The notes beneath the pieces are model-generated. The model was not told the DNA's origin. It made no database searches and saw only the letters and a list, made by a program, of their open reading frames with translations. From Natrialba aegyptia DSM 13077 (GTDB lineage: Archaea; Halobacteriota; Halobacteria; Halobacteriales; Natrialbaceae), in NCBI RefSeq assembly GCF_000337535.1, contig NZ_AOIP01000011.1, forward strand, positions 1 to 35,822: 35,822 nt of DNA. Reading direction: 5' to 3'. A program made the translations under genes and the position numbers. The stretch's first letter is position 1. Every line of letters starts with the position of its first letter. Positions 1-35,822 of this stretch are shown one piece after another.

Positions 1-33
1 GCCAGCCCGCTCAGAGATGTGTATAAGAGACAG
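1..33. other. Sequencing adapter (Tn5/Nextera mosaic end)
   Basis: Bases 15-33 read AGATGTGTATAAGAGACAG, the 19-bp Tn5 mosaic end used in tagmentation libraries. The 14 bases before it are unlike the genome and only loosely resemble a Nextera adapter arm. The genomic sequence starts at base 34. This is a library artefact, not a biological element, and it cuts off the gene that follows. Confidence 0.97.
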
Positions 34-451
34 GAACGAGTTCGTAGGCGTGTTCGCTCAGTTCGTCCTCGGCGAAGACGAATACCCGTCCGTCGACCAG
101 TGAGAGGTCGGCCTCGACGCGGATCGAGTAGGCGTCTGTCGAGACGGTCACGCCGGGATACAGCACTTCTTCGTCGTCACCGCTGAGTATCACGCGACCG
201 ACGCCGGTCGTCTCCAGAATGTCGTCGTGGGTGTCCCGGTCGTTGACGTAGGTCATGACGCCCTCGACGCCGTCGGGGTCGGTGACGAGGACGTGGACGT
301 CCTTCCCCGGCGGGGTCTTGATCGACTCCGTGACGGGTTCGGGTGGCCCGTGGTAGAAGACTTCCCGGCCGTCGAGGTACTGGACGACGACCCCGCCCTC
401 GACGAGATTGACGGTGATCGTACTCGGAGCGACGTTATTGCGTGCGCTCAT
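34..451 (-). CDS. DUF5796-like haloarchaeal protein, C-terminus missing
   Basis: This encodes about 139 residues of a soluble, acidic protein that looks like the haloarchaeal DUF5796 family, whose function is unknown. The start is ATG at 451, giving MSARNNVAPSTITVN; an upstream in-frame extension is Arg-rich and unlike coding sequence. Visible segments are EYLDGREVFYHGPP-like near residue 25, a KDVHVLVTDPDGVEGVM strand near 50 and a VDGRVFVFAEDELSEHAYELV end. The family is usually only slightly longer, so few residues are lost. The frame runs directly into the adapter, and translating the adapter would add a false tail VSYTHL that must be removed. Family assignment is from memory of conserved segments and is inference. 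Confidence 0.8.
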
Positions 452-572
452 TGTTCGCTCGTTCGGGCGGAGTCGGGAAAAGCGGTGCGTTCTCGCCGAT
501 TGTACGCCGGGCGCGATACCGAAACGCCCGGCGGGAAGCCCCGGCCGGCACCGCGAACAGCGAGTATCGGCT

Positions 573-1376
573 TCACTCCGAACGCGGATCGAACGGAACG
601 AACCAGCTTGCAAAGCCGCTCGGTTCTGGGTCGTTCTCCGCCCGAAATCGCGACCACTCGACGACGAGCTTTCCCAGAACGACTCCCGTGACGAAGAGGA
701 ATTCGAGCGTCCCGCGCGTCGGAACGACGCCGAATACTTCTCTGACGATGTTCACGATCAGGAAGCAGAAGAAGCCGCCGACGAGCGTCCCAAACGCGAG
801 AAAGACGATCGCGAAGAAGACGACTCGACAGGGAATTTCGAGGACCATGTGTGCAGACAGTTCCTGGTACCGTTTCGTCGCAAAGAACTCGCGACGCAAC
901 TCGACGAGATGGGAACCGATCGTGGCGAGTACCGCCGCGATGAGAGAGGGAGACACGATCGATTCGACAACCGGGAACAGGCCGAAGCTACCGAGCGGGA
1001 GTAGCAGGAATCCAAGCCCCCAGACAACGGACATGACGACAATTCTGATGTTCCGCGGGTAAATCGGCGGGATCGATCTCCCGAGATTGATGGTGGTTGG
1101 ATTATCGCCCCATCTCGACTCGGACAACTCTTTTCCCCGGCTCACTCCCGGCAGGAAGAGATTCCGCCCCTCGAGCACGATCCGCCGTTCGGCGAAAAGC
1201 GCCGCCCCGCTGTACGCCAAAAGCATGACCGCGACTTCGATCCAATAAATCGCCAGCACCTCGCCGATGCGCCAGTCGAACCAGAGAACACCGCCAAGAG
1301 GAAGGAGATTCGCGACCAGAACGGGAGCGAACGAAATAACGGTGGGGCGGTTTCGCGTTCGCCGATCGAATTCCAT
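573..1376 (-). CDS. Multi-pass membrane protein, DUF6498-like
   Basis: A 267-residue integral membrane protein of unknown function. Hydrophobic segments are visible near residues 15-35 (LVANLLPLGGVLWF), 40-62 (YWIEVAVMLLAYSGAALF), 110-132, 140-160, 185-215 and 225-245. The N-terminal LLPLGGVLWFDW...YWIE pattern resembles the DUF6498 family common in haloarchaea. I start at ATG 1376. A GTG at 1403 in frame would add nine residues, but a TATA-like TACTTA lies about 30 bp upstream of the ATG, consistent with a leaderless transcript. It has no obvious operon partner: the next upstream gene, aroK, is divergent and the downstream gene is 121 bp away. Confidence 0.75.
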   Translation of the reverse strand: MEFDRRTRNRPTVISFAPVLVANLLPLGGVLWFDWRIGEVLAIYWIEVAVMLLAYSGAALFAERRIVLEGRNLFLPGVSRGKELSESRWGDNPTTINLGRSIPPIYPRNIRIVVMSVVWGLGFLLLPLGSFGLFPVVESIVSPSLIAAVLATIGSHLVELRREFFATKRYQELSAHMVLEIPCRVVFFAIVFLAFGTLVGGFFCFLIVNIVREVFGVVPTRGTLEFLFVTGVVLGKLVVEWSRFRAENDPEPSGFASWFVPFDPRSE

Positions 1377-1579
1377 CGATCTGACAAATTGCGTAGCAGT
1401 CACTAAGTACTGTCTCTTCTCGAGGCGAGTTCCTGCCGCGCCGGCCGGAAAGTACGGAGTCGCATATGGCGACCAGGTGGGTACTCAGCGGCCGGTTTCG
1501 ATCCCGTGCTCTCCTTGCCACCGGGAGAAGACTTGTCAGAACCGCCAGCCGTAAGTACGCACTCTGTGAGTCTTCTCGT

Positions 1580-2458
1580 ATGGACGGCCGCGCCGTCGCA
1601 CCCGCAGCCGGAACGGTCCTCAACGCACTCGCGACGGGGACCGGTTCAGCCTTCGCGATCGACCTCGAGACGACCGCGACGGTCGAACTCACCGACAGTG
1701 GCGAAACCGTCGGCCGGGTCGACGGCCACCCGGACGCGGACACGACGCTCATCGAACGCTGCGTCGACCTGACCCTCGACGAGTTCGCCGCGTCGGCCGG
1801 CCTCGATCGATCCACCGTCGGCGCTCGCGTTCGCACCGAAAGCGAGGTCCCGATGGCCGGCGGGCTGAAGAGTTCGAGCGCGGCAGCCAACGCCACCGTT
1901 CTCGCGACGCTCGATGCACTGGCAGTCAGCGACGCCGTCGATCGGATCGACGCCTGTCGACTCGGCGTCCGTGCCGCTCGCGACGCCGGCGTCACCGCGA
2001 CCGGCGCGTTCGACGACGCCAGCGCGAGCATGCTCGGCGGCGTGACGATCACCGACAACACGAGCGACGAACTGCTCGCCCGCGACGAACCCGACTGGCA
2101 CGCGGCGGTCTACACGCCGCCGACGCAAGCCTACAGCGCCGATGCCGACATCGCCGCCTGCGAGCGCATCGCGCCGATGGCTGAACTCGTCGAAGAACTC
2201 GCACTCGACGGGCGCTACGGCGAGGCGATGACGGTCAACGGCTTCGCGTTCTGTGGCGCGCTCGAGTTCCCGACGGGGCCGATGCTCGACGCGCTGCCGG
2301 ACGTAACCGGAGTGTCGTTGTCCGGAACCGGACCCAGCTACGTCGCCGTCGGCGACCGCGACACGCTGGCCGGTGTTCGAGAGCGGTGGAACGAGCGCGA
2401 GGGAACGACACGATTACTGCAGACCCGAACAGACGGGACACGTATTCAAACACCATGA
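1580..2458 (+). CDS. aroK: Archaeal shikimate kinase (GHMP type)
   Basis: A 292-residue shikimate kinase of the archaeal GHMP superfamily, unrelated to bacterial AroK. It phosphorylates the 3-hydroxyl of shikimate with ATP in the chorismate pathway. The ATP-binding GHMP motif PMAGGLKSSSAAANA is at residues 91-105, and the C-terminal glycine motif GVSLSGTGPSYVAVG is near residue 250. The start at ATG 1580 gives MDGRAVAPAAGTVLNALATG, the normal family N-terminus; further upstream in-frame codons are Arg-rich. A GTAAGTAC box centred 25 bp upstream is a weak TATA candidate. The stop codon overlaps the next start in an ATGA, so this gene and the chorismate mutase are translationally coupled; together they supply the steps flanking EPSP synthesis and the branch to Phe/Tyr. 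Confidence 0.93.
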   Translation: MDGRAVAPAAGTVLNALATGTGSAFAIDLETTATVELTDSGETVGRVDGHPDADTTLIERCVDLTLDEFAASAGLDRSTVGARVRTESEVPMAGGLKSSSAAANATVLATLDALAVSDAVDRIDACRLGVRAARDAGVTATGAFDDASASMLGGVTITDNTSDELLARDEPDWHAAVYTPPTQAYSADADIAACERIAPMAELVEELALDGRYGEAMTVNGFAFCGALEFPTGPMLDALPDVTGVSLSGTGPSYVAVGDRDTLAGVRERWNEREGTTRLLQTRTDGTRIQTP

Positions 2459-2784
2459 CGCCAGATTCAGCTTCGAACGGAGACGAGATCGCAAGCGAGA
2501 ACCGAACACCGGACGAGATGGATCTCGAAGAACTCCGCGAGGAGATCGAGACGATCGACCAGGAGATCGTCGAACTGATCGCCCAGCGAACCTACGTCGC
2601 GGATACGATCGCGGCGGTCAAAGACGAGAAGGACCTGCCGACGACCGACGAGAAACAGGAGGAGCAGGTAATGGAACGAGCGGGACAGAACGCAGAGCAG
2701 TTCGATGTCGACGCGAATCTGGTGAAGGCGATCTTTCGGTTGTTGATCGAACTGAACAAGGTCGAGCAACGCGAGAATCGGTAA
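2455..2784 (+). CDS. Chorismate mutase, AroQ class
   Basis: A 109-residue all-helical chorismate mutase, converting chorismate to prephenate for Phe and Tyr synthesis. The core begins at about residue 23 with DLEELREEIETIDQEIVELIAQR, the first long helix of the AroQ fold with its catalytic Arg and the family DxxIxxLIxxR pattern, followed by VADTIAAVKDEK and a C-terminal helix AIFRLLIELNKVEQRE. The first 20 residues are a disordered acidic leader typical of haloarchaea. ATG 2455 shares ATGA with the aroK stop. It is a stand-alone domain, with no fused prephenate dehydratase or dehydrogenase. The assignment is firm; the exact catalytic residues were not checked by alignment. Confidence 0.92.
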   Translation: MTPDSASNGDEIASENRTPDEMDLEELREEIETIDQEIVELIAQRTYVADTIAAVKDEKDLPTTDEKQEEQVMERAGQNAEQFDVDANLVKAIFRLLIELNKVEQRENR

Positions 2785-2830
2785 CGAGTTCGATCTATCG
2801 ATTATTGATCCGCCATACTGTTTCGACAGA

Positions 2831-3265
2831 CTATTTCAACGGCTGTTTGTACACGTAGCTAGCCCGCTCCATCCCGGCCCGCTCCTCATAGAAGCGATGG
2901 GCATCCTCACGCTGGAGGCCCGAAGAAAGTGCGACGAGTTCACAGTTTCTCTCCTCGGCCCAGTCTTCGATAAACGAGAGGAGTTTCATCCCATGTCCCT
3001 TCGACCGATGGTCGGCGTCTGTTACCAACTCGTAAACCCACACGTGGCGACCGTAGTACATATTCACCTGGATCCCAACGCCAGCGAGCGAGACGATTTC
3101 GTCGTCTACTGAGACAGCGAAGAGTCGGTACCCATCATCGGTCATTTCACGGAGATAGTCAAGGTAGGAGTCTTCGTTCAGATGGGTCCGCAATTGGGAC
3201 ATCACTGGAAACGCGCCTAACCACTCTGCTTCGGTCTCTAACTCGTGGACCTTCGTCTTGGCCAT
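2831..3265 (-). CDS. GNAT-family N-acetyltransferase
   Basis: A 144-residue single-domain GNAT acetyltransferase that would transfer acetyl from acetyl-CoA to an amine; the substrate is unknown. The acetyl-CoA pyrophosphate-binding motif A is visible as [19 protein letters not shown], with the RxxGxG signature at residues 87-92. The C-terminal motif B is [21 protein letters not shown], common in GNATs that end in a tyrosine-containing strand. ATG 3265 is the only methionine before the conserved region. It is convergent with the chorismate mutase gene (46 bp apart) and has no evident operon partner, so context gives no substrate clue. Confidence 0.88.
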
Positions 3266-3586
3266 CTCTCCAAAAGAAGAGAAGACGACCTTAGTCGGTT
3301 TTGGTAGTGATACTCATCATCGAACGTACGTGATGAGAAAGCGCCGAAGGAGACGAACTCTATAACGTCAGTCGGAGACCTGAAGACGGTTGGACAACAC
3401 GAGAATCGGGAGTACCCGACGGAGAGCGACATCGTTTATCAGCCGGTTCGACCGGGGCTCGTTCCACCTCGCTGCCCTCGTCGTCTCTCTTCGATGAAAG
3501 GACGGACATCATTCGTGTTTCATGCTCGGGACGCTCGGGATCCTATCATTCCGATTAAAAGATGCGGAGTCCCGAATCGCCGTCGG
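3266..3586. other. Intergenic region without a recognisable gene
   Basis: About 320 bp separate the acetyltransferase start from the stop of the DUF1059-like gene. Short open frames exist on both strands, but they are rich in Arg/Ser and lack convincing starts or families. I see no strong hairpin or repeat. The right-hand part presumably holds the 3' end of the DUF1059-like transcript and the left-hand part the acetyltransferase promoter. Confidence 0.6.
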
Positions 3587-3799
3587 TCAGACCTCGACTT
3601 CGGTGACGTGTTCCGCTTCGATTTCGTCGCGGGTGTACTCCTTCCCGTGTTGTTCGCGAACGTGATCGCGCGTGATTTCGACCAGTCGGTCTTTGTCCTC
3701 CTCCTCCGTCCGCATGAGGAAGACACAGCCCGAAACCTCGGTGTCACACGCTACCTGTAGCGCCGTTATTGTCTCTTCGTCGGAGTGTTCGATAGCCAT
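3587..3799 (-). CDS. DUF1059-like small protein
   Basis: A 70-residue protein of unknown function. The core ALQVACDTEVSGCVFLMRTE followed by a helix and HVREQHGKEYTRDEI resembles DUF1059: two cysteines separated by six residues, an acidic patch, then a helix ending in a His and a second short helix. I chose ATG 3799 (MAIEHSDEE) because the family begins close to the first Cys; an in-frame ATG at 3838 would add 13 residues. It lies 120 bp downstream of the winged-helix regulator on the same strand and may be co-transcribed with it. Family placement is moderate; the start is uncertain. Confidence 0.65.
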   Translation of the reverse strand: MAIEHSDEETITALQVACDTEVSGCVFLMRTEEEDKDRLVEITRDHVREQHGKEYTRDEIEAEHVTEVEV

Positions 3800-3919
3800 G
3801 GTGCAGTCCCCGCGAAAGGCTACGCCGTGAACTCGCATGTAGGCACCGAGTGGGCGGTATGCACGCCCTGACTCGCGTGCAGTTGCTGCAACCGCCCACC
3901 GGCTACGAGCCGTCACACA

Positions 3920-4729
3920 TCACTCGTTCGTTGATTCGACCGTGAGCGGTCGCGACTCACGCCGATAGCGCTCGAACGTCGATTCCGCCCACTCCCGAGC
4001 CGCCGGTGCGTCGGTGTCGAGCAACAGTTGCACCGCGCCGCTGTGCTGGTCAGCACAGCTAACGGCGACTCGATCGTCGAAGAGACTGACGCCGTAGGGC
4101 GGCAAGTCGTCGTGCACGCGGACCGTGAGATTCCCGCTTTCGAGCGGCCCGGCGCAGTGCTCCCCGTAGGTCGCGAGAATGGAGCGGGCGACGCTCGGCG
4201 GGTCGATGATCTCCGTCCGCATCCCGTCGAGAACCCGCTCTCGAAGCTCGTCCTTACAGGGTTCGAGCAGGGCGATATCGAACCCGACGAACCGAAACTC
4301 GTCCGTCTCCTCGAACAGGGATGCGAATCGGTTCACCGGCCGGTACGGCGAATCGACTGCGGCGACCGTCACGACCGCGTCGGTCGCCATCTCGACGGTG
4401 AACCCGCTTTCCTCGTTCGGAAGCCACTCCCAGGTATCGCGAAGCTTCCGCTCGGTTTCGAGCCGGTCGATCAACTCCCGCAGCCCCGCCGCGACGAACG
4501 CGCCCAACTGCGTCGTTTCGTACCGCTTGTCGGTCCGTCTGATCCAGTTGCGCTCTTCGAACGCCCGAAGCGTCCGCCCGATCGTGGACGACGACGCCCC
4601 CGTCTCCCTCCGAAGCGCAACTCGACTCCGAGGCCGGTCGGCCAGCGCATCGAGCACGGCCACGCGATGTTCCGACCGCGCGAGGAACTCGATGTCGTCG
4701 AGCGGCGTGCTCGTGGCTCTCGACATCAT
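3920..4729 (-). CDS. Winged-helix transcriptional regulator, FilR1/DUF1724-like
   Basis: A roughly 269-residue DNA-binding regulator. Residues 12-75 form a winged helix: EFLARSEHRVAVLDALADRP, then a recognition helix SSSTIGRTLRAFEERNWI and a wing. The C-terminal 150 residues, with FVGFDIALLEPCKDELRERV and a strand-rich end, resemble the FilR1 middle domain (DUF1724) found in many haloarchaeal regulators; its ligand is generally unknown. Two adjacent ATGs (4729 and 4726) are both possible starts. An upstream in-frame GTG/ATG extension would add 18 residues, without support. The neighbour downstream is the DUF1059-like gene; the upstream neighbour, the aminotransferase, is on the same strand but 168 bp away. 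Target genes cannot be told from the sequence. Confidence 0.8.
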   Translation of the reverse strand: MMSRATSTPLDDIEFLARSEHRVAVLDALADRPRSRVALRRETGASSSTIGRTLRAFEERNWIRRTDKRYETTQLGAFVAAGLRELIDRLETERKLRDTWEWLPNEESGFTVEMATDAVVTVAAVDSPYRPVNRFASLFEETDEFRFVGFDIALLEPCKDELRERVLDGMRTEIIDPPSVARSILATYGEHCAGPLESGNLTVRVHDDLPPYGVSLFDDRVAVSCADQHSGAVQLLLDTDAPAAREWAESTFERYRRESRPLTVESTNE

Positions 4730-4897
4730 GGTACTAATACGCACACGCTCGACATAGCTGTTCGGATCCTGAGCGCACATCACCCAAACGGCTCGCGCCG
4801 ATCCGGTTCAGGCTGCGCTCAACGACTCGTCTGAATTAGCTACCCGCTGGCAGTCGACCGAACTCGTGCGAAAACGGCGGTAGTCCCGTCCGGCAGG

Positions 4898-6046
4898 TTA
4901 GAGGTAGTCTTCTTCGGCGAGGCGTTCGATCCCTTCCTCGAGTCGTTCTTCGCTCGCCGCGTACGAGATGCGGGCGTAGCCGGGCGTCCCGAACGCGCTG
5001 CCGGGAACCGTTGCGACGTGGGCGTCCTCGAGCGCTCCCTCGCACCAGGCCTGATCGTCGTCGGCGACGGGAAGCATCATGTAGAACGCGCCGTCCGGAA
5101 CCGCAACGTCGACGTCGTGGTCGTCGAGCAAGTCGATGACGAGTTCACGTCGCTGGCCGAAGGCGTCGACCATCTGGGCGACGGCGTCGTCGGTGTTTTC
5201 GAGGGCTTCGACGCCGGCGTGTTGGACGAAGTTGACGGCCGACGACACGGAGTGGCTGTGGAGTTTGCCGGCCTGGTCGATCAGGTCCTGGGGGCCGGCG
5301 AAGTAGCCGAGTCGCCAGCCGGTCATGGAGTAGGCCTTCGAGAAGCCGTTGACGGTGATGGTGCGGTCGGCCATGCCGTCGAACGTTCCCAGGCTGGTGG
5401 GTTCGACGCCGTAGGTGATCTCCTTGTAGATCTCGTCGGAGATGACGGTGATGTCGTGCTCGACGGCGAGGTCGCGGACGCCCTCGAGTGCGGCGTCCGT
5501 GTAGACCGCGCCGGTCGGGTTCGACGGCGAGTTCACGATGAGCAGCTCGGTTTCGTCGGAGACGGCGGCCGCGAGGTCGTCGAGGGCGGGTTCGAGCTGG
5601 AAGTCGGAATCGGAGAGGTCGACGCGGGTGAGGTCGCCGCCGGCCATCTTGACCATCGCCTCGTAGGAGACCCAGGCGGGGTCGAGCAGCGCGACCTCGT
5701 CGCCGTCCTGAATCAGGGCCTGGACGATCTCGTAGAGCGCCTGCTTCGCGCCGGGGGTGACGATGATTTCCTCGGGGCCGTGGTCGAGGCCGTCGGCGGC
5801 GAGTTTGTCCGCGATGGCCTCGCGGAGTTCGAGGATGCCGGCGGAGGTCGTGTAGCCGGTGTGGCCGGCGTCCATCGCATCCTGGCCGGCGTCGACGATG
5901 TTCTGTGGCGTCGGGAAGTCGGGTTCGCCGACGGACAGGTCGACGACGTCTGCGCCATCTTGCTCGAGTTCGGTGGCGAGCGCGGAGATGGCGAGGGTTG
6001 CGGACGGTTCGACTCGGGTCAGGCGGTCGGTGAATTCCATGGTCAT
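4898..6046 (-). CDS. PLP-dependent aspartate/aromatic-type aminotransferase (class I)
   Basis: A 382-residue fold-type I aminotransferase, the AspB-like group usually annotated as aspartate aminotransferase. It moves an amino group between an amino acid and a 2-oxoacid. Visible hallmarks are DLSVGEPDFPTP at residues 36-47 (substrate loop), Y65 in GYTTSAG, VNSPSNPTG at 171-179, SDEIY at 203-207, the PLP-lysine K237 in NGFSKAYSMTGWRLGY, and the C-terminal YARISYA containing the carboxylate-binding Arg. The start is MTMEF at 6046, or MEF two codons later. It sits 41 bp downstream of ribH on the same strand, so the two are probably one transcript. Substrate preference (Asp versus aromatic) cannot be fixed by eye. 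Confidence 0.9.
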   Translation of the reverse strand: MTMEFTDRLTRVEPSATLAISALATELEQDGADVVDLSVGEPDFPTPQNIVDAGQDAMDAGHTGYTTSAGILELREAIADKLAADGLDHGPEEIIVTPGAKQALYEIVQALIQDGDEVALLDPAWVSYEAMVKMAGGDLTRVDLSDSDFQLEPALDDLAAAVSDETELLIVNSPSNPTGAVYTDAALEGVRDLAVEHDITVISDEIYKEITYGVEPTSLGTFDGMADRTITVNGFSKAYSMTGWRLGYFAGPQDLIDQAGKLHSHSVSSAVNFVQHAGVEALENTDDAVAQMVDAFGQRRELVIDLLDDHDVDVAVPDGAFYMMLPVADDDQAWCEGALEDAHVATVPGSAFGTPGYARISYAASEERLEEGIERLAEEDYL

Positions 6047-6087
6047 TGCTGGAACTGGGTTCGATTTCGGGCTGCGTCGTGGTCGTT

Positions 6088-6522
6088 TTAGTCGGCGGTA
6101 CGCGACGGTGACTCGGGATCGGGTAGTTCGTCGACGAGATCGAGCGCGCTGTCGACTGCTTTCGCAGCGTTTTCGATGCGCTCGCGGGACTCGGCCGCGG
6201 ACATGCCGGGGCCGGTGACGCCGAGTGTGACGGGAGTATCACGCTCGAGGCTCACGTCTGCGAGCCGCTGGGCGGTCGCGTCGGAGATGACCTGATCGTG
6301 GTCGGTGTCGCCGGTGATGACGGTCCCGATGACGGCCACGGCGTCGACGGCCTCGAGTCGCGCGAGGCGGTCGGCGGCCAGCGGGGCGTCGTACACCCCA
6401 GGGACGTGGACGATGTCGTGCACCTCGGCTCCCGCAGCCTGGGCTGCCTCCGCGGCTTCGTGCTCCATCTGCTCGGTGATCGGTCGATTGAACTCCGCGA
6501 CCACCAGTCCGAGCGTGGTCAT
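6088..6522 (-). CDS. ribH: 6,7-dimethyl-8-ribityllumazine synthase
   Basis: A 144-residue lumazine synthase, the penultimate step of riboflavin synthesis: it condenses 5-amino-6-ribitylaminouracil with dihydroxybutanone phosphate. It begins MTTLGLVVAEFNRPITEQM, matching the family's first strand and the F/W-N substrate segment. HVPGVYDAPLAADRL follows, then TVITGDTDHDQVISDATAQRL, which contains the catalytic His of the GxTxH motif. The end is an acidic haloarchaeal tail. ATG 6522 is supported by a CTTTTAC TATA-like box centred 26 bp upstream, so the mRNA is likely leaderless. It is divergent from the EF-1 alpha gene across a 218-bp spacer and heads a probable two-gene unit with the aminotransferase. 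Confidence 0.94.
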   Translation of the reverse strand: MTTLGLVVAEFNRPITEQMEHEAAEAAQAAGAEVHDIVHVPGVYDAPLAADRLARLEAVDAVAVIGTVITGDTDHDQVISDATAQRLADVSLERDTPVTLGVTGPGMSAAESRERIENAAKAVDSALDLVDELPDPESPSRTAD

Positions 6523-6544
6523 ACGCGAGCCGAGGTGAGCGGGC

Positions 6545-6551
6545 GTAAAAG
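6545..6551 (-). promoter_or_regulatory. TATA-like box of ribH
   Basis: Read on the minus strand this is CTTTTAC, centred about 26 bp before the ribH ATG, the spacing expected when transcription begins at or next to the start codon. No experimental start is known; the call is from position and base content only. Confidence 0.6.
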
Positions 6552-6740
6552 AGGTACCGTTCTCGCCGAATGTATCCTCAAGTCGAACCCGACGGTGTCG
6601 GCTGGCTTGCCGGGAAAGCGGACCGGCCCCATTATCGCCGGTAACGGATTCATACCTAGCGTTTCTGTACTGTCCAGCAAATGCCGCACAAGGGTTTAGG
6701 GGTACATATCGAGTAGATCCTGCTAGCGGTACCAACCACC

Positions 6741-8006
6741 ATGAGTGCAAGTCAACACCAGAATCTGGCCATTATCGGCCACGTCGACCACGGAAAGAGT
6801 ACGCTCGTCGGGCGACTCCTCTACGAGACGGGGAGCATCCCCGAGCACGTCATCGAACAGCACCGCGAAGAAGCCGAAGAGAAGGGCAAAGGCGGCTTCG
6901 AGTTCGCCTACGTCATGGACAACCTCGCCGAGGAGCGCGAACGCGGCGTCACCATCGACATCGCCCACCAGGAGTTCTCCACCGACGAGTACGACTTTAC
7001 CATCGTCGACACGCCGGGTCACCGCGACTTCGTCAAGAACATGATCACGGGCGCGTCCCAGGCGGACCACGCCGTTCTCGTCGTCGCCGCCGACGACGGC
7101 GTCGCGCCCCAGACCCAGGAACACGTTTTCCTTGCACGAACGCTCGGTATCGACGAACTCATCGTCGCTGTCAACAAGATGGACGTCGTCGACTACGAGG
7201 AATCCACCTACGATGAGGTCGTCGAGGAGGTTACCCAACTGCTCAATCAGGTGCAGTTCAACACCGAGGACGCCTCGTTCATTCCCGTCTCGGCGTTCGA
7301 AGGCGACAACGTCGCGGACGTCTCCGATAACACGCCGTGGTACGAGGGTGAAACCGTTCTCGAGGCCCTCAACACGCTGCCGGAGCCGGAGCCGCCGACG
7401 GATGCACCGCTTCGCCTGCCGATTCAGGACGTGTACACGATTTCGGGTATCGGAACCGTCCCGGTCGGCCGCATCGAAACCGGTGTCATGAACACAGGCG
7501 ACACCGTCTCCTTCCAGCCCAGCGACGTGGGCGGCGAAGTAAAGACGATCGAGATGCACCACGAGGAAGTACCGAAGGCCGAACCCGGTGACAACGTCGG
7601 GTTCAACGTCCGCGGCATCGGCAAGGACGACATCCGCCGCGGCGACGTCTGCGGTCCGGCCGACGATCCGCCGAGCGTCGCCGAGACCTTCCAGGCCCAG
7701 ATCGTCGTCATGCAGCACCCGTCCGTGATTACGGCCGGCTACACGCCGGTCTTCCACGCGCACACGGCACAGGTCGCCTGTACGATCGAATCCATCGATC
7801 AGAAGATCGACTCCTCGAGCGGCGAAGTCGCCGAGGAAGACCCCGACTTCATCCAGTCGGGCGACGCCGCCGTGGTCACCATCCGACCCCAGAAGCCCCT
7901 CAGCATCGAACCGTCCAGTGAAATCCCCGAACTCGGGAGCTTCGCCATCCGCGACATGGGCCAGACCATCGCGGCCGGCAAGGTCCTCGAGGTCAACGAG
8001 AAATAA
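6741..8006 (+). CDS. tuf: Translation elongation factor EF-1 alpha
   Basis: A 421-residue archaeal EF-1 alpha (aEF1A), the GTPase that delivers aminoacyl-tRNA to the ribosomal A site. The GTP motifs are complete: GHVDHGKS (13-20), the GVTID switch I Thr at 71, DTPGH (90-94) and NKMD (145-148), followed by two beta-barrel domains ending [18 protein letters not shown]. The G3 motif is DTPGH; other haloarchaeal sequences I recall have DCPGH. Length is normal. It stands alone: the gene after it is an antisense ABC permease, whereas in many haloarchaea rpsJ (uS10) follows directly. This copy has therefore moved or is a second copy. A hairpin begins 28 bp after the stop. The promoter candidates are TTTAGG or TACATA 30-45 bp upstream. 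Confidence 0.96.
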
Positions 8007-8033
8007 CGCAGCAAGCGCGTTCGGCCCGCAGAT

Positions 8034-8055
8034 TCGCGAACTCGGCAGTTCGCGA
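8034..8055 (+). repeat. Perfect hairpin after EF-1 alpha
   Basis: A nine-base stem TCGCGAACT / AGTTCGCGA with a four-base loop CGGC begins 28 bp after the EF-1 alpha stop. It could fold in the 3' untranslated RNA and affect termination or mRNA stability. No U-tract follows, so it is not a bacterial-type terminator. Confidence 0.6.
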
Positions 8056-8069
8056 GTTCGGGATCGGTC

Positions 8070-8179
8070 ATACTATCGGACAGCACTATTTGAAGATCGG
8101 TTGCTCGAACTCGGCTGTTTCCAACGGCGATAGCCGGATTATCGCGACCAACTTCTCACTGACTTCTGTCCGACAGTAT
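8070..8179. repeat. 13-bp inverted repeat pair between tuf and the ABC permease
   Basis: ATACTATCGGACA at 8070-8082 pairs with TGTCCGACAGTAT at 8167-8179, twelve of thirteen positions complementary, 84 bp apart. The right arm abuts the stop codon of the ABC permease. The arrangement could be a convergent-end structure or the remnant of a small non-autonomous element, but there is no transposase or visible target duplication. Confidence 0.5.
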
Positions 8180-8954
8180 CAGTAGTGGCCCATCACGCCA
8201 CGGTCGCGAGTTCGCTCGACCAGATGCAAAAAGACGAGGTAGCCGCCGACGAGGTAGCCGGTGCTAGTGACGAACAGCGCGACGAGTTCGGTGGGCGGAA
8301 ACTCCCAGAGTCTCGTTCCGTCCAGCATTGCGAGGGTGATGAGGTTGCTTCCGGGGCTGACCGGGAGGAAGGCGAGAGCGGGTCCCCGGCCGCACCGGGG
8401 GCAGCGATCAGGCCGGCAAAGCCGAACCGAAGCAGTTGCTGGACGTTTTCGAGCCGTTTGTAGAGCAAGGAAAGTCCGGCAACGGCGTAGCCGACGCCGA
8501 TCGCCGGTAGGATCGTGACGACGAGCAGCGGCGCGACCGTGAGCAGGTCTACCGAGACCGATCGACCGGTCGTGACGACCATGAGTGCGAGGAGGACTAG
8601 CGCGAGACCGCTACTGAGGGCGATATTGAACACGGTTGTAACCGAGAAAATGCGACCGAGACCGGCGGGCGAGAGATACAGTTGTTCGAGCGTGCCCCAT
8701 TTGGCTTCTCGCATGACGCTACCAGCGACGTCGAAATACGCCGCACTGGTAGCCAAAAAGAGGAAGAAACCGACGACGATGACATCGAGAGTGGCCTCGG
8801 CATCCGCGCCGCCGAGCGACCGGCCGCCGAGAAAAACCACTGCGAACGTCGCGTACATCCCGACGACTCGCATGAGCGTATTGACCCAATATCGTCTCAG
8901 AAGGACGACCCGCTTTTCGACGACGGCGGCGACGAGACGCAACTGGTTAGTCAT
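8179..8954 (-). pseudogene. ABC-2 type permease, frameshifted
   Basis: A membrane permease of an ABC-2 type exporter with six or so helices, about 258 residues if repaired. The N-terminal part MTNQLRLVAAVVEKRVVLLRRY through LENVQQLLRFGFAGLIAAPGAAG is in one frame. The C-terminal part (GPALAFLPVSPGSNLI through GYLVGGYLVFLHLVERT, ending RGVMGHY) is in another, reaching a TGA at 8181-8179. Restoring the frame needs one extra base, most simply a G in the minus-strand GGGG run (plus-strand CCCC at 8384-8387). The uncorrected frame yields a Ser/Pro-rich nonsense tail. The start ATG 8954 overlaps the end of the ATPase gene by 8 nt, so the two form one operon. Substrate is unknown. This could be real gene decay or a consensus error. 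Confidence 0.82.
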
Positions 8955-9985
8955 CGGCGGGCCTCCGCTCGGTTTCGATAAGCCGTAAGAACACGTCTTC
9001 GAGGTCCGGCTCGAGCGTCTCAACTGAGCCGAACATCGTCCCCGAATTTCGAAGCACCGCCATTAGCTCATAGAACTCGTTTCCCTGCACGCGGGTCGCG
9101 TCGAACCGGTGTGTCACGGTAGTCCCGTCATCGCGGCTCGCCCACGCCGTCGCGCCGAATCGTTCGGTGAGGGTTGTTTTCACATCGTTCGATAACCACC
9201 CGGTGACGGTCACGCGGACGGCTCGCGTCCGGAACAGATCGAGCAGCGTCTCGACCGTCTCGTCCGCCAGCACCGACCCGTCGTTCAGGATGATAACTCG
9301 GTCACACAGTGATTCGATGACCTGCATGTCGTGACTCGAAACGAGAACCGTTCGCTCGTTCTGGTCCGCCAGTCGCCGGAGTTCCCGGCGCAGTTCGAAC
9401 GAACTCTCCACGTCGAGGCCCAGCGTGGGTTCGTCGAGAACGACGAGCGGCGTCTCCCGAACGAGGGTACACGCCAGCGACGCCTTCTGTTTCATTCCGC
9501 GGGAGAGTTCGTTGACCGGATCGTCGGCTCGGTCCGCGAGATCGACCTGTTCGAGTAGTCGATCGATCCGGTCGGAATCGGCCCGTTGACCGCCGATCCG
9601 GGCGAAGAATCGAATGTTTTCGCGAACGGTAAGCCGCCAGTAGACGTTCCGCGCCCCTTCAAGCATCGCGGCGACGGACCGGGACGGCAGCCGGGGATTC
9701 GGTTACATCGACGCCGTCGATGCGTGCTGTTCCACCTGTCGGGCGGATCAACCCGAGAAGCAACTTGATCGTCGTCGTCTTGCCGGCCCCGTTCGGACCG
9801 AGCAGTCCGACGATCGTCCCTTCCTCGATGGCGAACGATACGTCGTCGACCGCAGTCGTCACCCCCGCGTCGGTCTCGTAGGTTTTCTCCAACCCGTCGA
9901 CCGTCAAAAGCGGTTCCGACCGATCGCGGACGGCTGACCGCGTTCCGTTGGACTGTCGATCCAACACGGGTTCGTTCGCGACCAT
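8947..9985 (-). pseudogene. ABC transporter ATP-binding protein, frameshifted
   Basis: The ATPase partner of the ABC-2 permease, about 345 residues if repaired. The first frame, starting at ATG 9985, holds Walker [14 protein letters not shown] and runs to [12 protein letters not shown], then hits a stop. The second frame holds [15 protein letters not shown], the signature LSRGMKQK, Walker B LVVLDEPTLGLD and the H-loop SSHD. Removing one base from the minus-strand CCC run (plus-strand GGG at 9681-9683) joins them as [13 protein letters not shown], as in intact homologues. All catalytic motifs survive, so the break is the only defect. The C-terminal extension after the H-loop, about 100 residues, is usual in this subfamily. 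Neighbours: purK upstream (divergent), permease downstream (overlapping). Confidence 0.85.
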
Positions 9986-10087
9986 GTGTTACGATGCTAA
10001 TACCAGCCGGAATATGTCTTTGGAATGATAGGTGAATACTATTTCCCGGCCAGTCGGTACAGTTCGTTCGCTCACCGATTGCCAATT

Positions 10088-10093
10088 CTTAAG
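10088..10093 (+). promoter_or_regulatory. TATA-like box of purK
   Basis: CTTAAG is centred about 28 bp before the purK ATG at 10119, the expected distance for a leaderless archaeal transcript. It helps exclude the longer in-frame extension that would begin at 10032, upstream of this box. Confidence 0.55.
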
Positions 10094-10118
10094 CGGGGTC
10101 ACCGTCAATGCCCGCCCA

Positions 10119-11282
10119 ATGACGACGTTACAGACGCCAGGACCAACGATCGGCGTCGTCGGTGGCGGCCAACTCGGGCGCATGCTCGCGGAGGCGGCAG
10201 CGCCGCTCGGCGTCGAGGTCGTCGTCCTCGATCCGACGCCCGACTGCCCGGCCGCACCAGTCGCCCGCGACCAGATCGTCGCCGACTTCGACGACGAAGC
10301 CGGCATTCGCGAACTCGCCGCTCGCGCCGACGTGCTCACCTTCGAAATCGAACTCGCCGACCAGGACGTCTTAGAGCGCGTCAGCGAGGACTCCGGCACG
10401 CCGGTCCACCCCAAGCCGGCGACGCTCGAGACGATTCACGACAAACTCGTCCAGAAACGCGAACTCGAGGACGCGGGCGTTCCCGTCCCGCCGTTTCGCA
10501 AGGTTACGGACGCCGCCGACATCCGCGCCGCGATCGACGACTACGGCGCGCCGGTCATGCTCAAGGCTCGAACCGGTGGCTACGACGGCCGTGGGAACGT
10601 TCCCGTCGAGTCCAAAGCGGACGCCGAGGCCGCACTCGACTCCGTCGCCGGCCCCGCCATGGTCGAGGCCTTCGTCGAGTTCGAGCGTGAAATCTCGATC
10701 ATCGCGGTCAAGGGCAAGAACGAAATCGCGACGTTCCCGATCAGCGAGAACGTCCACGAGGAGGAGATCCTGCGGCAGACGATCGTGCCGGCGGGCTCCT
10801 CCAACGCGGTTGCAGAACGCGCCCGCGGGGTCGCCTCGGATGTCCTCGACGTGATGGAGGGGCGCGGCGTCTACGGCATCGAATTGTTCGAAACGAGCGA
10901 CGGCGAGATCCTGCTCAACGAAATCGCCCCGCGCCCGCACAACTCCGGCCACTGGACCATCGAGGGCGCACAGAGTTCGCAGTTCGAACAGCACGCGCGG
11001 GCGGTTCTGGGGTGGCCCCTCGCCGCGACCGATCTCCGCTCGCCGACGGTGTCGGTGAACCTGCTCGGTGACGTCGAGGAGTCTCGGTCCGCGACGTTGC
11101 AACACGTCGATCGAATCCTCGAGACGCCGGGTGCGGCCCTCCACTGGTACGGCAAGCGAGAGGCGCGTCCCCTGCGAAAGCTGGGTCACGTGACGCTGTC
11201 CGGACGCAACGACGAGACGACAGCCGAATTACTCGAGGCCGCGCGCGAACTCGAGGAGTCCGTCACGTTCACGTCGGAGTGA
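10119..11282 (+). CDS. purK: N5-carboxyaminoimidazole ribonucleotide synthase
   Basis: A 387-residue ATP-grasp enzyme that carboxylates AIR with bicarbonate and ATP to give N5-CAIR in purine synthesis. The N-terminal IGVVGGGQLGRMLAEAAAPLG is the family dinucleotide-like fold. The ATP-grasp centre shows VMLKARTGGYDGRGN near residues 147-161 and VEAFVEFEREISIIAVK. The metal-binding region is LLNEIAPRPHNSGHWTIEGAQ SSQFEQH, which is characteristic of PurK. ATG 10119 was chosen because the family N-terminus begins within ten residues and a TATA-like box sits at the right distance. It is followed 15 bp later by purE, so the two consecutive steps are co-expressed. No anomaly is seen. Confidence 0.95.
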   Translation: MTTLQTPGPTIGVVGGGQLGRMLAEAAAPLGVEVVVLDPTPDCPAAPVARDQIVADFDDEAGIRELAARADVLTFEIELADQDVLERVSEDSGTPVHPKPATLETIHDKLVQKRELEDAGVPVPPFRKVTDAADIRAAIDDYGAPVMLKARTGGYDGRGNVPVESKADAEAALDSVAGPAMVEAFVEFEREISIIAVKGKNEIATFPISENVHEEEILRQTIVPAGSSNAVAERARGVASDVLDVMEGRGVYGIELFETSDGEILLNEIAPRPHNSGHWTIEGAQSSQFEQHARAVLGWPLAATDLRSPTVSVNLLGDVEESRSATLQHVDRILETPGAALHWYGKREARPLRKLGHVTLSGRNDETTAELLEAARELEESVTFTSE

Positions 11283-11297
11283 CCGCCACTACCTACT

Positions 11298-11936
11298 ATG
11301 AGTGACAGCGTTTCCGACCTGATCGACCGACTCCACGAGGAAGCCACACAGAGCCGTCCCGCGGCCGAGACGCCGGACGTTGGCATCGTGATGGGCAGCG
11401 ATTCCGATCTCGAAACGATGCTGACCGGCGGCGAGCGCCGCGGAGCCTACGACGCGTTCGTTGATGAACTCGGCTTTGCCGAGCAGACCGACTACGAAAA
11501 CGCCCCCGACGAGCGGTTTACGTTCGAAACGTACGTCACCTCGGCCCATCGGACGCCGGACCTGATGGCGGCCTACGCCGAGACGGCAGAAGAGCGCGGG
11601 CTGGAAGTCATCATCGCGGGCGCGGGCGGCAAATCGGCTGATCTACCGAATATGACCGCCTCGATCGCGTATCCGCTGCCGGTCATCGGCGTCCCCGTCC
11701 AGGAGAAGTCCGTCGATAGCGTGATCGGAATGCCGACCGGCGCGCCGCTGGTCGCCGTCGACGCCGGCAAGTCCTTCAATGCCGCCCTCTCTGCCGCACA
11801 GATCCTCGCTCGCCAGTACGACGACGTGCGCGACCGACTCGTCACCTACCACGACGGCCTGCGCGACGGCGTCGGCACCGTTTCGCGCGAACTCCACGAC
11901 GAGGGAACCCCTGCGTTCCGAGAGCGCGAACGGTAA
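11298..11936 (+). CDS. purE: N5-carboxyaminoimidazole ribonucleotide mutase
   Basis: A 212-residue class I PurE that rearranges N5-CAIR to CAIR. The signature GIVMGSDSDLETM is at residues 29-41, the catalytic-site TSAHRTPDL near 82-90, AGAGGKSADLPNMTASI near 110 and GVPVQEKSVDSVIGMPTGAPLV thereafter. It is about 50 residues longer than a typical PurE. The extra length is an N-terminal 27-residue leader and a charged insertion (GGERRGAYDAFVDELGFAEQ and following) between the first strand and the active-site histidine segment, as seen in haloarchaeal PurE from memory. It is the last gene of purK-purE; the nuo operon starts 241 bp downstream on the same strand, with its own promoter. Confidence 0.95.
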   Translation: MSDSVSDLIDRLHEEATQSRPAAETPDVGIVMGSDSDLETMLTGGERRGAYDAFVDELGFAEQTDYENAPDERFTFETYVTSAHRTPDLMAAYAETAEERGLEVIIAGAGGKSADLPNMTASIAYPLPVIGVPVQEKSVDSVIGMPTGAPLVAVDAGKSFNAALSAAQILARQYDDVRDRLVTYHDGLRDGVGTVSRELHDEGTPAFRERER

Positions 11937-12056
11937 TCGGCGAACCACCCGCTACTTCCGGCGAGGTCGTCCAACGTTCATCGTTCTTCATTGCCGCTCT
12001 TATCGTCTGTAATCAGCCGAATCCCGATTCGCTCGCGTGGAAACGACTACGGCGAA

Positions 12057-12071
12057 TATACGCCGAGTATA
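12057..12071. promoter_or_regulatory. Small palindrome upstream of the nuo operon
   Basis: TATAC-GCCGA-GTATA is a perfect five-base inverted repeat about 105-120 bp before nuoA. It could be an operator for a dimeric regulator or an alternative AT-rich promoter element. Short palindromes also arise by chance, so this is weak. Confidence 0.3.
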
Positions 12072-12139
12072 CAGACAGACAGTTTATCCCTGATCTCTCG
12101 GCTTGGCCCGTGTTGACCCGGAAAACGAACAATCAACCC

Positions 12140-12159
12140 TTATGTGCGTGCGGTTTAAA
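12140..12159 (+). promoter_or_regulatory. Probable promoter of the nuo operon
   Basis: Two TATA-like boxes lie in front of nuoA: TTATGTG (12140-12146) and TTTAAA (12154-12159), centred 35 and 21 bp before ATG 12178. Either would place the transcript start at, or within about ten bases of, the start codon. The second box lies inside the alternative in-frame extension of nuoA, which argues for the shorter protein. Confidence 0.5.
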
Positions 12160-12177
12160 CTCCCGAACGTTACGGAG

Positions 12178-12591
12178 ATGAACGATTGGATAGCGATCGG
12201 GGCGCTCGCGCTCGTTGGAGTCCTGATACCCCTCAGTATGATGGCGGTATCGGCGCTGCTACGTCCGAGTGTGCCCGAAACGAGCAAACGTGCCACCTAC
12301 GAGAGTGGTGAGGTTCCGACCGGCGGCACGCGCGTCCGGTTTAACATCCAGTACTACATGGTTGCGCTTCTGTTCCTCGTCTTCGATATCGAAACCGTCC
12401 TCCTGTTTCCCTGGGCGGTCGTGTACCTGGATGCCATCGAATCGGATGCCGTGTCACTGCTCGATATCCTCGGCCCGATGGTGCTTTTCGTCGCAATCCT
12501 GCTCGCGGGACTTGCATGGGCGTGGCGAAACGGTGCCGTCCAGTGGGCACAGACACCTCGTCAGGTAGACACGGAGCGGAATCGACCATGA
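12178..12591 (+). CDS. nuoA: NADH dehydrogenase-like complex, subunit A
   Basis: A 137-residue membrane subunit of the complex I-like quinone oxidoreductase (Nuo/Fpo family). Three helices are visible: residues 3-25, 62-85 and 95-115. The conserved loop YESGEVPTGGTRVRFNIQYYMVALLFLVFDIETV matches NuoA, including the FDIE quinone-site segment. ATG 12178 gives MNDWIAIGAL, a standard start; an extension to 12103 is unsupported because a TATA box lies inside it. It is the first gene of the operon. Its stop TGA overlaps the start of a nine-codon mini-frame that itself overlaps nuoB. Confidence 0.94.
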   Translation: MNDWIAIGALALVGVLIPLSMMAVSALLRPSVPETSKRATYESGEVPTGGTRVRFNIQYYMVALLFLVFDIETVLLFPWAVVYLDAIESDAVSLLDILGPMVLFVAILLAGLAWAWRNGAVQWAQTPRQVDTERNRP

Positions 12592-12617
12592 GCACGAGCA
12601 CGACCCAGACACCATGA
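12588..12617 (+). CDS. Possible nine-codon coupling mini-frame between nuoA and nuoB
   Basis: The frame reads MSTSTTQTP and then stops. Its ATG shares ATGA with the nuoA stop and its TGA shares ATGA with the nuoB start, so a ribosome finishing nuoA could re-initiate, read nine codons and then re-initiate on nuoB. It fills exactly the one short gap in an operon whose genes otherwise mostly overlap. It could also be chance; the peptide itself is probably not functional. Confidence 0.3.
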   Translation: MSTSTTQTP

Positions 12618-13321
12618 GTAGCGACGAACCACAACAAACGATTCACGACAGCACAGCGCCGTCGACGGACACCCGTGAGGCCCGGATCGGCGAGGGTGTC
12701 GACGATCGCTTCAACTCCAGACTTCGCGAGGCGTTCGGCGCATCCCCGTTCATCCTCACGAAGTTCGACGAGTTCATGAACTGGGTGCGCGGGAACTCGA
12801 TGTTCATGCTCCAGTTCGGGATCGCCTGCTGCAGCATCGAGATGATGCACACGTACGCGATCAAACACGACCTCGACCGATTCGGGGCCGGCGTTCCGCG
12901 CGCGTCGCCGCGACAGGCCGACGTGATGATCGTTCCGGGAACGATCGTCTCGAAGTTCGGCCCGCGCATGAAGCGCGTCTACGATCAGATGCCCGAACCC
13001 AAATTCGTCGTCGGGATGGGGTCCTGTACGATTTCGGGCGGCCCGTTCCAGGAAGGGTACAACGTCGTCAAGGGTGCCGAGGAGATCATCCCGATCGACA
13101 TTCACGTCCCCGGCTGTCCGCCGCGGCCTGAAGCCCTGATCTACGGCGTCCTCAAACTCCAGGAGCGGATCAAAAACGGCGAGTCCTCGGCCGTCGTCGT
13201 CAAACCGTACGAACTCGAGGAGTTCGGCGACCTGCCGAAGGACGAACTGGTCCAGAAACTCGCAGACCAGATCGACGAGGACGACCTCGTCATGCGGTAC
13301 AACTGGGCTGATTCACCATGA
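12614..13321 (+). CDS. nuoB: NADH dehydrogenase-like complex, subunit B
   Basis: A 235-residue peripheral subunit carrying cluster N2, the last iron-sulfur centre before quinone. The [4Fe-4S] ligands are visible: the tandem C72-C73 in [15 protein letters not shown]138 in [10 protein letters not shown] and C168 in [15 protein letters not shown]. The region [18 protein letters not shown] is also diagnostic. The first 35 residues and the last 45 are acidic extensions beyond bacterial NuoB. Its end overlaps nuoCD by ATGA. Confidence 0.97.
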
Positions 13322-14994
13322 GCACGGGCACGGAATCCGAGGTCGAGCCGGAGCTGACACAGCCAGCGTCCGGCACCGACGAAGCCGAACTCGAGGCGCT
13401 GCTCGGTGACCGCGCAATCGCACGCGAAGAACACCTGAACGCGCCGGGATTCGTCATCAATCCCAACGACGTGCAGGCCGTTCTTTCGGACCTTCGGGAC
13501 GAGGCCGGCTACGACCACCTCTCGTGTGTCACCGCACAGCAGTACGAGGACCGGTACGAGTCGATCTACCACCTGAAGAAGTTCGCCGATCCGACCGACG
13601 AACTCAGCATCGTCGTTCCGACGACGACCGAGAATCCGGTCAGTCAGAGCGCCGAACCGGTGTTCCGAACGGCCGACTGGCACGAACGAGAGGCCTACGA
13701 CCTCATCGGCGTCGAATACGAGGGGCACCCGGACCTCCGGCGGATTCTCCTGCCCGAGACCTGGCAGGGACATCCGCTCTCGAAGGATTACGATCAAGAA
13801 AAACCGCAACTCGTCACGCTGACGGAGCACCAGAACCCGATTCAGCCCGACCACCGAGAGGCCGATTCGGACACGATGTTCCTGAACATCGGGCCGCACC
13901 ATCCGGCAACTCACGGTGTCCTTCACGTCGAAACGGTACTCGACGGCGAGACCGTCGCCGATGTCGAGCCGGATATCGGCTATCTCCACCGGTGTGAAGA
14001 GCAGATGTGTCAGTCAGGAACATACCGCCACCAGATCATGCCCTACCCCGACCGCTGGGACTACGTCTCGGCGGGCCTGTTGAACGAGTGGGCCTACGCG
14101 CGGGCGATCGAAGACCTGGCCGACGTCGAGGTCCCCGAGTACGCGCAGGTCATCCGGACGATGGGCGCTGAACTCTGCCGGATCGCCTCGCATATGCTCG
14201 CACTCGGAACGTTCGCACTCGACGTCTACGGCGAGTTCACCGCGACGTTCATGTACACGTTCCGCGACCGGGAGGTCATCCAGGATCTGCTGGAGGATCT
14301 GACGGGTCAGCGGATGATGTTCAACTACTTCCGGGTCGGGGGCGTCGCCTGGGATCTGCCCGAACCGCGCGAGGAGTTCTTCGCGCAGGCGCGAGACTTC
14401 CTCGACGAACTCCCGGCGAAGGTCGCGGAGTACCACGACCTGATCACGGGGAACGAAATCTTCCAGACCCGGTGTATCGACACGGGCGTCTTAGAGCCGG
14501 ACGTCGCGAAAAGCTACGGCTGTACGGGCCCGGTCGTTCGCGGCTCCGGCGTCGACTACGATCTCCGTCGTGACGATCCCTACGGGTACTACGACCAACT
14601 CGATTGGGACGTCATCACGCGCGACGGCTGTGACAACTATGCGCGTGTCCTCTGTCGGATGGAAGAAGTCGAGGAGTCCGCAAAGATCATCGAGCAGTGT
14701 CTCGATCTGCTCGAAGAGTGGCCCGAAGACGAACGCGACGTCCAGGCCAACGTCCCCCGGACGCTGAAGCCGGACGCAGACACCGAAATCTACCGGGCCG
14801 TCGAGGGTGCCAAAGGTGAACTCGGCATCTACATTCGCTCCGACGGCACGGACAAACCCGGTCGGTTCAAGATCCGGAGTCCGTGTTTCTCGAACCTGCA
14901 GGCGCTCGCCGAGATGTCCGAAGGGGAGTACATTCCCGACCTGATCGCGTCGCTCGGCAGCCTCGATATCGTCTTGGGTGAGGTGGATCGATGA
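13318..14994 (+). CDS. nuoCD: NADH dehydrogenase-like complex, fused subunits C and D
   Basis: A 558-residue fusion of NuoC and NuoD, the 30- and 49-kDa peripheral subunits that form the quinone pocket with NuoB. NuoC occupies about residues 20-165 ([45 protein letters not shown]). NuoD begins near residue 182 with [17 protein letters not shown] and includes [31 protein letters not shown] and [17 protein letters not shown]; the C-terminus is VLGEVDR. The quinone-site HHPATHG segment is intact. Fusion of C and D is common in haloarchaea. It overlaps nuoB at the start and nuoH at the end, each by ATGA. Confidence 0.96.
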
Positions 14995-16076
14995 ACGCGG
15001 CGACGACCACGCCGCTCCAGTCGGACGTGCTATTACCCGAGCGTCTCGGCGATCTCACCGGCCTGAACGAGTTCGGTCTCGCCGGCGAGTTGCTCTCGAC
15101 GCTCATCGGTGCGGTCATCGTCGGGAGCCTGATCCTCGCGATGACCGCCGTCGCCGGTCCCTGGGCGAAGCGAAAGATAACGGCCTCCTTTACGGACCGC
15201 ATTTCGATCAACCAGATCGGACCGGCCGGCATCGGCATCATCATCGCGGACGCGGTTCGGATGCTCTCGAAGGAGAACATCATTCCGGAGAACGCGGACC
15301 GGCCGGCCTACGACCTCGCGCCGATCGTCATCGTGGGGTCGGCGCTGCTCGGCTTCGCCGTGATCCCGATGGGAAGCGGCATCCAACTTGCGGATCCCGA
15401 GGTCGGCCTCGCGTTCGCCTTCGCCGTCGCCGGCATCGCCTCGATCGGGCTCGTGATGGCCGGCTATTCGTCGGGAAACAAGTACTCGCTGCTCGGCGGC
15501 TTGCGCGCGGTCGCACAGAACGTCGCCTACGAGATCCCGCTCGTCGTGACCGGGATGTCCGTCGTCCTGTTTGCGGGATCGCTGCAGATGAGTACGATCG
15601 TCGAGGCACAGGCCGAGCCGCTCGTCGATCTGGGCGTCGTCGCGATTCCACAGTGGTACGCGCTCGTCAACCCGTTCGCGTTCGTCCTCTTTCTGATCGC
15701 GAACTTCGCCGAGGTCGGGCGCAACCCGTTCGACATGCCCGAAGCGCCGGCTGAACTCGTCGCCGGGTACCAGACCGAGTACTCCTCGGTCTACTTCGTG
15801 CTGGTCTATCTCGGCGAGTTCCTCCACATCTTCCTCGGTGGCGCAATTATCTCGACGATCTTCCTCGGTGGACCCGCCGGTCCGGGGCCCGCTGCGCTCG
15901 GCATCGTCTGGTTCACCCTCAAAATCTGGGGCGTGTTCTTCCTGACGCAGTGGCTGCGTTCGGCGGTGCCGCGCGTACGAATCGACCAGCTTATCGAGAT
16001 CGGCTGGAAGGGACTGCTCGTCCTCTCGTTTGCGAATCTCGGACTAACCGCGGCAATCGTAGGGGTGATAGCATGA
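14991..16076 (+). CDS. nuoH: NADH dehydrogenase-like complex, subunit H
   Basis: A 361-residue membrane subunit that joins the peripheral arm to the proton-pumping arm and forms part of the quinone tunnel. Eight or so helices are visible. Conserved segments are [87 protein letters not shown] with the acidic E-channel residues, and the C-terminal [20 protein letters not shown]. The start overlaps nuoCD and the end overlaps nuoI. Confidence 0.96.
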
Positions 16077-16534
16077 TCGGGGTACTCAAATCGATGGCAA
16101 CGACGATGAAACACGCACTGGACGGCTCCACCTTCACGGTGGAGTATCCGAGCACGGCACCGGACGTGTCGCCGCGATTCCGCGGGGTCCACAAGTTCAG
16201 CCAGGAACGCTGTATCTGGTGTCGCCAGTGTGAGAACGTCTGTCCGAACGACACGATCCAGATCGTCATGGACGACAAGCGAAACGGCGAACAGTACAAC
16301 CTCCACATCGGCCAGTGTATCTACTGCCGGCTCTGCGAGGAGGTCTGTCCCGTCGACGCCATCCTGCTCACGCAGAACTTCGAGTTCACCGGCGATACCA
16401 AACACGACCTCGTCTACAACAAAGAGGAGCTGAAGTCGGTACCGTGGTACAAGGATATCGACCCGCTCGAGTCGCGCGAACCGGATCGGGGCGCGTGGAT
16501 CGGCGAGGGAGACGGGGAGGTCGATTACCAGTAA
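16073..16534 (+). CDS. nuoI: NADH dehydrogenase-like complex, subunit I (2x[4Fe-4S])
   Basis: A 153-residue ferredoxin-like subunit with two [4Fe-4S] clusters (N6a, N6b) carrying electrons to NuoB. Both CxxCxxCxxxCP motifs are intact: CIWCRQCENVCP and CIYCRLCEEVCP, about 40 residues apart. The start [16 protein letters not shown] includes the amphipathic helix that lies on the membrane. Its ATG overlaps the nuoH stop. The 39-bp gap to nuoJ1 is the only real spacer in the operon and holds a hairpin. Confidence 0.96.
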   Translation: MIGVLKSMATTMKHALDGSTFTVEYPSTAPDVSPRFRGVHKFSQERCIWCRQCENVCPNDTIQIVMDDKRNGEQYNLHIGQCIYCRLCEEVCPVDAILLTQNFEFTGDTKHDLVYNKEELKSVPWYKDIDPLESREPDRGAWIGEGDGEVDYQ

Positions 16535-16540
16535 TGGGTC

Positions 16541-16559
16541 GCCCGTCCCCGAAACGGGC
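16541..16559 (+). repeat. Hairpin in the nuoI-nuoJ1 spacer
   Basis: GCCCGT (16541-16546) and ACGGGC (16554-16559) form a six-base stem with a seven-base loop, seven bases after the nuoI stop. As all other nuo junctions overlap or nearly touch, this could mark an RNA processing site, separating the peripheral-arm messages from the membrane-arm ones. Confidence 0.5.
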
Positions 16560-16573
16560 AGTCTAACACAACA

Positions 16574-16864
16574 ATGATATACGAGCAGATCGCGTTCGCG
16601 CTGTTTGCGTTCATCACGCTCGCCAGCGCGCTGGGTGTGGTTCTCTTGCGGGAACCGTGGCACTCGGCGCTCATGCTCGGCGTTGCGCTGTTGAGCATCG
16701 CGGTCCACTTCGTGATGCAGGCGGCCGAGTTCGTCGCGATGATGCAGGTTCTCGTCTACGTCGGCGGGGTGCTCATCCTCATCACGTTCGCCGTGATGCT
16801 GACGGAGCGTGAGGACGCGACAGACGATACGGAGACGAACGCCGACGAGGTGGTACAGACATGA
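16574..16864 (+). CDS. nuoJ1: NADH dehydrogenase-like complex, subunit J, N-terminal part
   Basis: A 96-residue membrane protein matching the N-terminal half of NuoJ, with three helices (residues 3-22, 30-47, 55-77). FFALFAFITLASALGVVLLREPWHSALMLGVALLSIAVHFVMQAAEFVAMMQVLVYVGGVLILITFAVMLT-type residues are characteristic, including the conserved EF.A..Q.LVYVGG segment that forms the pi-bulge region of TM3. It is followed, with ATGA overlap, by nuoJ2, the rest of NuoJ. The split is typical of haloarchaea. Confidence 0.92.
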   Translation: MIYEQIAFALFAFITLASALGVVLLREPWHSALMLGVALLSIAVHFVMQAAEFVAMMQVLVYVGGVLILITFAVMLTEREDATDDTETNADEVVQT

Positions 16865-17376
16865 CGACCAAGCCGCGACTCCGGGTCGGACGGGTGCTCC
16901 TTCCGGGCGTCCTCGCGGTCGGCCTCTTCGGGCTGATGGCGCTGATCGTCCTGAATACGAGCTTCGGCGGGAGCCAGGGATTCCCCGAGAGCATTGCGAT
17001 CACATCTGAACTCGGGTACGCGATGTTCGGACTCGACGAACTCCAGTCCACCGCGGGATCGATTCCGAACACGGAGTCGTTCCTCGCGGCGTTCTTCCTG
17101 ATCGCCGTCGTCCTCGATGCGGCCCTCGACGGAGCGATCGTCCTCGCAAAGCGCGAGGAGGGAGGGAAACCGGTCGTCGCACTGCCGAGCCAGCGTGACG
17201 ATGCCGAACCGGCCAGGTCCGCGACGGGACGCGAGACGGTCGCAGACGGCGGCTCGGATTCGACCGGGAGTGTGACAGCTACCGGATCCGACGCCGATTC
17301 TGCCGCTGATTCGAGGACCGGTGGCGATGGCAACGACGATAACGATGGCGACGGCAACACAGGAGGTGACGCCTGA
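16861..17376 (+). CDS. nuoJ2: NADH dehydrogenase-like complex, subunit J, C-terminal part
   Basis: A 171-residue protein that supplies the C-terminal helices of NuoJ. Helices are at about residues 10-32 (RVLLPGVLAVGLFGLMALIVL) and 78-98 (SFLAAFFLIAVVLDAALDGAIVLA). Residues 105-171 form a long low-complexity tail rich in Asp, Gly, Ser, Thr and Asn, ending GDGNDDNDGDGNTGGDA, well beyond what NuoJ normally needs and probably cytoplasmic and disordered. It overlaps nuoJ1 by ATGA and nuoK by one base (TGATG). Confidence 0.9.
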   Translation: MTTKPRLRVGRVLLPGVLAVGLFGLMALIVLNTSFGGSQGFPESIAITSELGYAMFGLDELQSTAGSIPNTESFLAAFFLIAVVLDAALDGAIVLAKREEGGKPVVALPSQRDDAEPARSATGRETVADGGSDSTGSVTATGSDADSAADSRTGGDGNDDNDGDGNTGGDA

Positions 17377-17681
17377 TGGCGGTCGAGGTTCAGTACTACG
17401 TCCTCCTGTCGATGGCCCTGTTCTCGATCGGGCTCTTTGGCATTCTGACGCGTCGCAACGCACTGCTGTTTCTGATGTCCGTCGAACTCATGCTGAACGC
17501 GGCCAACATCAATCTGATCGCGTTCGCATTTTATCACGGCAACCTCACCGGGCAGGTGTTCGCCCTGTTCACCATGGCGCTTGCCGCTGCAGAGGTTGCG
17601 ATCGGACTCGGAATCTTGCTGGTGTTGTACCGTAACTTCCGTGACGTCGATGTCACGGTTCCAACGACGATGAGGTGGTAA
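17376..17681 (+). CDS. nuoK: NADH dehydrogenase-like complex, subunit K
   Basis: A 101-residue membrane subunit with three helices. The family pattern is clear: YYVLLSMALFSIGLFGILTRRNALLFLMSVELMLNAANINLIAF, with the buried Glu in SVELMLNAANINL, and a third helix around FTMALAAAEVAIGLGILLVLYR with its conserved Glu. Those two glutamates are part of the proton path in the membrane arm. The start at 17376 shares a base with the nuoJ2 stop. Confidence 0.96.
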   Translation: MAVEVQYYVLLSMALFSIGLFGILTRRNALLFLMSVELMLNAANINLIAFAFYHGNLTGQVFALFTMALAAAEVAIGLGILLVLYRNFRDVDVTVPTTMRW

Positions 17682-17682
17682 G

Positions 17683-19725
17683 ATGGCAGGTACAGGTGCA
17701 TTCGGCTACGCTCCGGCAATCGCACTGTTCCCGCTCGTGGCGTTCGTCGTCGCGCTAACCTTCGGCAAGTACATGCCGAAACGGGGCGCGATCGCGGGTA
17801 TCCTCGCGACGGCAGGCTCGCTCCTGCTCTCGCTGTGGCTGCTCGTCACCGTCGCGGGCGGCGAAGTATATCACGAAACGCTCTACGAGTGGGCTGCCGG
17901 CGACGTACTGACCGAGGCCGGATCAAACGGGATCGAGTTCACCTTCGGACTCCTGATCGATCCGCTGTCGGCGTTGATGCTCGTCATCGTCTCGCTGGTC
18001 GCGTTCCTCGTACACGTCTTCAGTCTCGGGTACATGAACGCCGAGGGCGAGACCGGACTGCCGCGGTACTACGCCGGGCTCGGGCTCTTTACGTTCAGCA
18101 TGCTCGCCTTCGTCTACGCGGACAACCTGCTGATGGCGTTCATGTTCTTCGAACTCGTCGGCCTGTGTTCGTACCTGCTGATCGGCTTCTGGTTTCGCAC
18201 CCGCTCGGCACCCTCGGCCGCGAAGAAGGCGTTTCTGGTCACTCGCTTCGGTGACTACTTCTTCCTGCTGGGCGTCGTCGCCATCGCGTCGACGTTCGGC
18301 ACGGTCGCGTTCGCCGGGGAGAACTCCTTCGTCGTCGCCGCCGAGACGGCGATCGAAAACGGCCAGACGCTGTTCGGCTTCGATGCGCGGACCTGGGTGA
18401 CGATCACCGCCTTGCTCGTCCTCGGGGGCGTCATGGGCAAGTCCGCGCAGTTCCCGCTGCACACCTGGTTGCCGGACGCCATGGAAGGCCCGACTACCGT
18501 CTCCGCACTCATTCACGCGGCGACGATGGTCGCGGCCGGCGTCTATCTGGTCGCCCGGATGTTCGGCTACTACGCGCTTTCGCCGACCGCGCTGACTGTC
18601 ATCGCGTTCGTCGGCGGCTTCACCGCGCTGTTTGCCGCGACGATGGGCGTCGTCAAAGACGACATCAAACAGGTACTGGCGTACTCGACGATCAGCCAGT
18701 ACGGTTACATGATGCTCGGACTCGGCGTCGGCGGCTACGTCGCCGGCGTCTTCCACCTCATGAACCACGCCTTCTTCAAGGCGCTGCTGTTCCTGGGTGC
18801 CGGCGCAGTTATCGTGATCATGCACCACGAACAGGACATGTGGAAGATGGGCGGTTTGAAGGACAAAGCACCCATCACGTACTACACCTTCCTCGCCGGC
18901 GCGCTCGCGCTCGCGGGAATCATCCCGTTCTCGGGCTTCTGGTCAAAGGACGAGGTGCTCTACGACGCCCTGATCGTCGGCCTCGAACAGCCGGTGATCC
19001 TCGTCGCCTACGCGATGGCGCTCATCGCGGTCTTTTTCACCGGCTTCTACACCTTCCGGATGGTCTTCCTGACCTTCCACGGTGAGCCCCGGTCGGAGAC
19101 CGCCGAGGACCCGCACCCGGTCGGCTGGTCGATCAAGGCTCCGCTGATCGTGCTGGGTATCCTCGCCGTCGTCGCGGGTCTCGTCAACCTCGCACCGCTC
19201 GCGAAGGTGCTGGGTGTCGACATCACGTTCTTGGAGCACTGGCTCGACGGCGAGTTCGGCTCGGTCGAAGGGCTGACCTACCACGCTTACCACGAGACCG
19301 TCGCCTTCGAGGAGGGTGCTATCGGCTCCGAGACGGTGACGATGCTGCTCGGTGCCGGCCTCTCGCTCGGACTGGCACTCGCCGGTGCACTCACCGCACA
19401 CACCCTCTACAACGTTCCCGAGCCGGTTCCGCACAAGGAACGACTCGGCGGCGTTCGCCGGACGCTCGAGGCGAACTACTACCAGGACGAGTACCAGGTC
19501 TGGATCGCCGAACGGGTCACGTTGCCCGTCGCTCGCATGGCAGACCGGTTCGACCAGTCCGTCATCGACGGCCTCGTCAATAGCGTCTCGACCGCGAGTC
19601 TCTTCGGCGGCAGCCGGCTGAAACGAGTCCAGACCGGCCTCGTGACGAACTACGCGGCGCTGTTGGTGGCCGGGTTCATCGGCCTCCTGCTTCTCCTCGG
19701 CACGCTCGGGGGGTGGTTCCTATGA
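17683..19725 (+). CDS. nuoL: NADH dehydrogenase-like complex, subunit L
   Basis: A 680-residue antiporter-like subunit, the distal proton pump of the membrane arm. The proton-channel core includes FFELVGLCSYLLIGFWF, KSAQFPLHTWLPDAMEGPTTVSALIHAATMVAAGVYLVAR (the channel Lys and the substrate helix motif) and VKDDIKQVLAYSTISQYGYM. The C-terminal part contains the long lateral helix region plus a final helix (LLVAGFIGLLLLLGTLGGW). It is somewhat longer than the E. coli protein. One base separates it from nuoK; it overlaps nuoM by ATGA. Confidence 0.96.
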   Translation: MAGTGAFGYAPAIALFPLVAFVVALTFGKYMPKRGAIAGILATAGSLLLSLWLLVTVAGGEVYHETLYEWAAGDVLTEAGSNGIEFTFGLLIDPLSALMLVIVSLVAFLVHVFSLGYMNAEGETGLPRYYAGLGLFTFSMLAFVYADNLLMAFMFFELVGLCSYLLIGFWFRTRSAPSAAKKAFLVTRFGDYFFLLGVVAIASTFGTVAFAGENSFVVAAETAIENGQTLFGFDARTWVTITALLVLGGVMGKSAQFPLHTWLPDAMEGPTTVSALIHAATMVAAGVYLVARMFGYYALSPTALTVIAFVGGFTALFAATMGVVKDDIKQVLAYSTISQYGYMMLGLGVGGYVAGVFHLMNHAFFKALLFLGAGAVIVIMHHEQDMWKMGGLKDKAPITYYTFLAGALALAGIIPFSGFWSKDEVLYDALIVGLEQPVILVAYAMALIAVFFTGFYTFRMVFLTFHGEPRSETAEDPHPVGWSIKAPLIVLGILAVVAGLVNLAPLAKVLGVDITFLEHWLDGEFGSVEGLTYHAYHETVAFEEGAIGSETVTMLLGAGLSLGLALAGALTAHTLYNVPEPVPHKERLGGVRRTLEANYYQDEYQVWIAERVTLPVARMADRFDQSVIDGLVNSVSTASLFGGSRLKRVQTGLVTNYAALLVAGFIGLLLLLGTLGGWFL

Positions 19726-21257
19726 TGATCGAAGCACTGATCGCGGTCGCACTGCTCGGCGCGCTCGTCACGTTCGTCGCGCCGAACCGCATCGCCGGCA
19801 AACTGGCGTTCGCCATCAGCCTGATCCCGACCGCACTCGCGCTGTGGCTGTTCTCGGCGTTCGACGGCAGCGGCAACGCCCTGCTCGGCGGTGAACTCGC
19901 GTTCTCCTCGAACGTCGAATGGATTCAGTTCGGCGACTACACGATCTCGTGGTTCGTCGGCCTCGACGGCATCAGTCTGCCGCTCGTGGTCATGACGACG
20001 ATTCTCGTCACCCTTGCGATCGTGAGTTCGTGGACGCCGATCGACGAGCGCGAGTCCCAGTTCTACGGTCTCCTGCTCTTTATCGAGGCAAACCTGATCG
20101 GCGTCTTCGCCGCACTGGACTTCTTCGTCTGGTTCATCTTCTGGGAGGCCGTCCTCATCCCGATGTACTTGCTGATCGGGATCTGGGGCGGCCCGCGCCG
20201 GAAGTACGCCGCGATCAAGTTCTTCGTCTACACGAACGTCGCCTCGCTCGTGATGTTCGGCGCGTTCATCGCGCTCGTCCTCGGCCTCGGTGACGGGGTC
20301 ACGAGCTTTGCGCTGCCCGAAATCGCGGACGCGATGGTCAACGGCGGCGGCGTCCAGACGGCGCTGTTCGGCGTCGATCCGGGCACGCTCACCGCGATCG
20401 TGTTCGTCGCGATGTTCCTCGGCTTCGCGGTCAAGGTGCCGGTCGTCCCGTTCCACACGTGGCTGCCGGACGCCCACGTCGAGGCTCCGACGCCGGCCTC
20501 CGTCCTGCTTGCCGGCGTGCTACTGAAGATGGGGACCTACGCGCTGTTGCGGTTCAACTTCACCATGTTCCCCGAGCAGGTCGAGGCCTACGCGGTGCCG
20601 ATCGCCGCGATCGCGGTCATCAGCGTCATCTACGGCGCACTGTTGGCGCTGGCGCAGACGGACCTGAAACGGATCGTCGCCTACTCCTCGGTCTCCTCGA
20701 TGGGCTACGTCATCCTCGGCCTGATCGCGTACACCGAGTTCGGCGTCAGCGGTGCGACCTTCCAGATGGTCAGTCACGGACTGATCTCCGGGCTGATGTT
20801 CATGGCCGTCGGCGTCATCTACAACGTGACCCACACGCGGATGGTCACCGACATGTCCGGACTGGCGGATCGGATGCCCGTCGCGGCCGGCGTTCTCGTC
20901 GCCGGCGCGTTCGGCTACATGGGACTGCCGCTGATGAGCGGCTTCTACGGCGAGTTCACGATCTTCTTCGGGGCCTTCGGTTCCGAGTTGCTCGCGTACT
21001 CGCAGGTGTTTACGGCGCTTGCGATGTTCGGTATCGTCATCGTCGCCGGCTACCTGCTGTTTGCGCTCCAGCGGACGGTCTTCGGGCCGTACCACCTGGA
21101 AACTGACTACGAGATCGGTCGCGCCGCGCTGCACGACATCGCACCGATGTTCGTGTTGCTCGGACTGATCATCCTGCTTGGCGTGGCCCCAGAGCTGATC
21201 TTCGAGATGATGAAAGACGCAGTTACTCCGATTCTGGAGACCGGAGGTGGACTGTAA
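19722..21257 (+). CDS. nuoM: NADH dehydrogenase-like complex, subunit M
   Basis: A 511-residue antiporter-like proton pump. Features: ISWFVGLDGISLPLVVMTTIL, FFVWFIFWEAVLIPMYLLIGIWGG with the conserved channel Glu, KVPVVPFHTWLPDAHVEAPTPASVLLAGVLLKMGTYALLRF, and TDLKRIVAYSSVSSMGYVILGL. Two adjacent ATG codons (19722 and 19725) could serve; the first makes an ATGA overlap with the nuoL stop, matching the pattern in the rest of the operon. It overlaps nuoN by one base. Confidence 0.96.
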   Translation: MMIEALIAVALLGALVTFVAPNRIAGKLAFAISLIPTALALWLFSAFDGSGNALLGGELAFSSNVEWIQFGDYTISWFVGLDGISLPLVVMTTILVTLAIVSSWTPIDERESQFYGLLLFIEANLIGVFAALDFFVWFIFWEAVLIPMYLLIGIWGGPRRKYAAIKFFVYTNVASLVMFGAFIALVLGLGDGVTSFALPEIADAMVNGGGVQTALFGVDPGTLTAIVFVAMFLGFAVKVPVVPFHTWLPDAHVEAPTPASVLLAGVLLKMGTYALLRFNFTMFPEQVEAYAVPIAAIAVISVIYGALLALAQTDLKRIVAYSSVSSMGYVILGLIAYTEFGVSGATFQMVSHGLISGLMFMAVGVIYNVTHTRMVTDMSGLADRMPVAAGVLVAGAFGYMGLPLMSGFYGEFTIFFGAFGSELLAYSQVFTALAMFGIVIVAGYLLFALQRTVFGPYHLETDYEIGRAALHDIAPMFVLLGLIILLGVAPELIFEMMKDAVTPILETGGGL

Positions 21258-22777
21258 TGGCGATCTTCGAACTCCCCGGCTGGACGGCGCTCGCCCCGGC
21301 AGTACTGCTCGCGGCGACGGCGCTAGCCCTGTTCGTCATCGATAGTATCTCGCCGACGACGACGAACCGCGGTCTACTCGCCGGCACCGCGACGGCAGGC
21401 TCGCTCGCCGCACTCGGCGTCGCGGTCTGGTTCGTCCTGGCCGGCGTCGGCACGCCGACTATCGACGGCGGCCGCGGCGTCATCGACGTGCTGAACAACC
21501 AGTTCGTCGTCGACCAGCTCGCGCTGTTCTTCATGATCGTCATCACCGTCGTCACGGCGCTCGTGACCGTCGCGAGCTACGATTACATGGAAGAGCACGC
21601 CTACCAGGCCGAGTACTACTCGCTGGTCTTGCTCGCCGCGACCGGGATGGCCACGATGGCCGCCGCCAATAGTCTGGTGACGATCTTCATCGCGCTCGAA
21701 CTCTCGAGTCTGCCGTCCTATGCACTCGTCGCGATCCTCAAGGACAACCGCGGCAGCGTCGAGGGCGGTCTGAAGTACTTCCTGATCGGCGCACTGTCCT
21801 CGGCCATCTTCCTCTACGGCATCTCGCTGGTCTACGGTGCGACCGGGCATCTGCAACTCGAAACCATCGCGGATGTCATCGGGAACGGCGACGCGAACGA
21901 CTACGGCGGACTGCTCGGTCTCGGCATCCTCATGCTGATCGGCGGCTTCGCGTACAAGACCGCGAGCGTCCCGTTCCACTTCTGGGCCCCGGAGGCCTAC
22001 GAGGGCGCGCCCGCACCGATTTCGGCGTTCCTCTCGTCGGCCTCGAAGGCCGCCGGTTTCGTCATCGCGTTCCGCGTGTTCACCGAGGCGTTCCCCGTCG
22101 CCCAGACGGCGAGCGTCATCGGCGTCGACTGGACGGTCGCGTTCATCGTCCTCGCGGTCGTCACGATGACGCTCGGGAACTTCGCCGCCGCAACCCAGGA
22201 GAACGTCAAACGCATGCTCGCATACTCCTCGATCGGCCACGCGGGCTACGCGCTGATCGGCCTCGCCGGCATCTCGGCCGACGGCGGTGCACTCGTCATG
22301 GGCGCGGCGATGATGCACCTGCTGGTCTACGGCTTCATGAACACTGGCGCGTTCCTGTTCGTCGCACTCGCGGAGTACTGGGGCGTCGGCCGAACCTTCG
22401 AGGACTACAACGGCCTCGCCCGACAGGCACCCGTCGCCTGCTTCGCGCTCGGCATCTGTCTGTTCAGTCTCGCCGGCATTCCGCCGCTGGGCGGCTTCTG
22501 GAGCAAGTACTTCCTGTATACCAGCGCACTCGACGCCGGCTTGCTCGTCGTCGCCGTCGCGCTCGTGGTCAACAGCGCCCTCTCGCTGTACTACTACTCT
22601 CGGCTGATCAAGGCCGTCTGGATCGAAGACCCGATCGCCGAACGCGACTCCCTCTCCCAGCCGATCGGCCTGTACGCTGCGCTCGTCGTCGCAGCCGTCA
22701 TGACGGTTGCACTCCTGCCGATGTTCGGCCCCGTCGCCGATATGGCCGTCAACGCAGCAACTGCCGTGCTCACCTAA
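21257..22777 (+). CDS. nuoN: NADH dehydrogenase-like complex, subunit N
   Basis: A 506-residue antiporter-like proton pump, last gene of the operon. Diagnostic parts are FIALELSSLPSYALVAI, EGGLKYFLIGALSSAIFLYGISLVYGATG, YKTASVPFHFWAPEAYEGAPAPISAFLSSASKAAGF and ENVKRMLAYSSIGHAGYALIGL. Its start shares a base with the nuoM stop (TAATG). No nuoE, F or G follows, so no NADH-binding module is encoded here; the next gene, a phosphoesterase, is 174 bp away with its own TATA-like box. Confidence 0.96.
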   Translation: MAIFELPGWTALAPAVLLAATALALFVIDSISPTTTNRGLLAGTATAGSLAALGVAVWFVLAGVGTPTIDGGRGVIDVLNNQFVVDQLALFFMIVITVVTALVTVASYDYMEEHAYQAEYYSLVLLAATGMATMAAANSLVTIFIALELSSLPSYALVAILKDNRGSVEGGLKYFLIGALSSAIFLYGISLVYGATGHLQLETIADVIGNGDANDYGGLLGLGILMLIGGFAYKTASVPFHFWAPEAYEGAPAPISAFLSSASKAAGFVIAFRVFTEAFPVAQTASVIGVDWTVAFIVLAVVTMTLGNFAAATQENVKRMLAYSSIGHAGYALIGLAGISADGGALVMGAAMMHLLVYGFMNTGAFLFVALAEYWGVGRTFEDYNGLARQAPVACFALGICLFSLAGIPPLGGFWSKYFLYTSALDAGLLVVAVALVVNSALSLYYYSRLIKAVWIEDPIAERDSLSQPIGLYAALVVAAVMTVALLPMFGPVADMAVNAATAVLT

Positions 22778-22920
22778 CACCTAACAGCGAACCCCTGACT
22801 CCTGGCCTCTCTATCCTGTCGCTTCTCCACTCGAAAACCCCATGTTTGGCGTCGGTTCGAGTTCACGATAGCGCACGTGGGTGCGGTCGTGCGGTCTCGC
22901 CCGAACTCGGTACCGGTAGG

Positions 22921-22926
22921 TTTTAC
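22921..22926 (+). promoter_or_regulatory. TATA-like box of the DHH phosphoesterase gene
   Basis: TTTTAC is centred about 28 bp before ATG 22952. It supports that ATG over an in-frame upstream start at 22877, whose extra 25 codons would span the promoter, and indicates a leaderless transcript separate from the nuo operon. Confidence 0.6.
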
Positions 22927-22951
22927 CTCTCTGGGTCGCAAGCCGCGATAC

Positions 22952-24655
22952 ATGGTTTTCCGGCTCGTCCTCGGGTGCGGAACCGTCGGCCGCACCGTTG
23001 CCGAAGCACTCTCTACCCGCGGCCAGAGCCATCTTCCGGGCCACACACACGGTTCCGACGCTATCAATTCACCTCCCGCTTCCACACCTACTGCTACCGC
23101 CGCCAGTCCGAGCACGGCACCTGCTGCGTACACTACTACCAGACAGTCTGCACTCTCCCTCGCCGCCAGGACTGCAACGGCGACCAGTCCGGCTGACCGC
23201 CTCCTCGTCATCACCGCCGACCAGAACGTCGCCGAAACGCTCCGTGATGAGAGCATCCCCGCCCGCCGCGGCGACCCGACCGATCCCGACATCCTCGCGA
23301 CCATCGATCACCCCGATGTCATCTTCATCGGCGGTGACCGAACCGATACCAACCGCCACGCCCTCGAAACGGCGAGAGATCAGTTCCCCGCCGCTTCGAT
23401 CACCGCCTACATGGGCGGGAACCCGACATCCGACGATCGAGCCAGGTTTACTGAACTCGCGGATCACACCGTCGATGCCACGAGTGCACTCGTCGAACGG
23501 GTATTGGAGGAGACGACGACATCGGAGGCCGAGGCGGCGCTCGGGCTGCAACGGAAGTTAGTGACGATCGACGGGCCGCTCGCGGTCGTGATGCACGACA
23601 ATCCCGATCCGGACGCGATCGCGAGCGCGGTTGCGCTTGCCGATATCGCCGAGTCGGTTGGCGTTCCCGCCGACGCCTGTTATTTCGGGGATATCTCTCA
23701 CCAGGAGAATCGGGCGATGGTAAACCTGCTGGGGCTGTCCCTGCGGAACCTTTCGCCGGGCGAGACGCTGGATACGTACGAGGCAGTTGCGCTGGTGGAT
23801 CACTCCCGTCCGGGGGTTAACGACCAACTTCCCGAGGAGCGCCCGATCGATATCGTTATCGACCATCATCCGCCACGGGGGCCGATCCCGAGCGAGTTCG
23901 TCGAGTTGCGCGAGTCGGTCGGAGCGACCAGTACGATACTGACTGAGTATATCGACCGGTTCAGTGGGACGTTCGACTCGGCGACGGCGACGGCATTGCT
24001 GTACGGCATTCGGATCGACACGAACGACTTTACGCGGGAGGTCTCGCCGGCGGACTTTCGGGCAGCGTCGGTTCTCCGGCCACACGTCGAAACGTCGATT
24101 CTTCGTCGGATCGAACAACCGACGCTCGAAGGGGAGACGCTCGAGACGATTGCGCTGGCGATCAAAAACCGGGTCCAGCGCGGATCGGTCGTCGTGGCGA
24201 GTGCCGGCCGGATCGGAAATCGGGACGCGCTACCCCAGGCGGCAGATCAGTTGCTCGCGATGGACGGTGTCGAAACGACGCTCGTGTTCGGGTTCAGGGG
24301 CGAAATGGCGTTTCTCTCGGCCCGGTCCCGGTCCAGCGATGTCGATCTCGGGGAAACGCTCCGGGACGGGTTCGACCAGATCGGGAGCGCCGGCGGTCAT
24401 GCGGACATGGCCGGTGCCCAACTCGAGGTCGGTATTCTCGGCCAACTCGACGACGAAGCGGAGGTCGAATCGATCGTCAATGTTGCAGAGGAAGTCATCA
24501 CCGACCGATTTTTCGAGGCGATGGAGACGCGTCCGGGCGTCCCCGTCAGTACGGACCACCGGGCGAGCGAGTGGCTGTTCAAGGCGGATGCCGACTGGGT
24601 GGAATCGCCGGAGTCGGTTCGCTCGCCCGTCGAAACGGACGACGACGAGGAGTGA
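22952..24655 (+). CDS. Rossmann (TrkA-N-like) plus DHH/DHHA1 phosphoesterase
   Basis: A 567-residue fusion. The N-terminus FRLVLGCGTVGRTVAEAL (residues 3-20) is a TrkA-N-like nucleotide-binding Rossmann turn, and residues 83-185 (DRLLVITADQNVAETLRDE, GDPTDPDI, VIFIGGDRTDTN) complete the fold. Between them, residues 21-82 are a Ser/Thr/Ala/Pro-rich low-complexity insertion. The DHH domain follows: DNPDPDAIASA (216-226), VDHSRPG (282-288), IDHHPPRG (303-310) and TNDF (357-360). The DHHA1 domain ends with GSAGGHADMAGAQ (478-490). Such enzymes hydrolyse cyclic dinucleotides, nanoRNA or pyrophosphate-type substrates; this subfamily's substrate is not known to me. The link to a TrkA-like domain suggests nucleotide-regulated control of phosphoesterase activity, which is inference. 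Confidence 0.87.
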   Translation: MVFRLVLGCGTVGRTVAEALSTRGQSHLPGHTHGSDAINSPPASTPTATAASPSTAPAAYTTTRQSALSLAARTATATSPADRLLVITADQNVAETLRDESIPARRGDPTDPDILATIDHPDVIFIGGDRTDTNRHALETARDQFPAASITAYMGGNPTSDDRARFTELADHTVDATSALVERVLEETTTSEAEAALGLQRKLVTIDGPLAVVMHDNPDPDAIASAVALADIAESVGVPADACYFGDISHQENRAMVNLLGLSLRNLSPGETLDTYEAVALVDHSRPGVNDQLPEERPIDIVIDHHPPRGPIPSEFVELRESVGATSTILTEYIDRFSGTFDSATATALLYGIRIDTNDFTREVSPADFRAASVLRPHVETSILRRIEQPTLEGETLETIALAIKNRVQRGSVVVASAGRIGNRDALPQAADQLLAMDGVETTLVFGFRGEMAFLSARSRSSDVDLGETLRDGFDQIGSAGGHADMAGAQLEVGILGQLDDEAEVESIVNVAEEVITDRFFEAMETRPGVPVSTDHRASEWLFKADADWVESPESVRSPVETDDDEE

Positions 24656-24678
24656 CCGCCATCTGCGGACAGTAACAG

Positions 24679-24685
24679 TACTTTT
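24679..24685 (+). promoter_or_regulatory. TATA-like box of the CBS/ParB-like gene
   Basis: TACTTTT is centred about 28 bp before ATG 24710, in the 54-bp gap after the phosphoesterase gene. The CBS/ParB-like gene therefore probably has its own promoter, although read-through from upstream is possible. Confidence 0.5.
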
Positions 24686-24709
24686 GCGCACGGACCCGTT
24701 ACCACCGGT

Positions 24710-25522
24710 ATGGAGATCGTGTCGGACAGGACAAAGCCCCAGGTCGAGGAGTACATGACCCGCGACGTGGCGACCGTCTCGCCCGACGCTACCGTGGGTG
24801 ACGTTGCAGCGCGGATCGCAGAGAGCGACGAACACAGCGGATTTCCCGTCTGTGAACGCCGCCGCGTCGAGGGCTTTATCAGCGCTCGCGATCTGCTGCT
24901 GGCCGACGACGACGACCCCATCTTCAAGGTCATGACGACCGACCTGCTCGTCGCTCACCCCGAAATGAAAGTCACCGACGCCGCCCGGGTCATCCTCCGC
25001 TCCGGCATCCAGAAACTCCCCGTCGTCGACGACGCGGGCAACCTCGTCGGCATCATCTCGAACGCCGACGTCATCCGCAGTCAGATCGAACGCGCAACCC
25101 CCGAAAAGGTCGGCAAACTCGTCCGCACGCTCGAACAGATCCACGACATCGAGCTCGAACAGGAACGCCGTACCGTCGCGATCGATCAACTCACCCCCAC
25201 CCAGGGCCGCGTCTACGCCGACGAACTCGAGGGACGCCAGTACGAACTCGAACGCGGCCTGGCCGAACCCCTCGTCGTCATCGACAACGGCGGGACGCTC
25301 TTGCTCGCCGACGGCCACCACCGCGTCCTCGCCTCCGACAGACTCGGTATCGACGCCATGGACGCCTACGTCATCGTCATCGACCACGAAATCGAACTCG
25401 GAATGGCCAAGACCGCCGCCAACGAGGGACTCGAAGAACTCGGCGATATCGAGGTCGTCGACTACGCGCGCCACCCGCTGGTCCAGACGACGAAGCGATT
25501 ACAGTCGGCGGCGAACGACTGA
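24710..25522 (+). CDS. CBS-domain pair fused to a ParB/SerK-like domain
   Basis: A 270-residue protein with two CBS domains (about residues 12-65 and 72-130; VEEYMTRDVATVSPDATVGDVAARI, then FKVMTTDLLVAHPEMKVTDAARVIL with LPVVDDAGNLVGIISNADVI), which as a pair usually bind adenine nucleotides. A ParB-like nuclease-fold domain follows (about 155-230) with the hallmark LLLADGHHRVLASDRLGID. The same fold and DGHHR motif occur in the archaeal ADP-dependent free serine kinase SerK, as well as in ParB partition proteins. No DNA-binding helix-turn-helix is visible, so chromosome partitioning is unlikely. The stretch where SerK has its catalytic Glu (as I recall it) reads LTPTQGRVY here, with no Glu at that place. 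Most likely a nucleotide-sensing enzyme or regulator; exact role unknown. Confidence 0.82.
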   Translation: MEIVSDRTKPQVEEYMTRDVATVSPDATVGDVAARIAESDEHSGFPVCERRRVEGFISARDLLLADDDDPIFKVMTTDLLVAHPEMKVTDAARVILRSGIQKLPVVDDAGNLVGIISNADVIRSQIERATPEKVGKLVRTLEQIHDIELEQERRTVAIDQLTPTQGRVYADELEGRQYELERGLAEPLVVIDNGGTLLLADGHHRVLASDRLGIDAMDAYVIVIDHEIELGMAKTAANEGLEELGDIEVVDYARHPLVQTTKRLQSAAND

Positions 25523-25572
25523 TCGCGATCGACCGTCTCCGCTCCTCGGAGCCTGCACATCGTGTTGGACGA

Positions 25573-25887
25573 TTATCCGCCGTTTCCGTTGCCGGCTCGT
25601 GATGCCACCATTACGACTGCGACCAGTGCCATCAGGATACACCCGATCGTCACAGCCCCGTAAACCGCACCCGTTATCGGTGACACGACGACCGTTGCTC
25701 CGTTCACGGTTACCGACTCGAGTTCAGCGTGCCGGGGAAGCAGAAAGCCCAGAACGGCCCCGAAGACAGCAGTGACGAGGACGATCGTTCCGACCGTAGC
25801 GAGAACGAGCGTGCGTCCGGTGACGGTTCTCCCTGTCGCCGCGATCGGCTCGCCAGCGGGCGTCGTCTCGCTTCGGTCGTCGGTCAT
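25573..25887 (-). CDS. Small membrane protein, possible cox-cluster accessory (DUF7520-like?)
   Basis: A 104-residue protein with an acidic/polar N-terminus (about 20 residues) and two helices, at residues 28-50 (LVLATVGTIVLVTAVFGAVLGFLL) and 70-97 (ITGAVYGAVTIGCILMALVAVVMVA). Between them is a short extracytoplasmic loop, ESVTVNGATVVVSP. It has no catalytic motif. Its neighbours are a DUF6684-like and a DUF7541-like membrane protein, which in other haloarchaea accompany terminal oxidase genes; the DUF7520 label is a guess from that setting. The ATG at 25887 shares an AT-rich upstream region (25905-25925) with the divergent 28-codon frame. Confidence 0.65.
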   Translation of the reverse strand: MTDDRSETTPAGEPIAATGRTVTGRTLVLATVGTIVLVTAVFGAVLGFLLPRHAELESVTVNGATVVVSPITGAVYGAVTIGCILMALVAVVMVASRAGNGNGG

Positions 25888-25907
25888 GATCGTCGTTCCC
25901 TCGACAT

Positions 25908-25923
25908 CGGATACAAACTTTTG
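25908..25923. promoter_or_regulatory. Shared AT-rich promoter region between two divergent small membrane genes
   Basis: The stretch around ATACAAACTTTTG is the only AT-rich segment between the minus-strand start at 25887 and the plus-strand GTG at 25948. It sits 25-38 bp from each, so it could hold TATA elements for both directions. Confidence 0.45.
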
Positions 25924-25947
25924 TTCGTGTCCGGTGTTCGTACGGCT

Positions 25948-26034
25948 GTGACCGAGAAGGAACTCTTCGCACTCTTGCTCGTTGGGATCGCACTCTTGAT
26001 GGGAACGGCGGGATTCATCTTGATCATCAATTGA
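25948..26034 (+). CDS. Possible 28-residue single-helix membrane peptide
   Basis: Starting at GTG 25948, the frame encodes a short charged head (M/V-TEKE), then about 22 hydrophobic residues LFALLLVGIALLMGTAGFIL and an IIN end before TGA. The composition is exactly that of a lone transmembrane helix, an AT-rich promoter-like region lies about 27 bp upstream, and the codons favour G/C at third positions. In size and shape it recalls the tiny single-helix subunits of ba3-type oxidases, and its neighbours are oxidase-accessory-like proteins, but no sequence identity can be claimed. No other gene occupies this strand. It would escape most gene callers. Confidence 0.45.
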   Translation: MTEKELFALLLVGIALLMGTAGFILIIN

Positions 26035-26187
26035 ACTCGTGCCGGCGTTCGAGTCGCCACACTCCGGGTTGTATAGCGATTCGGAGGTGAGCGTACTTTG
26101 ATTGCTGTCTATACGCGGTCATTCGAGGCCTGTGAGCCGACCCGTTTCGAGAGTGTCTCGGGAGTCTCGGAAGCCGGGGTTTGAATC

Positions 26188-26205
26188 GTGACCGGATTCG
26201 GTCAC
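26188..26205. repeat. Hairpin 3' of the DUF6684-like gene
   Basis: GTGACCG (26188-26194) and CGGTCAC (26199-26205) form a perfect seven-base stem with the loop GATT. It lies 38 bp beyond the stop of the minus-strand DUF6684-like gene and within the 208-bp convergent spacer that also follows the 28-codon frame. It might shape the 3' ends of one or both transcripts. Confidence 0.5.
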
Positions 26206-26242
26206 CGCCACGACGAAGCGAGCCATCCCGTCTCCGCTCCAA

Positions 26243-26485
26243 TTACGGTGTTTCTCCGCGCGTGTGGTCGTCACTCTCGATTACGCGTGCGGCAATGGCC
26301 GTAACGACCGCGAGTGAAACGGCTATCGAGATCAAAATCGCGAACTGAATCGTCGACTGCAGCGGGGAGAATCCCCACGGATTGAACACGGCGAACAAGC
26401 CGGTGAAGAACACGATAATCACGAACGGGATGAAGTTGACCGCGAGGTCCAATGCGAGTTCAGTGTCGAATGCACGGCGGCTCAT
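26243..26485 (-). CDS. Small membrane protein, DUF6684-like
   Basis: An 80-residue protein with two helices: residues 16-34 (VNFIPFVIIVFFTGLFAVF) and 47-69 (FAILISIAVSLAVVTAIAARVI), separated by NPWGFSPLQS. The pattern LDLAVNFIPFxI..F..LFxVxNPWG matches the haloarchaeal DUF6684 family as I remember it, which sits near cytochrome oxidase and haem genes ('cox cluster proteins'). No catalytic residues are seen; an assembly or accessory role is only inferred from context. The ATG at 26485 is preceded on its own strand by a CA-rich tract, and further upstream by three 8-bp repeats. Confidence 0.75.
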   Translation of the reverse strand: MSRRAFDTELALDLAVNFIPFVIIVFFTGLFAVFNPWGFSPLQSTIQFAILISIAVSLAVVTAIAARVIESDDHTRGETP

Positions 26486-26513
26486 GTGTGTGTGGGTGTG
26501 TGTTGGGTGTGGC
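26484..26513. repeat. GT/CA-rich low-complexity tract
   Basis: Alternating TG runs (plus strand TGTGTGTGTGGGTGTGTGTT, then GGGTGTGG) lie immediately before the DUF6684-like start, so the coding-strand leader is CA-rich and unstructured. Such a tract is slippage-prone and unusual for the surrounding sequence. Confidence 0.7.
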
Positions 26514-26543
26514 TTTGGTCTCGAGTGGCGATTACGTCCGGTA

Positions 26544-26565
26544 GTTTCGATGTTTCGACGTTTCG
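26544..26565 (-). repeat. Three 8-bp-spaced CGAAAC repeats upstream of the DUF6684-like gene
   Basis: On the plus strand GTTTCG occurs at 26544, 26552 and 26560, exactly 8 bp apart; on the coding strand this reads CGAAAC three times. The position, 59-80 bp upstream of the start codon, suits a protein-binding site or an upstream promoter element, but could be a small tandem duplication without function. Confidence 0.5.
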
Positions 26566-26653
26566 GTAGTTCAGATGATTTTGAGAGTTCCGAGAGTTCG
26601 ATGGTGACCGGTGTGGTTTCAGCGGCATCCGGATGCGGTCTCTTTCCGGTCCC

Positions 26654-27085
26654 TCACCCGCGTTGATCACCTCGTTCGCTTCCGCGTTCGCGTTCGCGGT
26701 TCCGGCGCGAGCGAACGCGGAGGGCGACTGCGCCGACAGCGGTGATGACACCGGCGGCGGCGATTGCGATTCCACGTCTCGCGAGGCCGGTCAGTTCGTC
26801 GGCAGGAGCGACCGAGAGCGTTCCGGTCCCGAGTGCGTACAGGAGCCCGCCGAAGACGACGAAGGCGATGCCGAATCCGATTGCGAGTGACCACGGCCGA
26901 GCGACGCGGGCGGACTCCGTGAGGAAGCCGGTGACGCTCGCGGCGAACAGGACGAGGCCGGCCACGGCAACCGGGAGCAGGGCGACGACGATCCCGACCT
27001 CCGAGAAGACGAGTCCGAGAGCGACGAGCAGCGGCCAGGGACTCGTGGTCGTCGATCCGGTACCGTGTGCAGAGTGGTCGCCCAT
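26654..27085 (-). CDS. Membrane protein, DUF7541-like (cox cluster)
   Basis: A 143-residue protein with four helices: about residues 16-36 (PWPLLVALGLVFSEVGIVVAL), 38-57, 65-88 (WSLAIGFGIAFVVFGGLLYAL) and 103-122. The SPWPLLVALGLVFSEVGIVVALLPVAVAGL start and the SARVARPWSLAIGFG centre fit the DUF7541 family, a group found beside haloarchaeal cytochrome oxidases. The C-terminus is a strongly basic/acidic tail (RSRRNRERERGSERGDQRG). ATG 27085 was preferred because a promoter-like GTAGATACTAC lies about 30 bp upstream; an in-frame extension would run through it. It is 168 bp upstream of the DUF6684-like gene on the same strand. No oxidase subunit is within the window. Confidence 0.72.
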   Translation of the reverse strand: MGDHSAHGTGSTTTSPWPLLVALGLVFSEVGIVVALLPVAVAGLVLFAASVTGFLTESARVARPWSLAIGFGIAFVVFGGLLYALGTGTLSVAPADELTGLARRGIAIAAAGVITAVGAVALRVRSRRNRERERGSERGDQRG

Positions 27086-27245
27086 AGGGAACGGTATGAC
27101 GCCCTCGCCGTAGTATCTACCCCTACCAATCACGGAACGGAACACTCTGCATTGCTAACCAGTGCGTGATCGGGACGTAATCGAGAGAATAACGGTGCGG
27201 TTTCGGAGTCACTTCCGCGGTCGAGTTGAACTCGGCGCTGGAACA

Positions 27246-27288
27246 TCACACACCACACACCACTCACCACTCACGGCACTTACGGCAC
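27246..27288. repeat. CA-rich imperfect repeats 3' of the isoprenyl synthase gene
   Basis: The plus strand reads CACACACCACACACCACTCACCACTC and then GGCACTTACGGCACCT, with several imperfect short direct repeats. It lies just beyond the minus-strand stop codon, so it would be a GU-rich 3' untranslated segment of that transcript. A biological role is not evident. Confidence 0.6.
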
Positions 27289-28353
27289 CTAGACGTCGCG
27301 ATCGACGACGAACTCCGTGAACGTGTACAGCCGATCGGTCGTCTCCGCGTCGAGAGCGAGTTCATCGACGGCGGCACGAGCATCGGCGGCGAGTTCGAGC
27401 GCGTGCTCGCGGGCGTACTCGATGCTGCCGGCGTCCTCGATGATCGACAGCGCCTCGGCGAGTTCGTCGTCGGTGTTCGTCTCGGCCTCCAGAATCTCCT
27501 GCAGGCGCGTCGCCGTTTCCGGCGGACTCTCCTCGATGGCGTGGATGACCAGCAGCGTCTTCTTGCCCTCGCGAACGTCGTTGCCGAACTCCTTGCCGAA
27601 CTCGCCGGCGCGGCCGAGGGAGTTTTCGACATCGAGGATGTCGTCGCCGATCTGGAAGGCGACGGCGGTCAGTTCGGCGTAGGTGGCGGCGGCCCGTTCG
27701 ACGCGCTCGGGTTGGTCGGTGATGATCGCGGCGAGGCGGGCGACGATGCGGCCGAGACAGCCGGTCTTGCACGCACACATCTCGAGGTACTCCGCGGGTG
27801 TGATCCGAACCTCGCGCTCGTTGTGCCAGCAGATGTCCATGCCCTGCCCGAGGTGGGTGCGGTTGAGTTCGTCCATCAGCATCTCGTAGGCGGCCAGTCG
27901 CTGTTCGGCCGGCAGATTCCCGGGGTCCTCGGTCAGGATCTTCAGCGGCAGGAAGTAGAGCGCGTTGCCGGCGTTCAGCGCGACGTCGCGCCCGTAGATG
28001 TGGTGCAACGCGGGTTCACCGCGGCGTTTCGTCGCGCCGTCCTCGACGTCGTCGACGATGATCGTCCCGTTGTGTAGGATTTCCGGGATGCACGCGTAGG
28101 GCAAGTAAGCCATCGGGTCCTCGCCGAAGCCTTCGACGAAGACGAGAAAGAGGACGGCACGCCAGCGTTTGCCGCCGCGGTCGAGCAAGTCCCAGAGCGG
28201 GTCGGACAGCGCCCGCTGGAGACCGTCCGGGTCGTAGGCGTAGGTCGGCTCGCCGAAGAACGATTCGAGGTACTCGGTGTCGATCTCGCGCGGCACGAGA
28301 TCGGCGATCGCCTCGTCTACGACCGGCCGCCACTCGGCAAGCGTCTCCCGCAT
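27289..28353 (-). CDS. Isoprenyl diphosphate synthase (polyprenyl synthetase family)
   Basis: A 354-residue trans-isoprenyl diphosphate synthase that elongates an allylic diphosphate with isopentenyl diphosphate, feeding archaeal lipid or quinone synthesis. GGKRWRAVL (residues 60-68) binds the IPP diphosphate. The first Asp-rich motif is DDVED (101-105) followed by RRG, and the second is GDDILD (236-241) with FQ two residues before it; KTG is at 196-198. ATG 28353 fits a TTTTTTAC box centred 27 bp upstream, and the long upstream extension is Ser/Arg-rich. It resembles the IdsA-type paralogues; product chain length cannot be read from the residues before the first motif. It is divergent from the M28 peptidase. 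Confidence 0.9.
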   Translation of the reverse strand: MRETLAEWRPVVDEAIADLVPREIDTEYLESFFGEPTYAYDPDGLQRALSDPLWDLLDRGGKRWRAVLFLVFVEGFGEDPMAYLPYACIPEILHNGTIIVDDVEDGATKRRGEPALHHIYGRDVALNAGNALYFLPLKILTEDPGNLPAEQRLAAYEMLMDELNRTHLGQGMDICWHNEREVRITPAEYLEMCACKTGCLGRIVARLAAIITDQPERVERAAATYAELTAVAFQIGDDILDVENSLGRAGEFGKEFGNDVREGKKTLLVIHAIEESPPETATRLQEILEAETNTDDELAEALSIIEDAGSIEYAREHALELAADARAAVDELALDAETTDRLYTFTEFVVDRDV

Positions 28354-28376
28354 ACACGCCCCGAGAGCGAGCGAGG

Positions 28377-28383
28377 TAAAAAA
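28377..28383 (-). promoter_or_regulatory. TATA-like box of the isoprenyl synthase gene
   Basis: On the minus strand TTTTTTAC is centred about 27 bp before ATG 28353. This spacing gives a leaderless or nearly leaderless message and rules out the long in-frame N-terminal extension. Confidence 0.65.
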
Positions 28384-28483
28384 GATTCTCAGTTCGTCCT
28401 GAACGTGCGGTGAGACCACACGTGGCGGGTGTCCGAAGCCGACAAACGGTACAGTTACCCGCCCCGGAGAGGTACTCGGCAGT

Positions 28484-29797
28484 ATGACCGCCTGGATCGG
28501 CGACGTGTTCACCAGCGACGCTGGCTGGACGCACCTGGAACGACTGGTCGACATCGGCAATCGAATGGCAGGCAGCGACGGCGAGCGAGCGGCCGCCGAA
28601 CTGACCCGCGACGCGCTCGCCGACGCCGGCGCGCGAAACGCCCGCCTCGACCCCTTCGACATTCAGGGCTGGACGCGCGGCGAGAGTTCGATCGTCGCTG
28701 GCGAGGAGAACGAACTCGACTGTATCGCGCTCCCCCGAAGCCCGGCCGACGGCGCGACGGCCGAACTCGTCGACCTTGGGTACGGACTGCCGGAGGACTT
28801 CGAGGACGCCGATCTCGAAGGGACGATTGCAATGGTTCGCAGCGACATTCCGGACTACTACGAGCGCTACATCCACCGCCGGGAGAAGTACTACCACGCC
28901 GTCGACCAGGGGGCCGTCGGCTTCATCTACCGCAACCACGTTCCCGGCTGCCTCCCGCCGACCGGCAGCGTCGGGACCGAGGACGATCCGATCGGCGACA
29001 TTCCCGCCGTCGGCGTCTCGAAGGAAGTCGGCGCGCGCCTGGCCCGCCGGTACGACGGCGAGGAGCTCACGGTCAGCGTCGACGCGGACATCGCGGCGGC
29101 CGCGAGCCAGAACGTCCACGCCGAACTCGGTCCCGAAACCGAGGAACGCGTCCTCGTCACGAGCCACGTCGACGCCCACGACATCGCCGAGGGCGCACTC
29201 GACAACGGTGCCGGCACCGCAATGGTCGTCGAACTCGCCCACGCGCTTGCCGCCCGCGAGGACGAACTCGAGACGCGCGTCGAGTTCGTCGCCTACGGTG
29301 CCGAGGAGGTCGGCCTGGTCGGCTCCGGCTACCACGCCGAACGAGCCGACCACGACGAAATCAAAGCGATCGTCAACAACGACGGCGTCGTCCGCGACCG
29401 GACGCTCTCGCTCACGACCCACGGGTTCCCCGAACTGGCGGACGCCGCGAACGCGGTCGCCGAGCGCCACGACCACCCGATCGAAACGGTCCCCGAACTC
29501 GGTCCCCACAGCGACCACTGGCCGTTCGTCCAGTGGGGCGTCCCCGGCTACCACGCGAAATCGACCGCCGACGAGGTCGGCCGCGGCTGGGGCCACACCT
29601 TCGCCGACACGCTGGAGAAACTCGAGGTTCGCACCCTGCGCGAACAGGCGATCTTGCTCACCGACCTCGTCGTCGAACTCGCGGGCGACGAGCGGACCGT
29701 CGAACACCGGCCGGCCGAGGAACTCGCCGCCGAACTCGAAGCGCAGGGACTCGCGGAAGGCAGCAAACTCACGGGCGACTGGCCGTACGACGACTGA
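28484..29797 (+). CDS. M28-family zinc aminopeptidase with PA domain
   Basis: A 437-residue metallopeptidase. Residues 100-180 look like a protease-associated (PA) domain (GTIAMVRSDIPDYYERYIHRREKYYHAVDQGAVGFIYRN). The di-zinc catalytic part shows SHVDAHD with H228 and D230, the bridging D240 in LDNGAG, YGAEEVGLVGSG with the catalytic E274 and metal-binding E275, NNDG at 298-301, and a C-terminal LGPHSDHWPFVQWGVPGYH. Together these are the five usual metal ligands plus the base. There is no signal peptide or membrane helix, so it is likely cytoplasmic, unlike many secreted M28 enzymes. ATG 28484 has an AGTTACC box about 28 bp upstream. Substrate: probably short peptides (inference). Confidence 0.9.
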   Translation: MTAWIGDVFTSDAGWTHLERLVDIGNRMAGSDGERAAAELTRDALADAGARNARLDPFDIQGWTRGESSIVAGEENELDCIALPRSPADGATAELVDLGYGLPEDFEDADLEGTIAMVRSDIPDYYERYIHRREKYYHAVDQGAVGFIYRNHVPGCLPPTGSVGTEDDPIGDIPAVGVSKEVGARLARRYDGEELTVSVDADIAAAASQNVHAELGPETEERVLVTSHVDAHDIAEGALDNGAGTAMVVELAHALAAREDELETRVEFVAYGAEEVGLVGSGYHAERADHDEIKAIVNNDGVVRDRTLSLTTHGFPELADAANAVAERHDHPIETVPELGPHSDHWPFVQWGVPGYHAKSTADEVGRGWGHTFADTLEKLEVRTLREQAILLTDLVVELAGDERTVEHRPAEELAAELEAQGLAEGSKLTGDWPYDD

Positions 29798-29876
29798 TCG
29801 AACCCCGCGGCCGGCCGCTCGACAGTAATCCGCAGCCACCGGGGAGGATGCACCGCAGAGATCTGGGACCCCACGC

Positions 29877-29882
29877 TTTTGA
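29877..29882 (+). promoter_or_regulatory. TATA-like box of the NAD-kinase-like gene
   Basis: TTTTGA is centred about 26 bp before ATG 29906. It overlaps an alternative TTG start at 29879, and so argues for the shorter protein. Confidence 0.55.
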
Positions 29883-29905
29883 GCACGCCGCGCGAACTGC
29901 TCCGC

Positions 29906-30718
29906 ATGGACGCTGGCACGTGGGCTCCCGACGAGTCGCCGGTCATCGGCCTCCTCGAGTTCAGTTCGAACGAGTCGCTTCCAGCGACCGACGCGTTCGA
30001 GTCGGCGCTCGCCGCGGCCGACGCGACGATTCACCGTGGTGAACTCGAAGCCGTCCTCGATGCGGAACCGGCTCCGACGCTGCTGGTCGCAGCCGACGAG
30101 TCGGCGCTTTCGGCGCTCGCTCGCGCAACCGCCACCGGCTCGCTCCCCGCTCCAGTGCTTCCGGTCGGGTCGATTCCGGGCGTTCGAGCCGCGTCTCGCA
30201 ATCGCGCTCCCGACGCCCTCGCCGCGGCACTCGAGGGCGACGCGACAGTTCGACGCCGGGACGTGTTGGAAGCCGACGCATTGTTCGAGGGAGACGCGAG
30301 TCACCTCCCCGTTCGGGCGCTGTTCGATCTCACCCTCGTCACCGACGAACCCGCCTCCATCTCCGAGTTCACGATCCGAAGTCAGGGCGAGGCGATCGAC
30401 TCGGTTCGGGCGGACGGCATCGTCGTCGCTACCGCGGCCGGCACGCACGGCTACGCGAGCGGCGTCGACGCCCCGGAACTCTCTCGGGCGGTCGACGGCG
30501 TCGCCGTCGCTCCGATCGGACCGTTCGTGACGAAGACCCGCCAGTGGGTTCTCCCGGCTCGTGAACTCGCGCTGACGATCGACCGCGACGAACAGCCGGT
30601 GACGCTGGTAGCCGACGACCGAGCGATCGGCCGCGTCGCCGTGGCCGAACCGGTTACCGTCTCGGTCGTCGAGACGCTTCCGGTGCTCGCGGTGCCCGAT
30701 ACGGTACTCGAAAAGTGA
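29906..30718 (+). CDS. NAD-kinase-like protein lacking the GGDGT motif
   Basis: A 270-residue protein whose C-terminal part resembles NAD kinases: TIRSQGEAIDSVRADGIVVATAAGTHGYASGVDAPEL (residues 156-191) follows the order of the canonical beta-sandwich with its TPTGSTAY-like turn, and VAPIGPFVTKTRQWVLPA plus VTLVADDRAIG follow it. The N-terminal part should carry GGDGT for ATP and catalysis, but residues 59-66 read LLVAADES and have no glycine pair. A clear catalytic Asp-Gly is therefore missing. It may be an inactive or altered-specificity paralogue; haloarchaea usually have another full NAD kinase. ATG 29906 has a TATA-like box at the right distance. It lies 108 bp downstream of the peptidase and is convergent with the next gene. 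Confidence 0.72.
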   Translation: MDAGTWAPDESPVIGLLEFSSNESLPATDAFESALAAADATIHRGELEAVLDAEPAPTLLVAADESALSALARATATGSLPAPVLPVGSIPGVRAASRNRAPDALAAALEGDATVRRRDVLEADALFEGDASHLPVRALFDLTLVTDEPASISEFTIRSQGEAIDSVRADGIVVATAAGTHGYASGVDAPELSRAVDGVAVAPIGPFVTKTRQWVLPARELALTIDRDEQPVTLVADDRAIGRVAVAEPVTVSVVETLPVLAVPDTVLEK

Positions 30719-30853
30719 ACTCGTTGGCCGCAAGCGCCTCGAAAACGAGTGGAAAACAACGAGAAACCGCAACTACGTGTTCGACCCGCCGGAATCGCGC
30801 TGGCCCTGCGTTCGTGATCGCTGTCGCAGTTCGGGACGCGGGATCGCCCGCCA

Positions 30854-30875
30854 GCTGAACTCGCCCCAGTTCAGC
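30854..30875. repeat. Perfect hairpin between convergent genes
   Basis: GCTGAACT (30854-30861) and AGTTCAGC (30868-30875) pair perfectly with a six-base loop CGCCCC. It lies between the NAD-kinase-like gene and the minus-strand acidic protein, where it could fold in either transcript's 3' end. Confidence 0.55.
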
Positions 30876-30900
30876 CTGTCCACGCCCGATCGCCCGTCGC

Positions 30901-31161
30901 TTAACTGTTGTACGGCTCTTCGTCCCGGTGGTTGTCCGGATTCGTGTTGTCGAGTGCGTCCGCCTCGCGCTCGTCGGATTTGTGCTCGATATCCTGTCGG
31001 CGCTGTTCTTCGTCCGCCCGCTCTCTGGCTTCCTTCTCCTCCTCGGTGAGCTCGTCGTCGTCCTCCTCGTCGGTTTCTTCGTGGGTTAGTTCGACGTCCC
31101 GTCCGTGTTCGTCTTTCCCGGTCCTGTCGGTCTGGCCGGTTTCGCTTGGGTCGTCAACCAT
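30901..31161 (-). CDS. Highly acidic small hypothetical protein
   Basis: An 86-residue soluble protein; about 40% of residues are Asp or Glu. The centre (about residues 28-62, DEEDDDELTEEEKEARERADEE and onward) is a charged helix, probably a short coiled coil or a flexible segment. There is no cysteine, motif or membrane segment, and I recognise no family beyond haloarchaeal acidic proteins. Start ATG 31161. It lies 80 bp downstream of endonuclease III on the same strand and might be co-transcribed, but spacing allows a separate promoter. Confidence 0.65.
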   Translation of the reverse strand: MVDDPSETGQTDRTGKDEHGRDVELTHEETDEEDDDELTEEEKEARERADEEQRRQDIEHKSDEREADALDNTNPDNHRDEEPYNS

Positions 31162-31241
31162 GGTGATCCCGTTCGGGGCTATCGTCGCTCGCCGAAAAGG
31201 CGTTCGGCTTGCGTGAGTCGACCCGCACCAGCGCCGCGGCG

Positions 31242-31925
31242 CTACCAGGGCTCGCCGGAAGCGAGATCGATTTCGCTGTCGCCCTTCTCCGAAGGACAGA
31301 TGTCCGCGAGGACGCAGTCGTCGCAGTCGGGGTTCCGGGCCGTACAGGTCGCACGGCCGTGATCGATACAGAGGTGGGTGAACTGCTGCCAGTAGCCCTC
31401 GGGGACGAGTTCCATCAGCTCCTGTTCGATCGGTTCGGGGTACTCTTCCTCGGTCAGCCCGAGCCGGCGAGAGAGGCGCTGAACGTGCGTGTCGACGACG
31501 ATTCCCTCGACGACGTCGTGACCGTGCTGGAGGACGACGTTCGCCGTTTTGCGCCCCACGCCGGACAGATCGGTGAGTTCGTCCATCGTGTCGGGAACTT
31601 CGCCGTCGTGTTCCTCGACGATCGTCTGGCAGGCGCTGCGAATGTACTTCGCCTTGTTGTTGTAGTAGGTGATCGAGTTCAGTTCCTCGGCGAGTTCGTC
31701 CTGGGGCGCGTTGGCGTAGTCTTCGGGCCCGTCGTACGTCTCGAAGAGATGTTCGGTTTCGGTGTTAACGCGCTCGTCGGTGCACTGTGCCGAGAGGATG
31801 ACGGCGATCAGCAGTTCGAGGCGGTTCGAGTACCGGAGTGAAATCGTCGAGTCCGGATACGCCTCCTCGAGTCGATCGACGACCTCCGCAGCCTGATCCG
31901 TGCGGCTCTCACGCGGCGTTCCCAT
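31242..31925 (-). CDS. nth: Endonuclease III
   Basis: A 227-residue base-excision repair enzyme: a bifunctional glycosylase and AP lyase that removes oxidised pyrimidines. The helix-hairpin-helix DLSGVGRKTANVVL (residues 119-132) contains catalytic Lys126, and the catalytic Asp145 is in VVDTHVQR. The [4Fe-4S] cluster ligands are C194, C201, C204 and C210 (C-x6-C-x2-C-x5-C). The N-terminal LIAVILSAQCTDERVN is also typical. A short C-terminal tail (GDSEIDLASGEPW) follows the cluster. ATG 31925 is the first methionine in frame close to the conserved region. Confidence 0.95.
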   Translation of the reverse strand: MGTPRESRTDQAAEVVDRLEEAYPDSTISLRYSNRLELLIAVILSAQCTDERVNTETEHLFETYDGPEDYANAPQDELAEELNSITYYNNKAKYIRSACQTIVEEHDGEVPDTMDELTDLSGVGRKTANVVLQHGHDVVEGIVVDTHVQRLSRRLGLTEEEYPEPIEQELMELVPEGYWQQFTHLCIDHGRATCTARNPDCDDCVLADICPSEKGDSEIDLASGEPW

Positions 31926-32253
31926 GCAGCGTTCGTTGCGAGAGCGTCCATTTGAGGTGTTCGGTTCGACCCCAGCAATCCGGCGGGCGTGCCGGGGCGG
32001 GTCGTATTGCAGGGGAGTGCGTTACTGTGGCATGCCGTGGCTGTTGCGGACGGACGAACGCGTGAGCGGTCGTTCGTTCCGGCCGACTAGTTGCACCGCT
32101 TTCAACGAACAGGTGGTATTATTAGCCGCGTTGTGTGACTCGTTCAAAGAACGAGCGATCACACATCACCGGCGCTCTCCCCTGGCGGGGACCGAGACGA
32201 GTAGCTGACGTATACGCTTCCGTCTCGCCCGCGCTACCTGCGATACGATACCG
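31926..32253. other. Intergenic region with hairpin and promoter signals
   Basis: This 328-bp spacer separates the divergent nth and coiled-coil genes. No credible coding sequence is visible. It holds a long inverted repeat at 32132-32165, an AT-rich GGTATTATTAG just before that (about 32113-32125), and a TATAC box at 32211-32215, about 40 bp before the coiled-coil start. Confidence 0.7.
32132..32165. repeat. Fourteen-pair inverted repeat with a three-base bulge
   Basis: TGTGTGA-CTCGTTC (32132-32145) pairs with GAACGAG (32149-32155) and TCACACA (32159-32165), with loop AAA and an unpaired CGA on the right arm. All fourteen pairs match. It sits about 45 bp upstream of the TATAC box of the coiled-coil gene and just downstream of an AT-rich GGTATTATTAG, so it may be an operator or, if the upstream box is the promoter, a leader RNA hairpin. 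Confidence 0.65.
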
Positions 32254-33156
32254 ATGCCATCACGAAACGATACGACGCCGTCGACCGATTCATCGGACGA
32301 GAGTGACGTTCTCGAGACGCTGGTCGCTGCACTCCGCGACGATCGAAACGATCCACAGCGACGGGCGCTCCAGCGCGCGCTCGGTCTTCCCGACACTGCA
32401 CCCGCGGGCGAAACCGCCGATACGTCAGGTACTGCTCCCGGTGTGGCCGACTCCGCTGACAGTGCCGTCGGCGCTACTGACGAGACCGGCGCTGACGCAG
32501 CGTCGACTGACACCTCACTCGAAGACGTCCAGAACGAACTCGAAGCGACCACAACCGAAATCGAGCAGCTCCGAGCCGACATCGCGGACCTCAACGCGGC
32601 CGACAACGTCATTCGTCGTCGTCTCGAGGGAGCGCTCCAGCCACAACTCGATTCGGTCACCGACCGGCTCGAAGCACTCGACTCCCAGTTGGAGCACCAC
32701 CGATCCGAGACGACCAGTAGCCTTGCCGACTTCGAGGCCACCTGTACCGCTCTCGAGGACGCCGTTGCCGAACTCGAGGCCGACGTCGACACCTACGGCG
32801 ACCGCCTCACCGAACTCGAGACCCGCATCGACACCGTCGAACGCACCCTCGAATCCAGGACGGACGAGTTGGCCACCCAAACCGACGAGGCCGAAGTGCG
32901 GCTCAAACGCGAACTCCTCTTGGTGCGGTCGGCCTTTTCAGGGGAAATCGAACGCGTCGACGACACGATCGACGCGCTCGAGGCGACAGTCGAGACAGAT
33001 CACGATGCTCTCAGCGATTTCGATACCACATTGAGCGAACTCGAAACTCGCCTGGCTGCACTCGAAGCCGAAACTGACGCCGCCAGCGACTGGCGTCGCT
33101 CACTTCGGGACGCGATCCAGTCGTCGTCCGATTCGGTAGCGAGCGACGAGCAGTAG
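32254..33156 (+). CDS. Acidic coiled-coil hypothetical protein
   Basis: A 300-residue soluble protein without a recognised family. Residues 1-45 carry a short helix (LETLVAALRDDRNDPQRRALQRAL), 46-86 are an Ala/Asp/Ser/Thr/Gly-rich linker, and from about residue 88 to 285 it is one long coiled coil with repeated leucine-rich heptads (EDVQNELEATTTEIEQLRADI, VTDRLEALDSQLEHH, LTELETRIDTVERTLE, LSELETRLAALEAE). A gap around ADNVIRRRLEGALQPQ (116-131) and another near RELLLVRSAFSGEIE interrupt it, suggesting hinges. No helices enter the membrane. Genes with this shape in haloarchaea are sometimes structural or motility related, but nothing here shows that. The family is unknown to me. Confidence 0.75.
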   Translation: MPSRNDTTPSTDSSDESDVLETLVAALRDDRNDPQRRALQRALGLPDTAPAGETADTSGTAPGVADSADSAVGATDETGADAASTDTSLEDVQNELEATTTEIEQLRADIADLNAADNVIRRRLEGALQPQLDSVTDRLEALDSQLEHHRSETTSSLADFEATCTALEDAVAELEADVDTYGDRLTELETRIDTVERTLESRTDELATQTDEAEVRLKRELLLVRSAFSGEIERVDDTIDALEATVETDHDALSDFDTTLSELETRLAALEAETDAASDWRRSLRDAIQSSSDSVASDEQ

Positions 33157-33205
33157 CAATTCGTTTTCGACGCCCGCGTGAAGCCACCAATCGGATGCCG
33201 TGAAC

Positions 33206-33211
33206 TTTAAG
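33206..33211 (+). promoter_or_regulatory. TATA-like box of mvaD
   Basis: TTTAAG is centred 27-28 bp before ATG 33236, matching a leaderless haloarchaeal promoter, and falls inside the in-frame upstream extension that would otherwise begin at 33200. Confidence 0.65.
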
Positions 33212-33235
33212 CGGCCGTCATCCGCCTATCCGGGT

Positions 33236-34219
33236 ATGAAAGCGACCGCGATGGCCCACCCGATTCAGGGGTTGGTCAAGTACCACGGGATGCGCGACGA
33301 CATCAAGCGACTCCCGTACCACGACAGCATCAGCGTCTGTACGGCCCCGAGCCACACCCGCACGACCGTCGAGTTCTCGATGGACTACGACGAGGACACC
33401 TACGTCGTCGACGGCGAGGAATTAGAGGGCCGCGCCGCAGAGCGCGTCGACGCCGTCGTCGAGAAGGCCCGCGACCTCTCGGACGCTGCGCACACGGTCT
33501 ACCCCGTCCGCCTCGAGAGCGAGAACAGCTTTCCGACGAACGTCGGGCTCGGCTCTTCCTCCTCCGGCTTTGCCGCCGCCGCGATGGCGCTGGCCGACGC
33601 GGCCGAAATCGACGCCGACAGGCCCACGATTTCGACCATCGCCCGCGTCGGCTCGGCCTCGGCCGCGCGCGCCGTCACCGGCGCGTTCTCCCACCTGCAC
33701 ACCGGACTGAACGACGAAGATTGCCGGTCCGAACGCCTGCCGAGTAATCTCCACGAGGAGTTAAAGATCATCGTCGGGCTCGTCCCCTACCACAAGGAAA
33801 CCGAGGACGCCCACGACGAGGCCGCCGACAGTCACATGTTCCAGGCCCGCAACGCCCACATCCACGGCCAGATCGCCGAGATGCGCGACGCCCTTCGCAA
33901 CGACGACTTCGAGGGCGTCTTCGAACTCGCCGAACACGACTCGCTCTCGCTCGCGGCGACGACGATGACCGGCCCCGAGGGCTGGGTCTACTGGCAGCCG
34001 GCGACGCTCGCGGTCTTCAACCGCGTTCGCGAACTGCGAGAGGAAGAGGACATCCCCGTCTACTTCTCCACCGATACGGGCGCAACCGTCTACGTCAACA
34101 CGACAGACGAATACGCCGAGGAGGTCGAAGAGGCAATCTCGGACTGCGGCGTCTCGACGACGGTCTGGGACGTCGGCGGTCCCGCCAGACTCCTGGACGA
34201 GGACGATCACCTGTTCTGA
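33236..34219 (+). CDS. mvaD: Phosphomevalonate decarboxylase
   Basis: A 327-residue GHMP-superfamily decarboxylase of the archaeal mevalonate pathway. In haloarchaea the homologue of diphosphomevalonate decarboxylase acts on phosphomevalonate, giving isopentenyl phosphate, which a separate kinase converts to IPP; that role is established for Haloferax. The N-terminus MKATAMAHPIQGLVKYHG is typical, the GHMP phosphate loop is ENSFPTNVGLGSSSSGFAAAA (residues 96-116), and GSASAARAVTGAFSH follows. The catalytic Asp lies in the C-terminal IPVYFSTDTGATVYV. It supplies the substrate pathway of the isoprenyl synthase encoded at 27289-28353, though the two genes are 5 kb apart. Confidence 0.93.
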   Translation: MKATAMAHPIQGLVKYHGMRDDIKRLPYHDSISVCTAPSHTRTTVEFSMDYDEDTYVVDGEELEGRAAERVDAVVEKARDLSDAAHTVYPVRLESENSFPTNVGLGSSSSGFAAAAMALADAAEIDADRPTISTIARVGSASAARAVTGAFSHLHTGLNDEDCRSERLPSNLHEELKIIVGLVPYHKETEDAHDEAADSHMFQARNAHIHGQIAEMRDALRNDDFEGVFELAEHDSLSLAATTMTGPEGWVYWQPATLAVFNRVRELREEEDIPVYFSTDTGATVYVNTTDEYAEEVEEAISDCGVSTTVWDVGGPARLLDEDDHLF

Positions 34220-34281
34220 CGGCTGCATTTCGGGTTCGCGGTCCGCGAGTTCGCGACTCCACGGATTCGGCCGCCGCGCGG

Positions 34282-35520
34282 CTACGCTCGAAACGCCCGC
34301 ACCGACTCGTTCGTCCCGACGTACAGCGTCTCCCCCGCGATCGCGAGTTCAAGTGAACTCGCCACGTCGCGCCGCCAGAGTTCATCGCCGGTCGCGGCGT
34401 CGAACGCGACCAGCGGAACTCGGTCGTTGGCGAACGGCCCGACGTAGACGGTCCCGTCGGCACTGACCGGTGGCTGAAGTCCCGCCTCCGGTTCGTAACG
34501 CCAGCGTTCCTCGCCGTCGACTGAGAACGCGGCGAGTTGTCCCGCCGATCCGATGGTACCTCCTCGAATGTCGGACGTACTCACGTACACCCGTTGTCCG
34601 TCGACTGACGGCGCTTGAGTTGTTCGCGCCGTGGTGAGTTCCGTTCGTCTCGTTCCGTCAGTCACATCGTAGATCGAGAGCCGGCCCCTATCCTCGCCGT
34701 CGCCGGCGTAATTATGGCGCTCTGATCGAACTACCAGCCCGTTCGCTACCGCGGTCGATCCGTAGGCTTCGTAGGGAAATCCATCGTCGACCGTCCAGCG
34801 CGGACTGAACTCGGCGTCGACGATATCGTACGCCGTCAGCGAGTAGCGCCCGGCGTAGACCGGCCCGCCCGCAGTTATCGGGCTCGCGGCGTCCCGATCC
34901 GCCGTGGTGATGATGTCGCCGGTGTCGGCGTGGAGTCGGGCGACGGTATCTCGACCCGTGACGTAGACCCACCCGTCGCGTTCGAGGGGCGTGTAATAGT
35001 AAGTGTCGTCGTCGAATTCAGTTTCCCAGATCGATTCTCCCTCCGGGGTGAGCGCGCGGAGTTGATCCTCCCTGAACTCGTACAGTCGGCCGGCGATAAA
35101 CGCGAGGGTCGCCCTGTCCTCGCGCGGTTGGGTCCATTGCGTTTGTCCGGTCGCCGCGTCCAGCGCCACGAGTTCACCGTCGGTTCTGACGTACACGGTG
35201 TCGTCGGCGACGATCAGCGTCCGAAGCGAGTTCTGTTCCTGCCCGTTCTCGTGTTCGTACGTCCACGCGGTTTCGGGCTCGTCCCTGGGTGGGCTCGCGT
35301 ACGGGTTGTGGCTCGTCTGGGCGGCGTTATAGCCGTCCATCGGCCACTGACCGGGGTCGGGATGCCAGTCGGGGGAGAGTCGCCGGTCGGGTTCTCCGAG
35401 CCGCCGTTCTCTGAGTTCGGTTCGGACCGTCGAGCAGCCGGCGAGCGCACCGATCGAGAGGGATGTAGTCGCGATGAACTCGCGTCGCCGCCAGGCCGGC
35501 GGTGTTGCGTTGGAGGGCAC
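34282..35520 (-). CDS. Tat-exported lipoprotein with PQQ-like beta-propeller
   Basis: A 412-residue extracytoplasmic protein. The N-terminus WRRREFIATTSLSIGALAGCS has a twin-arginine motif, a hydrophobic stretch and a lipobox (LAGC), so it is probably exported by Tat and lipid-anchored. The rest is a seven- or eight-bladed propeller of PQQ-like repeats: TVYVRTDGELVALDAATGQTQW, GWVYVTGRDTVARLHADTGDI, RVYVSTSD, TVYVGPF followed by VAFDAATGDELWR, and TLYVGTNESVRAF. These are usually protein- or ligand-binding scaffolds, not enzymes; nothing shows PQQ binding. The start is GTG at 35520 because no ATG precedes the signal. A TATA-like box lies about 29 bp upstream. Confidence 0.88.
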   Translation of the reverse strand: MPSNATPPAWRRREFIATTSLSIGALAGCSTVRTELRERRLGEPDRRLSPDWHPDPGQWPMDGYNAAQTSHNPYASPPRDEPETAWTYEHENGQEQNSLRTLIVADDTVYVRTDGELVALDAATGQTQWTQPREDRATLAFIAGRLYEFREDQLRALTPEGESIWETEFDDDTYYYTPLERDGWVYVTGRDTVARLHADTGDIITTADRDAASPITAGGPVYAGRYSLTAYDIVDAEFSPRWTVDDGFPYEAYGSTAVANGLVVRSERHNYAGDGEDRGRLSIYDVTDGTRRTELTTARTTQAPSVDGQRVYVSTSDIRGGTIGSAGQLAAFSVDGEERWRYEPEAGLQPPVSADGTVYVGPFANDRVPLVAFDAATGDELWRRDVASSLELAIAGETLYVGTNESVRAFRA

Positions 35521-35545
35521 TACTGGTTAGTGTGAAGTACATTCA

Positions 35546-35553
35546 GATATACT
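35546..35553 (-). promoter_or_regulatory. TATA-like box of the PQQ-like lipoprotein gene
   Basis: On the minus strand AGTATATC is centred about 29 bp before the GTG at 35520, preceded by a purine-rich GAAA stretch as in archaeal BRE/TATA promoters. It supports the GTG start and a leaderless message. Confidence 0.6.
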
Positions 35554-35650
35554 TTTCATACGCGAAAGGGGTGGTGTGTCGCGGTTCGATCGTTCGATCT
35601 CGTGGTCGATGTGGGCCGCTGCGCGTCGTTGCGGGTGTGGCTGTGTCGCG

Positions 35651-35803
35651 TTACCACCGCGGGCGCGTGTATCGCATCGCTCGGAGCGCCGTGCTAATCA
35701 CGAGCAGCGCGATGAACGCGACGGCGAGCCACTGGCCAGTGTGGGTCGTCAACGCACCGCCGATCAGTCCGAGGAGATCGGCGCCGACCGCCTGGCCCAG
35801 GGC
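35651..35803 (-). CDS. C-terminal end of a truncated membrane protein
   Basis: The minus strand encodes 50 residues ending ALRAMRYTRPRW and a TAA stop at 35653-35651. The visible part includes LGQAVGADLLGLIGGALT, a short loop, and a hydrophobic helix WLAVAFIALLVISTAL followed by a basic end, which fits a last transmembrane helix with a cytoplasmic tail. The N-terminal part is cut off by the adapter at 35804. No family can be named from this fragment. Codon composition matches the rest of the window. Confidence 0.65.
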   Translation of the reverse strand, partial: ALGQAVGADLLGLIGGALTTHTGQWLAVAFIALLVISTALRAMRYTRPRW

Positions 35804-35822
35804 CTGTCTCTTATACACATCT
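35804..35822. other. Sequencing adapter (Tn5/Nextera mosaic end)
   Basis: CTGTCTCTTATACACATCT is the exact reverse complement of the 19-bp mosaic end found at bases 15-33. The genomic sequence therefore ends at 35803. Confidence 0.97.

Follow-up and report, generated by a model that had tools for sequence, protein, structure and literature searches.

A 35,822-nucleotide stretch of contig NZ_AOIP01000011.1 from Natrialba aegyptia DSM 13077 (hereafter the window) contains, on its forward strand, a 28-codon frame with a GTG start and a TGA stop, whose product is MTEKELFALLLVGIALLMGTAGFILIIN. It lies exactly where an earlier note on this DNA had claimed a GTG-started 28-residue peptide, and the accompanying claim that it encodes little besides a transmembrane helix agrees with a best 19-residue Kyte–Doolittle mean of 2.71 and with the lack of charge at positions 6–27 in 106 of 108 copies. 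A divergent gene for a DUF7520 protein lies upstream of this 28-mer, a convergent gene for a DUF6684 protein downstream, and beyond it follow a gene for a DUF7541 protein and, as a further downstream neighbor, a polyprenyl synthetase gene (Table 1).

Table 1 Features of the window, and diverged second copies of the 28-mer in relatives.
Feature	Position	Strand	Basis
DUF7520 protein, divergent, upstream of the 28-mer	25573..25887	-	Pfam PF24364, E 5e-6, 26.8 bits, just below the cut-off of 27
TATA-like box ACTTTTG, TTT at -28 to -26 from the GTG	25917..25923	+	Aligned upstream regions; putative promoter
Single-helix 28-residue protein (predicted)	25948..26034	+	Frame, conservation, length, selection, helix-face conservation
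DUF6684 protein, convergent, downstream	26243..26485	-	Pfam PF20389, E 1e-29; two helices predicted
DUF7541 protein, cox-cluster accessory gene	26654..27085	-	Pfam PF24396, E 5e-35; four helices predicted
Diverged second copy	L293:10103-10189		
Diverged second copy	L294:9852-9938		
Diverged second copy	L296:9033-9119		
Diverged second copy	L295 near 11291-11374		
Diverged second copy	L297 near 12505-12585		

Such hydrophobicity is rare in the window: only one of its 231 mechanical frames of 20–60 residues, counted from the first start codon, has a mean above 2.5. That set leaves out the 28-mer, whose mechanical frame begins further upstream and is 101 residues long. The sole other short, strongly hydrophobic frame counted (30928–31089, forward strand, 53 residues) is antisense to a called gene at 30901–31161 and is probably spurious. 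Since the frame of the 28-mer is open upstream as well, with an in-frame GTG at 25927, the assigned start is a prediction from box spacing and family length. Searches with the peptide returned no Pfam family at E up to 1 and no NCBIfam model over its cut-off (best LPXTG_anchor, 13.9 bits against 15.9), and the 28-mer profile matched none of 177,635 distinct PDB sequences at E up to 10. No description of the 28-mer was found in those parts of the literature that were accessible to the search; earlier experimental detection is possible, for example in the Haloferax small-proteome study cited in PMC12482152.

The earlier note had also pointed to an AT-rich, promoter-like region at the right distance from the start, and this element recurs in relatives. 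Among 83 aligned copies that start with ATG or GTG, T occupies positions -28, -27 and -26 in 67, 76 and 70 copies (1.1–1.5 bits); the remaining columns between -50 and -1 exceed 0.5 bits only at -35, -29 and -1, and the aligned upstream regions hold no column resembling a Shine–Dalgarno sequence or other ribosome-binding site. The position of the box is conserved, and its spacing is that expected of an archaeal TATA box with a leaderless transcript. The box is predicted to act as a leaderless promoter, and the transcription start is likewise a prediction.

As a single 28-residue query, the peptide gave E values of 2e-11 to 8e-5 in eight genomes (the window's own, two congeners and genomes of five other genera of the family). 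A 16-row profile was then searched at E up to 0.1 against 391 Halobacteriales genomes, drawn with a completeness floor of 95% and not independent of one another; it matches 295 of them, in 74 of 88 genera. In a separate draw of 295 genomes across the phylum, 47 have a match at E up to 0.01, one of which is outside the order; this match (G509) falls within a 437-residue frame and was treated as chance. Among the matches in the 391 genomes, one (G117) is a 17-residue partial at a contig end, adjoining COX1. For comparison at the locus level, 174 loci were scanned, 144 of which have a match, and removal of 36 identical copies left 108 non-identical loci. From model position 1 to the stop these copies measure 27–31 residues, with exactly 28 in 71; ATG or GTG stands at model position 1 in 83, and the other 25 have an in-frame ATG or GTG upstream, giving an extended N-terminus.

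Selection was examined in 47 non-overlapping pairs with 70–96% nucleotide identity. In these pairs dN/dS is 0.217 and the pooled pN/pS is 0.272 (bootstrap 0.220–0.327), with 180, 76 and 333 substitutions at codon positions 1, 2 and 3. The random-placement null and the shifted-frame controls cover 46 pairs from a 106-locus set lacking the window's copy and that of one congener, and values are nearly unchanged between the 106- and 108-locus sets. Placed at random, the same substitutions give a mean pN/pS of 0.795 and a lowest value of 0.646, and shifted and reverse frames give 0.97, 3.0 and 0.93, without comparable constraint. The 28-mer is conserved and is under purifying selection at the protein level. 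Two of the checks that the earlier note proposed, a search of relatives and a Ka/Ks test, favor the peptide: the frame is kept in three-quarters of the genomes (295 of 391), and synteny is largely conserved in the 55 loci that were read. A chance open frame, or conservation of a non-coding kind, might be suspected of a frame that is very short, starts with GTG and is open upstream, and was rejected as having a negligible probability in view of the E values in relatives, the spread over 74 genera and the low pN/pS, a bias not seen in the other frames tested.

The 55 relatives' loci were picked because they contain the 28-mer, and their usual order, with variations, is DUF7520 (reverse), peptide (forward), cox1 (reverse), DUF6684 (reverse), DUF7541 (reverse). 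Within 5 kb of the 28-mer, DUF7520 occurs in 50 of the 55, DUF6684 in 50, DUF7541 in 49 and COX1 in 37. The neighbors that the earlier note had likened to oxidase accessory factors are families that flank cox1 outside the window's family. DUF7520 is usually divergent from the 28-mer. The cox1 gene is convergent with it in 33 loci and lies directly ahead of it on the same strand in four (L093, L097, L113 and L114; gaps of 117–248 bases), so that the link outlasts local rearrangement. By contrast with these arrangements, 15 of 17 loci from the window's own family have no COX1 within 5 kb; because the accessory genes of this family lie mostly apart from coxA, the 28-mer need not be co-produced with COX1. 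In two loci (L084 and L095) the 28-mer and DUF7520 stand together with no cox1 within 5 kb. Structural models of the DUF7541 and DUF6684 proteins have four helices (pLDDT 82.8) and two helices (pLDDT 77.1), respectively, and Foldseek searches of both against the PDB returned nothing at E up to 0.001. The DUF6684 sequence profile had no PDB match at E up to 1; that of DUF7541 matched best (E 0.0012) a chain called IR104M4, which looks unrelated, and it also matched, at E 0.059, a chain of cytochrome c oxidase polypeptide 4, which is a hint only.

The COX1 adjoining the 28-mer carries the motif GHPEVY and scores best with the CtaD/CoxA model TIGR02891 (646 bits, short of the curated cut-off, 670.75), and in a midpoint-rooted tree, read without regard to supports, the 28-mer-adjacent copies group together. 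From these sequences, the linked oxidase is classified as A-type (CtaD/CoxA-like, aa3-like) and not ba3. Six COX1 matches occur in the window's genome, none of them beside the 28-mer. The one nearest to the adjacent lineage is a COX1–DUF6789 fusion encoded with COX2 and COX3 on another contig (C33, locus L046), which falls in the sister group of the 28-mer-adjacent COX1 in the midpoint-rooted tree. This gene, with DUF6789 at its C-terminus, occupies L046:6570–8861, and a manganese catalase gene lies in the same stretch as COX2 and COX3. In a third arrangement, with separate DUF6789 genes, a diverged 28-mer of its own stands between COX1 and COX3. In coxA clusters whose DUF6789-like genes are separate, DUF6684 is also adjoined by a second small, hydrophobic, probably single-helix protein of 41–48 residues sharing YTP-x-G (L153:1132–1278, L155:1159–1284, L156:454–579, L158:8626–8751 and L052:5550–5675); the one copy tested, from L052, has no NCBIfam match. 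Other COX1 types, including a GHPEVY-bearing type of 828 residues, are present in genomes that have no 28-mer, so the peptide is tied to one lineage and not to A-type oxidases at large.

This assignment bears on the earlier suggestion that the peptide belongs to a ba3-type oxidase, whose small subunit CbaD (IIa) is, like the 28-mer, a small single-helix protein encoded in haloarchaeal oxidase clusters and often unannotated. According to the accessible sections of PMC3128077, very small oxidase subunits often escape annotation and are hard to detect as protein; subunit IIa occurs in B-type oxidases, including haloarchaeal ones, has a conserved Trp and a PX1-3GT/A motif, measures 53–78 residues in archaea and has its gene immediately ahead of that for subunit II. 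The 28-mer shows none of these features. In 106 loci, Trp occurs only at position 6 of two copies (L008 and L055) and P-x(1-3)-G-T/A in none, and neither feature was seen by eye in the copies of the window and L003; the length of 53–78 residues is likewise missing from the loci examined. The neighbors are DUF7520 and DUF6684 in the window, and mostly DUF7520 together with cox1 or DUF6684 in the 55 loci. Identity with CbaD is contradicted by the missing residues and by the A-type COX1, and we consider it very improbable; the ba3-type partner proposed earlier gives way to a CtaD/CoxA-like one.

Whether each of the 391 genomes has the coxA lineage was called with one 28-mer-adjacent COX1 as query, from the best E value per genome; these values separate cleanly, every one being either no higher than 1.8e-150 or no lower than 4.1e-121. 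In a first pass, 288 genomes had both the lineage and the peptide, 4 coxA only, 7 the peptide only and 92 neither (Fisher p ~2e-75, uncorrected for phylogeny). This table was counted by hand, with the 99 coxA-lacking genomes recounted and 76 of the 96 peptide-negatives inferred from totals. Inspection then covered the exceptions and 22 genomes with weak or multiple matches. All four coxA-only genomes (G008, G115, G143 and G396) proved to have a diverged 28-mer adjoining coxA (L052, L153, L154 and L155). Among the seven peptide-only genomes, four have partial matches inside frames of more than 500 residues, and in two (G088 and G399) the COX1 of the DUF6789-fused coxA lineage is in pieces, which are 82–98% identical to that lineage and 34–50% to the other types compared. 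The pieces lie at L164:2337–4618 and L165:2497–4917, and both genomes retain the 28-mer. The seventh, G007, is the one true exception, with the 28-mer, DUF6684 and DUF7541 but without the coxA lineage. The corrected table has 294 genomes with both, none with coxA only, 1 with the peptide only and 96 with neither. Concordant genomes received less scrutiny than the exceptions, which tilts the corrected table towards agreement; of the two, the first-pass counts are less biased.

The 28-mer and the coxA lineage occur together. Both states exist within eleven genera (g1, g3, g5, g6, g8, g9, g14, g43, g52, g63 and g68), and the two genes agree in each; in the window's genus, G000, G002 and G005 have both and G001, G003, G004 and G006 neither. 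Of 80 genomes without the coxA lineage, one has DUF6684, again G007. Among named COX1 loci of mixed types (L173–L190 and L237, which are the 19 haloarchaeal loci out of 80, the other 61 not being haloarchaeal, and include some contigs that duplicate genomes already used), the stretches of DNA available showed the 28-mer in 12 and none in 7. Halobacterium sp. TGN-42-S1 is among the organisms that carry it beside coxA. No 28-mer was called alongside three extra coxA copies that lie elsewhere in their genomes (L290–L292). An accessory subunit would be expected to occur only with its oxidase lineage, as the peptide does in the 391 genomes with G007 as the one exception, and to be linked to the catalytic gene, as it is in the 37 loci with COX1 within 5 kb and not in the window's genome. 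Some kind of link between the 28-mer and the coxA-lineage oxidase is, in our estimate, highly probable. Since the peptide occurs almost exactly where this lineage does, it is probably a small component of the oxidase, or a helper in its assembly, that has been overlooked. What stands of the earlier proposal of an unannotated oxidase subunit or assembly peptide is a conserved, oxidase-linked peptide without a Pfam or NCBIfam model; the ba3 type does not stand, and the core genes in this genome lie on another contig.

The helix itself offers some indication of its role. Conservation along it is periodic, with a maximum at 100 degrees per residue (p 0.007 for this preset angle, 0.025 over 90–110), and L7, L11, A15, M18, G22 and L25 form the conserved face; this periodicity suggests packing against a protein. 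Of the 25 copies with an N-terminal extension, 19 have R, RR or RRG as the last residues ahead of the helix, and the other 6 have an acidic residue there. By the positive-inside rule, a basic flank marks the cytoplasmic side, so the basic endings suggest that the N-terminus is inside. We propose that a leaderless mRNA would be translated into a 28-residue membrane protein, which would insert as one transmembrane helix with its N-terminus in the cytoplasm. The conserved face would then pack onto a partner, the likeliest being subunit I or a neighboring subunit of the A-type (aa3-like) coxA lineage, and the putative binding would stabilize the oxygen reductase, with the 28-mer serving as a small accessory subunit. 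We assign a probability of about 0.6 to this main reading, that the 28-mer is a single-helix accessory subunit of one haloarchaeal A-type oxidase lineage.

Small single-helix subunits of this kind have precedents. Subunit IV of proteobacterial aa3 oxidases, a single helix of about 50 residues, is also an accessory subunit of an A-type oxidase; it is longer than the 28-mer, whose profile matched no PDB chain. CcoM, a 36-residue subunit of the cbb3 oxidase (PMC10433244, as far as its text was accessible), likewise belongs to a heme-copper oxidase, but to a C-type enzyme of a bacterium, and the PDB search with the 28-mer profile returned no chain at E up to 10. CydH/CydY (YnhF) of cytochrome bd-I is described in the accessible part of PMC8951039 as a single helix of ~3 kDa, formerly an orphan gene away from the oxidase operons, that co-occurs with one oxidase subfamily. 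The same part of that source describes CydX/CydS/AppX of cytochrome bd as a ~4-kDa single-helix subunit crucial for assembly, stability and activity. Both resemble the 28-mer as small single-helix proteins, whereas bd oxidases belong to a different superfamily from the heme-copper enzymes; the likeness is one of kind and does not imply homology. The simplest reading would be a small accessory subunit of the same sort as CydX, CydH and CcoM.

The main rival is an assembly role, in which the 28-mer, DUF7520, DUF6684 and DUF7541 would form a membrane module that matures COX1, by copper or heme insertion or by the joining of subunits, and is absent from the finished enzyme. It ranks as the main rival because diverged second copies of the 28-mer adjoin DUF7541 or DUF7520 without COX1. 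Second copies were sought in 16 genomes, and 7 have one in a short frame; the rest are matches in frames of more than 200 residues, or the case of G165, a partial match in a 48-residue frame with no related neighbor. In five 20-kb stretches around diverged second copies, DUF7541 is near in four, DUF7520 in two (L295 and L297, together with the copy) and a protein of 503–517 residues in three, and COX1 is absent among the frames of all five; the surroundings in G129 and G099 were covered over 8–8.5 kb. L293, the only stretch annotated by Pfam, encodes a heavy-metal ATPase, a cation efflux protein, DUF7350/Fe2+-transport-like proteins and a multicopper oxidase. A protein of 455–517 residues recurs near DUF7541, in cox clusters and by second copies of the 28-mer (L029:9478–10848, L293:11427–12938, L294:11174–12727 and L296:1398–2948), and neither the L029 nor the L293 copy has a match in Pfam or NCBIfam. 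These settings, with the metal-transport genes of L293, speak more for a module of assembly or metal delivery than for a plain subunit, and it is consistent with such a role that within the window's family the module is mostly separated from the core genes and that it accompanies more than one coxA lineage. Against this, the 28-mer is directly behind cox1 on the same strand in four loci, and in Pfam and NCBIfam the window's 28-mer, DUF7520, DUF6684 and DUF7541 matched none of the known assembly families. On balance we judge an assembly factor rather unlikely, and the choice of a subunit over such a factor is itself a matter of judgment.

The 28-mer could instead work together with DUF7520 or a metal-handling module, for example as a metal or redox sensor, and be linked to the oxidase only indirectly. 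DUF7520 does accompany it in 50 of the 55 loci and stays with it in L084, L095, L295 and L297, but across the 391 genomes it tracks the coxA lineage almost perfectly, which argues against such a partnership, as does the lack of a soluble domain or an obvious metal ligand in its 28 residues; we regard this reading as improbable.

Taken further, and with a good deal less confidence than the main reading, the 28-mer, DUF7520, DUF6684 and DUF7541 may constitute an undescribed haloarchaeal module that is obligatory for one aa3-type lineage. The 28-mer would then be among the smallest subunits of any heme-copper oxidase, or it would belong to an archaeal machinery for metal insertion, reused also without COX1 in metal-acquisition islands. 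The accessory-subunit reading makes the 28-mer a specific candidate component of a haloarchaeal oxidase, one without a Pfam or NCBIfam model over cut-off. It is present in 294 of the 391 sampled genomes and, one exception aside, only alongside one oxidase lineage, including in the 11 mixed genera. Families of unknown function are tied to the same oxidase, DUF6684 by co-occurrence and DUF7520 and DUF7541 by neighborhood.
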